Below, piece by piece: positions 1 to 41,505 of a DNA stretch of 41,505 nucleotides. The translations under genes and the position numbers were made by a program. The DNA comes from a virus: positions 1-41,505 of IMG/VR virus record IMGVR_UViG_3300005588_000014. The stretch is one strand, 5' to 3'. Every line of letters begins with the position of its first letter. The stretch's first letter is position 1. The notes beneath the pieces were generated by a model, which did not search any database, was not told where the DNA came from, and saw only the letters and a program-made list of their open reading frames with translations.

Positions 1-100
1 TGAATAAAAACCAAAAACTGCTCGATAAATAACTGGCACGCTGTAAATGAGTAGCCTAACATTTTACCTTTAGAGTGCTCTTCAATTTCAGTTCCTTTTA
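1..100. repeat. Terminal direct repeat, copy 1 (assembly overlap)
   Basis: This stretch is identical base for base to the last 100 bases of the window. A perfect round-number overlap at the two ends of a phage contig is what an assembler leaves when it walks around a circular or circularly permuted genome. One open reading frame runs through the join without a break. I read it as a join, not as a biological terminal repeat. Confidence 0.9.
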
Positions 101-296
101 ACCATACATCTTTACCGTCAATTTCAATTTCTACATCATCTTTTATGAACTGCCAAACCTTAGCAATATTAAACGATGCTCTATCCTCATTAACTAAAGT
201 CTGCACCTTAGATACAACTCCCAACTGCTCATCAAACTTTAATGGCAGTTGGTAGCTGATTTTCATATTTCCTTGTTCTTTAACTAATAAACTCAT
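1..296 (-). CDS. Tail assembly chaperone, N-terminal part (frame 0), continues at the other window end
   Basis: The gene starts at an ATG (294-296) and runs off the left end of the window. It is completed at 41505-41384 because the ends overlap, giving about 105 residues, beginning MSLLVKEQGNMKISYQL. It lies between the tail tube gene (315-743) and the tape measure gene (40139-41203). In tailed phages that is the position of the G/GT tail assembly chaperones, which bind the tape measure protein while the tail is built. The second reading frame at 41205-41444 overlaps its 3' end in the -1 frame, which strongly supports this assignment. The family identity rests on position and overlap, since I recognise no motif. 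The annotation is partial only because of the window cut. Confidence 0.75.
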   Translation of the reverse strand, partial: MSLLVKEQGNMKISYQLPLKFDEQLGVVSKVQTLVNEDRASFNIAKVWQFIKDDVEIEIDGKDVWLKGTEIEEHSKGKMLGYSFTACQLFIEQFLVFI

Positions 297-314
297 TTTC
301 CTACCCTTTATTTA

Positions 315-743
315 TTAAGTTTCAATATATGTTCCAACTAGGATTCTATATGTTTTATAGTCAGGGTTTGCCTGAATATCATTGTCAGGAGTTTGGTCGA
401 AATAACCATCTTCTGATAATAAGCCATAATCCATATTTCTATCTTTTAAACTTACAACCATACCAGTCGCAGAATCTGCAAAAATAAACTTACTTAGTTT
501 TATATCAATTTCTGATAATGGAACTACCGTAAACTCAATAAATTTAGCTTTATTAGGGTTTTTAAATGTTTCGCTTGAACCATCTGTGCCGTACTTCTGA
601 TTAACTCTTGTAGTATCTACAAAGTTATGCTTTACTGCACTACCGTCAACTGTGAAGTTTGTAACCTGAATTGTTTCTGCTTGTGTTGAAGCTGTAACTG
701 GTAAAGTTAAAACTAAGCTAACATCAACTGCTGTCTTTGCCAT
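315..743 (-). CDS. Tail tube protein
   Basis: This 142-residue protein is encoded directly downstream of the sheath gene, with 2 bases between them. It precedes the tail assembly chaperone. The sheath-tube-chaperone-tape measure order is characteristic of contractile-tailed phages, and small beta-rich proteins of about 140 residues at this place form the inner tube. The sequence is rich in beta-prone and Thr/Val residues and lacks Cys. The GGGAGAA ribosome site supports the ATG at 741-743. I identify it by position and size, without a clear family motif. Confidence 0.7.
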   Translation of the reverse strand: MAKTAVDVSLVLTLPVTASTQAETIQVTNFTVDGSAVKHNFVDTTRVNQKYGTDGSSETFKNPNKAKFIEFTVVPLSEIDIKLSKFIFADSATGMVVSLKDRNMDYGLLSEDGYFDQTPDNDIQANPDYKTYRILVGTYIET

Positions 744-745
744 TT

Positions 746-1867
746 TTAGATTCTCCCGTTTAGTGTAATTGTAATTTTAGTTACTGAGAACTTAGGTAGA
801 ATATCAATAACAATACCTGTTAAATCTCCGTTAACTTTCTGTGTCGGTGTAGCATCTGCTAAATTAGGCATAATAACTTTAAAGCCATTAGGGAATAATT
901 CGCCATCTGATGTTACTCCACCCTCTGCTAGAATATCTCCAGCTAAGAACTGTAAACATTTTCTGTTTAAAGTATCATCAATTAAGTCATAGCCTGGCTG
1001 GTCAAAGCCAATGATTGATGTATTCTTTAATAGCTCTGCTAATGAAACAGTTAGCTCATAACTCATATAATCAACAGCAATTTGGTCAATAAATGAATTA
1101 CCATTAACATTTCTTGAATTTAAACCATACCAGTCATTATCTGCAATTGTTGTAGTTGCTGTATAGTAGTTATAATTCTTATCTTGTAACTTTGTTAAGT
1201 TACTATCAGTTAAGCCATTTACTAGAATACCACTTAGTGATTTTTTAGCTGGTTGATACTTACCTTGTGTTGATGTGTACTCAACGCCCGACATCTCGCC
1301 ACAAACTGCACCAGTTAGATATTGATTATTACCACTTGGTTGCTGTGAGTAGTTACAGAATGTTTTCTCATAGTTTAATGCACCTAGTACACTTGAAATA
1401 TCTGTTGTTACACCCGTATCATAAGCATCTGCACTTGTTTCTTCATGTGTTACCATGTACCAGTTATCAGCATAAGCTTCAACTTTTTCAGAAATAACTT
1501 GTTTTTGTGCTGTTGTAAAATTCTCATCTGATGTAATAAAGTAAAAATCGTCTGTTTTAACTAACAGCTCATCTACTTTCTCGCCTAAATCTTCGCCACC
1601 TGCTGTAATATCTATTTTATATACATACATAAAAGGTGGTGTAGTACCATAAGCACCGTTTACAAAATATGACTTTGCAAATAATGTAGCTTCTGAATTA
1701 CTACCTGTTCCGTCTGAAACTTCTGATAATGAACCATACTTAGTAAATCTATCATTTTCGTCTACAGGAACTGCATCAATAATAAATACTGTCTTACCAA
1801 AAGTTTTTCTTGTTAGAACTTCTGGCGAGATATTATTAATTTGAATCGTCTTTCTTATTGATTCCAT
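746..1867 (-). CDS. Tail sheath protein (DUF3383-like)
   Basis: This 373-residue protein would polymerise around the tail tube and contract during infection, which makes the phage a myovirus. The N-terminus (IRKTIQINNISPEVLTRKTFGKTVFI) and the later stretch with a GLNSRNVNG-type segment followed by a C-terminal IMPNLAD region look like the DUF3383 sheath-like family. The position between the neck terminator protein (1879-2388) and the tube protein (315-743) agrees. AGGAGAA precedes the start at the usual spacing. The length fits short sheath proteins without large decoration domains. The family call is by eye. Confidence 0.75.
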   Translation of the reverse strand: MESIRKTIQINNISPEVLTRKTFGKTVFIIDAVPVDENDRFTKYGSLSEVSDGTGSNSEATLFAKSYFVNGAYGTTPPFMYVYKIDITAGGEDLGEKVDELLVKTDDFYFITSDENFTTAQKQVISEKVEAYADNWYMVTHEETSADAYDTGVTTDISSVLGALNYEKTFCNYSQQPSGNNQYLTGAVCGEMSGVEYTSTQGKYQPAKKSLSGILVNGLTDSNLTKLQDKNYNYYTATTTIADNDWYGLNSRNVNGNSFIDQIAVDYMSYELTVSLAELLKNTSIIGFDQPGYDLIDDTLNRKCLQFLAGDILAEGGVTSDGELFPNGFKVIMPNLADATPTQKVNGDLTGIVIDILPKFSVTKITITLNGRI

Positions 1868-1878
1868 TGTTTTTTCTC

Positions 1879-2388
1879 CTATTGTTTACTGTTTACTTCT
1901 AATTCGCCTCGTTTAACTAAGTATCCAGTTTCATTACTTTCTCTAGTTAAATTATAGTCTATTTTCATAGAAATAGCAAATCTGTCTTTATATTCTGCAT
2001 TCTCAAGAAATGTTAAGTTTTGTATATCTTCATAACCCAATACCCCTAAATCATTTTGAATAAAATAATCTTCGTTATTATTTAAAACCTCTATCAGTCT
2101 TTCTGCGTTTAACTCTGAATCTTTACCATAAAAATTAATTATAACATCAATCCAATATCTTGACTTGTAAAAATATTTGTAACCGTCTATTTCGTTGCCC
2201 TCTAGGTACTTATCCCCCCTTTGAATAGGCTTTTTAGCTGTTTCTAAATATGTTATTAAAGGCTTATTAGATGTTTCTAGTGGGTTTTTATCATTACCAT
2301 ACACAAAAGCTTGATTAGCTTCTAATATATTCACTAGTGATTTATCAAAAATAGCATCTAAACTATTAAATAAGTTATCATTTATCAT
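1879..2388 (-). CDS. Neck/tail terminator protein
   Basis: This 169-residue protein overlaps the preceding gene by 4 bases. It sits immediately before the sheath, where contractile phages encode the protein that caps the finished tail and joins it to the head. The C-terminal part, with an IKMKIDYNLTRES-like strand, and the regular alpha/beta pattern resemble phage neck terminator proteins of the LIC_12616 type. The assignment relies mainly on gene order. It is probably translationally coupled to the gene upstream. Confidence 0.6.
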   Translation of the reverse strand: MINDNLFNSLDAIFDKSLVNILEANQAFVYGNDKNPLETSNKPLITYLETAKKPIQRGDKYLEGNEIDGYKYFYKSRYWIDVIINFYGKDSELNAERLIEVLNNNEDYFIQNDLGVLGYEDIQNLTFLENAEYKDRFAISMKIDYNLTRESNETGYLVKRGELEVNSKQ

Positions 2389-2891
2389 TTTTCTACTACT
2401 ATTCCTTTTATTGATTGACTTAACTGCCCTTTATCCACTAATGGCTTAGAACTACCTTTTCTTTTAATGGTTGCTTGTTTATTCTCTACCCAGTCCCCAG
2501 TTAAAAGATTATCTCTTGTATAATTTTCTAATGGTAATGCTAAATTAACTTCTAACAACTGCATTACATCTTGTTTAGAAACTTGCTCATTAGATATAGC
2601 TAAACTCTTAGACTTGTTTAAAGACCCTTTAATGTCTTTATGTATTCTTTGGCTGTAGTTGGTCTTAACAGTGCTTAAAAAGGGTCTAGCTGGTATATTT
2701 TGACTTAATACACCATAGTTATTTGCTATTGCGATCTCTTCTATCTGCTGTCCGTCTTCTGTCTGTCCCTTAGGTACACCATAAGCTATAGTAAAATCCC
2801 CAACTTGCGATAGTTTCGCTAAGTCTTCTTGTATTTTTTTAGCCATAACATTACCAAGCTGTTTTAGGTCATTAGTTCGATAGTTCGCCAT
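2385..2891 (-). CDS. Neck protein (HK97 gp10-like / virion morphogenesis)
   Basis: The product has 168 residues and contains the motif NIPARPFL at about residues 68-75. That motif is a hallmark of HK97 gp10-like and Mu gpG-like neck or tail-completion proteins. A C-terminal LVDKGQLSQSIKG stretch also fits that group, which commonly ends with a D-T/K-G-x-L-x-x-S-I segment. It overlaps the genes on both sides (20 bases upstream, 4 downstream), as expected inside a tightly coupled head-tail joining cluster. Confidence 0.7.
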   Translation of the reverse strand: MANYRTNDLKQLGNVMAKKIQEDLAKLSQVGDFTIAYGVPKGQTEDGQQIEEIAIANNYGVLSQNIPARPFLSTVKTNYSQRIHKDIKGSLNKSKSLAISNEQVSKQDVMQLLEVNLALPLENYTRDNLLTGDWVENKQATIKRKGSSKPLVDKGQLSQSIKGIVVEK

Positions 2892-3261
2892 TTATAAGCT
2901 CATCCTTGTTTAAGTATTTCAAGAAGTATCTATAAGCATAACCGTTGTTATTTTCTCTATCATACTCATCAACAACTTTATAATACTTATTTTTCCACTC
3001 TATAATATCAGTTGTATTATTAGAACCGTAAAAATCAAGCTTATTAGTTAAGTTTAACATAACATCTGCATCAACTGAATATTGCTGTCTTTGCATAGCT
3101 GTTAAAGGTCTAATAACCTTTTTTACTATCTCGCCATCTCTAGTATACGCCCTTTCAAGCTTACCTAAGTTATTAACAACTTCAACTTTAATTAAATACA
3201 CCTTATCAGCTAAATCATTAAAGAATCTATCATTAACAAATTGGTCTATCATTCTATCCAT
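2872..3261 (-). CDS. Head closure / head-tail connector protein
   Basis: This 129-residue protein is encoded between the putative adaptor (3261-3842) and the gp10-like neck protein, the usual place of the head closure or stopper protein. It has an even mix of charged and aromatic residues, with YKVVDEYDRENNNGYAYRYF near the C-terminus. That resembles the beta-barrel strands of stopper proteins, but I find no diagnostic motif. Two Met codons lie close together at the start (MDRM). The first overlaps the upstream stop and is chosen for coupling. Confidence 0.5.
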   Translation of the reverse strand: MDRMIDQFVNDRFFNDLADKVYLIKVEVVNNLGKLERAYTRDGEIVKKVIRPLTAMQRQQYSVDADVMLNLTNKLDFYGSNNTTDIIEWKNKYYKVVDEYDRENNNGYAYRYFLKYLNKDELINGELSN

Positions 3262-3842
3262 TATACTATACCCATTCTTGGTTGACTATGTAAACAGTTT
3301 TTATAAAACTCTAGTATCTCAATGCCGTTAGGTAAAGTAGATAAATACTGCTCAAACGGTGTAGAAATATCAATACCAAGTCTTTCACTCTCAAAGCTAA
3401 TAGACATGTCCCCAATTGATTTTGAACCTGCTGTTCTTGATAAAGCCTTAGGCTGTAATATAACATCATCGCCTGCTAATATAGCTTCTTTGTAGTCTTG
3501 GATATTGTAAGCCTCTAATGTGCCAACTAATAACTTAGTCATCATTAAACTACCAAACACAGGACTATCAAGAAAACACTTCATAGCTCCATTTTTAGGC
3601 ATTGCTACAATTTCATCGTATAATTGAGATAGTATCCAATCAGGTACAAAATTATATAAATTATACCATATTTTATATACTTGCTCATTATCACTAGCAT
3701 TAGTTATAACTTCTGTTTTCTTGTCTGCTATTAATGTAGCTAGCTCGCTTGCACTTAAAGAGTCTGAATTAAACATAAAATCATCTAAATATCTTGTGCT
3801 TGAATAATTAAGCCTTACATAGTTATCTGTATTATTTGCCAT
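3261..3842 (-). CDS. Head-tail adaptor protein (DUF4054-like position)
   Basis: This 193-residue, mostly alpha-helical protein is encoded upstream of the head closure gene. In phages with a DUF2184 capsid and DUF1073 portal, this slot normally carries an adaptor of the DUF4054 type, which docks below the portal. The pattern SASELATLIADKK, then helices, then a flexible SKSIGDMSISFESER segment matches that kind of protein in outline only. An AAGGG site precedes the start. Moderately sure of the role, less of the family. Confidence 0.5.
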   Translation of the reverse strand: MANNTDNYVRLNYSSTRYLDDFMFNSDSLSASELATLIADKKTEVITNASDNEQVYKIWYNLYNFVPDWILSQLYDEIVAMPKNGAMKCFLDSPVFGSLMMTKLLVGTLEAYNIQDYKEAILAGDDVILQPKALSRTAGSKSIGDMSISFESERLGIDISTPFEQYLSTLPNGIEILEFYKNCLHSQPRMGIV

Positions 3843-3853
3843 TTATTAACCCT

Positions 3854-4045
3854 TTATTTTGCTTTCTTAGCCTTTTTCTTTGGCTTAGGTTCTTCTACAA
3901 CTTCTGCCTTAACTTCTTTAAATAATATTTGATAAAATATTTTAACTTCTGTGAACTGCTCATCTGTTAAGTCTAACATCTCGCCTTTTTTTACTTTAAT
4001 ATCGAACTTAGGAAAAGCTAAGTCTTTTAACGCTTTAAATTTCAT
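3854..4045 (-). CDS. Small lysine-rich head-neck region protein
   Basis: This is a 63-residue protein starting at the ATG at 4043-4045, which has a GGAG site upstream; an in-frame ATG 30 bases further upstream lacks one. The N-terminal half (FKALKDLAFPKFDIKVKKGEMLDL) looks like the small SH3-like proteins often encoded after phage capsid genes. The C-terminus is a basic KPKKKAKKAK tail. A strong promoter (TTGATA-17-TATAAT on the minus strand) lies directly upstream, so this gene can restart neck and tail transcription after the HNH insertion. Function unknown. Confidence 0.6.
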   Translation of the reverse strand: MKFKALKDLAFPKFDIKVKKGEMLDLTDEQFTEVKIFYQILFKEVKAEVVEEPKPKKKAKKAK

Positions 4046-4073
4046 ATTAATTCTCCTGTTTATATAATATATC

Positions 4074-4102
4074 ATTATAACACTTTATTAAAATATTATC
4101 AA
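4074..4102 (-). promoter_or_regulatory. Sigma-70 promoter restarting the neck/tail operon
   Basis: On the minus strand, TTGATA (4102-4097) and TATAAT (4079-4074) are separated by exactly 17 bases. It lies just after the terminator that ends the HNH gene. It should drive the genes from 4045 downwards. Confidence 0.7.
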
Positions 4103-4107
4103 CACAA

Positions 4108-4135
4108 CAAAAATAACAGTCATAAAGACTGCTAT
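4108..4135 (-). terminator. Intrinsic terminator after the HNH gene
   Basis: On the minus strand a 9-bp stem (ATAGCAGTC with GACTGTTAT, one G-U) with a 5-base loop is followed by a run of T. It directly follows the stop of the 4142-4846 gene and closes that transcription unit. Confidence 0.75.
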
Positions 4136-4141
4136 AATTAT

Positions 4142-4846
4142 TTAATTCTTAACATATTTTTGCAATTTATGGATAAGATTATTATTTACAATATAATCAT
4201 TTCTTGCCTCTAAAGCCTCTTTTTTGGTTTTGAAATATCCTATGACAATCCTTTTCCCATTTACAGATATTCTACTAGAGTATTTATTTATTTTTTCTAC
4301 ATATCCAATACCAGTATACCAGCTACTATTATCTTTTCTTTTTCTTTGGTTGCAGTTTTGAACTACTCTTGTTGCCCATCTGCAATTTTCAGGGCTGTAA
4401 CCGTCATCGTTATTTATCCTATCGATAGAAAGATTATCATTGTATCCATTATTAATAGACCAATTGTAAAAATTTTGAAGACCTTTGTCGCATAACCATT
4501 CTTTACAAACTTTAATGCCTCTCTGACCATAGTTTTTATAATATTTCGAATTTTCTTTATTACACCTGATAATTATTTTTTTATATATATTATAAATTCT
4601 AGTATTAGATAAACCATGAGATGTTACAGATTTTTTTAACTGCTCTTTGTTATAACATCCACAACTTTTAATTCCTTTTCTTCTTAAATCACTTAAAGCT
4701 ACATTTCTATAATTTCCACAATCACATAAACAATAAAACATTCTTGAAATACCACCAGATGGAGATAAATGCTCCTCAACTTCTCTGAATGGGGTTAATC
4801 TACCGTGTTTTATATTTATAATATCTTTTAAATTTATTTTTTTCAT
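4142..4846 (-). CDS. HNH homing endonuclease with zinc-binding and AP2-like domains
   Basis: The 234-residue product has three parts. The first is an N-terminal Cys cluster (CLCDCG near residue 39 and SCGCY near 62) that could bind zinc. The second is a central HNH-type core with NYGQRGIKVCKEWL and LSIDRINNDDGYSPENCRWAT. The third is a C-terminal AP2-like DNA-binding segment with WYTGIGYVEK and GYFKTKKEALEARNDY. Such free-standing nucleases spread by cutting a site in a related phage. The gene is inserted between the capsid gene and the neck genes and has its own promoter, leader structure and terminator. The central core closely resembles that of the gene at 24301-24783, so the two are related. 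Expression may be restrained by the leader described separately. Confidence 0.88.
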   Translation of the reverse strand: MKKINLKDIINIKHGRLTPFREVEEHLSPSGGISRMFYCLCDCGNYRNVALSDLRRKGIKSCGCYNKEQLKKSVTSHGLSNTRIYNIYKKIIIRCNKENSKYYKNYGQRGIKVCKEWLCDKGLQNFYNWSINNGYNDNLSIDRINNDDGYSPENCRWATRVVQNCNQRKRKDNSSWYTGIGYVEKINKYSSRISVNGKRIVIGYFKTKKEALEARNDYIVNNNLIHKLQKYVKN

Positions 4847-4863
4847 TTTTATACCTCGAATAT

Positions 4864-4893
4864 AAAAAGAGCCTAGATTCGAGGTCTAGACTC
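4864..4893 (-). terminator. Terminator hairpin in the HNH leader with loop complementary to the ribosome site
   Basis: On the minus strand a 9-bp stem (GAGTCTAGA with TCTAGGCTC, one G-U) encloses the 7-base loop CCTCGAA and is followed by five T. It looks like an intrinsic terminator and lies only 18 bases before the HNH start codon. Its loop is the exact reverse complement of TTCGAGG, which occurs as the ribosome site (4854-4860) and as the loop of the hairpin just upstream. Confidence 0.7.
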
Positions 4894-4904
4894 ATTTAAA
4901 ATCA

Positions 4905-4919
4905 CATCCTCGAAATGTG
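4905..4919 (-). promoter_or_regulatory. Upstream leader hairpin with TTCGAGG loop
   Basis: On the minus strand, CACAT and ATGTG flank a 7-base loop TTCGAGG. The 5-bp stem is weak alone. The loop can pair over all seven bases with the loop of the terminator hairpin at 4864-4893, so the two could form a kissing complex. The coordinates cover the core of the hairpin. Confidence 0.5.
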
Positions 4920-4930
4920 TTCTTATAATT

Positions 4931-4959
4931 AATTTATCACATATATATGATACAGTCAA
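4931..4959 (-). promoter_or_regulatory. Promoter of the HNH gene with dyad spacer
   Basis: On the minus strand, TTGACT (4959-4954) and TAAATT (4936-4931) lie 17 bases apart, immediately after the T run of the capsid terminator. The spacer and its edges contain the dyad TATCA-8-TGATA, which could be a protein-binding site. The -10 is weak. Confidence 0.5.
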
Positions 4960-4960
4960 T

Positions 4961-4986
4961 AAAAAAGAGTAGCATAAGCTACTCTT
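4961..4986 (-). terminator. Intrinsic terminator after the major capsid gene
   Basis: On the minus strand the 9-bp perfect stem AAGAGTAGC / GCTACTCTT with a 4-base loop runs into a T tract. It begins 14 bases after the capsid stop codon. Termination here would keep capsid transcript levels separate from those of the downstream genes. Confidence 0.85.
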
Positions 4987-4999
4987 AATTTATATAATA

Positions 5000-6073
5000 T
5001 TAAATATTGTCAATTGCTGAAATAGCACCTGAGTTAACAACAATTAAACCAGTTGTTTGGAATACAGATTTTTTACTGTTTACATCAAACTTTTGATCTT
5101 CGTATACTGCTAATGGGTTTGGTAAACCATAGAATACGTTTTCCATTGATGAGTTCATTAAGATAGCTCTGTCAACACCTGCCGCACCTGCACCTTTTAG
5201 ACCTGCATATGATACAATTTTAAGACCAAGCATTGTTTCTAGGTATTCTCTAATTGAACCTTTGAAGTAACCTGAGTTATCCATAAGTTGTCTTAGTAGA
5301 CCGAATTGTTTAACTGGTAATACTAAAGTATCTGGAGTAAATACACCGTCGTTTAACTCGCCTGCTTCTTCCATTGATGCAATTTTAGTAGCTAAGTCTT
5401 TATAAATGCCGATTGATGTACCTGCATTCACTAGGTTTTGCCATGTATCAGTAGCTGATGTTACTGTATCGCCTGCAACTGTGTTTAGTGCAAATTTACC
5501 AACTGTTTCGTTTGCTGTGTCTGTACCATCAAAAATGATTTTATTCATTGTTTTTTCGTATGCCACATATAAAGCTCTTAGCATTCTTGAGTTAAGGTCT
5601 AAACCTTTAGCTAAAGCAACTGCGATTTCATATAATGAAACATCTTCTAAGTAAGCTGATAAGTATCTCTTAGTATAAGACTCTGAACCATGACTGTTAG
5701 AAACGATTGAGTTTGATGCACCTTTATCTGTGTTTAGAGTAAAGCCACCTTTATAGTCTACAAACTTGTAAACAACTGCTGAGTCTGTTGAGCCTTCGCC
5801 ATCTGCTGAAATAACTTCTGTAAATGGTTGGTTAGCAATAGGTCTTTCAAAGATTCTTTGAGAAACTTTAACTAGTTCATACTCAACATACGGCATGTTA
5901 TCAGTAATAGTTCTGTCTTCATCTGAAACTTCAATACCTAGTTTAGATACAACTTCCATATCTTCAAATGTTAGAGGTCTTTTAGCAACTTCTAAACCTG
6001 AATCAATAATAGCTCTGTTTACACCTTTTGAAAGTGAAGCGATAAAGTTCTTTTGTGATTGATTTAAATTCAT
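5000..6073 (-). CDS. Major capsid protein (DUF2184-like)
   Basis: This 357-residue protein builds the head shell. The sequence has the features of the DUF2184 capsid family: a long N-terminal arm with RTITDNMPYVEYELVKVSQRIFERPIANQPF, a central ESYTKRYLSAYLEDVSLYEIAVALAKGLDL helix region, and the late PDTLVLPVKQFGLL segment. It follows the decoration protein and the protease/scaffold gene, the standard order. A strong terminator sits 14 bases downstream. Codons differ little from the neighbours. I am confident of the role and fairly confident of the family. Confidence 0.85.
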   Translation of the reverse strand: MNLNQSQKNFIASLSKGVNRAIIDSGLEVAKRPLTFEDMEVVSKLGIEVSDEDRTITDNMPYVEYELVKVSQRIFERPIANQPFTEVISADGEGSTDSAVVYKFVDYKGGFTLNTDKGASNSIVSNSHGSESYTKRYLSAYLEDVSLYEIAVALAKGLDLNSRMLRALYVAYEKTMNKIIFDGTDTANETVGKFALNTVAGDTVTSATDTWQNLVNAGTSIGIYKDLATKIASMEEAGELNDGVFTPDTLVLPVKQFGLLRQLMDNSGYFKGSIREYLETMLGLKIVSYAGLKGAGAAGVDRAILMNSSMENVFYGLPNPLAVYEDQKFDVNSKKSVFQTTGLIVVNSGAISAIDNI

Positions 6074-6086
6074 TTTATTCTACCCT

Positions 6087-6527
6087 TTATTTAAATTTAA
6101 TTCTTGCTGTGATAACTGAATCAATTGACTCAACATCTTCAACAATAAATTTTTGTGTTTCTGCTGTAGCTTTTACAAGTAAACCTGCTGCAAATGCAAC
6201 TTCGTCGCCTTTAACTAGAACTTCGCCTGCTTTAACTTTAACATCAACTAATGCCTGACCTAAAGCAACTGCTGGAATGTTTGTAGCATCGATTACTTTA
6301 TATGTACCATTAATTAGACCTAGGTTTGAACCTACTACAACGTGAGTTGCATTGTCTGTTGCTAATGTTGCAACGCCTGTAGCACTTACTGCGATACCTT
6401 GACCTGCTTCTAATGCTGGGTCAATATCCGTAACAGGCTCTACCATTGGCTTTGCGATTCCTGCTAATGGAGCATAAACACCTGCGTTTAATTTTTCTAA
6501 TACGTTTGCACTGTTAAATAATGCCAT
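6087..6527 (-). CDS. Head decoration / structural cement protein
   Basis: This 146-residue protein is encoded between the protease/scaffold gene and the capsid gene, the usual place of decoration proteins. It is rich in Ala, Val and Gly, with short beta strands (GIAVSATGVATLATDNATHVVVG) and a KAGEVLVKGDEVAFAAGLLVKA segment. Those features are typical of small beta-fold head-stabilising proteins of the DUF2190 kind. The assignment rests on composition and position. An AGGAG site precedes the start. Confidence 0.65.
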   Translation of the reverse strand: MALFNSANVLEKLNAGVYAPLAGIAKPMVEPVTDIDPALEAGQGIAVSATGVATLATDNATHVVVGSNLGLINGTYKVIDATNIPAVALGQALVDVKVKAGEVLVKGDEVAFAAGLLVKATAETQKFIVEDVESIDSVITARIKFK

Positions 6528-6543
6528 TTTCTTATTCTCCTAT

Positions 6544-7614
6544 TTATCTAAAAATACTAAATTGTTTTTTAGATGTGTTTTTGTTTTCTTCAGACTTTTC
6601 TTCTACTGCCTTACCAAAGTTCCAAGCATCTTTAAATTTAGATTGTGTCTTTGTTTTTAAAGCAACTGCGATTAATCCGTTTCTTTCTTCTGCCTCAACT
6701 GAATCTAAATCAAACATTTCTTTTAATTTAGCGTCAACCATTTCACAAGGTAGGTTATCAAGTAGCTCTTTAGCTTCCATTAAACCTGCATCAACGAATT
6801 TCATAGCTGTTTTATAGTGAGCAATAGCAATGTCCTTGCCTTTGTCTAAACCATCAGCTGTAGCCTGTTTTAATTGTTCATTTAAAGAATCTTGAGCTTC
6901 AACATCAGACTTTTCTTCTGCTTCTTTCTCTTCTTCTTTTACTTCTTCGTCAGCAACTTTCATCGCCTCTTGCTTTTCAGATATAGACTTTACCATATCC
7001 TCAAGCTTGCTCATTCTGCTGTTAATCATTTCAACATCAGAAAGTGCAAATTCTTTTTTTGATTCTTCTTTCATTTTTAAAAGCTCCTCAATCAAATATT
7101 CTTTTTCTGTTAAACCATCTGTTATTGAGCATATATTACCACACCTACCCTTGTTTTCTAATAACGCCAAATGATTAACACCTGTAACATTCATTTCAAA
7201 ATCATAGTCTTTATCTTCTACTTTAGTAATTTCAGCTAATGAACCTAATGATACTTCACGACCTTTATTTAAAAGCTCTCTAACATCATCATTCATTGAA
7301 ACAATATGTCCACATACCACATTAACGCCGTCAACGACATTAGTGTAACAATTACCGACACCACCTTTTTTAAAACTCTTATCATTCTTTAAATCTAAAA
7401 AGCTTTTAGGGTGCTCAATTGTGATTGGTAACACACCAAGTTTATTAATATCATCTGCAATCTTTAAAACAGACTCTGTCGTTCTTTTAACATTATAAAT
7501 AGTGTTATCTCCTGCGATACCTAACTCACTACCTAAATAGCGATAAATACCATCACGAGCTAAAACAACCTGTTTTGTTTCTAAATTAATTTCAGCTTTA
7601 TCTTGAATATACAT
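6544..7614 (-). CDS. Prohead protease/scaffold (DUF2213-like)
   Basis: This 356-residue protein has two parts. The first 170 residues resemble DUF2213, a family placed next to DUF2184 capsids and thought to mature the prohead. They include LARDGIYRYLGSELG, PITIEHPKSFLDL and REVSLGSLAEI. The His in IEHP and the Ser in VSLGS are candidate catalytic residues by comparison with herpesvirus-like protease folds, but that is inference. The remainder is a charged, Glu/Lys-rich coiled coil (EVKEEEKEAEEK), as expected for an internal scaffold. A near-consensus promoter lies directly upstream. Confidence 0.75.
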   Translation of the reverse strand: MYIQDKAEINLETKQVVLARDGIYRYLGSELGIAGDNTIYNVKRTTESVLKIADDINKLGVLPITIEHPKSFLDLKNDKSFKKGGVGNCYTNVVDGVNVVCGHIVSMNDDVRELLNKGREVSLGSLAEITKVEDKDYDFEMNVTGVNHLALLENKGRCGNICSITDGLTEKEYLIEELLKMKEESKKEFALSDVEMINSRMSKLEDMVKSISEKQEAMKVADEEVKEEEKEAEEKSDVEAQDSLNEQLKQATADGLDKGKDIAIAHYKTAMKFVDAGLMEAKELLDNLPCEMVDAKLKEMFDLDSVEAEERNGLIAVALKTKTQSKFKDAWNFGKAVEEKSEENKNTSKKQFSIFR

Positions 7615-7637
7615 TAGTTTCTTACCTTTCTTTAATA

Positions 7638-7666
7638 ATTATATATTTTTTATTTAACTTTGTCAA
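7638..7666 (-). promoter_or_regulatory. Consensus sigma-70 promoter for the capsid genes
   Basis: On the minus strand, TTGACA (7666-7661) and TATAAT (7643-7638) are separated by 17 bases. This is a perfect consensus. It lies just before and against the end of the 7668-8402 gene and 24 bases before the next start codon, so it should boost scaffold, decoration and capsid transcription. Confidence 0.8.
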
Positions 7667-7667
7667 A

Positions 7668-8402
7668 CTACTCTGGAATAACCCACTTTAAGCTACACCT
7701 ACAATTTATTGGTAAAGCTGGTTGTGTAAACTCTCCGTCTATTTTTAATCCCTGCTCTATCTTAAATTGTTTACCGTTTGCTTTTTTATGGCTTTGTCTT
7801 GTTCTACTATCTCCAACTGCAATCCACTCGCCGTCTTCTATACCCAAATCATCAGCTCGCTTTTTATTCATTGTACCAACAAAAGTACCTGTTTCATTTC
7901 TAGCTATTGTTTTAGCCTTTCTTGTATCAACTGGTATTCTCTCTTTTATCTGCTTAACTAGATTAGTATATGAACCACCTTGCAAATAATTAGTTCTTAT
8001 TTCATCTTTTAGCCAAAGTGATATATCTTCGCCATACTTAGTAATATAATCTGTTGTATTGTCTTGTAAGAACTTAAGCATTGTTTTATCGCCATAGTAA
8101 TATTGCTGTAAATCAACTGCAAAATTGGCTTGGTTTACTGACAGCTCTAAAGCTTTGTTATAATAACTATACATCTGCTTGTGTGATACTGCCGAGATAC
8201 CACCTGCCTTATTAATTACTTTATCAACCTTTTTATCAAAGTCGCTTATTTGACTTTCTTTTGTTTCGGCATCAGAAAAGGCTTTTAAATCAATATTATC
8301 ATTGAATACTTTATATATAGCCTTTCTGTAAGCATTAAGCATTTTATACAGCTTAATTTCAAGCATATCAGGATGTTTAGGTGCGTTTACCTTAACCGTC
8401 AT
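7668..8402 (-). CDS. Head morphogenesis protein (SPP1 gp7 / Mu gpF-like)
   Basis: This 244-residue protein is the minor head protein encoded after the portal in many phages. The C-terminal 100 residues carry the family signature: TIARNETGTFVGTMNKKR, then WIAVGDSRTRQSHKKANGKQF, and finally PALPINCRCSLKWV, with the characteristic C-R-C near the end. In SPP1 the homologue binds the portal and affects DNA exit. The start overlaps the portal's 3' end by 11 bases, indicating coupling. Confidence 0.85.
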   Translation of the reverse strand: MTVKVNAPKHPDMLEIKLYKMLNAYRKAIYKVFNDNIDLKAFSDAETKESQISDFDKKVDKVINKAGGISAVSHKQMYSYYNKALELSVNQANFAVDLQQYYYGDKTMLKFLQDNTTDYITKYGEDISLWLKDEIRTNYLQGGSYTNLVKQIKERIPVDTRKAKTIARNETGTFVGTMNKKRADDLGIEDGEWIAVGDSRTRQSHKKANGKQFKIEQGLKIDGEFTQPALPINCRCSLKWVIPE

Positions 8403-9699
8403 TCTCTAAATCCTCATTAAACTCGTTAATGTCTTGTTTTTTGCGTTCGTACTCTTCTGCTGAAATAACATCTCTTTGATATAGATAATCTAAAGACTCT
8501 AAAGATTGTACATTTTGTAAGTTTAAAGCATTGCTTATTTCAATTTGTTGTACTTCTGCTTCTTCTGCTCTACTCATCATAATAGGGTTGTTAAATTCAA
8601 AATCAACATCTACTTCTTCGCCAAAGAATTTAAAAGCTTCTATTTTCATCATCTCTTTAATAGGTGCATATAATCTATGTTGATAGCGTTTAATGTTTTC
8701 AGCGTTCATAGCCTTGTCGCTCTCTCCTGTCGCATTAAAGCCTTTAGGACTAGCTCCTAGGATAGATGAAGCACTATAACCAAACAAACCACATAAGAAC
8801 TGAACTGCTGTGTTTAAAATATCATCATATTTAGATAAATCAAACTCAATAGTTGTTACTTCTTCGCTTGTATCAATGTTTACCATAGCTGTAGAGTTTA
8901 AACCCTCATTAATCAGCTTTAAGTTAGAGTAGAATTGTACTAGCTTATCTCTATCTGCTGATTGCATAGTGTCAAAATTACCCTTAACCTTAATAGCTAA
9001 AGCACCGTTTCTAAATGTACAGTTAGCTAAACTATCAAGAATAACCATAGCAAGCTTAATTAACACTAGCTTACTTTCAATAATACCCATGCCTTGGTAT
9101 TTATACTGCTCTTGTTTTGAGTATGGAACTGGTAAGTTAGTAAAGTTTACTGCAAAAGACTTATCAACTGAGCCTAGTGTTCCGATATTCCAATACTTAG
9201 CACCTGAAATAATAGTACCAAATTTCATGTTTGGCGTACCTTGATACTGTGAGTAAGGAATATATACAATTTCTGTATCTTTAGAATACTCATAATCTTC
9301 CATAGGGTTTTGTGTTAAGTCATACTTAGCATTTAACGAACCACCATAAACTATTAAATCAAATGTATTCTTTTTTAAATTCTCTTGTTGTTGTTCCCAA
9401 AAGTAATTGTAAAACTCATCTGTTTGGTTTTCTTTACCTTTAGGCAGAATAACATTCAAGTCATTCTTGTAAATATCCTCTATAGTTCTTGTTATACATT
9501 CGTTTACAAATGGATTAGCAAGGTAGATGTTCTCCATCTCCTGTGTGCTTACTCTACGACTGCTAGCAAAAAACACATTGTCTGCATTTACTACATTTTT
9601 AGTGTCAAAGTTATTCCTTACACTATTGGCTCTTTCAGAAAGCCCAAAATAGCTATCAGCGACAGCCATTACTCTTTTATCTATAAATTTCTTTAACAT
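8392..9699 (-). CDS. Portal protein (DUF1073-like)
   Basis: The product has 435 residues. It is the dodecameric head vertex channel through which DNA is packaged. The stretch LFGYSASSILGASPKGFNATGESD at about residues 305-328 is typical of DUF1073 portals, and so is ENIKRYQHRLYAPIKEMM shortly after. It lies between the large terminase (stop at 9700, directly abutting) and the SPP1 gp7-like protein. Length is normal for the family. Confidence 0.85.
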   Translation of the reverse strand: MLKKFIDKRVMAVADSYFGLSERANSVRNNFDTKNVVNADNVFFASSRRVSTQEMENIYLANPFVNECITRTIEDIYKNDLNVILPKGKENQTDEFYNYFWEQQQENLKKNTFDLIVYGGSLNAKYDLTQNPMEDYEYSKDTEIVYIPYSQYQGTPNMKFGTIISGAKYWNIGTLGSVDKSFAVNFTNLPVPYSKQEQYKYQGMGIIESKLVLIKLAMVILDSLANCTFRNGALAIKVKGNFDTMQSADRDKLVQFYSNLKLINEGLNSTAMVNIDTSEEVTTIEFDLSKYDDILNTAVQFLCGLFGYSASSILGASPKGFNATGESDKAMNAENIKRYQHRLYAPIKEMMKIEAFKFFGEEVDVDFEFNNPIMMSRAEEAEVQQIEISNALNLQNVQSLESLDYLYQRDVISAEEYERKKQDINEFNEDLENDG

Positions 9700-11220
9700 T
9701 TAAAAACCCATTCCTCGTCTAATATCTAATGCCTTAGCATAGTCTACTTTTTTATGTTTATAATATTTTGCAAATAAGTTTATCCCATCTATAAAAGTAT
9801 CTACAAAGTCATCGTTTGCAGAAGCTGGGAAGTTTAGTAGTTCGCTTTTAATTTCTTTTAAACAACTTATCTTATTACTTATTATAACATTTTTACTGTC
9901 TTTGTCAATCCAACCCATACAATCCCTAGCTCGTTCAGTTTTATTAACAAGCCTTTTCATATGCTCCTTAATATCCTCTTCACTTGGAATCTTAACATTG
10001 TTTGAATACTTTCTTAATGCTTGAATAATTGTTTGACCCGATGCCTTAGGCTCAATCCAAGTATAATCTTGCTTGTAGCCTTTATATTTAGAGCATATAT
10101 CATCAATCTTTTTAGGTAAATCAATACTCTCTATCTTTTCTCTTGCAACATCAATTAAATATAACTTATCTGCTTTTATACCGTATGTACTAACTACACT
10201 ATAGTCATTAACCTTTTTATCTGAAAAAGCAGTATCTCCAACAAAGTATATATATTGAAATTCGTTTAATGCTGGAATATCCCAAGACCAATCAAACCAC
10301 TCTTCTTTAAATTCATTACCACCACTTACAATAGGCTCTTGTTGATACTGTGCTTGAAAGTCAAACTCTGACCTTTGAATTAGCTTTATACGCTTTTCAT
10401 CGTACTGACTAGGTAGCTGACAAACCCCATCAATAAATAAAGGTGCTTTTACAGTTTTAAAGTCGTACTCATCTTCTAAATGACTTGTCATGTCCCCTAA
10501 ACATATTCTTTGCTGTACATTTAACATAGGTGCTTTAGGGTTGTTAGCTCTTGAAGCTAAAACACTAGAGAAATAATCATTAGTTTTTTGTCTTAATAGT
10601 TCGGAGTTTTTAATATCTTGAATTTTTTGTATATCATCCATTAAAAGCATGCCTGAAAACTTTTCAGAATTACGCACACCAAAACCTAGACCTGTAATTG
10701 TTGAACCTACGGGCTGTAAGTGTATTTTACTATCTGCAATAGTTATTAGCTTAGCACTTGCAATCTTTTTATCTTTTTTATACTCTTCTGAATGCCTTTG
10801 ATATACTTCAAGCCAATCACTAGGGATATTAGCATCAATGTCTTTTGAATAACTATCTAATTGATACATTTCTTTAAATAAAGGATTATCAAATATTTTC
10901 ATTAACCCTATGTTTACATCTCTTAAAACTGCAACAGAGAATGATGTGTATATAAATTCACACTTAGGGTTGTTTACTATGCAATAAGCTATAAAATAGT
11001 AAGAGTCTAGCGTTTTACCTGCACGAGGAGCTAAATTTAAATTAGTATACCTATACTCATCGTTCTGCTCGTATATATGCTGAAATGTTTCAAATATATT
11101 ATCATGGTAAGGCTCTCTAATAAAATCAACGCCCTCTACTATCTTAAAGAAGTAACGCATCCATACCTCGAACGGCATAGATTTGATAAAGTGTCCGAAT
11201 TTTACTGCTTTATTTTCCAT
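9700..11220 (-). CDS. terL: Terminase large subunit
   Basis: This 506-residue DNA-packaging motor combines an ATPase and a nuclease. The Walker A-like motif APRAGKT is at about residues 64-70. The Walker B stretch GMLLMDD is near 190. The C-terminal RNase H-type nuclease domain starts at YFVGDTAFSDKK (about 325), continues with WIEPKASG, and ends with DDFVDTFIDG near 473. The start is the ATG at 11218-11220, behind a GGTAGG site. It is unusually far from the small terminase gene (2.3 kb away). A 520-base noncoding leader with promoters and a terminator lies upstream. Confidence 0.92.
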   Translation of the reverse strand: MENKAVKFGHFIKSMPFEVWMRYFFKIVEGVDFIREPYHDNIFETFQHIYEQNDEYRYTNLNLAPRAGKTLDSYYFIAYCIVNNPKCEFIYTSFSVAVLRDVNIGLMKIFDNPLFKEMYQLDSYSKDIDANIPSDWLEVYQRHSEEYKKDKKIASAKLITIADSKIHLQPVGSTITGLGFGVRNSEKFSGMLLMDDIQKIQDIKNSELLRQKTNDYFSSVLASRANNPKAPMLNVQQRICLGDMTSHLEDEYDFKTVKAPLFIDGVCQLPSQYDEKRIKLIQRSEFDFQAQYQQEPIVSGGNEFKEEWFDWSWDIPALNEFQYIYFVGDTAFSDKKVNDYSVVSTYGIKADKLYLIDVAREKIESIDLPKKIDDICSKYKGYKQDYTWIEPKASGQTIIQALRKYSNNVKIPSEEDIKEHMKRLVNKTERARDCMGWIDKDSKNVIISNKISCLKEIKSELLNFPASANDDFVDTFIDGINLFAKYYKHKKVDYAKALDIRRGMGF

Positions 11221-11249
11221 ATAACCTACCTATTATTTATTAATAGTTT

Positions 11250-11278
11250 ATTATAACACTATACTTTAGAATAAGCAA
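11250..11278 (-). promoter_or_regulatory. Sigma-70 promoter immediately before terL
   Basis: On the minus strand, TTGCTT (11278-11273) and TATAAT (11255-11250) are 17 bases apart. Predicted transcription starts about 20 bases before the terL start codon, so this promoter can express the packaging and head genes without the long leader. Confidence 0.7.
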
Positions 11279-11604
11279 GACACCGTATAAGACAAGAGCC
11301 ATAATACAGTAGATGATAAAACACAAAGAAGAAAGATTAATTTGTTTTTATATATAACGGGTGCTTAGTAAAATCTATTTATCAGAAACTATTTGCTCAA
11401 TGAGTAGGCTAGCCATACCTAAGAAACTTGTCTAATTTATTCTGTTTACAGTTGCTTACACCCAAAACAACCAACACTACGGCGTCTTGAATTAATAGTA
11501 GATACATTAGTTTTTATTTATGCCAGATACTAACTCACAAACTGGTTGCTTAGTTTTACTGCTCCTCACAAAGTAAACTATACAATTAAACTTAGAATAT
11601 AGAC
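11279..11604 (-). other. Noncoding terS-terL interval with TGCTTA repeats (possible packaging site)
   Basis: No open reading frame of useful size is present. On the + strand the motif TGCTTA, preceded by GGT, AGT or GGT, recurs at 11362, 11453 and 11547. The steps are 91 and 94 bases. The flanking sequences are alike (ACGGGTGCTTAG, ACAGTTGCTTAC, ACTGGTTGCTTAG). CTCACAAA also occurs twice, at 11534 and 11575. Spaced repeats between the terminase genes could be binding sites for the small terminase. A further possible promoter on the minus strand (TTGTCT at 11606-11601, 18 bases, TATAGT at 11582-11577) starts in the terminator's T run. Confidence 0.35.
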
Positions 11605-11651
11605 AAAAAATAGCTCCCGACAAATTAATGTAAGGAGCGTCAAGAGCTATT
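11605..11651 (-). terminator. Intrinsic terminator of the terL-upstream leader RNA
   Basis: On the minus strand an 8-bp perfect stem (AATAGCTC with GAGCTATT) encloses a 27-base loop region that can fold further. It runs directly into six T. Confidence 0.65.
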
Positions 11652-11701
11652 CTTATAAATACAACTAACAAAGCTCCCTACTTCAATGTCTTTATATTCA
11701 T
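11605..11701 (-). ncRNA. Short terminated RNA / attenuated leader upstream of terL
   Basis: A promoter (11708-11736) is followed after about 95 bases by an intrinsic terminator, which predicts a short RNA from about 11701 to 11605. Within it, GGGAGCT occurs twice (11678-11672 and 11618-11612). Between the copies lie AGCTC (11648-11644) and GCTCC (11638-11634), so either copy can pair with the middle region. This is the layout of an attenuator with alternative hairpins. It resembles in arrangement, though not in sequence, the terminated late leader of lambda. No antiterminator gene is recognisable. Confidence 0.55.
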
Positions 11702-11707
11702 ACTAAC

Positions 11708-11736
11708 AATATAATACATTTTTAAGTGCTTGTCAA
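11708..11736 (-). promoter_or_regulatory. Strong promoter of the terL-upstream leader
   Basis: On the minus strand, TTGACA (11736-11731) and TATATT (11713-11708) lie 17 bases apart. The -35 is a perfect match. It lies just past the stop of the YopX-like gene. Confidence 0.7.
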
Positions 11737-11740
11737 GTGG

Positions 11741-12115
11741 TTATTTTAATAATTCTGGATTTTCGTGAATATTACCTATAATCATTGTTGATGATAGCAT
11801 TTCAGTCCATAAAACAGAACCGTGATATTTATTTGTCGCCTCATAACCATTATATCCCCCTCTATGATGCCACTCTACAGTATAATAAACATCTTCATAT
11901 TCCACTATATCTCCATCATAAATAGGCTTACCTTTAATATCTTTTAAACCTACACACTGCTCTATAATGTAATCCTTACATTCAGACTTCCAAAGTTCAT
12001 CCCGATAAGCTGACTCTACTTGCCATAAAAGACCCTCGTCATCTATAACATAATTACATATTGAGTATTGTGTTTTTCCCCTATCCCAAACTCTAAATTT
12101 AAACCTATCTTTCAT
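11741..12115 (-). CDS. YopX-family protein
   Basis: This 124-residue protein has the layout of the YopX family: an N-terminal FKFRVWDRGK, a central CVGLKDIKGKPIYDGDIVEY, and the C-terminal IIGNIHENPELL. These proteins are common in phages and prophages and are small beta-barrel multimers of unknown function. It is the second gene of the two-gene unit behind the promoter at 12419-12447. Its ATG is 3 bases after the upstream stop. The family call is firm, the function is not known. Confidence 0.85.
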   Translation of the reverse strand: MKDRFKFRVWDRGKTQYSICNYVIDDEGLLWQVESAYRDELWKSECKDYIIEQCVGLKDIKGKPIYDGDIVEYEDVYYTVEWHHRGGYNGYEATNKYHGSVLWTEMLSSTMIIGNIHENPELLK

Positions 12116-12118
12116 CTT

Positions 12119-12388
12119 TTATCCCCTTACCTGTTTAAATTTTCTATACAAAGTTATTGAATCTTCACAAATATCCCAAACAGTCCATGCTATCCCATTA
12201 TAGCTAGCACAATCACCAATATCTATAAATTCATCAAATTCTAACCTGTCTATTGTTAAATACTCCCCATCTGGAAGATTATCTTTTACTTCTATGTATT
12301 TATTATTAATATAAAACCCATTGTTATATTTAACATCTTTTAAAAGAGTTTCTAGGCATATATCTACACTTGTTAATTTTTTACCCAT
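12119..12388 (-). CDS. Small phage protein of unknown function
   Basis: This 89-residue acidic protein has two short aromatic segments (YNGIAWTVWDICEDSITLYRKF at the C-terminus). I recognise no family. It is the first gene after the promoter at 12419-12447, with an AAAAGGAGAAT site just before its start. It is followed directly by the YopX-like gene, so the two are probably co-transcribed. Confidence 0.65.
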   Translation of the reverse strand: MGKKLTSVDICLETLLKDVKYNNGFYINNKYIEVKDNLPDGEYLTIDRLEFDEFIDIGDCASYNGIAWTVWDICEDSITLYRKFKQVRG

Positions 12389-12418
12389 TTATATTCTCCT
12401 TTTATTAAGTTATACCTT

Positions 12419-12447
12419 ATTATATTATAGTTAATAGCACAATTCAA
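12419..12447 (-). promoter_or_regulatory. Early-type promoter with TTAACTATAA spacer motif
   Basis: On the minus strand, TTGAAT (12447-12442) and TATAAT (12424-12419) are 17 bases apart. The spacer ends GCTATTAACTATAA. Almost the same promoter, including the AAGGTATAACTTAA leader and AAAGGAGAA ribosome site, occurs on the + strand at 27468-27496. Confidence 0.75.
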
Positions 12448-12523
12448 CACTAAAATAAACTAATATTTAACATTATATATTTATCAGTTAGTTAGTTAAC
12501 TTCTTACAGTACAAAAACATAAT

Positions 12524-12552
12524 AAAAAAGACACCTACCGTCGTAAGTGTCT
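12524..12552 (-). terminator. Intrinsic terminator of the tRNA-like RNA
   Basis: On the minus strand a 10-bp stem (AGACACTTAC with GTAGGTGTCT, one G-U) with loop GACG is followed by six T. It ends the RNA unit that starts near 12693. Confidence 0.9.
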
Positions 12553-12693
12553 AAATTTACTTATAAGCGAACATTCTTTTGTATATACATTTTTACTTAT
12601 AAGTATAGGGAATTGAACCCTCCCCGAAACCTCTGACTATGCATTCATCGCTACATAGGTGGAGTTGAACCACTGGGTGCTTACCTAAGCCTA
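12524..12693 (-). ncRNA. Structured RNA of about 170 nt with tRNA-like hairpins
   Basis: The RNA has its own perfect sigma-70 promoter and an intrinsic terminator and contains no plausible gene. In order on the minus strand it shows a GCTT-AGGT-AAGC hairpin, then GTGG-TTCAACT-CCAC (12673-12659, a 7-base loop with CAA where an anticodon would be). Next comes the hairpin CTATGTA-GCGATGAA-TGCATAG (12658-12637), and then AGGG-TTCAATT-CCCT (12621-12607), which looks like a T arm. Together these resemble a class II tRNA(Leu), but the acceptor stem would overlap the -10 box and a 15-base linker is extra. I call it tRNA-like and not a tRNA. The 12-mer TTTACTTATAAG on the + strand recurs at 12556 and 12592, and its palindromic core can pair with itself. 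Confidence 0.65.
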
Positions 12694-12699
12694 GATACT

Positions 12700-12728
12700 A
12701 TTATAATATAAGCTTACAACTTTGTCAA
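12700..12728 (-). promoter_or_regulatory. Perfect consensus promoter of the tRNA-like RNA
   Basis: On the minus strand, TTGACA (12728-12723), a 17-base spacer and TATAAT (12705-12700) match the sigma-70 consensus at every position. Such a promoter in front of a noncoding stretch implies an abundant RNA. Confidence 0.85.
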
Positions 12729-12752
12729 TATGATAACATATATTAAATACCT

Positions 12753-12824
12753 TTAAAGTGATTTCCATAACATGCCTAATCCAAATACTATTAACATAAG
12801 AGGTATTGTATACTCATTAAACAT
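12753..12824 (-). CDS. Possible 23-residue membrane peptide
   Basis: A tiny frame from ATG 12822-12824 to a stop at 12753 encodes 23 residues with a hydrophobic stretch (IPLMLIVFGLGML). An AAAGAAAG stretch could serve as a weak ribosome site. It follows the membrane protein gene at 12842-13120. It may be a real single-pass peptide or chance, as nothing else supports it. Confidence 0.3.
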   Translation of the reverse strand: MFNEYTIPLMLIVFGLGMLWKSL

Positions 12825-12841
12825 TTATAAAACTTTCTTTA

Positions 12842-13120
12842 TTAAATAAATAAACTAATTAACCCATAAAAACCATACATAACCGAGCTTAAAACCATAA
12901 TAACCATGCCTGACATTAAAGATTTAATAGATATGTTATCATCTTTTTCTGTAATCATAAAATATACCATAATCATGACACTTAATAAAGAAATAACACA
13001 TCCAAATATAATTAAGCTCATAAAAACTTTAGATATTAAAGATGGTTCATAATATACAGCTGTTGCACAGCAATTGTTATTCATACTACTTCCAAGCATC
13101 ATTCCCATCGCGTAATTCAT
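12842..13120 (-). CDS. Small membrane protein, two predicted TM segments
   Basis: This 92-residue protein has hydrophobic segments at about residues 31-56 and 69-91, separated by a short charged loop (TEKDDNISIK). The N-terminus is Met- and Asn-rich with a Cys pair. I do not recognise the family. It lies downstream of the small terminase cluster and upstream of the tRNA-like RNA promoter. It could be a lysis or superinfection-exclusion factor, but nothing in the sequence decides this. Confidence 0.55.
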   Translation of the reverse strand: MNYAMGMMLGSSMNNNCCATAVYYEPSLISKVFMSLIIFGCVISLLSVMIMVYFMITEKDDNISIKSLMSGMVIMVLSSVMYGFYGLISLFI

Positions 13121-13138
13121 TAATCAATCCTTTATATA

Positions 13139-13363
13139 TTACTTAACTTTTATCTTAGAGCCGTCACTTAGCTTGATATAACCACTTTTAGTAACTGTTG
13201 CTATCATACTGTCTAAAACTGTTATGTTTCTCTCTACTGTTGCTATATTCTGCTCTAGTGCTAGCTTTTCATAACAATGTGTTTCAGTCTTTAGCATATC
13301 TTGTAGCTTGCTTAGCTCGTGCTTATTGTCTTTTAGCTTTGTTTTTAAATCTTCTAGCTTCAT
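13139..13363 (-). CDS. Small coiled-coil protein
   Basis: This 74-residue protein has a highly charged helical N-terminal part (LEDLKTKLKDNKHELSKLQDM) predicted to form a coiled coil. A short C-terminal beta strand follows (SGYIKLSDGSKIKVK). No family is recognised. It follows the 13368-13565 gene after 4 bases, so it is probably in the same operon as the small terminase. Confidence 0.6.
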   Translation of the reverse strand: MKLEDLKTKLKDNKHELSKLQDMLKTETHCYEKLALEQNIATVERNITVLDSMIATVTKSGYIKLSDGSKIKVK

Positions 13364-13367
13364 GTTT

Positions 13368-13565
13368 TTAATCCTTTGATACTGTTGTTTTACTCATTAC
13401 CATTTTATAACCTGAACCATCATCTAGCATGAAGTGCCTTTCAGTTGTTACAGTTGTATTCTTTGAAGTAGTGTTTTCTGTTTTAGTCTTTCTTACTTCA
13501 ATGCCTGATAGAGTTTCTTTATTACCGTTATTATCTGTAATAACTATGTTTATTTTATTTTCCAT
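13368..13565 (-). CDS. Small Thr-rich protein of unknown function
   Basis: This 65-residue protein consists mostly of short beta strands rich in Thr and Lys (KTKTENTTSKNTTVTTERHF). Its start overlaps the end of the small terminase gene by 11 bases, which indicates coupled translation. No family is recognised. It may be a terminase accessory or a separate accessory factor. Confidence 0.6.
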   Translation of the reverse strand: MENKINIVITDNNGNKETLSGIEVRKTKTENTTSKNTTVTTERHFMLDDGSGYKMVMSKTTVSKD

Positions 13566-14040
13566 TGATACCCCTTAATATAATATCGCTAAATTCTTCT
13601 TTATCTTCTTTGGTTAGCTCTACATTAGCGTTTACCAAGCCACCTGTTATCTCTTTCTTTTCAGTAAAGTTATATAACTCTGATACCTTACCTTTTAACT
13701 CTGTTGCCTTTAAAGCTGTGCTAATAGATGTTGGGCTATTCTCTAACATATCAATAGCTCTTTTCTTTACATCTTCTAACTCTTTCATATGAGCTTTATA
13801 GTCGTAAACACTAGCCTCTAGTAGTGCTTTTCTCTTTTCAGCTTTCATTTCATCTATTCTAGCCAATATGTTGACATTACTCATTAGCTCACTAGCTTTT
13901 CTATTAACACTCTCTGGTTTATAGTTTTCTGTATTGTAACTATTCCTATAAGCATCACTATAAGTCATATCATGATATGCAACATTTTCACAAAATTTAT
14001 TTTGCATTGGCGTTAATGTTACTTTGCTTTTACCTGTCAT
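13555..14040 (-). CDS. terS: Terminase small subunit
   Basis: This 161-residue protein recognises viral DNA for packaging and regulates the large terminase. The N-terminus LTPMQNKFCENVAYHDMTYSDAYRNSY is the helix-turn-helix region typical of Terminase_2-like small subunits, where LT-x-x-Q-x-x-F is followed by A-x-A-Y. The central helices (ARIDEMKAEKRKALLEASVYDYKAHMKELEDVKKRA) fit the oligomerisation part. The gene is oddly placed. It lies among small accessory genes, with six small frames, the tRNA-like RNA and a 520-base leader between it and terL. Confidence 0.85.
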   Translation of the reverse strand: MTGKSKVTLTPMQNKFCENVAYHDMTYSDAYRNSYNTENYKPESVNRKASELMSNVNILARIDEMKAEKRKALLEASVYDYKAHMKELEDVKKRAIDMLENSPTSISTALKATELKGKVSELYNFTEKKEITGGLVNANVELTKEDKEEFSDIILRGINGK

Positions 14041-14055
14041 ATCCTACCTACTCCT

Positions 14056-14391
14056 TTATCCTTTTAATAATCTTTTAATAAACTTACCGATAATAACTGT
14101 ATTCCATAGTTTATACCTAATATCAACACCTGTTAAGTGTTCTAACCACTTCATCTTACTATTAAAGTTAGCTTTTGATTGCATTTCTGAATACATAGCT
14201 AATACTTGTTTTTGTGTAACAACTATTTTAATTAAAGACTTGTCGTTTTTTCTAATAGCAATAGTATTACATCTTTTACCATTCTTATTATAGTAGTCTA
14301 CTAATTGAATTTCTTTTTTATTAATATGACTAACTATACCAACTGCTTTATCTTTAAATTTAATAAAATCGCCTACTTTAAATTCTTTCAT
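14056..14391 (-). CDS. Small protein with SH3-like N-terminus
   Basis: This 111-residue basic protein starts with FKVGDFIKFKDKAVGIVSHI, which looks like an SH3-type beta barrel. A helical part follows, rich in Lys, Met and Trp. No exact family is recognised. It is the gene before terS in the leftward operon, with 15 bases between them. Confidence 0.6.
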   Translation of the reverse strand: MKEFKVGDFIKFKDKAVGIVSHINKKEIQLVDYYNKNGKRCNTIAIRKNDKSLIKIVVTQKQVLAMYSEMQSKANFNSKMKWLEHLTGVDIRYKLWNTVIIGKFIKRLLKG

Positions 14392-14437
14392 ATCTTTACT
14401 CCCATATTATAGCATATTTGTATTTATTTTGCTAATC

Positions 14438-14635
14438 TTATAATCTTACATTCAATATATCATAGCCTTTTGATAAAATATATTGCTTTTCTTCTTCTGT
14501 TGTTTTATCTACATCTTTTGCCAACTCTAAATTAGTTGAAAAATTAAACTCACTATCTGAAAATTGTACATCTATCAAGAATACAGGTCTAGTTAAATGA
14601 AACATTGAAAAAACTCTTTTATACTTATTCATCAC
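14438..14635 (-). CDS. Small protein of unknown function
   Basis: This 65-residue protein begins MMNKYKRVFSMFHL and ends YDILNVRL. It has no recognisable motif. It sits in a run of short genes read in the same direction, so it is likely real. Confidence 0.5.
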   Translation of the reverse strand: MMNKYKRVFSMFHLTRPVFLIDVQFSDSEFNFSTNLELAKDVDKTTEEEKQYILSKGYDILNVRL

Positions 14636-14649
14636 TTTTTACCTTTCTT

Positions 14650-14964
14650 TTAACTAAAATTACTGTTTGTTGATATATCATAATTACCATCACTTATAGC
14701 ATATTCAGTATACCTTTTACCTTTTATCTGAAATATAGTATTTATAAATTCACTAGCTGGTATATTTTCACCATATTCATCGTATAAATGCCCGTCGTGT
14801 TTTTTTACAAATTCAACCCACTCTTTATATGTTTTTAAATAACAATCAAATAGAAAATTCCAACCACAACTTGATTTTCCTATATGTATTTCTTTTATTT
14901 CTTCTGGTCTACCACAGCACTTACAAGTGTTTATATCTTCTTTATAATAATAATTAGTTCCCAT
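14650..14964 (-). CDS. Conserved zinc-binding phage protein (MGTNYY family)
   Basis: This 104-residue protein begins MGTNYYYKEDINTCKCCGRPEE. It continues with IHIGKSSCGWNFLF, a pattern I recognise from hypothetical phage and bacterial proteins that start MGTNYY and carry a Cys-x-x-Cys pair and the HIGKSS-GW motif. CKCC probably binds zinc. Function is unknown. The start overlaps the previous stop by one base. Confidence 0.7.
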   Translation of the reverse strand: MGTNYYYKEDINTCKCCGRPEEIKEIHIGKSSCGWNFLFDCYLKTYKEWVEFVKKHDGHLYDEYGENIPASEFINTIFQIKGKRYTEYAISDGNYDISTNSNFS

Positions 14965-15125
14965 TACTTTTTACCTTTATTTAAACTCATATATACACCA
15001 ACTGCACCAATTGCAATTAAGCTTACTATATATTTAAATCTATAAATAACTACTGCACCTATTAAAGCACATACTAGTAATACAATTTGTAGCCATTGTG
15101 GGGCTTGTGTTATTAGTTCTAGCAT
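14964..15125 (-). CDS. Small membrane protein, two TM segments
   Basis: A 53-residue frame runs from ATG 15123-15125 to a stop at 14964, which overlaps the next ATG. Hydrophobic stretches at about residues 11-25 (WLQIVLLVCALIGAVVIY) and 30-46 are separated by RFK. A GGAG site lies 12 bases before the start. Size and topology resemble small holins or membrane effectors, but it lies far from the lysis genes. Function is unknown. Confidence 0.6.
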   Translation of the reverse strand: MLELITQAPQWLQIVLLVCALIGAVVIYRFKYIVSLIAIGAVGVYMSLNKGKK

Positions 15126-15142
15126 TGTTTTTTCATCTCCTT

Positions 15143-15337
15143 TTAGAATGGTATAGGATATTTTCTATCCATCTCTTTTTTAGATTTCTTTTGTTTTTTT
15201 AATAATTTTTTATATAAAGCATATTGTTTGTTAGACATACCACCATTTGTGCAATGTGGGCATTCACGAGAAGGGATATTATACTCATCTAACCAAACAC
15301 CTAGCCCACCACAAGATAAACATTCTATCTTACTCAT
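15143..15337 (-). CDS. Small DnaJ-like zinc-motif protein
   Basis: This 64-residue protein has CLSCGGLG and CPHCTNGG, the C-x-x-C-x-G-x-G pair of the DnaJ cysteine-rich zinc fold. A Lys-rich helix follows. It overlaps the upstream gene by 8 bases. In phages such proteins are common in early accessory operons, and their partners are unknown. Confidence 0.65.
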   Translation of the reverse strand: MSKIECLSCGGLGVWLDEYNIPSRECPHCTNGGMSNKQYALYKKLLKKQKKSKKEMDRKYPIPF

Positions 15338-15611
15338 TTCTACTCTCCTCTGCTTGTTTTATTAAGTCGCTGTAAAAATTTTTAAATAAAGCATTTTCAC
15401 TTTTTATTGCTGAACTTAAAATTTTAATAGCATAGCTTGTTTCTAAATTTACAAACTCAAACTCTATTGTAATATAATCTACACCATCAGCTTCTAAAGT
15501 CTTTATGCATAACTGCATATTAGCCCTTTGAAATATAGGCGTATACCCGTGTTTTTGGCAATGATAATACCATTTATATTTTATTGCATCAATATCTGTT
15601 ATCTCACTCAT
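15330..15611 (-). CDS. Small protein, paralogue of the 16462-16758 product
   Basis: The product has 93 residues. The segment WYYHCQKHGYTPIFQRANMQLCI resembles CEAHCKEYGYAGRLESYHRNYCL in the 16462-16758 product. Both end in a helix with FYxxL. The two genes therefore appear to be duplicates within one operon. No known family is recognised. Confidence 0.6.
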   Translation of the reverse strand: MSEITDIDAIKYKWYYHCQKHGYTPIFQRANMQLCIKTLEADGVDYITIEFEFVNLETSYAIKILSSAIKSENALFKNFYSDLIKQAEESRNE

Positions 15612-15613
15612 CT

Positions 15614-15838
15614 CTATTTCTCCTGTGCTTGTTTGATTAGGTTTGTTTCTCTTAAAACTACATCTAAGAAATGACTTTCGTGATTATCCCAGTCCCACTC
15701 ACTATCAATTTCTATATTTAATCTACTATTATCAGTAAATATAATATTTAATTCACCACCATAACCATCTATTGATTGTACAACTTTACCCTTACACTTT
15801 TCAAAATATATTTCATTCTTATCATCTATTTTACTCAT
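15614..15838 (-). CDS. Small acidic protein of unknown function
   Basis: This 74-residue acidic protein has beta-prone strands (GGELNIIFTDNSRLNIEID) followed by WDWDNHESHFLDVVL. It is flanked by 2-base gaps on both sides and belongs to the same operon of very short genes. No family is recognised. It might be distantly related to the neighbouring paralogues. Confidence 0.55.
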   Translation of the reverse strand: MSKIDDKNEIYFEKCKGKVVQSIDGYGGELNIIFTDNSRLNIEIDSEWDWDNHESHFLDVVLRETNLIKQAQEK

Positions 15839-15840
15839 CT

Positions 15841-16071
15841 CTATTCCTCCATGTTTTTGTATTTTTTTATAAGCTCAATTATTTTTTCAAATACATCTAT
15901 ATCTAAATCAAAGAACCCACCGTTAGCCGTCATAGTTAATCTGTTCATATTAAATTCAATTTCTTCACTAGTAATGCCAAATTGTCTAATAGTTATAATA
16001 TTATCTTTAGTATCTAATAAATCAAATCTAAAATAAGATAACTCTTGCTTTAACCATTCTTGTCTAGTCAT
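15841..16071 (-). CDS. Small protein of the NGGxxD paralogue set
   Basis: This 76-residue protein begins MTRQEWLKQELSYF and ends NGGFFDLDIDVFEKIIELIKKY. The start resembles that of the 16064-16264 product (QDWLKKELKVQGYYG). The end resembles the frame at 16257-16472 (FNGGYIDSHDLERLTRLI). It overlaps the upstream gene by 8 bases. Function unknown. Confidence 0.6.
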   Translation of the reverse strand: MTRQEWLKQELSYFRFDLLDTKDNIITIRQFGITSEEIEFNMNRLTMTANGGFFDLDIDVFEKIIELIKKYKNMEE

Positions 16072-16264
16072 TGTCTTTATCCAATCTTCTTTTGTATTCT
16101 TCTTGAATTTGGGTTATATCATACTTCATACCACTACTAGCTGACATATTATTAATGTTAAAATATCCGTTACTACCAACTATTTTTAAATATAACCCTA
16201 TACCATAATAACCTTGTACTTTAAGTTCCTTTTTTAACCAATCTTGTGCTGTTTGTTTATTCAT
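16064..16264 (-). CDS. Small protein of the same paralogue set
   Basis: This 66-residue protein begins QTAQDWLKKELKVQGYYG, like its downstream neighbour. It has a central IVGSNGYFNINNMSASSG strand and a charged helical C-terminus (YKRRLDKDND). It overlaps genes on both sides. I see no catalytic motif. Confidence 0.6.
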   Translation of the reverse strand: MNKQTAQDWLKKELKVQGYYGIGLYLKIVGSNGYFNINNMSASSGMKYDITQIQEEYKRRLDKDND

Positions 16265-16472
16265 CTTCTTGCTCCATTTGTTTGTTAATTAATCTTGTTA
16301 AACGCTCTAAATCGTGACTGTCGATATAACCACCATTAAAGCTAACACTTTCTATTTTATCAACTCCGTAAATTCTAATAGTATAATCTTTGTAGATATG
16401 TTTAAATTCATTTATATTAGGGTTATCATGCTCTTGTACAAAATCAATAGTTTTTAAATCTTTAAATATAAT
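16257..16472 (-). pseudogene. Start-less frame related to the 15841-16071 product
   Basis: Between the genes at 16064 and 16462 the minus strand holds one open frame ending at 16257. It has no ATG, GTG or TTG start before its last few codons. It encodes YKDYTIRIYGVDKIESVSF and NGGYIDSHDLERLTRLI, which resemble the end of the 15841-16071 product. It may be a decayed paralogue, start at ATT (16472), or be reached by frameshifting from the overlapping gene upstream. The overlap with both neighbours suggests it was once coupled. Confidence 0.5.
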
Positions 16473-16758
16473 CGCTTTCGCATTTCATTAGTTTTTCGTA
16501 GAAGTCTGTGAATAGTTTATATGTTTCCTTTGGCTCATCTAAATCTAAACTAATATGGTCTATACCCTTATTTTCTATAGATATATCAAAACTATCTTCT
16601 TTAAACCATAAATTAAATTCACTACTTAGTTTTTCATATTTATTACCGAAAGCCACTAAAAGACAGTAATTTCTATGATAAGATTCTAATCTGCCAGCAT
16701 ACCCATACTCCTTACAATGAGCCTCACAGTCTTTTTTCATTTGCTCTATATTAGTCAT
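16462..16758 (-). CDS. Small protein, paralogue of the 15330-15611 product
   Basis: This 98-residue acidic protein has the shared CEAHCKEYGYAGRLESYHR segment near residues 11-29 and a C-terminal FTDFYEKLMKC helix. The overlap with the upstream gene is 8 bases. No known family is recognised. Several overlapping short genes of similar plan suggest local duplication and divergence. Confidence 0.6.
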   Translation of the reverse strand: MTNIEQMKKDCEAHCKEYGYAGRLESYHRNYCLLVAFGNKYEKLSSEFNLWFKEDSFDISIENKGIDHISLDLDEPKETYKLFTDFYEKLMKCESDYI

Positions 16759-17074
16759 TGCCTTGCTCCATCTCTTCTCGTTCTACACTATGATTAATTT
16801 TATATTTATCGCATATATAAGCTAACAACTCACAAGTTCTATCGAGTTTATTCTCCATATCTCTTTTACCTTGATATGGGATATAAGTAAAATCGAAATT
16901 ATGTGTCATCGCAAATATTCCATTATCTTCCTTTGCAGTTATCGGTGCATTGCTAGTATATTTTATCAAATCTCCACTTATAACAAGCTGTGTTAGAATT
17001 TCATAAACTCTTTTTTCTTCTGCATTTTTAACATTATCTCTAAAATCTTTTTGCATTTTTTCAATTATATTCAT
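16751..17074 (-). CDS. Small protein of unknown function
   Basis: This 107-residue protein has a helical N-terminus (EKMQKDFRDNVKNAEEKRVYEIL). A middle strand region follows (DNGIFAMTHNFDFTYIPYQGK), and the C-terminal helix is acidic. No family is recognised. It is the second gene of the leftward operon. Confidence 0.55.
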   Translation of the reverse strand: MNIIEKMQKDFRDNVKNAEEKRVYEILTQLVISGDLIKYTSNAPITAKEDNGIFAMTHNFDFTYIPYQGKRDMENKLDRTCELLAYICDKYKINHSVEREEMEQGND

Positions 17075-17078
17075 TATT

Positions 17079-17363
17079 CTATCTCCTATTTAAGTTGTCT
17101 AGTGGCTCATTATATCCCATTTGTAGTAATATAAAAGCCAGTCTTCTTTTTACATCGTGCCTTACATTAGTAAATGTACGCTTAGTGTATCTTTTATTTA
17201 AAGCTCCTTGATGTATATGTTTAGGCTTGTAGTCTGTTATACCCTCAAACTCAAAACAAAAGTACATATCATCTTGCTTTTGGTTCTCAAACACAATTAC
17301 CCATCTACTAAATGTTTTATGCTTGTATATGCTTAGTGGATAATCTTTGTTAAATACTTTCAT
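17079..17363 (-). CDS. First gene of the leftward early operon, unknown function
   Basis: The ATG at 17361-17363 is preceded by AAAAGGAGATAG, so I choose it over an upstream ATG without a site. The 94-residue basic protein (MKVFNKDYPLSIYKHKTFSRW) has beta strands around VIVFENQKQDDMYFCFEFEGI and an Arg-rich C-terminus. No family is recognised. Being first after an early promoter in the divergent control region, it may act soon after DNA entry. Confidence 0.6.
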   Translation of the reverse strand: MKVFNKDYPLSIYKHKTFSRWVIVFENQKQDDMYFCFEFEGITDYKPKHIHQGALNKRYTKRTFTNVRHDVKRRLAFILLQMGYNEPLDNLNRR

Positions 17364-17392
17364 TTTACTATCTCCTTTTAAGTTATATGTAT

Positions 17393-17421
17393 ATCTTAGC
17401 ATCTTATAGTTAATAATGCAA
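17393..17421 (-). promoter_or_regulatory. Leftward early promoter
   Basis: On the minus strand, TTGCAT (17421-17416) and TAAGAT (17398-17393) lie 17 bases apart. The spacer begins TATTAACTATAA, the motif shared with other early promoters of this phage. Confidence 0.6.
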
Positions 17422-17511
17422 GTATATTGACTGACTTTTTTTAATTATTTAACTAAAGTGTTGTAAAATATAGACTTTTTAAAATAAATATAAAAATATT
17501 AATATTGACTA

Positions 17512-17540
17512 TTGACACTCTTATTTATAACTGTTATAGT
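17512..17540 (+). promoter_or_regulatory. Rightward early promoter
   Basis: TTGACA (17512-17517) and TATAGT (17535-17540) are 17 bases apart. The -10 lies inside TTATAGTTAA, the reverse complement of the spacer motif TTAACTATAA. With the promoter at 17393-17421 it forms a divergent control region in a 170-base gap that otherwise holds only AT-rich sequence. Confidence 0.75.
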
Positions 17541-17571
17541 TAATACATAACTTAATAAAGGAGATTAAAAA

Positions 17572-17796
17572 ATGCAAAAATTACCTAAATTATCAAGAAA
17601 TGACTTAGTAACTTTCAGAAAAGGTTACAATCATAGAGTTGTGTCAGTTGTTGAAAATGGCTTTACTGGTTATTCTAGTTATTTTTATTACAAAGATGGA
17701 ACTAATATAAGCACAGGGGAAACTAATGAATATGATATTATTAAAATTGCAAGGGGTGATATAGTAATATTTGAAGAGGGAGAACAAAATGACTAA
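17572..17796 (+). CDS. First rightward early protein, unknown
   Basis: The product has 74 residues. It starts LPKLSRNDLVTFRKGYNHRVVSVV, which suggests a small SH3-like or KOW-type barrel, and contains YFYYKDGTNIS. It lies directly behind the rightward early promoter with an AAAGGAG site. It might be a host takeover protein by position, but no family is recognised. Confidence 0.6.
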   Translation: MQKLPKLSRNDLVTFRKGYNHRVVSVVENGFTGYSSYFYYKDGTNISTGETNEYDIIKIARGDIVIFEEGEQND

Positions 17797-17953
17797 GCTA
17801 ACAATGTTAAAAATCGGTGGTAATATATTCAGTATTAAATTTATAGGCTTATTAGCTTGTGCATTCTTAATATATAAGATTGAAAAGATAGATGAAGAAA
17901 TTATTACAGTACAAGAGCAGTTAATTGATATTCATTATAAAATAGAAAGGTAA
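17789..17953 (+). CDS. Small single-pass membrane protein
   Basis: Starting at the ATG overlapping the previous stop, the 54-residue product has one hydrophobic segment at about residues 16-29 (FIGLLACAFLIYKI). A charged helix follows (EKIDEEIITVQEQLIDIHYKIER) that could form a coiled coil. The plan resembles small spanin-like or membrane-anchoring proteins, with no specific match. Confidence 0.55.
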   Translation: MTKLTMLKIGGNIFSIKFIGLLACAFLIYKIEKIDEEIITVQEQLIDIHYKIER

Positions 17954-17956
17954 AAT

Positions 17957-18145
17957 ATGAAAGAACTACTAAACAGATACTTTAAACTAGAACAAGCAGG
18001 TAAAATTAAACCTGTAGATGTATATAAAACGCTAGGTTATAAAGACCATGTAATGTTTTATTACGTTAGAACTGGTCAAAGAGGTATGAGTAAGAAAAAG
18101 CAAACACAATTTGCAAAACTATTAAAAATATACGAGGAGATGTAA
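17957..18145 (+). CDS. Cro-like helix-turn-helix protein, candidate regulator
   Basis: This 62-residue basic protein has the residue pattern of a Cro/C1-type HTH. KPVDVYKTLGYKDHVMFYYV provides helices 2 and 3, then TGQRGMSKKKQTQFAKLL the following loop and helix. It is encoded third in the rightward early operon, close to the divergent control region. It could bind the TTAACTATAA motif found in several promoters. That link is inference, and it is the only obvious DNA-binding regulator in the window. Confidence 0.6.
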   Translation: MKELLNRYFKLEQAGKIKPVDVYKTLGYKDHVMFYYVRTGQRGMSKKKQTQFAKLLKIYEEM

Positions 18146-18146
18146 G

Positions 18147-18182
18147 ATGAAGTTACAAGATGTACAATCAAATTTAAAATAA
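18147..18182 (+). pseudogene. Orphaned 5' end of erf
   Basis: Behind a GAGGAG ribosome site, 11 codons encode MKLQDVQSNLK before a stop. Residues KLQDVQSNLK match KLINVQSKLK at the start of the ERF protein encoded at 18670 in 7 of 10 positions. There that segment is followed by APKGQ. The simplest reading is that this is the original start of erf, cut off when the HNH gene was inserted. Confidence 0.65.
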
Positions 18183-18195
18183 ATATAAATACCTA

Positions 18196-18224
18196 TTGAC
18201 CTTTTATCATACCTATTATATAAT
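18196..18224 (+). promoter_or_regulatory. Promoter of the HNH gene at 18245
   Basis: TTGACC (18196-18201) and TATAAT (18219-18224) are separated by 17 bases, 20 bases before the HNH start codon. The promoter lies within the inserted segment and may also supply erf transcription. Confidence 0.7.
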
Positions 18225-18244
18225 GTAAACAAGGAGGATAAATA

Positions 18245-18682
18245 ATGAAAAATTTTGATTATAAAAATTACATATTAAATAATTTTAAATATATTAATGG
18301 CTCTCTTGTGAGGAGTGATAGAAAAAATAGTTTAGGGTCTAAGGACAAAGACGGGTATATTATTTTAAAAATAAAAGGTAAACAGTTTAAATATCATAGA
18401 GTTGTGTGGCTTGTTGTAACAGGAGATTTTCCCAATAATGAGATAGACCATATAAACAGAATTAGGGATGATAATAGATTTGAAAACCTAAGGGACACTT
18501 GTAGATTTGAAAACACTAGAAATCATGGAAAAATAAATAAAGATACAAATGAAAAAGGTATATATATAGATAAAACAAAAGGTCTTAAAAAAAAATATTG
18601 TTTTAAATTTAAATGTAAAACTTTTAGATTTTACTCAATAGAAGATGCAAAAAATGAAAGAAATAAACTATGGAAAATATAA
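18245..18682 (+). CDS. HNH homing endonuclease inserted in the 5' end of erf
   Basis: This 145-residue nuclease has the HNH_3-type core: DGYIILKIKGKQFKYHRVVWLVVTGDFPNNEIDHINRIRDDNRFENLRDTCRFENTRNH, with the catalytic H-R near residue 60 and IDHIN near 80. A short AP2-like C-terminus follows (YCFKFKCKTFRFYSIEDAKNERN). It has its own promoter and AGGAGG site. The 3' end overlaps the start of the present erf gene by 13 bases. A remnant of the old erf start lies just upstream, so the insertion both broke and rebuilt erf. Confidence 0.88.
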   Translation: MKNFDYKNYILNNFKYINGSLVRSDRKNSLGSKDKDGYIILKIKGKQFKYHRVVWLVVTGDFPNNEIDHINRIRDDNRFENLRDTCRFENTRNHGKINKDTNEKGIYIDKTKGLKKKYCFKFKCKTFRFYSIEDAKNERNKLWKI

Positions 18683-19245
18683 CAAAAAAACTTATAAATG
18701 TTCAAAGTAAGCTTAAAGCCCCTAAGGGTCAGAGAAATAATTTTGGTAACTACAATTATAGGAGCTGTGAGGATATTTTAGAGGCTGCTAAACCACTATT
18801 AAAAGAAGAAGGGTTGTTTTTAACTATTTCTGACTCTCTTGAATCTTTAGCAGATAGAGTATATATCAAGGCTACAGCTACACTTTCAGATGGTAATAAT
18901 CAAATATCAACAACAGCTCTGGCTAGGGAGTCTTTAACCAAAAAAGGTCAAGATGACTCACAAATTACAGGTACAGCAAGTTCTTATGCTCGTAAGTATG
19001 CTTTAAATGGTTTATTATGTATTGATGATACAAAAGATGCTGATACTATGGATAATAGAGAGCAGCCTAAAAAAAGTAAACCTAAGTCTAATATTGGAGC
19101 TAAGGCTACTAATGAAAAAGTAGACGACTTTATTAAATGGGGTAAAGATAATAATAAGACAGCTGATGATGTTATTTCTACTATGCTAGGTAAACTATTA
19201 TTATCTGATGAGCAAAAAGAAACTATAAACAAGGCTTTTAAATAA
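18670..19245 (+). CDS. erf: ERF-family single-strand annealing protein
   Basis: This 191-residue protein promotes annealing of complementary single strands in phage recombination. It has the ERF-family features: KAPKGQRNNFGNYNYRSCEDILEAAKPLLKEEGLFL at residues 17-52, and GTASSYARKYALNGLLCIDDTKDAD at 101-125. The start lies inside the HNH gene with no strong ribosome site, which fits a replacement start gained with the HNH insertion. The C-terminus is a hydrophilic linker and a short helical domain. It works naturally with SSB (23824) and RusA (28083). Confidence 0.88.
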   Translation: MENITKKLINVQSKLKAPKGQRNNFGNYNYRSCEDILEAAKPLLKEEGLFLTISDSLESLADRVYIKATATLSDGNNQISTTALARESLTKKGQDDSQITGTASSYARKYALNGLLCIDDTKDADTMDNREQPKKSKPKSNIGAKATNEKVDDFIKWGKDNNKTADDVISTMLGKLLLSDEQKETINKAFK

Positions 19246-19499
19246 TGCAAGAGTTTAACCAGTTAGAAGAAAAGGAATTACTAGGGGAGTCTATAGCTGA
19301 AAGAATTGAAACGCTTTTAGCTAGACACGAACCAGTAGTAGTAGACTGTAGCAATCATAAACAGATTACTATAGGAGAGTTGTCAATTAAAGCTTATAAA
19401 CATAGTGATACGGTTGACATAGAAATAAACGATAAAGTAGTGCAATTTACTATTGGAGAGATTGAAACACTTTGCACTATACTATATGACTATAAATAG
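19245..19499 (+). CDS. Small protein of unknown function
   Basis: This acidic protein has 84 residues, with a helical N-terminus (QLEEKELLGESIAERIETLLARH) and beta strands in the second half (DTVDIEINDKVVQFTIGEIE). Its start overlaps the erf stop, so translation is likely coupled. No family is recognised. The context suggests a recombination or replication accessory role. Confidence 0.55.
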   Translation: MQEFNQLEEKELLGESIAERIETLLARHEPVVVDCSNHKQITIGELSIKAYKHSDTVDIEINDKVVQFTIGEIETLCTILYDYK

Positions 19500-19509
19500 G
19501 AGATATAAA

Positions 19510-19881
19510 ATGAAACTAACAGTAATGCAAAAAACAATGATTACATTTCTACAGCACCCAAAAGAACTAACTGCTTGGGACTTTAGAAACGGCTTAACTT
19601 ATACTTTTAATGATGAAAGAGAGTTATTCTTTTATGATTATCTACCTAGGCAAATTCACGAGCTAGAAAAGGTTAAATTGCCGTCTGGTCATAATATTGA
19701 ATTTAACAGAAGAACATTAAAAACTATGTCAGGAGATAGATTTATTAAATACTCTATTGATGTTGACAAGTATAGCTTTGAAGATGTTATGTTTATGTCA
19801 GATATGAAGAATATTAAAAAAGTTAATATTTTAAAAACAAAAACATCAAATTGGCTTGACAAACTAAAAGATATGTTTTAA
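19510..19881 (+). CDS. Protein of unknown function before the terminator
   Basis: I place the start at 19510, after AGGAGATATAA; this gives 123 residues. The protein begins MKLTVMQKTMITFLQHPKEL and has scattered helices and strands with many Lys and Phe. I recognise no family. It is the last gene before an intrinsic terminator at 19902, so it closes the first rightward transcription unit. Confidence 0.6.
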   Translation: MKLTVMQKTMITFLQHPKELTAWDFRNGLTYTFNDERELFFYDYLPRQIHELEKVKLPSGHNIEFNRRTLKTMSGDRFIKYSIDVDKYSFEDVMFMSDMKNIKKVNILKTKTSNWLDKLKDMF

Positions 19882-19901
19882 TATATAACTGTAAATGTGT
19901 A

Positions 19902-19935
19902 AAGCGACCTTATTCCAGACTTAGGTTGCTTTTTT
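19902..19935 (+). terminator. Intrinsic terminator of the first rightward unit
   Basis: A 9-bp stem (AAGCGACCT with AGGTTGCTT, one G-U) with a 12-base loop is followed by six T. Confidence 0.85.
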
Positions 19936-19946
19936 ATATTTTACTA

Positions 19947-19974
19947 TTGACAAGTATATAAAAGTGTGTATAAT
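19947..19974 (+). promoter_or_regulatory. Promoter of the replication genes
   Basis: TTGACA (19947-19952) and TATAAT (19969-19974), both perfect, are separated by 16 bases. It lies 11 bases after the terminator's T run and drives the initiator and helicase genes. It lacks the TTAACTATAA motif. Confidence 0.8.
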
Positions 19975-20013
19975 AGTAAGTATCTTATAAAAAATAAGGA
20001 GAAAGTGAGAATT

Positions 20014-20214
20014 ATGAAACAAGATAATCAAACAAAATTAACTAATAGACACATTGCAAAGCTACTTGATAGACTTTCTGTGTTTAATCTGCATGAGCTT
20101 GCACAGTCTGAAATTAAAAGACAGATGCATTTTCTAAAAGAAGATTTAGTAACTAGTGAAAAACAAGGAAAGAGTGAGAAAAATGAATCAAAAGAAATCA
20201 ACTACAACAGATAA
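20014..20214 (+). CDS. Small protein before the replication initiator
   Basis: From the ATG at 20014 with a good AAGGAG site, this encodes a 66-residue, highly charged helical protein (NRHIAKLLDRLSVFNLHELAQSEIKRQM). Its end overlaps the next gene by 32 bases in another frame. No family is recognised. Coupling to the initiator suggests a replication-related role, which is inference. Confidence 0.6.
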   Translation: MKQDNQTKLTNRHIAKLLDRLSVFNLHELAQSEIKRQMHFLKEDLVTSEKQGKSEKNESKEINYNR

Positions 20215-21040
20215 ATTATATAATCTTGATATATGGGTATACAACAGGGTTAAATTTTTTAGTGATAAAAATATGGAATGCTTTGAGTCTAATGATTCAA
20301 TGGCAGAGCTTTTTGGCAGACATAAAAACAGAATTTCAGCATCTGTAAATAAACTTATAAATCTAGGATATATAAAAAATAATAGTAAAAACAAATTTAC
20401 TAGATTACTTACTATAACAGAAAAAGAACTTAACATAAACGGTGTTAGTTTAAACAAAAACGGTGTTAGTTTAAACAATATCAGTGTGGAGAACTTAACA
20501 AAAGCGTTATTAGAACTTAACATAAACGGTGTGGAGAACTTAACAAAAGCAGTGTTAGAACTTAACAAAAGCAGTGATATATATATAGAACTAAATAAGA
20601 TATTTAATAAAGAAGATAATAATAGTAATAAATTACAAAAGAATAATATAGATTATAATAATATTCTTGAATGGTATAATAATTTAATATCTAGGCATAA
20701 CATAAAATCTATAAATAAACTTAATCAAGTTAAAAAAGACAAGCTTAAAAAAGTATTAAAAGATTATTCATTAGAAGAGTGGAAAGAGCTAGTTGAAAAG
20801 GCAGTAAACAATATCGAGTATATTCAGAAAGGTAGAAAGTACGAAGACGGCAAAGAATGGAAAGCTGGCTTTGATTACTTTACAACGCTATCAAAATTAA
20901 ATATTATTGATGATTATGAAGTAAAAAATAAAGTAGTTAAACAAAATACTATTTCTAAAGAAGAAGAAGAGCTAAGAGCTAAAAAGCTTGAAGAGTTAAA
21001 AGCTAGAAAACTTAGGGAGAAACAAAATGCAAGTATCTAA
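20183..21040 (+). CDS. Phage replication initiator (O-like), contains the iterons
   Basis: This is a 285-residue protein from the ATG at 20183. The N-terminal 80 residues form a winged-helix type domain (LYNLDIWVYNRVKFFSDKN, then DSMAELFGRHKNRISASVNKL and LGYIKN). A central segment of seven-residue repeats built on LELNINGV/ENLTKAV follows, and the C-terminus is a charged helical domain. The arrangement of an N-terminal DNA-binding domain, repeats in the gene, and a helicase gene immediately downstream resembles lambda O and P-type systems. It likely binds the repeats in its own gene and loads the DnaB helicase. Confidence 0.78.
   Translation: MNQKKSTTTDKLYNLDIWVYNRVKFFSDKNMECFESNDSMAELFGRHKNRISASVNKLINLGYIKNNSKNKFTRLLTITEKELNINGVSLNKNGVSLNNISVENLTKALLELNINGVENLTKAVLELNKSSDIYIELNKIFNKEDNNSNKLQKNNIDYNNILEWYNNLISRHNIKSINKLNQVKKDKLKKVLKDYSLEEWKELVEKAVNNIEYIQKGRKYEDGKEWKAGFDYFTTLSKLNIIDDYEVKNKVVKQNTISKEEEELRAKKLEELKARKLREKQNASI
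20426..20580 (+). repeat. Iteron array, probable replication origin inside the initiator gene
   Basis: GAACTTAACA occurs at 20426, 20491, 20513, 20536 and 20558. The last four steps are 22, 23 and 22 bases. Between the first and second copies lie two degenerate units (AGTTTAAACAAAAACGGTG and AGTTTAAACAATATCAGTG). Units end in AAACGGTG or AAAGCAGTG. Seven units can be traced, about two helical turns each, so a protein would contact the same face of DNA. The flanks are very AT-rich. Confidence 0.75.
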
Positions 21041-22646
21041 AAATTACAACGAAGACGCAGAGCAAGCAATTTTAGGTGGTTTATTTATGAATAACGATAA
21101 CTACTACCATATTCAAGATTTAATCAATCAAGATATATTTTATAACCAAGTACACGCACTAATTTACTGCACAATAGAAAAGCTTATCAATTCAAATAAA
21201 GTTGCAGACCCTATTAGCGTTAGTGAAGATTTAGGTAATAACAACTGGTTTAAAGAAATTGGAGGTAAAAAGTTCCTAGAGCTACTAAATGAGAACACGT
21301 CAAGAGTTATCAATATTAAAACTTACTGTAATATTGTATCAGAAAGCTATAAAAGACGTAAATGTATCGATTTAAGCACTTCTACTATACAAACACTAGC
21401 AGAAGAAAAAGAAATGACTGACGAGGCGATTAATGGGCTTGCTAGTGAATTACTAGATTTGGTTGATACTTCAAAAGCTAATAGTGGTTTTCAAGATTTA
21501 ACAACAGAAAGTATTTATGAACATAGTTTAGAGGCTTTTAATCGTAAAGACCCTATAACAGGTGTTAAGACAAGTATTCCAACTTTTGATGACTTAACAG
21601 GTGGTTTACAAGGTGGTAGACTTTATGTGTTAGCTGCACCGTCTGGAATGGGTAAGTCTGCAATGGCTATCAATATTGCTAAGAATGTAGCAGAAAATTA
21701 CTTAAACGACGACAAAGGTGCTAAGATTGGTATATTTTCATTAGAAATGCCTAAAAAAGAAGTTAAAACAAGGCTTGTATCTGCTGTAAGTGGCGTAAGT
21801 CAAGAATTAATTAATACAGGTAAATTTGATAATGAGCAGTATTTAGAAAGAATTAAAAAGTCTGAATATTATGTAAATAAAATGCAAATTAGAACAGATG
21901 ACACACCAAGCTTGCATATTAATCAGATTAGAGCTAGAGCTTTAAACCTACATAGAAAATATGGTTTGGGTTTATTAATTGTAGACCATATTGGCTTAGC
22001 TAAGTCTAGTGCTAAAGAAAAAAGACTTGAAATTGCAGATATTACAATGGGTTTGAAGAATTTAGCAAAAGAATTAAACATTCCAGTTGTTGCTTTATCA
22101 CAAGTAAGTAGAGAAGTTGGCAGAAGAGATAATAAAATTCCTATGTTATCTGACTTAAAAGATAGTGCAAGCATTGAGCAAGATGCAGATATGGTTATAT
22201 TCTTATCAAGACAAGAATATTATGCAGAAAAACAAATAGGTACTGATATTGGCTCTAAGCATTATAAGGATAATTTAAAAACTATTTTAGAGCATAAAGG
22301 TTTAACAGAATTCATAGTAGCTAAAAACAGAAGTGGTAAGGCTTTATCATTCCCTATGGTGTTTAATGCGATGAGTAATACATTTATTGACATTAACAGC
22401 GTTACTATTAATGCAAGAATTGATGAGAAAGAAGTTGAAAGTGTTGAGGCTACTATTAAATCAAAGTTTGATGGCATGTTTAAATCAAATGAGTATATTA
22501 GGCACGAAAGAAACTTTATTAAGTTAATTAAAAATGGTACTGATATTCAAAACACATTACAAGATATTATTAATATCTATCCAGAGTTAAAAGGAGTTAG
22601 TCCTTTGATTATTGGATCAATAGCAAGCAAGGAGGGTTTACTTTGA
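21027..22646 (+). CDS. dnaB: Replicative DNA helicase, DnaB-like
   Basis: This 539-residue hexameric helicase unwinds DNA at the fork. The N-terminal domain has EDAEQAILGGLFMNN (residues 9-23). The RecA-like domain carries Walker A APSGMGKSA near 204-212, GIFSLEMPKKEV, the Walker B stretch LGLLIVDHIGLAK, ALSQVSREVGRRDNK, and DLKDSASIEQDADMVIFLSRQ. About 70 residues extend past the usual end, with a helical segment (YIRHERNFIKLIKNGTDIQ). It overlaps the initiator gene by 14 bases. Confidence 0.93.
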   Translation: MQVSKNYNEDAEQAILGGLFMNNDNYYHIQDLINQDIFYNQVHALIYCTIEKLINSNKVADPISVSEDLGNNNWFKEIGGKKFLELLNENTSRVINIKTYCNIVSESYKRRKCIDLSTSTIQTLAEEKEMTDEAINGLASELLDLVDTSKANSGFQDLTTESIYEHSLEAFNRKDPITGVKTSIPTFDDLTGGLQGGRLYVLAAPSGMGKSAMAINIAKNVAENYLNDDKGAKIGIFSLEMPKKEVKTRLVSAVSGVSQELINTGKFDNEQYLERIKKSEYYVNKMQIRTDDTPSLHINQIRARALNLHRKYGLGLLIVDHIGLAKSSAKEKRLEIADITMGLKNLAKELNIPVVALSQVSREVGRRDNKIPMLSDLKDSASIEQDADMVIFLSRQEYYAEKQIGTDIGSKHYKDNLKTILEHKGLTEFIVAKNRSGKALSFPMVFNAMSNTFIDINSVTINARIDEKEVESVEATIKSKFDGMFKSNEYIRHERNFIKLIKNGTDIQNTLQDIINIYPELKGVSPLIIGSIASKEGLL

Positions 22647-22771
22647 TGAACCACATAGAATTAACAATAGAATATTTATTAGATAAAAAACTATTAATAG
22701 AGGCTAAATCTTTAAAGAATGGTAATTATATGCTATTAAAGCAAGCTGATAAAATACAAGAAACAATTTAA
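22646..22771 (+). CDS. Small protein coupled to the helicase
   Basis: The ATG at 22646 overlaps the helicase stop (TGATG), and GGAGGG lies 14 bases upstream. The 41-residue product (MNHIELTIEYLLDKKLLIEA) is a charged helical peptide. It is too short for a family call, but the stop-start overlap and the ribosome site favour real translation. Confidence 0.5.
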   Translation: MNHIELTIEYLLDKKLLIEAKSLKNGNYMLLKQADKIQETI

Positions 22772-22793
22772 CTATTAGAAATGGAGTTAGAAA

Positions 22794-23045
22794 ATGAAAA
22801 AGACTTGTAATAAATGTAAGCAATTAAAACCATCTATTGATTTTTATGAGCAGTTCGGTTGCAAAGATAACAGAGGTTATACTTGCAAACAATGTCAAAG
22901 TGAAAATGGCAAGATAAAAAGAATGCTTAAAAGCCTAGACTTAGACCCTAACAAGCCATACCTATTAGTTGAGCATATAAGAAAGCAAAACGATATAATA
23001 GAAAAGCAGAAAACAAAGCTAGATAAGTATAAAGTAACTTTATAG
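22794..23045 (+). CDS. Small zinc-finger protein
   Basis: The product has 83 residues. It starts KKTCNKCKQLKPSIDFYEQFGC and continues GYTCKQCQSENGKIKRM, with two C-x-x-C pairs that form a zinc site of the kind found in phage HNH-like fragments, but the HNH catalytic part is missing. A Lys-rich helix forms the C-terminus. Likely nucleic-acid binding; the partner is unknown. Confidence 0.65.
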   Translation: MKKTCNKCKQLKPSIDFYEQFGCKDNRGYTCKQCQSENGKIKRMLKSLDLDPNKPYLLVEHIRKQNDIIEKQKTKLDKYKVTL

Positions 23046-23099
23046 AATGCTTGTAACTTACTGAAAAATAAGAAGAATTAAAAATAATTAAAAAAAGTC

Positions 23100-23128
23100 T
23101 TGCTATTAACAATAAAAGTTGTTATAGT
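23100..23128 (+). promoter_or_regulatory. Promoter of the pentapeptide-repeat gene and ssb
   Basis: TTGCTA (23100-23105) and TATAGT (23123-23128) are 17 bases apart. The spacer contains AACAA-6-TTGTT, an inverted repeat. Confidence 0.7.
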
Positions 23129-23159
23129 ATATATATGATTAATTAAAAGGAGATATAAA

Positions 23160-23810
23160 ATGACAGATAACAGACAAAATACTGGGGACTACAATACTGG
23201 TTACTACAATACTGGTTACTACAATACTGGTTACTACAATACTGGTTACTACAATACTGGTTACTACAATACTGGTTACTACAATACTGGGAACAGGAAT
23301 ACTGGGGACTGGAATACTGGGGACTGGAATACTGGGAACAGGAATACTGGGGACTGGAATACTGGGGACTGGAATACTGGGGACTGGAATACTGGTTACT
23401 GTAATTCAATAACACCAGAGGATATATTAATTTTTAATAAACCTAGCACAAGAGCTACGTGGTATAAAGCTAAAAAGCCTAATTGGTTATATGTTAATTT
23501 AACAGAGTGGGTTAGTGTGGAGAATATGACAGATAGAGAGAAACAGTCTTATCCTGATTATGTTACAACAGGTGGTTATTTAAAACATTATTCATCATTA
23601 AAACATGCTTATATAGATGCTTGGGAGAATACAACGCAAGAAGATAGAGATTTAACAAAAGAATTACCTAACTTTGACCCTGTTGTATTTGAGGAAGTAT
23701 TCGGGTTTAATCCATTTAAAGAAATTACTAAAACTATTATTTTAGATGGTAAAGAGATTAAAATATCAGAAGAAAGCTATAAAGCTTTTAAAGAACAATT
23801 TAAAGATTAA
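23160..23810 (+). CDS. Pentapeptide-repeat protein with C-terminal domain
   Basis: This 216-residue protein has 15 tandem five-residue repeats of the form N-T-G-x-x at residues 7-81 (six NTGYY, six NTGDW or NTGNR units among others). A non-repeated domain of 135 residues follows (IFNKPSTRATWYKAKKPNWLYV onwards). Such N-x-G repeats can form a beta helix, and some pentapeptide proteins mimic DNA. The C-terminal part resembles a DUF found in other phage pentapeptide proteins, though I cannot name it. The ribosome site AAGGAGATATAA is identical to that of ssb and complementary to the small RNA at 27.4 kb. Confidence 0.8.
   Translation: MTDNRQNTGDYNTGYYNTGYYNTGYYNTGYYNTGYYNTGYYNTGNRNTGDWNTGDWNTGNRNTGDWNTGDWNTGDWNTGYCNSITPEDILIFNKPSTRATWYKAKKPNWLYVNLTEWVSVENMTDREKQSYPDYVTTGGYLKHYSSLKHAYIDAWENTTQEDRDLTKELPNFDPVVFEEVFGFNPFKEITKTIILDGKEIKISEESYKAFKEQFKD
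23178..23402 (+). repeat. 15-bp tandem repeats encoding NTGxx
   Basis: Fifteen 15-base units, each starting AATACTGG, encode the pentapeptides. The first block is TTACTAC-type, six near-identical copies. The second is GGACTGG-type with AACAGG variants. The high identity of neighbouring copies suggests recent copy-number change. Confidence 0.9.
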
Positions 23811-23823
23811 AAGGAGATATAAA

Positions 23824-24237
23824 ATGGCAAGTTCATTAAATAAAGTGACAATTATTGGTAATGTTGGCAAAGAGCCTGATATTAGAGATGGTTCTAATGG
23901 TAAAATTGCTAACTTAACTATTGCAACAACTGAAAGCTGGAAAGCTAAAGACGGTACTAAACAAGATAAAACAGAATGGCATAGAGTAGTTACTTTTGGT
24001 AAGTTATCAGATGTAATTGAAAACTATGTTAAAAAAGGCGATAAAGTTTATTTTGAGGGTAAGCTACAAACTAGACAATGGACTGATAAAGACGGCGTAG
24101 AACGTTACACAACAGAGATTGTAGTTGATAGTTTTAATGGTAAAATGATTATGCTAGGTAATGCACAAGGTGGTAATAAGCCAAGCAATCAAGTTGCATC
24201 ACAAGAGCCAGACTTTGATGACGATATACCTTTTTAG
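23824..24237 (+). CDS. ssb: Single-stranded DNA-binding protein
   Basis: This 137-residue protein starts at the ATG at 23824. It has the OB-fold sequence of bacterial-type SSB: LNKVTIIGNVGKEPDIR, KIANLTIATTESWK, TEWHRVVTFGKLSDVIENYVKKGDKVYFEGKLQTRQW. The tail ends in DFDDDIPF, the acidic tip that binds partner proteins. The ribosome site AAGGAGATATAA overlaps the 12-nt complementary site of the small RNA at 27408-27419, so it might be regulated at translation. Confidence 0.95.
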   Translation: MASSLNKVTIIGNVGKEPDIRDGSNGKIANLTIATTESWKAKDGTKQDKTEWHRVVTFGKLSDVIENYVKKGDKVYFEGKLQTRQWTDKDGVERYTTEIVVDSFNGKMIMLGNAQGGNKPSNQVASQEPDFDDDIPF

Positions 24238-24241
24238 GGTA

Positions 24242-24270
24242 TTGCATTATTAATTAAACCATGCTATAGT
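24242..24270 (+). promoter_or_regulatory. Promoter of the HNH gene at 24301
   Basis: TTGCAT (24242-24247) and TATAGT (24265-24270) are separated by 17 bases, starting just after the ssb stop codon. Confidence 0.6.
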
Positions 24271-24300
24271 GTTATTATAATTTAAATGAAAGATATAAAT

Positions 24301-24783
24301 ATGAAAAGAGATTATAGTAGCACTAAGGGTGTAAATAATGGAAATTATAAAACTGGATATGCTGTGAGAAGTGATAATAAAAAAAGACCTAGTTTTTATA
24401 ATATTTGGCAAAATATGAAAGCTAGATGTTTAAACCCTAACCATCCTAAATATCATAGGTATGGAGGTAGAGGAATTAAGGTTTGTAATGAATGGCTTGA
24501 TATAAAAGGTTTTTCTGAATGGGCTTTGAACAATGGATGGGAAGACGGCTTATCTATTGATAGAATTAATAATGATGGAAATTATTGCCCTGAAAATTGC
24601 CAATGGATTACATTATCAGAAAATTCAAAAAAGAAAAGCACTACAAAACTTACAAAGAAAGATGTTATTGAAATGAGAAAATTACATAAAGATGGTTATT
24701 CTATAAATAAAATAGCAAAAATGTATAATGTTTGCTTTTCCACATCAAGATGTGTGATTAAAGATTTAACTCATATATTTTAA
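24301..24783 (+). CDS. HNH homing endonuclease with C-terminal HTH
   Basis: The start is taken at 24301, though an ATG at 24286 is possible. The 160-residue product has the HNH core YGGRGIKVCNEWL and GLSIDRINNDGNYCPENCQWITL. This is close to the nuclease at 4142-4846, so the two share ancestry. A C-terminal helix-turn-helix (LTKKDVIEMRKLHKDGYSINKIAKMYNV) probably adds DNA contact. It sits between ssb and a zinc-protein gene with its own promoter, as a mobile free-standing nuclease would. Confidence 0.86.
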   Translation: MKRDYSSTKGVNNGNYKTGYAVRSDNKKRPSFYNIWQNMKARCLNPNHPKYHRYGGRGIKVCNEWLDIKGFSEWALNNGWEDGLSIDRINNDGNYCPENCQWITLSENSKKKSTTKLTKKDVIEMRKLHKDGYSINKIAKMYNVCFSTSRCVIKDLTHIF

Positions 24784-24859
24784 TTAAAACCAACAAGTTT
24801 TAAAACTGTGAGTGTTTGCCCCACACTTCAAAGGGGCTTAACTTAAAGGGAGATGTGAA

Positions 24860-25156
24860 ATGTTATGTTTCGAATGTAAAGAAAACAAATCAACTACAAT
24901 ACTAGGACTATGCAAGTCATGTTACGGAGTTAAAGAGGCTTTTTATCATGATGATTTAATTAAACGACGTGATAAAATGAAATCTCAAGTATTTAGTAAC
25001 CTAATAGAGCAATGCGAAATGCTAGCTGAACTTGATTTAAGCACCTATAGCGTTGATTGTATGCAAAAGCTACATAAGACACACGCAAACAAGATTAAAG
25101 TTAATGTAGAGCTTTTAAAAGAGCTTGATTTAATTAAAGAGAATGCAAACTTATAG
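24860..25156 (+). CDS. Small zinc-ribbon protein
   Basis: This 98-residue protein begins MLCFECKENKSTTILGLCKSCYG, two C-x-x-C pairs forming a zinc knuckle. A helical, Lys- and Glu-rich remainder follows. GGGAGATG precedes the start. No defined family. The preceding 75 bases contain short hairpins (GCCCC with GGGGC, AGTGT with ACACT) that overlap and compete, which may mark a 3' end or leader structure. Confidence 0.6.
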   Translation: MLCFECKENKSTTILGLCKSCYGVKEAFYHDDLIKRRDKMKSQVFSNLIEQCEMLAELDLSTYSVDCMQKLHKTHANKIKVNVELLKELDLIKENANL

Positions 25157-25167
25157 GAGATGTAAAG

Positions 25168-25338
25168 ATGGAAGAGAAAGAAATTTGCATAGATTGCGAG
25201 CAAGAAATTGAAGAGGAATCTTGTGATTACTGCGAAATGTGTGGTAATCCTTGCTGTTGCGGAGATTATATGACTATATCAGATGTTAGCACTTATGTTT
25301 GTGAAAATTGCAAAATGGAATATAACGAAGATGACTAA
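25168..25338 (+). CDS. Very Cys-rich small protein
   Basis: This 56-residue protein runs from the ATG at 25168 to the stop at 25338 and has 11 Cys in four clusters (CIDC, CDYCEMCG, PCCCGDY, CENC). The pattern suggests two zinc sites. Acidic residues fill the rest. AGGAGATG lies just upstream. It overlaps the next gene by 8 bases. No family is recognised. Confidence 0.65.
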   Translation: MEEKEICIDCEQEIEEESCDYCEMCGNPCCCGDYMTISDVSTYVCENCKMEYNEDD

Positions 25339-25840
25339 GATACTAGAAAAAGGCACTAAGCAATTCTTTTTAGATAAGTTTGCTAAGTCTAAGCACCTAG
25401 ATACTATAAAAGAGCTAAAAGATGATAAGCTTGTATTATGGATAGGTTCAGAAGATGATTATAGAAGTGAGCAACAAAGAAAAGCTACTCATATGGTTAT
25501 ATCTGAACTTTGGAAATCTGGGGAAGTTTCTTTTGATACTTATAAAGAATTTAGAGATGATATAAAACACAGAAATGGTTTCATAGAAATAAAAGCTCCT
25601 GAAATATCTGAAAGATTTAGACCTAAAATAAATAAATTCTATAATAGCTTAGATGAAATAGATAAAAAAGAGTTTGCTAGGCTAATAATGGATAAGGTTA
25701 TAAGAAGTTTATCAAGTGCTAGTAAAGAAGAGTATACAATTATAATGAAAGACTTGTTATGGTTAGTTGATGAGCTAGGAGTTTCTAGTAAAAAACTAGA
25801 TGAGGCAAGGGATATGTGGTTAGAAAGTAATAATAAATAA
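25331..25840 (+). CDS. Protein of unknown function next to the methyltransferase
   Basis: The ATG at 25331 overlaps the previous gene and fits coupled translation. The 169-residue product is largely helical and charged (KILEKGTKQFFLDKFAKSKH; RPKINKFYNSLDEIDKKEF). No catalytic motif is visible. It is followed by the methyltransferase gene after 15 bases. A partner or modifier of the methyltransferase is possible but not shown. Confidence 0.55.
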   Translation: MTKILEKGTKQFFLDKFAKSKHLDTIKELKDDKLVLWIGSEDDYRSEQQRKATHMVISELWKSGEVSFDTYKEFRDDIKHRNGFIEIKAPEISERFRPKINKFYNSLDEIDKKEFARLIMDKVIRSLSSASKEEYTIIMKDLLWLVDELGVSSKKLDEARDMWLESNNK

Positions 25841-25855
25841 TGAAAGGTTTAGAAA

Positions 25856-26773
25856 ATGAGTAAAATAGATTTATACAATGGAGATTGCCTTAAGGTAATG
25901 GACGAGTTAATAGAAAAAGGTGTAAAGGTTGATGCTATTATCACAGACCCACCTTATGGGACAGTAAAAAATGCTAGCTTAGATGGCTGGGAAAATGGTA
26001 AAACAGACTGGGACGATACTATAGAACACGAACAAATGCTAGATAAATGCAATAAACTTTTAAGAATGAACGGTGCTTTAATATTATTTAGCCAAGAACC
26101 TTACACTAGTTTTTTAAGAACCAATACACACGGTAATTTGCCTTTTAGTTATGATTTAACTTGGTTAAAAGACCATTTTGCTAATGCTTTAATTGCTAAA
26201 AAAGCCCCTGTAAAATACACAGAAGATATTAATGTATTTTTTAAAAAGCATGATACTGATAGTTTACACCCATTAAGAGAATATGCTGAAACTATAAAAG
26301 AGTTTATAGGTAAAACTAAAAAAGATGTATTCCAAGAAATGGGGCATCAAGGAGTTTGTCATTTTTATATAACCGATAGCACGCAGTTTGGCTTATGCAC
26401 AGAAAAAACATACAAGGAATTAATAGAGTTATACAATATAGACTGTGAAGATTGGTTTATTAATTATGATAAATTAGTAGAAATAGACCGAGATTTTAAC
26501 CGAGTTTTTAATCTACCACAAGGTTCTAAATATAAAAGTAATGTTTTAGAATATAAAAAAGACTATCAAGGTTTACACCCTACACAAAAGCCAGTTAAGC
26601 TAATGGAAGATTTAGTTTATACTTATACAAACGAGGGTATGATAGTTTTAGACTTTACAATGGGTTCAGGCTCTACAGGTGTGGCTTGTAAGAATTTAAA
26701 TAGGAATTTTATAGGAATTGAACTTGATAAGGACTACTTTAATATAGCAAAGGAGAGAATAAATGCAGAGTAA
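25856..26773 (+). CDS. DNA adenine/cytosine-N4 methyltransferase (group beta)
   Basis: This 305-residue enzyme would transfer a methyl group from S-adenosylmethionine to a DNA base. The catalytic DPPY is at residues 31-34. The cofactor-binding segment comes last (DFTMGSGSTGVACKNLNRNFIGIELD), after HPTQKPVKLMEDLV. That order (DPPY first, F-x-G-x-G last) is the beta group. The middle of the protein holds the target-recognition region. No restriction nuclease is adjacent, so it is an orphan methylase that may protect phage DNA from host restriction. The recognition site cannot be read from sequence. Confidence 0.9.
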   Translation: MSKIDLYNGDCLKVMDELIEKGVKVDAIITDPPYGTVKNASLDGWENGKTDWDDTIEHEQMLDKCNKLLRMNGALILFSQEPYTSFLRTNTHGNLPFSYDLTWLKDHFANALIAKKAPVKYTEDINVFFKKHDTDSLHPLREYAETIKEFIGKTKKDVFQEMGHQGVCHFYITDSTQFGLCTEKTYKELIELYNIDCEDWFINYDKLVEIDRDFNRVFNLPQGSKYKSNVLEYKKDYQGLHPTQKPVKLMEDLVYTYTNEGMIVLDFTMGSGSTGVACKNLNRNFIGIELDKDYFNIAKERINAE

Positions 26774-26978
26774 ATTAGACAGCTTACTAGAAAGTTTAAC
26801 GAATATAACAATAGGCTTTACAGTAGCAACAATATCAAACTTTATTGTATTGCCTATGTTTGGTTATGATGTAACAGCTGGCGATAGTATATTAATAGCA
26901 ATAGTTTTTACTATCATATCACTAGTTAGGAGTTATATTATTAGAAGAGTATTTAATAAATTAAAGGTGTTTAAATAA
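26763..26978 (+). CDS. Small membrane protein (DUF7220-like)
   Basis: This 71-residue protein has two hydrophobic segments, at about residues 14-34 (NITIGFTVATISNFIVLPMFG) and 42-58. The pattern resembles a widespread small phage membrane family (DUF7220 in my recollection). It overlaps the methyltransferase gene by 11 bases. Function unknown. Confidence 0.65.
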   Translation: MQSKLDSLLESLTNITIGFTVATISNFIVLPMFGYDVTAGDSILIAIVFTIISLVRSYIIRRVFNKLKVFK

Positions 26979-27295
26979 TGTATCTTAAAGAAGGGAAAAT
27001 AAAAGACCGTAAGTATTTAGATACTGCTAGGGATAAATGTTGTTTGGTTTGTGGCAGTAGACACGGTGTAGTTATGCACCACCTAAGATGCTCAAGTTAT
27101 GCAGGTACAGGAACAAAAGCAGGAGATGATGAAGTAATACCTCTTTGCTCAAGATACTTCAAAAAAGATGGTTGCCACGATAAAATACATAATAATGAAA
27201 AGCAGTTTTTAAATCATTACAAATGGATATTTGGCGAAGACCCTATAGCATTTGCTAAGCTATTATATAAAAGGTACTTGACAAATAGAACTTAA
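26978..27295 (+). CDS. HNH nuclease-like protein (DUF968-like)
   Basis: This 105-residue protein has C-C-L-V-C-G near residue 22, VVMHHLRC near 32-39 and PLCSRYFKKDGCHDKIHNNEK. This is the Cys-His arrangement of the HNH group found in DUF968 and NinG-like phage proteins, which act in recombination or DNA processing. It is unlike the free-standing homing nucleases: it lies in the operon in step with its neighbours. Its start overlaps the previous stop. Confidence 0.75.
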   Translation: MYLKEGKIKDRKYLDTARDKCCLVCGSRHGVVMHHLRCSSYAGTGTKAGDDEVIPLCSRYFKKDGCHDKIHNNEKQFLNHYKWIFGEDPIAFAKLLYKRYLTNRT

Positions 27296-27306
27296 TAACA
27301 TATACT
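27278..27306 (+). promoter_or_regulatory. Promoter of the small RNA
   Basis: TTGACA (27278-27283) is separated by 17 bases from TATACT (27301-27306). It lies over the 3' end of the HNH-like gene. Confidence 0.75.
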
Positions 27307-27312
27307 ATAAGA

Positions 27313-27456
27313 AGATATATGAATGCTCTGAGAACTTACTCTAAGATTCTCGCATTCTAACTCTTATGTTAGATGGTTAATGTTTATACACCTTGGTGGG
27401 GCTTTGATTATATCTCCTTAAAAGTTAGGGCAGTCTTTAATTAGACTGTCTTTTTT
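27313..27456 (+). ncRNA. Small RNA with anti-Shine-Dalgarno segment
   Basis: A promoter ending at 27306 and a terminator at 27429-27456 frame about 145 bases with no credible gene. The RNA would fold a hairpin at 27321-27357 (GAATGC/GCATTC and GAGAA/TTCTC with a 3-base bulge). A short CTAAC/GTTAG hairpin follows. The stretch TTATATCTCCTT (27408-27419) is the exact reverse complement of AAGGAGATATAA, the ribosome site of the pentapeptide gene (23147-23158) and ssb (23811-23822). It is placed in the presumably unpaired part before the terminator. Antisense control of translation is a reasonable inference. Confidence 0.6.
27429..27456 (+). terminator. Intrinsic terminator of the small RNA
   Basis: An 8-bp stem (GGCAGTCT with AGACTGTC, one G-U) with loop TTAATT is followed by six T. 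Confidence 0.85.
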
Positions 27457-27467
27457 ATAAATAAGTG

Positions 27468-27496
27468 TTGACTTCTGCTATTAACTATAATATACT
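27468..27496 (+). promoter_or_regulatory. Early-type promoter with TTAACTATAA spacer
   Basis: TTGACT (27468-27473) and TATACT (27491-27496), 17 bases apart. The spacer and leader nearly copy the minus-strand promoter at 12419-12447. Confidence 0.75.
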
Positions 27497-27524
27497 AAGG
27501 TATAACTTAAAAAAGGAGAATAAG

Positions 27525-27764
27525 ATGAATAAAACCATAGAATTGAAAAATATGCTTATAGAATTTATAAAAGACAATAATGATATAAGCGATGACAAAA
27601 AAATAGCAGTGGTGTGCCGTGATTCAGAAAATATGGCAATAATTGATTATACTAACGACTTTAATATTGAAGTTAACATAGATAAGTTTTTAAAAAACGT
27701 TGATAAGTCTTTTTTACAGCCAAAATATAAAGATGTTTTCTTTAGACCTATGTTAAGGAGTTAG
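27525..27764 (+). CDS. Small acidic protein of unknown function
   Basis: Starting at 27525 behind an AAAAAAGGAGAA site, this encodes 79 residues (MNKTIELKNMLIEFIKDNNDISDDKK). A helical start precedes a beta-like centre. No family is recognised. It opens a small unit behind the promoter at 27468. Confidence 0.6.
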   Translation: MNKTIELKNMLIEFIKDNNDISDDKKIAVVCRDSENMAIIDYTNDFNIEVNIDKFLKNVDKSFLQPKYKDVFFRPMLRS

Positions 27765-27767
27765 TAA

Positions 27768-28070
27768 ATGAATAATGAACAAATAGATTTAATTGTAAAA
27801 ACATTAAAAGAAATAAAAAAGCTAAATAATAAAAGATTAAAACTTTCGGAAAGGTCAACTGGGGAGATTACCCAAAAAAGAATGATGGCTATTAGTACTG
27901 ATATAACTTATACAGGACATTATATTGAAGAAGAAATATTTAAACTTCATACTTTAATAGTTAAAAATAAAATAGCAAATCCTTTCAATGATAACTATTA
28001 TAAAGATACAACTTTTGAACCTAGTTGTTTTCATAAATATACAGTAAAAAGACCACATCCATTAAAATAG
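27768..28070 (+). CDS. Small helical protein of unknown function
   Basis: The 100-residue product is Lys-rich and helical (IVKTLKEIKKLNNKRLKLSERSTGE), ending PSCFHKYTVKRPHPLK. It follows the previous gene after 3 bases and ends just before the bidirectional terminator. No family is recognised. Confidence 0.55.
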   Translation: MNNEQIDLIVKTLKEIKKLNNKRLKLSERSTGEITQKRMMAISTDITYTGHYIEEEIFKLHTLIVKNKIANPFNDNYYKDTTFEPSCFHKYTVKRPHPLK

Positions 28071-28073
28071 TAT

Positions 28074-28098
28074 AAAGCAGGTTTAATAGCCTGCTTTT
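28074..28098. terminator. Bidirectional terminator between the early unit and rusA
   Basis: AAAGCAGG and CCTGCTTT form an 8-bp perfect stem around an 8-base loop, flanked by A on the left and T on the right. The short T tracts make it moderate on both strands. Confidence 0.6.
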
Positions 28099-28475
28099 AT
28101 TAATTCAGCTCTTGTCTTAGGTTTAGTATGCTCTATATATATTGCATCTTTTTCTGCCCAGAACTTATAAGGTATAATATTATAAACTTCTTTATCTTCT
28201 ATAAATAGTGCATCTAATATAGCCTTGCTTAGATTATCTATATCTGGCTTTTGGTCGTGTGGCTGATGTAGTTTTTCAGCTCTTTTCTTCTTATTCCATG
28301 ACTTAGACATAGCAATATCAAATATAATAACTGTACCACCTTTATTTACAGTTAAATCAGTCACATTCACTTCATCTCTAAAATTAAAGTACCTAGTTAC
28401 ACAAGGTCGCTTTTTCCATTTATCAGATTGTGTCATTCTAGGGGCTGGAACTGGCTTTATATTATATTTTTTCAT
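28083..28475 (-). CDS. rusA: RusA-like Holliday junction resolvase
   Basis: This 130-residue enzyme cuts four-way DNA junctions. The signature KPDIDNLSKAILDAL at residues 76-90 contains the conserved Asp residues (78 and 80), and IKPVPAPRMTQSDKWKKR is the typical N-terminus. It would act after ERF-mediated annealing and on packaging intermediates. It is encoded against the direction of its neighbours, between two rightward units, and lies partly over a terminator. An AAGGAG site is present. Confidence 0.9.
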   Translation of the reverse strand: MKKYNIKPVPAPRMTQSDKWKKRPCVTRYFNFRDEVNVTDLTVNKGGTVIIFDIAMSKSWNKKKRAEKLHQPHDQKPDIDNLSKAILDALFIEDKEVYNIIPYKFWAEKDAIYIEHTKPKTRAELIKAGY

Positions 28476-28526
28476 CTTGTAACTCCTTGTTTTTTATACA
28501 TTATTCAAAATTAACTAATTATTTTC

Positions 28527-28555
28527 TTGTATTAACTATAAAATAGTTATATCAT
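28527..28555 (+). promoter_or_regulatory. Early-type promoter with dyad spacer
   Basis: TTGTAT (28527-28532) and TATCAT (28550-28555) are 17 bases apart. The spacer is the near-perfect inverted repeat TAACTAT-3-ATAGTTA, combining both orientations of the motif found in other early promoters. Confidence 0.6.
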
Positions 28556-28585
28556 TATTATATAACTTAAACAGGAGATTGTAAA

Positions 28586-28780
28586 GTGAAACAGATTAAA
28601 GAATGTGTATGGTGTGGTAAGACGGCTAAAACAGAAGATTACTTCGGCGACGATGCCTGTGAATCATGTGCTAAGATTTCAATTGAAGAAAATGATATTA
28701 AAGATGAAGATGAGGCTATGACACAATGGGAAAAAGATTGTGAAGAGTATGATGTAACATATGATAAGTATGATAAATAG
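28586..28780 (+). CDS. Small zinc-binding acidic protein
   Basis: The GTG start is behind AGGAG. The 64-residue product has CVWCG and CESCA, a zinc-ribbon pair, and a strongly acidic C-terminal half (EENDIKDEDEAMTQWEKDCEEYD). Probably a DNA-mimic or a protein-binding factor. No family is recognised. Confidence 0.6.
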   Translation: MKQIKECVWCGKTAKTEDYFGDDACESCAKISIEENDIKDEDEAMTQWEKDCEEYDVTYDKYDK

Positions 28781-28789
28781 GAGATAGCA

Positions 28790-28960
28790 ATGCCATATAT
28801 AGATTTAATGGGTGATAACCTATATCATGTTAGAGTCTGGAATATTAAAGATATGAAATACAAAACTGTAAAGATTAATAATAGATATTGCAAGTTTGAA
28901 ACTTTTGAAGAAGCTACTAAATGTGCTTTAAATGTAAATAAAATACTAATGGAGAAATAA
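28790..28960 (+). CDS. Small basic protein of unknown function
   Basis: A 56-residue frame with ATAGGAGATAGC before its ATG (28790) encodes MPYIDLMGDNLYHVRVWN and ends KCALNVNKILMEK. It is in step with its neighbours, with gaps of 2 to 9 bases. No family is recognised. Confidence 0.55.
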   Translation: MPYIDLMGDNLYHVRVWNIKDMKYKTVKINNRYCKFETFEEATKCALNVNKILMEK

Positions 28961-28962
28961 AA

Positions 28963-29214
28963 ATGGGTTACATGACAAAAAAATTTAATAATCTATGTAA
29001 AATATATAATCTAAACCCTAATATTCACATGGAGCATATGGATGTTAAAGTTTACGGAATTAAAGATCACTTTTCACAATGTAGCATTCAAGGTGGAGAT
29101 AGTTTTAGTATGACTATTGATAAAAAAGAGCATATAAATGTAACAAGATGTGTATCTGAATTTGCTAAGTTTTCGCTTAGTTGCTTAGAATTAGATAAAA
29201 TGGATAAGGAATAA
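28963..29214 (+). CDS. Small protein of unknown function
   Basis: This 83-residue protein starts MGYMTKKFNNLCKIYNLNPN and has several Met and Cys. It follows the preceding stop by 2 bases. No motif is recognised. It is likely co-translated with its neighbours. Confidence 0.5.
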   Translation: MGYMTKKFNNLCKIYNLNPNIHMEHMDVKVYGIKDHFSQCSIQGGDSFSMTIDKKEHINVTRCVSEFAKFSLSCLELDKMDKE

Positions 29215-29218
29215 ATAA

Positions 29219-29578
29219 ATGAATAAAGAGATTAAAAATATATTACAAGACTTAAGATGTGTAGGTATAAAAAAAGATGATATGATGTATATCTATAATC
29301 ATGAGCCTAGAGAGCTTTTATTCGCAATATGTGCTAATGGGTACGGATACTTTAAAAACGCACAGGAAAGCGACCTATCGTGCTATTACGATGGTAAATG
29401 GTTCGTTACTACTGAAAGAGTTTTAAATATTGCTGAATTAATAGACTCAAGAAAAGAATTTAACAAGATTTTAAGAACATTAGAATTAAAAGCAACGGGA
29501 GGGGTTGAATATGATGAGTTTATACTTTCAAGTGTGGAAAATGATATTAAAAACCAACGCAAACGTTTGGCTAGATAA
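29219..29578 (+). CDS. Small protein of unknown function
   Basis: The 119-residue product has YMYIYNHEPRELLFAICANGYGYF in the first half and a charged helical second half. No family is recognised. Its last part overlaps the 29511-29651 frame. Confidence 0.5.
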   Translation: MNKEIKNILQDLRCVGIKKDDMMYIYNHEPRELLFAICANGYGYFKNAQESDLSCYYDGKWFVTTERVLNIAELIDSRKEFNKILRTLELKATGGVEYDEFILSSVENDIKNQRKRLAR

Positions 29579-29651
29579 AGAAGACAAGAACGAGTTAAAA
29601 GAAGAATGGTCTAAATATCCATCAATAGTACCAACAGAAAGATTAAAATAA
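29511..29651 (+). CDS. Overlapping small protein
   Basis: A second frame inside the end of the previous gene starts at ATGATG (29511), behind GGGAGGGG. It runs for 46 residues (MMSLYFQVWKMILKTNANVW), ending at a stop that overlaps the next ATG. The strong ribosome site and the exact coupling to the next gene make it likely to be translated. Confidence 0.5.
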   Translation: MMSLYFQVWKMILKTNANVWLDKEDKNELKEEWSKYPSIVPTERLK

Positions 29652-29866
29652 TGATTGAAGTAATAAAAACATTTTTAGAGGCTATAGACGGGTTATCTAA
29701 AGTATATTTTGTATGTTGGTTAGTTACCCACTTTGCATTAATGTATAAGCTAGGTGCTAAGAATCCATTATTTATGTATAGATGTAATGTGTTTGATATT
29801 TGCAATATGTTTGCTTATGTAGCATTATTTATATTGTTATTCTTACCATCTAGTTTATATCAATAA
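29651..29866 (+). CDS. Small membrane protein, two TM segments
   Basis: This 71-residue protein has hydrophobic stretches at about residues 18-34 (KVYFVCWLVTHFALMYKL) and 50-66 (CNMFAYVALFILLFLP). Its start overlaps the previous stop. A membrane effector is likely. No family is recognised. Confidence 0.6.
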   Translation: MIEVIKTFLEAIDGLSKVYFVCWLVTHFALMYKLGAKNPLFMYRCNVFDICNMFAYVALFILLFLPSSLYQ

Positions 29867-29882
29867 AGAAAGGAGATAAAAA

Positions 29883-29999
29883 ATGATTAATTACTTACTA
29901 GGTTTATTCACACCGTTTATATTAGTAGCAATACTGTATTTACATGGAGTATGGGAAGACTATAAAGAAGATAAAGAGCCAAGACACGGCGATAGATAA
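29883..29999 (+). CDS. 38-residue single-pass membrane peptide
   Basis: AAAGGAGAT precedes the ATG at 29883. The peptide has a hydrophobic N-terminal 20 residues (YLLGLFTPFILVAILYLHG) and a charged tail (DYKEDKEPRHGDR). A short toxin-like or membrane-remodelling peptide is possible. No family is recognised. Confidence 0.5.
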   Translation: MINYLLGLFTPFILVAILYLHGVWEDYKEDKEPRHGDR

Positions 30000-30027
30000 T
30001 GAAAAAACTAAAGGATGATTTGGTATT

Positions 30028-30192
30028 ATGAAATACAATATAATAATATGTGAAAGATTTAAAAGACCATTTAATAGAAAATATACTTATGTATTTAAAC
30101 TATTAGAAAACATAACCACGGATAAGGCTTTAATAGGCTTTGTTAAAACCCCAAATCTATTTTATATTGAATTATTCTATTTTAGATTTTAA
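30028..30192 (+). CDS. Small basic protein of unknown function
   Basis: The frame from the ATG at 30028 encodes 54 residues (MKYNIIICERFKRPFNRKYTY) ending in aromatics. An AGGA lies upstream. A 10-codon frame at 29999 ends exactly at this start (TATTATGA), so initiation may be coupled to it. Family unknown. Confidence 0.45.
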   Translation: MKYNIIICERFKRPFNRKYTYVFKLLENITTDKALIGFVKTPNLFYIELFYFRF

Positions 30193-30276
30193 AAGCTTGC
30201 TGGTGCTTTAAATCCAGCCTTATTATGGGGACACATTCCCACCACTTTACCTTACTTACCTTTTAAGAGGCTTAAT

Positions 30277-30441
30277 ATGAACGATTTAATCGCTAAATAC
30301 TACGCTAAACGAGATTTTCTACTTGATGAGATAACAGACTGTAACAATGTTACAAGACGACTAATAGCTCTTAAACAAATAGATATCATAAAAGAAGTCA
30401 TACAAGACTTAGAATCACTAAAGGAGATTAACCATGGTTAA
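30277..30441 (+). CDS. Small helical protein
   Basis: The product has 54 residues (MNDLIAKYYAKRDFLLDEIT), is helical and charged, and has AAGAGG upstream. The 84 bases before it contain hairpins (GCTGG with CCAGC; GGGA with TCCC). It opens a set of four short helical genes that overlap or touch. Confidence 0.5.
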   Translation: MNDLIAKYYAKRDFLLDEITDCNNVTRRLIALKQIDIIKEVIQDLESLKEINHG

Positions 30442-30604
30442 TAAATACGATGAACTATCAAATCTTATTGCAAGCTGGTCTGCTTATTTAAAACTACACA
30501 AAAGAGTGTATGAAAATAAAAACATGAAAGTATCTTGGCATATTCGCATGAATAATATTGAAACTAAAATTAATAAATGGAAAATTGATAAGGGTAACTT
30601 ATGA
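30434..30604 (+). CDS. Small helical protein
   Basis: This gene encodes 56 residues (MVNKYDELSNLIASWSAYLK), with the ATG overlapping the upstream stop and an AAGGAG site inside that gene. It is charged, with Trp and Lys. It may be a divergent relative of the two coiled-coil genes downstream. Confidence 0.5.
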   Translation: MVNKYDELSNLIASWSAYLKLHKRVYENKNMKVSWHIRMNNIETKINKWKIDKGNL

Positions 30605-30816
30605 CAATTGAAATTTTAACCTTAAAACAAGATGTTGCTTTTTTAGAAGAAAATATAAGCAATTCTAAGAACTATATTGAATACTTAAAGCAAAGGTATA
30701 CCAACCCTTGGCGAACCATAAGGAAATACCATGAAAAGATTGAGAAATGGACAAAAGAAAAGTACGAAATTCAAAAAGAGATTGTGGTATTGGAGCAAAA
30801 AGAACTAAGGAGCTAG
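30601..30816 (+). CDS. Small coiled-coil protein
   Basis: This 71-residue protein is mostly a coiled coil (LKQDVAFLEENISNSKNYIEYL; KYHEKIEKWTKEKYEIQKEI). Its start overlaps the previous stop (TTATGA). Family unknown. Confidence 0.55.
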   Translation: MTIEILTLKQDVAFLEENISNSKNYIEYLKQRYTNPWRTIRKYHEKIEKWTKEKYEIQKEIVVLEQKELRS

Positions 30817-30817
30817 C

Positions 30818-31000
30818 ATGACTAGAATTAGTAGAAATGACATGAGATTAAAACTTGATAAAGTTGAAATTAAGATTAAAAAGAAAATTGAGCTTATTGA
30901 AACCATGAAAGCTTTGAAATATTCTAAAGGTCTTATTGAACTTCAAGAAAAAAGATTAGTAGAATTAGAAAATGAACTTTCTAAAATTACTAAGATGTAA
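30818..31000 (+). CDS. Small coiled-coil protein, last gene of the early arm
   Basis: This 60-residue, strongly charged coiled-coil product (LDKVEIKIKKKIELIETMK; EKRLVELENELSKI) resembles its upstream neighbour in plan. The gene ends 3 bases before the strong bidirectional terminator. Function unknown. Confidence 0.55.
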   Translation: MTRISRNDMRLKLDKVEIKIKKKIELIETMKALKYSKGLIELQEKRLVELENELSKITKM

Positions 31001-31001
31001 C

Positions 31002-31044
31002 AAAAAAACACCCTTTAGAGTATTAATCTATTGGGTGTTTTTTT
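31002..31044. terminator. Strong bidirectional terminator between the two arms
   Basis: A 12-bp perfect stem (AAAAAAACACCC with GGGTGTTTTTTT) surrounds a 19-base loop. It ends the rightward early arm, and on the minus strand it ends the late lysis arm. Confidence 0.9.
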
Positions 31045-31173
31045 ATTCTACCTGAATACCTACCAGTTATATTATAAATTAATGATTATTTAATTATTAC
31101 AGTGTGCGAGCAGACGGTAGGTGGTTCCACCCACACATTTATATAATACTATATATTTATAATTTATGCAAGC
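31045..31173. other. Convergent intergenic region with GC-rich hairpins
   Basis: Between the converging arms lies a GC-rich island in AT-rich sequence at 31100-31138. It holds GGTGG and CCACC around TT (31120-31132), GTGTG and CACAC further out, and ACCTACC (31054) opposite GGTAGGT (31119). It contains no gene. It could be a 3' structure of both transcripts or a DNA site. Confidence 0.4.
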
Positions 31174-31389
31174 TTACTTCTTGTTTTCGTCCTTAATAAC
31201 TTCTTTAACTACTAAGCCACCTGCAACTAAACCACCAATTGCTTGTACTGCTGTATCTGCTAGTGGAATAAGTGTTGCTACTGATGTTGCAATATCTGGA
31301 TTAATACCAAGTGCTGCTAATACTGCTAGTAATATTTTTATACCTGTAGGTTGTGTAATAACACCCCAGAAGTTTTTTAATTTTTCCAT
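31174..31389 (-). CDS. Small hydrophobic protein, possible holin
   Basis: This 71-residue protein has a hydrophobic stretch from about residue 17 to 58 (IKILLAVLAALGINPDIATSVATLIP and AIGGLVAGGLVV). Its ends are charged (KEVIKDENKK). It is the last gene of the late arm, next to the lysozyme-like gene. Size and position suit a holin. Not certain. Confidence 0.55.
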   Translation of the reverse strand: MEKLKNFWGVITQPTGIKILLAVLAALGINPDIATSVATLIPLADTAVQAIGGLVAGGLVVKEVIKDENKK

Positions 31390-31403
31390 ATCTTTAACTT
31401 TCT

Positions 31404-31886
31404 TTATTTATCTTGAACAACATATATATTATAATTTCTTATATACTCTTCTATTGTTCCTTTGCCTAGATGTGTATTATAGTTATCTTTCCAATACTTA
31501 GCTTGGTCTTCTAGGCTACTAGGTATTGAACCCTTACATCTTAATAGATGAACCCTTAGCATTGCCATTTGATAATGTAGATTACCAATAAGGTTTTCCT
31601 CTAAGCTCATCTTGCTATTATAAAATCTATTTACTATTCCGTCAAGCTGTGGCCTATATCTTAAAAAATTATGCTGTATATCTCTAGCAGTTGTTGGCTC
31701 CATTTGAATAATACCACAAGCTGGGGCATTGCCTATCTGTTTTATATATCTACCTGCTAAACTCTCTTGAGCAATAATACCTAGCATTTGTTGCCTTACA
31801 TTATAACTATCAATATAGTCTTTATACTCTGACATTTCTTTTAATACTAAATCAATAGCATATTTTTCTAATTGATTTAAATCCAT
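31404..31886 (-). CDS. Lysozyme-like endolysin / transglycosylase
   Basis: This 160-residue protein should cut the cell wall at lysis. IIAQESLAGRYIKQIGNAPACGIIQMEPTTARDI carries a Glu in a lysozyme-type context (about residue 41, in QESLAGRY) and the A-C-G-I-I-Q-M-E-P segment of transglycosylase-like enzymes. It has no signal peptide. It is flanked by two small membrane proteins. Role fairly sure, exact family not. Confidence 0.65.
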   Translation of the reverse strand: MDLNQLEKYAIDLVLKEMSEYKDYIDSYNVRQQMLGIIAQESLAGRYIKQIGNAPACGIIQMEPTTARDIQHNFLRYRPQLDGIVNRFYNSKMSLEENLIGNLHYQMAMLRVHLLRCKGSIPSSLEDQAKYWKDNYNTHLGKGTIEEYIRNYNIYVVQDK

Positions 31887-31891
31887 ATTAT

Positions 31892-32098
31892 TTACTTTTC
31901 TTTATCTTTTTTTCTGTCGTGCCAATCATGCTTCCATTGATAATAAGCATCAAGACCTTTAAATATGAAATAAAATAAAGTAGCCAAACCAACACATAAA
32001 GCAACAATATCATTAAGCGTACCTAACCATACTGGAGCTGTGAAACCTGTTGGTATGGCTATCTTGTCCACTGTTGTTATAATTGTTTTACCTTGCAT
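31892..32098 (-). CDS. Putative holin, one TM segment
   Basis: This 68-residue protein has one hydrophobic segment at about residues 24-45 (LNDIVALCVGLATLFYFIFKG). A basic and acidic tail follows (HDWHDRKKDKEK), as in single-pass holins. It lies 5 bases upstream of the lysozyme-like gene in the transcript. An alternative is a spanin-like protein. Confidence 0.6.
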   Translation of the reverse strand: MQGKTIITTVDKIAIPTGFTAPVWLGTLNDIVALCVGLATLFYFIFKGLDAYYQWKHDWHDRKKDKEK

Positions 32099-32102
32099 TT
32101 TC

Positions 32103-32816
32103 CTACCCTTTTAATCTTCTGTGTAAATATATCATTGGGAATATATCCCATACATCTTTAGTTTGCCACTTTTTAGGTAGTTTGTCAAGTATAGGTTGCT
32201 GTGACCTTACACAGTTAGTCCTTGTATATAAAAACTTACTATTATAAGCAGATTGAGTCATAAGCTTTTTATCAACGCCCTTTACCTCTTTATGCTTAAT
32301 TCCTGTATCAACTAAAACATAATCTTTTAAAGTATCAGGATAACATCTAACTTTACACATATTAGGTTTATTATGCTTTAATCTGTAGATATGACCATTA
32401 TAAATACTACCCATACTTACAACAGGGCTAAAAGCAAATGACTTAACAAAATCTATAAATGTTTTAGGCTTAAAAAATATAAGCATAACATTGTCTTGGT
32501 TATATTCATCTGATTTAAAATGATTAAATTTATTAAATTGATACATTAATACTAACACCACCATAATATTTTCTAAAATTGTAGCCCATAAAGGCATATG
32601 TGTTATTATAGGGTCTGTCGCAAATATATAAAAATAATATAAAGATAGTGTTGTAAATATAGCTTTAAATATGTACTTATCATAATTATTATATAGATAT
32701 ACTGCAAACATAGAAACATAAAACAATTCAAGTTGATTTATTGAAAATCCTTGATTGAAATTAAATAATAAGTTTATGTTTGTTAGCATTAACCAACCTA
32801 ATAAAAAAAGTACCAT
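32103..32816 (-). CDS. Membrane protein with C-terminal Cys domain, unknown
   Basis: This 237-residue protein has about four hydrophobic segments in the first 95 residues (VLFLLGWLMLTN; FYVSMFAVYLY; TTLSLYYFYIFAT; NIMVVLVLMYQF). A soluble domain follows with SIYNGHIYRLKHN, VRCYPDTLKDYVLVD and FLYTRTNCVRSQQPIL. The TNCV stretch recalls the catalytic Cys segment of NlpC/P60-like peptidases found in phages, but the partner His is not assured. It might help lysis or DNA entry. Confidence 0.5.
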   Translation of the reverse strand: MVLFLLGWLMLTNINLLFNFNQGFSINQLELFYVSMFAVYLYNNYDKYIFKAIFTTLSLYYFYIFATDPIITHMPLWATILENIMVVLVLMYQFNKFNHFKSDEYNQDNVMLIFFKPKTFIDFVKSFAFSPVVSMGSIYNGHIYRLKHNKPNMCKVRCYPDTLKDYVLVDTGIKHKEVKGVDKKLMTQSAYNSKFLYTRTNCVRSQQPILDKLPKKWQTKDVWDIFPMIYLHRRLKG

Positions 32817-32947
32817 TAATAACCCATAGCTCTTTCGTTGTTATTTCTTCTAGCGTCTTTTGTTTTTTTAGCTTTAACAATTTTCTTTACTTGCTCTTTT
32901 TGCTTATCTGTAAGATTTTTACAAGCATCTTTTAATTTTTTTTCCAT
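32816..32947 (-). CDS. Small basic protein
   Basis: A 43-residue frame (MEKKLKDACKNLTDKQKEQV) is very basic, with its stop overlapping the next start. It is in step with the late arm. No family is recognised. Confidence 0.5.
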   Translation of the reverse strand: MEKKLKDACKNLTDKQKEQVKKIVKAKKTKDARRNNNERAMGY

Positions 32948-32958
32948 TTTATTTACCT

Positions 32959-33243
32959 TTACCATTTTTCTTTACACGACCAATAATTAGCCGTTAGTTT
33001 ATTTTTAGCCTCTGAACAATTATGTCTAGCTCTAAAACTAGCTCTTCGCTCTTTGCCTTTTTCTGTTTTAGGACTATCTCCCTCTCCTTTAACCCCAGCT
33101 TGCCCAAATCTAACAAGTTTAGTTTTATCCCCCTCTTTGCCAAGTACTACATGGCTTTTAGTTGGATGACTAGGAGTTCTTTTAGGTTTATTTACTTTTT
33201 CTAAATCATACCTAATTAATTTCTTTTTAATTTCTGATACCAT
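32959..33243 (-). CDS. Conserved basic protein of marine-type phages
   Basis: This 94-residue protein contains KRTPSHPTKSHVVLGKEGDKTKLVRFGQAGVKG and KERRASFRARHNC, ending NYWSCKEKW. I recognise this pattern from hypothetical proteins in marine phages, where the C-terminal segment is usually SAAYWANKVKW. It may bind nucleic acid or be a small virion protein. Function unknown. It is the first gene after the terminator-promoter module at 33266-33301. Confidence 0.65.
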   Translation of the reverse strand: MVSEIKKKLIRYDLEKVNKPKRTPSHPTKSHVVLGKEGDKTKLVRFGQAGVKGEGDSPKTEKGKERRASFRARHNCSEAKNKLTANYWSCKEKW

Positions 33244-33265
33244 ATCTAAACCCTTTCTTATTCTT

Positions 33266-33294
33266 ATTATAATACAAAAAGCCCATCTTGTAAA
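33266..33294 (-). promoter_or_regulatory. Promoter of the lysis unit, overlapping a terminator
   Basis: On the minus strand, TTTACA (33294-33289) and TATAAT (33271-33266) are 17 bases apart. The -35 sits in the terminator hairpin described next. Confidence 0.7.
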
Positions 33295-33301
33295 GATGAG
33301 C
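33276..33301 (-). terminator. Intrinsic terminator after the 33309-34145 gene
   Basis: On the minus strand a 9-bp stem (GCTCATCTT with AAGATGGGC, one G-U) with a 3-base loop is followed by five T. Confidence 0.85.
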
Positions 33302-33308
33302 CTTCATT

Positions 33309-34145
33309 TTATAATCTAGATGTAGGTTGCCCTATCTGTTGCAATGTTAAGTCAGGGATTAAATCTTCATCAACAAGAAAAATATCAAATGTTCCGAATA
33401 ATCCTATAGAACTATTACTAGACTCATTAACTTTTAATTGAATATCTGTTAATGCTGGTATAATATCAGGGAAACTTCTATTGTCTTTATATATTGAAGT
33501 ACCTGTAACTGATAAATCTAACTCTTTTTTGATTAAAAACTCTTTATTAAGTCTTCTTGAATAATAGGCACATTGAGCATCACCTGAAGAAACTGACCTA
33601 GTTGCCCCTAGTTCCCCTCTATATAAAAAACCAACCTTGCCAAGTGGTACTGTATATAATGACATTAGTGTTTGATTTCTATCATCCATGGTTAGTCTAA
33701 CATTAGCATTCGGTGGAGTTCCTGCTGTTTCAGTAGTACCTGTATAGACATAAACAGTTCCATTTATAGTATTACCAAAATCAGCATCATTCTCAGCCCT
33801 GAAAACTCTCCATAAAGGAGTTGTTAAAGACACTCTAGTTTGACCCTGTAATGTTATTGTTTGAGATACTTCGTTGCCGTCATTATCTAGCCCTCTTATA
33901 ACAATAGGCTGTGTGTCTAAAGCATTATCTGAACTAATTGATATAATGTCAGCATTGTCATCGTATGTATACTCTCCTACAGTTGAACCAAAAGTCCAAA
34001 TTGTAGCTGGTGTAATTGGTGTTGAATCTATTGAGCCGAATTTATCAACAACTGACACTCCTTTAATTAAGCCCATTGAAGCCCTAAGTTTAAACTCAGA
34101 ATTTCCAAAATCGTAAATATTTCCTATTCCTCTTGATAAGGTCAT
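33309..34145 (-). CDS. Putative structural protein, possible receptor-binding or fibre-associated
   Basis: This 278-residue protein is rich in beta strands, Thr and Asn. It contains WTFGSTVGEYTYDDNADIISI, QTITLQGQTRVSLTTPLWRVF and DRNQTLMSLYTVPLGKVGFLYRGELGATRS. I have seen similar proteins listed as virion structural proteins in marine phages, but cannot name a family. It is transcribed alone between two terminators, with its own promoter, so it is probably made in large amounts. Confidence 0.6.
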   Translation of the reverse strand: MTLSRGIGNIYDFGNSEFKLRASMGLIKGVSVVDKFGSIDSTPITPATIWTFGSTVGEYTYDDNADIISISSDNALDTQPIVIRGLDNDGNEVSQTITLQGQTRVSLTTPLWRVFRAENDADFGNTINGTVYVYTGTTETAGTPPNANVRLTMDDRNQTLMSLYTVPLGKVGFLYRGELGATRSVSSGDAQCAYYSRRLNKEFLIKKELDLSVTGTSIYKDNRSFPDIIPALTDIQLKVNESSNSSIGLFGTFDIFLVDEDLIPDLTLQQIGQPTSRL

Positions 34146-34202
34146 TTTTTATTCTCCTATTTTTAATAAATAGCCATTGCCCTACCACTAGCCTGTATTT
34201 TT

Positions 34203-34231
34203 ATTATAGCATAAAAAAAGAGCTTTAACAA
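34203..34231 (-). promoter_or_regulatory. Extended -10 promoter overlapping a terminator
   Basis: On the minus strand, TTGTTA (34231-34226) and TATAAT (34208-34203) lie 17 bases apart, with TGC before the -10 (extended -10). The -35 is inside the terminator hairpin. Confidence 0.75.
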
Positions 34232-34246
34232 TCTGCTAAAACCCTC
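34213..34246 (-). terminator. Intrinsic terminator after the fibre chaperone gene
   Basis: On the minus strand a GAG-TTTTAGC / GTTAAAG-CTC stem with a GG bulge and G-U pairs is followed by seven T. Confidence 0.65.
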
Positions 34247-34252
34247 TGTTTA

Positions 34253-34738
34253 TCAATTAAAATATTCTGCTACGTCATCTGCTATCACATCTGGGATGGT
34301 TAAACATTCTTTAAAGCATATAGCTTCAATCTCTTCTATAGTTGTTGCATTATCTAAAGCTGTTTGTGCTGTAACTGGAATATCTTTTAAACAAGCTCTT
34401 AAACTCTCGCAAGCATTTAATCTGTCAATTAATACTTGGTTAGTTTCATCTTGTTTTAAATCTCTTTCGCAAGCATTATATAAGCCGTCAAACTTCTGCC
34501 AACAATCAGAGCGACAATCTCTAATTTCTTGTAATTGGGCTAATTTGGCTTTGTTTAAATCTAAAACCCACTTAGAATCTAGCCAATAACAAAATAATTC
34601 ATTAGGACAATCTTCAACAATATCATATTTATTATCAACTACAATTGGTAAAAATAAATCTCCATCATCACAAACAAAGCCTTTATTGTTTATTCTATAT
34701 TGATATGGTCTACCTCTATAATTTTTTAAATCAGCCAT
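34253..34738 (-). CDS. Tail fibre assembly chaperone-like protein
   Basis: This 161-residue protein has WVLDLNKAKLAQLQEIRDCRSDCW in the middle and RLNACESLRACLKDIP near residue 115. That recalls the R-Q-A-L-R-D-I-P stretch of tail fibre assembly and tail chaperone proteins. It has eight Cys, more than usual. The start overlaps the fibre stop by one base, as fibre chaperones commonly do. Confidence 0.55.
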   Translation of the reverse strand: MADLKNYRGRPYQYRINNKGFVCDDGDLFLPIVVDNKYDIVEDCPNELFCYWLDSKWVLDLNKAKLAQLQEIRDCRSDCWQKFDGLYNACERDLKQDETNQVLIDRLNACESLRACLKDIPVTAQTALDNATTIEEIEAICFKECLTIPDVIADDVAEYFN

Positions 34739-35694
34739 TAATTCCCCCTTATATATGTATATGTTTTTTGTCTTAGAGTTGATGTAGATGCACCATTACC
34801 AATTGACAATTGATGATCTATTGTGCTCTCATCATGATTAAAATCAGCTGGTGTATTAAATGCATCACCAGTCGATGTATCAATACCTATTCTACTTATT
34901 TCATTATTTGTACTATCTTTAAAAATCTGTGTAATAATACCAGCACTTGTAGTTGTTACAGAAGAGCTTAAAGAGGTTAGTATTTGCCCATTTGTAAGTG
35001 TAGGTATTGTTAAAGAAACTGTTGTTGTTCCTGTTGATGTTCTTACATCTTCTATAATATAGGTACTATTATAAAACTTAACCCACGATGTCCCAATTGT
35101 TACAATTTTTCTAAAATTTGGTATTTCCCCTATTGAAGTTGTCATAATTGGTGCCACTAAAACTTTAGCTGTTACACCTACAGGTAAATTTAACCCATTC
35201 TCATCTGTATCAAAAAAACCTTTAATAACAGAAGCATCATCATAAATAAATAAATAATATGTTGTATTATTACTTACAGTCCTAGAAGTACCATCAGAAT
35301 TTTTAGTAATATCTGCCTGTATATTAACATTACTAGTTAAATCTTTTGTGTTATCATCAGACTTAACACTCCCATTCCAATCCATAATAGTGCCTGAAAA
35401 TCTATTTAAATTATTAACTTCTTTTTTTGATAAAGAGCTACCTGAAACAACTTTTATAGATTGTACAACCTGTGTATCATCATTATCATCAGGAACTATC
35501 CCTGCCTCATCTAATAAGTTAAATAATTCATTGTTAGTGTCATTAGTAAACTGGTCTTGATAATTAATGCCAAAGTTTACATCATCAGCATTTGCTTGAG
35601 TATTAGGAATATATCCTATCTCTTGTGCTGATTGATTTAAATTATTTATAGAGCCATTTTCTGCCCATAAATAAGTAGTATTTTTTCTTTTCAT
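34738..35694 (-). CDS. Tail fibre protein
   Basis: This 318-residue protein starts with KNTTYLWAENGSINNLNQS and is then rich in Thr, Ser and Asn (SVTTTSAGIITQIF; TSTGTTTVSLTIP), the composition of a fibre. It follows the DUF2612 baseplate gene, the usual place for host-recognition proteins. It is short, so it may be a fibre linked to a separate tip. Family unknown. Confidence 0.65.
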   Translation of the reverse strand: MKRKNTTYLWAENGSINNLNQSAQEIGYIPNTQANADDVNFGINYQDQFTNDTNNELFNLLDEAGIVPDDNDDTQVVQSIKVVSGSSLSKKEVNNLNRFSGTIMDWNGSVKSDDNTKDLTSNVNIQADITKNSDGTSRTVSNNTTYYLFIYDDASVIKGFFDTDENGLNLPVGVTAKVLVAPIMTTSIGEIPNFRKIVTIGTSWVKFYNSTYIIEDVRTSTGTTTVSLTIPTLTNGQILTSLSSSVTTTSAGIITQIFKDSTNNEISRIGIDTSTGDAFNTPADFNHDESTIDHQLSIGNGASTSTLRQKTYTYIRGN

Positions 35695-35697
35695 GTT

Positions 35698-36225
35698 TTA
35701 TACCTCTATGAATGTTATTGTACAGCCCTGTGGTGGCAATATAAAACCACTATCTAAAACTGCTTTTTCTTCTTGCGTTACTGTTGACCCATCATAATTT
35801 ATTATAACATCATTTATATTGTTTGTATACGTCCACACTAAATTATCAAATACTTGGTCTAAATAACCAATTAAGTTTTCTATAGTTCGCTTTTCTGCTT
35901 GTTGCATAGCACGAACCTTTAAAACTTTTCTATACAAGCCATCACTAATAGGCTTTATCTCTTCATTAGGAACTTGACTGTCATTCCATAAATCATTTAA
36001 ACTATTCCAGTTAGACTGATTCCACACAAAACCACCTATATTTACAACTGCTGGTCTTCTGTCAATTCCTAGTATCTTACCTAGCAAGTCTAAGTTGAAC
36101 CCAACTACTGTATCTAAGTTAGTAATGTTAACCAAATAAAAATCTCTTATATAAGCTCTTAAATCATCTCTAAAGCCTGCTAAATCTTCTAAGTCGTTAT
36201 ACTGCCAAAAATATTCATACTTCAT
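35698..36225 (-). CDS. Baseplate-to-fibre protein (DUF2612-like)
   Basis: This 175-residue protein links baseplate and fibre. The pattern DTVVGFNLDLLGKILGIDR, then FVWNQSNWNSLNDLW, then YRKVLKVRAMQQAEKRTIENLIGYLDQVF, resembles DUF2612, a family in the slot of P2 gpI. It lies directly after baseplate J. Confidence 0.8.
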   Translation of the reverse strand: MKYEYFWQYNDLEDLAGFRDDLRAYIRDFYLVNITNLDTVVGFNLDLLGKILGIDRRPAVVNIGGFVWNQSNWNSLNDLWNDSQVPNEEIKPISDGLYRKVLKVRAMQQAEKRTIENLIGYLDQVFDNLVWTYTNNINDVIINYDGSTVTQEEKAVLDSGFILPPQGCTITFIEV

Positions 36226-36236
36226 TTTATAAGCTC

Positions 36237-37373
36237 CTATACTATTGTTATATTTGCATTAGGGTCAACATTAAACGGTGTAATCTTCTCTCTATTGCCA
36301 GCTACAATATCTGATGTACCTGCATTAATAGTTAAAGTTACTATTTTTGCTGTACCTGTGATAATAGTTACAATAGCACTATAAAAGTCTTGATAATAAA
36401 GAGTGCCACCGATAAAGCTATTATTACATAATTCCTCAAAAGCAGTTACAATATCTTCTCTTTGAATTTGTGATAAACTAGTAATTAGGCTAACTGTTAA
36501 AGTAAATGTTGTATTTAAATCAGTTGGTCGTGAGAAACTAATAGGTATGATATTACCTTTGCCATCTGTTACATTCTCCGTTGTAGTACCTTGAGTTTCT
36601 GTCCCCATATCAAGATTATTCCATACAGTAGTAGCAACATCGTTATCAGCACCACCTAAAACAACTGGCTCAATAAAACCACGAGTTATAGCATTATCTC
36701 TATTTATATCAAAAACAATAGTATCTAATACACCTGTAGTTTCCAATAAAGCTTTTTCCATACTTTCCAAGCCATTGCCACTATTACCATTTCTAACTGC
36801 TTTTAATCTTAATCTATAAGAGTAATCGCTTTCAGACTCTTCTCCATTAATAATGTTTAAAACTTCTAAATCTGTTAAGCTAGGGTAAGTAGTAGTTGAT
36901 GTTATCTTATCTCCAACATTTACAGCACCATCTTCAATAAATTCTGTTGATTGCATTGTAATGCTTTGCACGGTACTTGAAATAAGCTCGTCAGATGTGT
37001 TTGTGAAAGTTACTGCACTATCGCTAGTTAAATAAAACTCACTACTTTCTACGATTGTATACCCAGTTGTTGAACTAGTCGCTTGAACTGTTAAAATTGA
37101 TGGCTCTAAAGCCCTTCTTGATAGTCCAATTAATTTACCTGCATTGTCCAAGTCTTGACCTGTTGCTGTGTCTAAATCTAAACTATTAAAAACATTAAAA
37201 GCATCTTTTTGGCAATTATCTATTTCACTTGCAAACATTAAAGCAACTTGACCCATAGGCGACTCATTATCAACACTTAAGCCAACAAAATTATCACTAA
37301 TAATGGTTTTAACATCGCTAATAATTGTTTCTTCTGAAACTAATTCATAACCATTTGCACCTATTTTTGACAT
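36237..37373 (-). CDS. Baseplate protein J-like
   Basis: This 378-residue protein has the plan of the baseplate J family (Mu gp47 and P2 gpJ): the N-terminus with SDNFVGLSVDNESPMGQVALMF, QDLDNAGKLIGLSRR, SYRLRLKAVRNGNSGNGLESMEKALLETTGV, and a C-terminal TLNAGTSDI-type end. It forms the baseplate wedge that reaches the fibres. It lies between the wedge and DUF2612 genes, the normal order. Confidence 0.87.
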   Translation of the reverse strand: MSKIGANGYELVSEETIISDVKTIISDNFVGLSVDNESPMGQVALMFASEIDNCQKDAFNVFNSLDLDTATGQDLDNAGKLIGLSRRALEPSILTVQATSSTTGYTIVESSEFYLTSDSAVTFTNTSDELISSTVQSITMQSTEFIEDGAVNVGDKITSTTTYPSLTDLEVLNIINGEESESDYSYRLRLKAVRNGNSGNGLESMEKALLETTGVLDTIVFDINRDNAITRGFIEPVVLGGADNDVATTVWNNLDMGTETQGTTTENVTDGKGNIIPISFSRPTDLNTTFTLTVSLITSLSQIQREDIVTAFEELCNNSFIGGTLYYQDFYSAIVTIITGTAKIVTLTINAGTSDIVAGNREKITPFNVDPNANITIV

Positions 37374-37388
37374 TATTTAATCCTTTTT

Positions 37389-37733
37389 TTAAATATTTAC
37401 TGTTGTTTCTAATGATGTATTATCATAAATAAACTTAACTGTTATTAATAATTCTTCTAACTCTTGTCGTATTCTTATATCTTCAACAGTTACACCATCT
37501 ACTTTTTGAACATTTCTTAAAACTTCTGCGTATAAATCACTAGAGCTTGAATTTTGATTGAACATTACACCCTGTAAATCAAGCCCTTTAGATGTGTCTT
37601 GTGGGTCTTCCCCTGCAACTGTTTGTAAAACCTGTTTAACTGACTGTAAAGCAAACTCTAAATCACTTTTTGTATAAACAAAAGAACCGTTAACTATTTT
37701 AAGTCTGTTGTTTTCTATTATAATATCTTTCAT
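37389..37733 (-). CDS. Baseplate wedge protein (gp25/gpW-like)
   Basis: This 114-residue protein has GEDPQDTSKGLDLQGVMFN and LITVKFIYDNTSLETTVNI, with the overall size and place of T4 gp25-like wedge proteins before baseplate J. No perfect motif match can be claimed. Gene order is strong support. Confidence 0.7.
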   Translation of the reverse strand: MKDIIIENNRLKIVNGSFVYTKSDLEFALQSVKQVLQTVAGEDPQDTSKGLDLQGVMFNQNSSSSDLYAEVLRNVQKVDGVTVEDIRIRQELEELLITVKFIYDNTSLETTVNI

Positions 37734-37743
37734 CTATACACCT

Positions 37744-38331
37744 TTAAATACTTGTAGCAGTACCACTACTTGTTATTGTTCCATTTACTCCTGCAACATT
37801 TACCGTGTCGCCTAGTCTAGCTATAGGCTGTCCACCCTCTCCCAAGTTAATATTGGTTGCTTTTATGTTAACCGTGGTACTTACTACATCTATTTCACTA
37901 TCTTTTAACTCTATTGTATCACTTCCACGCTTAATTAGCAAATTGTCGCCTAAATCTATTGTATCGTCTAAATCTGAAAATAAACCACCAGAGTAATAAG
38001 AGTTATCTATATCAAAAATAGTCTTATAACTTATATTAGTTGGATTTTTAAATTGCCTTGTTGATTTTGTACTAACATAAAGTAAGCCTTTATCCCCAAC
38101 TGCTGGGGGTGCATAAATTAAACTAGAACCATACTTAAAAAACTTAACTGGCACATCTAAAACATTAGGAAAATCAAAGTCTTTGGTATCCTTAACTGAT
38201 AATCTAACGGAAACTCTGTCTTTTCTTAATGGATTTACTGCAACAATCTCACAAGCAAAGCAAGTCTTAACACCTGCTAGCTCGCCCCTAATTAAAGTTA
38301 TTAGTTCTTTTATATCTCTATTTGTTATCAT
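37744..38331 (-). CDS. Tail spike, membrane-puncturing (Gp138-like)
   Basis: This 195-residue protein has RVSVRLSVKDTKDFDFPNVLDVPVKFFKYG and YAPPAVGDKGLLYVS, a small OB-like N-terminus, then a beta-repeat stalk (LLIKRGSDTIELKDSEIDVVSTTVNIKATNINLG). It ends in a short VAGVNGTITSSGTAT tip. This fits Gp138-type puncturing devices. Confidence 0.75.
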   Translation of the reverse strand: MITNRDIKELITLIRGELAGVKTCFACEIVAVNPLRKDRVSVRLSVKDTKDFDFPNVLDVPVKFFKYGSSLIYAPPAVGDKGLLYVSTKSTRQFKNPTNISYKTIFDIDNSYYSGGLFSDLDDTIDLGDNLLIKRGSDTIELKDSEIDVVSTTVNIKATNINLGEGGQPIARLGDTVNVAGVNGTITSSGTATSI

Positions 38332-39215
38332 GCTTTTATACCCTCAATTTGCATATTAAAATCATCTCCCATAGTGTCTAAACTATAACTAATATCTAAA
38401 ACTCTAAAATTAATATCCTTAATGTTAGATAATGACCCAGCTATTAAATCCCCTGCAAAAGACTTAGTAGTGTCGCCTATGTTTATTCTAGCATATTTAT
38501 TGGTAACTTTGAAAATTCTACCAATCCTTAAGTCATTATTAAACATTATTCTAAAGTTTACCTTTTGACCTACATCTGAATAGGCTGGTATAGACAAAAT
38601 ACCGTCAGAGGCATCAATATCTATAACATTAGTAGCACTTTTCTTCTCTTTAGCAATAATAATCTGCCCTGCTTGTTCATAATACTCAAAATCAAATAAT
38701 GTTTTTAATTTATCTAGCCTTTCTTGAAGATTGCCAACTAAACTAATATTACTAACAGTAACGCCAAGCAAAGGGTTTGCATCAAAATTAACTTGATAAT
38801 TAAATTTACTAGCTTGATTACTTATTAATGTAGATAAAAGGCTTGTAGGAACGCTATCAGGTTCTATCTTATTCATACCATAGCTTAAAAAGTATATATT
38901 GGTTATAATATCAGAACCAACTCTTACAACTTCAAAAAACTTCTTTTCTGCACTTATAATCTGTGAATTACCTGTATTATTCCAACCTGCATAAATATCA
39001 ACTGTAAAGGCTCTTTCTTGTAAAAGCTTCCTTGTTTCTTCATTTAAACCATATACTGAAACTTTACCTTGCACAAAAGCATTCTTTTGAAAGTTAGCAT
39101 CTACTTTAATTCTTGGAGCTTTATCGCCGTTTTCATCTTTATCAAAATCAGATAAATAGCTTTTACCAATTTCAGGAAATTCAACCTTTAAATATCTACC
39201 AAAAAATGATGACAT
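38328..39215 (-). CDS. Baseplate hub protein
   Basis: This 295-residue protein starts FFGRYLKVEFPEIGKSYLSDFDK and contains FQKNAFVQGKVSVYGLNEETRKLL, TVDIYAGWNN and NEARI-like beta strands. The position between Dit/plug and spike suits the hub. It overlaps the spike gene by 4 bases. Family by position and partial resemblance. Confidence 0.65.
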   Translation of the reverse strand: MSSFFGRYLKVEFPEIGKSYLSDFDKDENGDKAPRIKVDANFQKNAFVQGKVSVYGLNEETRKLLQERAFTVDIYAGWNNTGNSQIISAEKKFFEVVRVGSDIITNIYFLSYGMNKIEPDSVPTSLLSTLISNQASKFNYQVNFDANPLLGVTVSNISLVGNLQERLDKLKTLFDFEYYEQAGQIIIAKEKKSATNVIDIDASDGILSIPAYSDVGQKVNFRIMFNNDLRIGRIFKVTNKYARINIGDTTKSFAGDLIAGSLSNIKDINFRVLDISYSLDTMGDDFNMQIEGIKA

Positions 39216-39219
39216 ATTA

Positions 39220-39489
39220 TTACTCCTCGTATATTAGATAGCCCTCTGATAAATCATTAGCTCCTCTATATGTTAAACTACTACCAAGCCCCAAATAGCT
39301 CTTACCAAATAACAAATCTGTACCATTGGTTAAATACTTACCAAATATTAAAGGCTCAGTTTCTCTTGATATATTAATATAATATAAGCCCTTGTCTTTA
39401 TCTAAACCTATTTCAAAGCTTAACTCATTATCTTTTAAATTTAAAGTACCTGTTTGCACTCCATCTTGTAACTCATAACCTGTTGCCAT
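39220..39489 (-). CDS. Baseplate plug-like protein
   Basis: This 89-residue protein contains GTLNLKDNELSFEIGLDKDKGLYYINISRETEPLIFGKYL, resembling the small plug proteins of contractile baseplates. It touches the Dit-like gene by one base and precedes the hub. Family by resemblance. Confidence 0.65.
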   Translation of the reverse strand: MATGYELQDGVQTGTLNLKDNELSFEIGLDKDKGLYYINISRETEPLIFGKYLTNGTDLLFGKSYLGLGSSLTYRGANDLSEGYLIYEE

Positions 39490-40139
39490 TATAAAAATCT
39501 CCCTAATACACTTAAACCAATTGTTTTTAAATTCATAAAACCATTTCTTTTTATTGTACTAAATAAGCTGTTTTGTGTTTGAGTACCAAACACCATAAGA
39601 TTTTTTAAACTAACAATAATAATAGCACCGTTGTAGTTCTCTACTGTTATTTCTCGGTCTATACTTTCAACTTGTAAGTTTTTATATATCCTATCTCTAG
39701 TTACTAATTCACAAGGTAAGAAGTTCTCTTTAATTCTAATAATTTCATTAAAAACTTTAGAACTTTTATAGTTACCAGTTGCATTACCATCAATAAAATC
39801 AATAGCTTTTCTTTCTAGTATGCCTAAAATATCTTCTTCTAAGAATCCCCTTGTGCTAAAATCTTTTACTGTATTAATAGCTGTTTCAATTAAACCACCA
39901 GCATCGCCGACTATAATAGCAACTTGCACTCTATCTGGGTTTTTATATATTGAATCTGCTAAGTTAGCACCAAACTCAACAGGGTTATCAGTAATAGTAT
40001 TACTTAAATTAAACTTTTGAGATTGGAAAGCACCTATATTTAATGATTTTGTCTTCCCATCTTCTTTATAATAAAGCTTTTTAAACTTATCTAGATTAAG
40101 CTTATCTTCTAAATATCCTGATGCACTAAATAAAGCCAT
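39489..40139 (-). CDS. Dit-like distal tail/baseplate protein
   Basis: This 216-residue protein contains FSTRGFLEEDILGILERKAIDFIDG, ENFLPCELVTRDRIYKNLQVESIDREI and IIIVSLKNLMVFG. Those segments match Dit-like tail proteins that fix the tube end to the baseplate. The position after the tape measure is correct. The overlap with both neighbours is one base. Confidence 0.7.
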   Translation of the reverse strand: MALFSASGYLEDKLNLDKFKKLYYKEDGKTKSLNIGAFQSQKFNLSNTITDNPVEFGANLADSIYKNPDRVQVAIIVGDAGGLIETAINTVKDFSTRGFLEEDILGILERKAIDFIDGNATGNYKSSKVFNEIIRIKENFLPCELVTRDRIYKNLQVESIDREITVENYNGAIIIVSLKNLMVFGTQTQNSLFSTIKRNGFMNLKTIGLSVLGRFL

Positions 40140-41203
40140 TATAAACCACCCCTTGCTTCATTATAAACCCTTAACTCATTAGCTTCTTGTGCAGTTGCTA
40201 CATTAATGTTTATATTGTTTCTGTTATTTACCACATTGCTAGTACTAGAGCTTGTATTACTTGTACTTGACTCAGTTGCTATATTATCCATGCCTATAGA
40301 CTTAACATTCATACTTTCAGCAACTAAACCTCTATATGCCTGCCCAAAACCACTATTAAACAATCTCTCTTGAATAGATTTGCTTTCAACCTCTATTTCT
40401 GATGTTTTTTTAGGTCTATCAAACTGCGTAATAAAATCTAAAAAACCTATAACACCCTCTTTTGAAGACTTAGTTATTGATTTTGCTTGCTCGTTAACAT
40501 TAACTTTTTTAGCTATATCTTCTCCAATACCAAGAAATGCAGTTAATACTTTTGCACTTTCTTCGCCAAGTGGCAATAAAAATCTATTTAGCTTATTAAA
40601 GGCTATAGAAAGCTCTCCAGTTGCTATGTTTAACTTCTTTTGACTGTCTATGGTATTCTCTAAAGCAATTGATTGTTCTTTAGCTATTTGTCTATTCTTA
40701 GTAAAAACATCATCTGCTTGTGTTAAAAGCTGTATTTGTGCATTACTTATACCAATCTTAGGACTTACAGTAACAAATGTTTCTAAATCCTTTTGTGCTG
40801 ACTGTCTTAATGCTTGAATAAATTGCTCTGTATTCTTAATATCTTGAATATTAATTCCAAGCCTAGCAAAAGATTCCAAGTTACCTGTCCCAAAAGTTTG
40901 AAACTCTTTTATTTGACCTGCTAAACCCTCAACTAAACCAGAGCCCTCTTCTGCTGAAAATCCTAAAAGTTTAAATTCATTTTGTATTTGTCTAATAAAT
41001 CCTACACTCTCAAGCGTTTTTGTTGATAGTGCGTTTAAATCTCTGTATTGATTAGCAACTAGCTTAGAAGCACCGACTACACCAGCCAATGCTCCAGCTA
41101 CTTTCGTTGTATTACTGAAAAAGCTACCCATCTGCTTGTTTACAGAGTTAAGATTTGATTGAATATCTAGGGTATAAAAGAACCCACCAGCGTTTTCTGC
41201 CAT
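40139..41203 (-). CDS. Tail tape measure protein (short)
   Basis: This 354-residue protein sets tail length. It has an AGGFFYTLDIQSNLNSV start, a hydrophobic VAGALAGVVGASKLVANQY region near residue 32, long helices, and an Asn-rich NNRNNININVATAQEANELRV end, a common tape measure tail. At about 1.5 Angstrom per residue it implies a tail of about 53 nm, which is short. It follows the chaperone frames and precedes the Dit-like gene. Confidence 0.78.
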   Translation of the reverse strand: MAENAGGFFYTLDIQSNLNSVNKQMGSFFSNTTKVAGALAGVVGASKLVANQYRDLNALSTKTLESVGFIRQIQNEFKLLGFSAEEGSGLVEGLAGQIKEFQTFGTGNLESFARLGINIQDIKNTEQFIQALRQSAQKDLETFVTVSPKIGISNAQIQLLTQADDVFTKNRQIAKEQSIALENTIDSQKKLNIATGELSIAFNKLNRFLLPLGEESAKVLTAFLGIGEDIAKKVNVNEQAKSITKSSKEGVIGFLDFITQFDRPKKTSEIEVESKSIQERLFNSGFGQAYRGLVAESMNVKSIGMDNIATESSTSNTSSSTSNVVNNRNNININVATAQEANELRVYNEARGGL

Positions 41204-41204
41204 A

Positions 41205-41444
41205 TTATTTCCTCTCTCTAGCTAAATAGCTTTTTATATTATTATATTTTTCATATTCTTGTAATGCTTCTTTCATATCGAATATAGTAACATTACCGTT
41301 GTTTAAATCTGCTAAGGAGCATAATCCATTAAATACTGCAAAGTACTTAAAACTATTAAACCCTTTGCTGATATAGTCAGGAATTACAGAGCGATTCCCT
41401 GCTCCTGAATAAAAACCAAAAACTGCTCGATAAATAACTGGCAC
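41205..41444 (-). CDS. Tail assembly chaperone, -1-frame extension (T part)
   Basis: This open frame continues past the stop of the upstream chaperone (stop at 41384) in the -1 frame and ends 2 bases before the tape measure gene. If reached by frameshifting, it adds about 60 residues (YSGAGNRSVIPDYISKGF onwards, with EALQEYEKYNNIKSYLARERK at the end). The coordinates shown start at a GTG, which is probably not used. The frame is open only downstream of about 41464. Two U-rich stretches lie in the overlap at 41411-41422. Confidence 0.65.
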   Translation of the reverse strand: MPVIYRAVFGFYSGAGNRSVIPDYISKGFNSFKYFAVFNGLCSLADLNNGNVTIFDMKEALQEYEKYNNIKSYLARERK

Positions 41445-41505
41445 GCTGTAAATGAGTAGCCTAACATTTTACCTTTAGAGTGCTCTTCAATTTCAGTTCC
41501 TTTTA
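41384..41505 (-). CDS. Tail assembly chaperone, C-terminal part of frame 0 (continues at 296)
   Basis: The frame that begins at 296 on the left end continues here and stops at TAA 41386-41384, for about 105 residues in all. The last part, EQFLVFIQEQGIAL, is read through the bases where the -1 frame opens. This is the short form of the chaperone. Confidence 0.7.
   Translation of the reverse strand, partial: KGTEIEEHSKGKMLGYSFTACQLFIEQFLVFIQEQGIAL
41406..41505. repeat. Terminal direct repeat, copy 2
   Basis: These 100 bases equal 1-100 exactly. See copy 1. They lie inside the chaperone frame. Confidence 0.9.

Follow-up and report, generated by a model that had tools for sequence, protein, structure and literature searches.

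Phages T4 and T5 encode small RNAs, among them RNA C, RNA D, and rna2, whose annotation gives no function. T4 RNA C (rnaC) and RNA D are small, stable phage RNAs encoded in tRNA clusters, with no function assigned to them; RNA C carries only one canonical T arm, located towards the 3' end, and RNA D carries none, whereas the RNA described here carries two. The T arm of tRNA is recognised by the hallmarks of its loop, namely, T54, T55, C56, R57, and A58 closed by the pair G53-C61, of which the loop TTCAACT is a textbook case, and the elbow formed by the T-loop and the D-loop is the part of tRNA that is read by many enzymes. A precedent for mimicry of this elbow is the T-arm-bearing YrlA RNA, a substrate of tRNA-modifying enzymes that binds PNPase; YrlA RNAs contain a module that resembles the D, T, and acceptor parts of tRNA, are acted upon by TruB and DusA, and tether Rsr to PNPase (PMC8394870). 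Among phages, Y RNAs are reported from mycobacteriophages, and one has been suggested in a Listeria phage (PMC12282133). The large phage RNAs GOLLD and ROOL, which have no assigned function, often lie near tRNA islands (PMC12286853).

T5 rna2 (a misc_RNA, AY692264.1, 32962-33086) resembles the RNA of the present study in being phage-encoded and non-coding, in having a GG-bearing D-like hairpin and two canonical T-loop arms without an anticodon arm, and in having no function assigned. Unlike that RNA, it has an 8-bp covarying acceptor stem and sits within a tRNA array; its conserved core, TGAAAGAATGGTTCNCGTAARTCCGCA, is missing from the present RNA, and the two share no detectable sequence homology. 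YrlA (RF02553) is likewise a small RNA with T-arm-based tRNA mimicry, and differs in having a single tRNA-like module, a Ro-binding stem formed by its 5' and 3' ends, and an rsr partner.

The locus compared here lies in a 41,505-nucleotide stretch of viral DNA, which was analysed as a whole (here referred to as the window, and its RNA as the window RNA). To judge from its sequence, the locus is a real and well-delimited RNA gene. Its anatomy, obtained from a minus-strand reading of 12400-12860 and from folding of the inferred RNA, is as follows:

12700-12728, minus strand: promoter TTGACA-17-TATAAT, a perfect sigma-70 consensus (12/12 consensus bases)
12524-12692, minus strand: inferred transcript of about 169 nt, placed by the positions of promoter and terminator (fold z -2.60)
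12679-12690, minus strand: D-arm-like (or variable-arm-like) hairpin GCTT-AGGT-AAGC, 4 bp with GG in the loop, from the minimum-energy fold (pair probability about 0.6)
12659-12673, minus strand: T arm 1, GTGG-TTCAACT-CCAC, matching GGTTCRANYCC (pair probability 0.76)
12637-12658, minus strand: hairpin CTATGTA-GCGATGAA-TGCATAG, stem of 7 bp (one of them G-U) and loop of 8 nt (pair probability 0.98)
12607-12621, minus strand: T arm 2, AGGG-TTCAATT-CCCT, matching GGTTCRANYCC, with a subthreshold tmRNA T-arm match (pair probability about 0.5)
12558-12605, minus strand: 3' hairpin TACTTATAAG.../...CTTATAAGTA, 10-11 bp, inverted repeat I5 (pair probability 0.86)
12524-12552, minus strand: intrinsic terminator, 10-bp stem (12552-12529) and U run (pair probability 0.86)
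12602-12699, minus strand: possible acceptor-like closing stem AGTAT (12699-12695) / ATACT (12606-12602), seen in the isolated-core fold and not supported

The frame of this gene agrees with the initial annotation, which had noticed a mismatch-free minus-strand promoter followed by about 170 gene-free bases and a 10-bp terminator: the promoter is present at 12728-12700, the terminator stem at 12552-12529 is followed by a T run, and 12524-12740 holds no plausible ORF, with only short, overlapping, unsupported frames between promoter and terminator. Exact TTGACA-17-TATAAT promoters (17-base spacer) occur twice in the whole window, against 0.03 expected. The transcript would start at 12692, a position set 7-8 nt past the -10 box, and its length of about 169 nt would come close to the initial estimate. 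The second perfect promoter (7638-7666, minus strand) has TTGACAAAGTT in common with that of the tRNA-like RNA (7666-7638) and precedes a minus-strand ORF, 7614-6544.

The three hairpins first described were all recovered (12673-12659, 12658-12637, and 12621-12607), and two others, 12690-12679 and 12605-12558, were absent from that description. The first of the three had been taken for an anticodon arm with CAA at the anticodon place, a reading that does not hold: each 7-nt loop, read with the pairs that close it, fits GGTTCRANYCC, which makes the supposed anticodon arm a T arm. Only two matches to GGTTCRANYCC (12671-12661 and 12619-12609, 52 nt start-to-start) occur on either strand of the 41.5-kb window, compared with 0.02 expected, and both are the arms of this RNA; T-loop motifs paired at most 66 nt apart were observed once versus 0.00 expected from shuffles. 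The T stems are only 4 bp each, an unpaired stretch, GUCAGAGGUUUCGGGG, separates the arms, and the 3' hairpin starts one nt past T arm 2. The predicted product resembles tRNA, carries two T arms, and does not decode.

An acceptor enclosing both T arms is possible in the isolated core only. In this 98-nt core, AGTAT/ATACT closes the structure into a cloverleaf, which is the minimum-energy fold of the core. This stem was not adopted as a feature: its 5' strand falls upstream of the inferred start, just after the -10 box, and its pair probability drops to 0 in the longer RNA, as it is outcompeted by the local 3' hairpin that stands in its place. No convincing acceptor stem was seen in the window RNA transcript, nor a CCA end. 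Of 200 shuffles, 198 were less stable than the inferred transcript (z -2.60), a result owed largely to the 3' hairpin and the terminator. Fold stability alone proves little, because no unusual stability was found for the 98-nt core by itself (z +0.5); the strong evidence lies in the sequence, in a pair of T-loop motifs that chance does not account for.

Covariation within the rna2 family provides a test of such structures. A unit in one phage contig (L102, 3709-3827) is homologous to T5 rna2 and matches 413 phage records, mostly of T5-like phages but including the T4-like Acinetobacter phage 133; among the records listed, these relatives are mostly unannotated or labelled as hypothetical protein. 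In an alignment of 13 sequences, 91% of cells are paired across the proposed acceptor, the D-like hairpin, and both T arms, both sides have changed in 16 of 23 pairs, and the covariation score is 0.436, compared with 0.169 in shuffles and no more than 0.084 when the partners are slid. At least one double-T-arm family is therefore a conserved, structured phage RNA. No Rfam 15 family matched at the rna2-type RNA in L102 or L161, and the family would merit an Rfam entry. A partial YrlA match in the L102 phage (29 bits) was set aside, as it lies elsewhere in the contig, away from the double-T RNA. None of five further T5 misc_RNAs from the same region has two T arms by a relaxed T-loop pattern.

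The double-T-arm architecture recurs in unrelated phages. Viral contigs were scanned for two T-loop motifs 36-66 nt apart, and many of the matches listed have full T stems in both arms. Raw pattern counts were rejected as proof of a class, as a scrambled-loop control with the same GG/CC ends was similar in number (26 stretches vs 31 for the T-loop pattern); most control stretches were repeats whose periods, 48 and 54, are multiples of three, and they lack stems. Tests of stem extension and of the acceptor were therefore adopted instead. Both stems reach at least 4 bp in 21 of 28 stretches for the T-loop pattern versus 2 of 21 for the scrambled loop, and a perfect 7-bp Watson-Crick acceptor directly abuts the second T arm in 13 of the 125 double-T-arm units contained in the fetched loci, versus 0.65 in shuffles. 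Under the strict acceptor rule, a tRNA call is absent in 21 of the 26 double-T-arm units listed, several of which are T5-like relatives. Where ARAGORN does make a call, it may be false, with the T-loop read as an anticodon loop: tRNA-Leu(caa) at L107 5644-5730 and L082 4219-4335, and tRNA-Ser(cga) at L028 609-697 and L108 1996-2083 (minus strand). This CAA/CGA misreading of double-T-arm RNAs is systematic and matches the error made on the window RNA in the initial annotation. RNAs of the T5 rna2 kind were defined as short RNAs whose two canonical T-loop arms are separated by about 45-60 nt; the window RNA, at 52 nt from start to start and with a GG hairpin 5' of T arm 1, shares this design. 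Neither phage tRNA mimics with two T arms nor their misreading as tRNA-Leu(CAA)/Ser(CGA) were found described in the searchable literature, which leaves out most subscription journals.

Several of these units have features of their own. An encoded ACCA follows a few of them (L112 and L136), and in L018, L083, and L093 a tandem unit consists of a hairpin with a GGTGAATAT- or GGAGAATTT-type loop and then a T arm, twice. A triple-T-arm unit of Streptococcus agalactiae phages (L052; MK448781.1, 17020-17167) has repeated, unannotated T arms near the portal gene, as in the window; unlike the window RNA, it adjoins a GOLLD RNA and a tRNA-Ser and has an acceptor-like stem. In these phages GOLLD, tRNA-Ser, and the triple-T-arm RNA lie in one unannotated 1.5-kb stretch upstream of the portal gene (L052 259-313 and 529-904, minus strand; MK448781.1, 15753-17303).

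Relatives of the window RNA itself are few. An exact 20-base piece of T arm 1 occurs in only two other IMG/VR contigs, which are identical over the compared stretch, and no real relative of the window RNA came up by blastn in phages, plasmids, or E. coli genomes. Searches with the terminase, portal, and small terminase led only to identical contigs or to contigs without the RNA (L173 and L006), terminase relatives were not found in GTDB genomes, and the capsid had no match in phage records. For the alignment of compensatory changes that had been proposed as a check of the hairpins, these searches gave no diverged homologue, only the identical contigs; the stems of the window RNA are thus predicted ones, which is the main weakness of the case. 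A scan for AAGCANCC joined to a T arm gave 51 stretches, nearly all of them tRNA-Ser genes, which were rejected as relatives. The window RNA joins an older, uncharacterised kind of phage RNA, while its own sequence is known only from this phage.

The identity of the RNA was assessed against tRNA and other RNA families. ARAGORN and Infernal/Rfam, which the initial annotation had named as checks of its tRNA reading, returned 0 tRNA genes in the window and no family at gathering scores (cmscan), and the Rfam tRNA model RF00005 had no match even at E<=10. Permissive thresholds gave nothing credible, i.e., only noise and a 13-nt tmRNA T-arm fragment in T arm 2 (6.9 bits, subthreshold), the only part in which the RNA and tmRNA (RF00023) are alike; a tag reading frame and an acceptor are lacking, and ARAGORN in tmRNA mode finds none. 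The YrlA model (RF02553) was also without a match at E<=10. The RNA is not a tRNA, tmRNA, YrlA, or a member of any Rfam family. A real class II tRNA(Leu) reading CAA is hardly conceivable: the order of the hairpins and the loop sizes fit, but the supposed anticodon loop is a T-loop, the base 3' of the supposed CAA is a C, which makes a poor anticodon loop, a usable acceptor stem and CCA are absent, and only ARAGORN forced to a low threshold yields a tRNA, a tRNA-Ile that was rejected as implausible. Of the earlier proposal of a tRNA(Leu)-derived or tRNA-mimic RNA, the mimic part stands, given two perfect T-loop arms, and the class II derivation does not; the tRNA(Leu) reading was mistaken in its details but correct in its general idea. 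The arms might instead be a functionless relic of tRNA genes, in which decay of an array or integration at tRNA genes left two tRNA 3' ends in tandem, each with a T arm and half of an acceptor. A copy of a tRNA 3' end beside a complete tRNA is expected from integration at tRNA genes, and in 84,980 bacterial and archaeal genomes a pattern of similar spacing yielded 34 stretches, in most of which a complete tRNA precedes a 3'-end copy. AAGCACCCAGTGGTTC also resembles the tRNA-Ser variable arm and adjoining T arm of other phages, a match that is partly forced by the pattern. Such a relic is unlikely here because neither T arm is part of a complete tRNA, the two arms differ in sequence, a tyrosine integrase (PF00589) is absent from the contig, which may be incomplete, and the unit is framed by its own perfect promoter and terminator; furthermore, the bases past each T stem would set A at position 72, unlike in normal tRNAs.

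Two other readings accept a functional transcript. A regulatory small RNA acting by base pairing (or a leader RNA), with T arms for stability only, would fit the presence of an own promoter and terminator, a length of about 170 nt that is typical of small RNAs, the unpaired GUCAGAGGUUUCGGGG between the arms, and a second leader with promoter and terminator that precedes the terminase gene; it leaves the keeping of two canonical T-loops unexplained, and we consider it distinctly unlikely. More improbable still is a Y-RNA-like scaffold, whose T-arm module would recruit PNPase or tRNA-modifying enzymes while the 3' hairpin binds another protein. YrlA is its nearest precedent, as a TruB/DusA substrate and Rsr-PNPase tether (PMC8394870), and phages are known or suggested to carry Y RNAs (mycobacteriophages and a Listeria phage, respectively; PMC12282133). 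Against it, the YrlA model does not match, no TROVE/Rsr protein (PF05731) is encoded in the contig (a host copy is possible), and the window RNA carries two T arms, its 5' and 3' ends not being joined by a long stem.

The best explanation, which we put forward tentatively, is a stand-alone, non-decoding RNA that mimics the tRNA elbow and serves as decoy or bait for a host protein that reads it. Host RNA polymerase would transcribe this non-coding RNA from the consensus promoter and stop at the RNA's own terminator. The product of about 169 nt would be a tRNA mimic that does not decode, with a D-like GG hairpin followed by two canonical T arms and no anticodon arm, in which T arm 2 would abut a helix, much as the T arm stacks on the acceptor stem. 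Each T arm, with the loop of the GG hairpin as its partner, may present a tRNA elbow surface to host proteins, with RNase P, TruB/TrmA, EF-Tu, PNPase, or a tRNA-targeting defence protein as candidate readers. An abundant, nuclease-resistant RNA of this type could then occupy an elbow-reading protein during infection. Without an anticodon loop, the RNA is unlikely to act as a decoy for nucleases that cut anticodons, but it may be one for a protein reading the tRNA elbow.

It would be a further and doubtful step to extend elbow mimicry to a widespread, overlooked class of phage RNAs that are non-decoding, present the elbow twice, are often unannotated or misannotated as tRNA-Leu(CAA) or tRNA-Ser(CGA), and sequester a host tRNA-binding enzyme or a tRNA-targeting defence; such a class would include T5 rna2 and the RNAs of Acinetobacter phage 133, the GOLLD neighbours in Streptococcus, and the window phage. 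The double T arms of rna2 and the window RNA give a concrete elbow-mimicry hypothesis for phage RNAs that lack a function, which is testable at once in T5 and laboratory E. coli, where the retron-Eco7, Septu, PARIS, and PrrC defences are available. Recognition of double T arms also accounts for phage genome annotations in which tRNA-Leu(CAA) or tRNA-Ser(CGA) is called spuriously.

Other features of the window were noted as well. A 520-nt gap (11740-11222, minus strand) precedes the large terminase gene and contains two elements:

11736-11708, minus strand: promoter-like TTGACA-17-TATATT
11654-11606, minus strand: long-loop terminator AATAGCTCTTGAC/GTCGGGAGCTATT with T run, competing with the upstream hairpin GTAGGGAGC/GCTCCTTAC

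Together these look like an attenuator or a second small RNA; Rfam had no match in the gap, and the region as a whole is not unusually stable. The motif (A/G)(C/G)TAAGCA(C/A)CC occurs three times on the minus strand, at 11359-11369 and 11544-11554 in the gap and at 12675-12685 in the tRNA-like RNA. Three ORFs resemble HNH-type homing endonucleases as judged by eye from their translations (4142-4846, minus strand; 18245-18682 and 24286-24783, plus strand). Lastly, the protein encoded at 23160-23810 (plus strand) contains about 15 short repeats of the NTG type (NTGYYNTGDW...).
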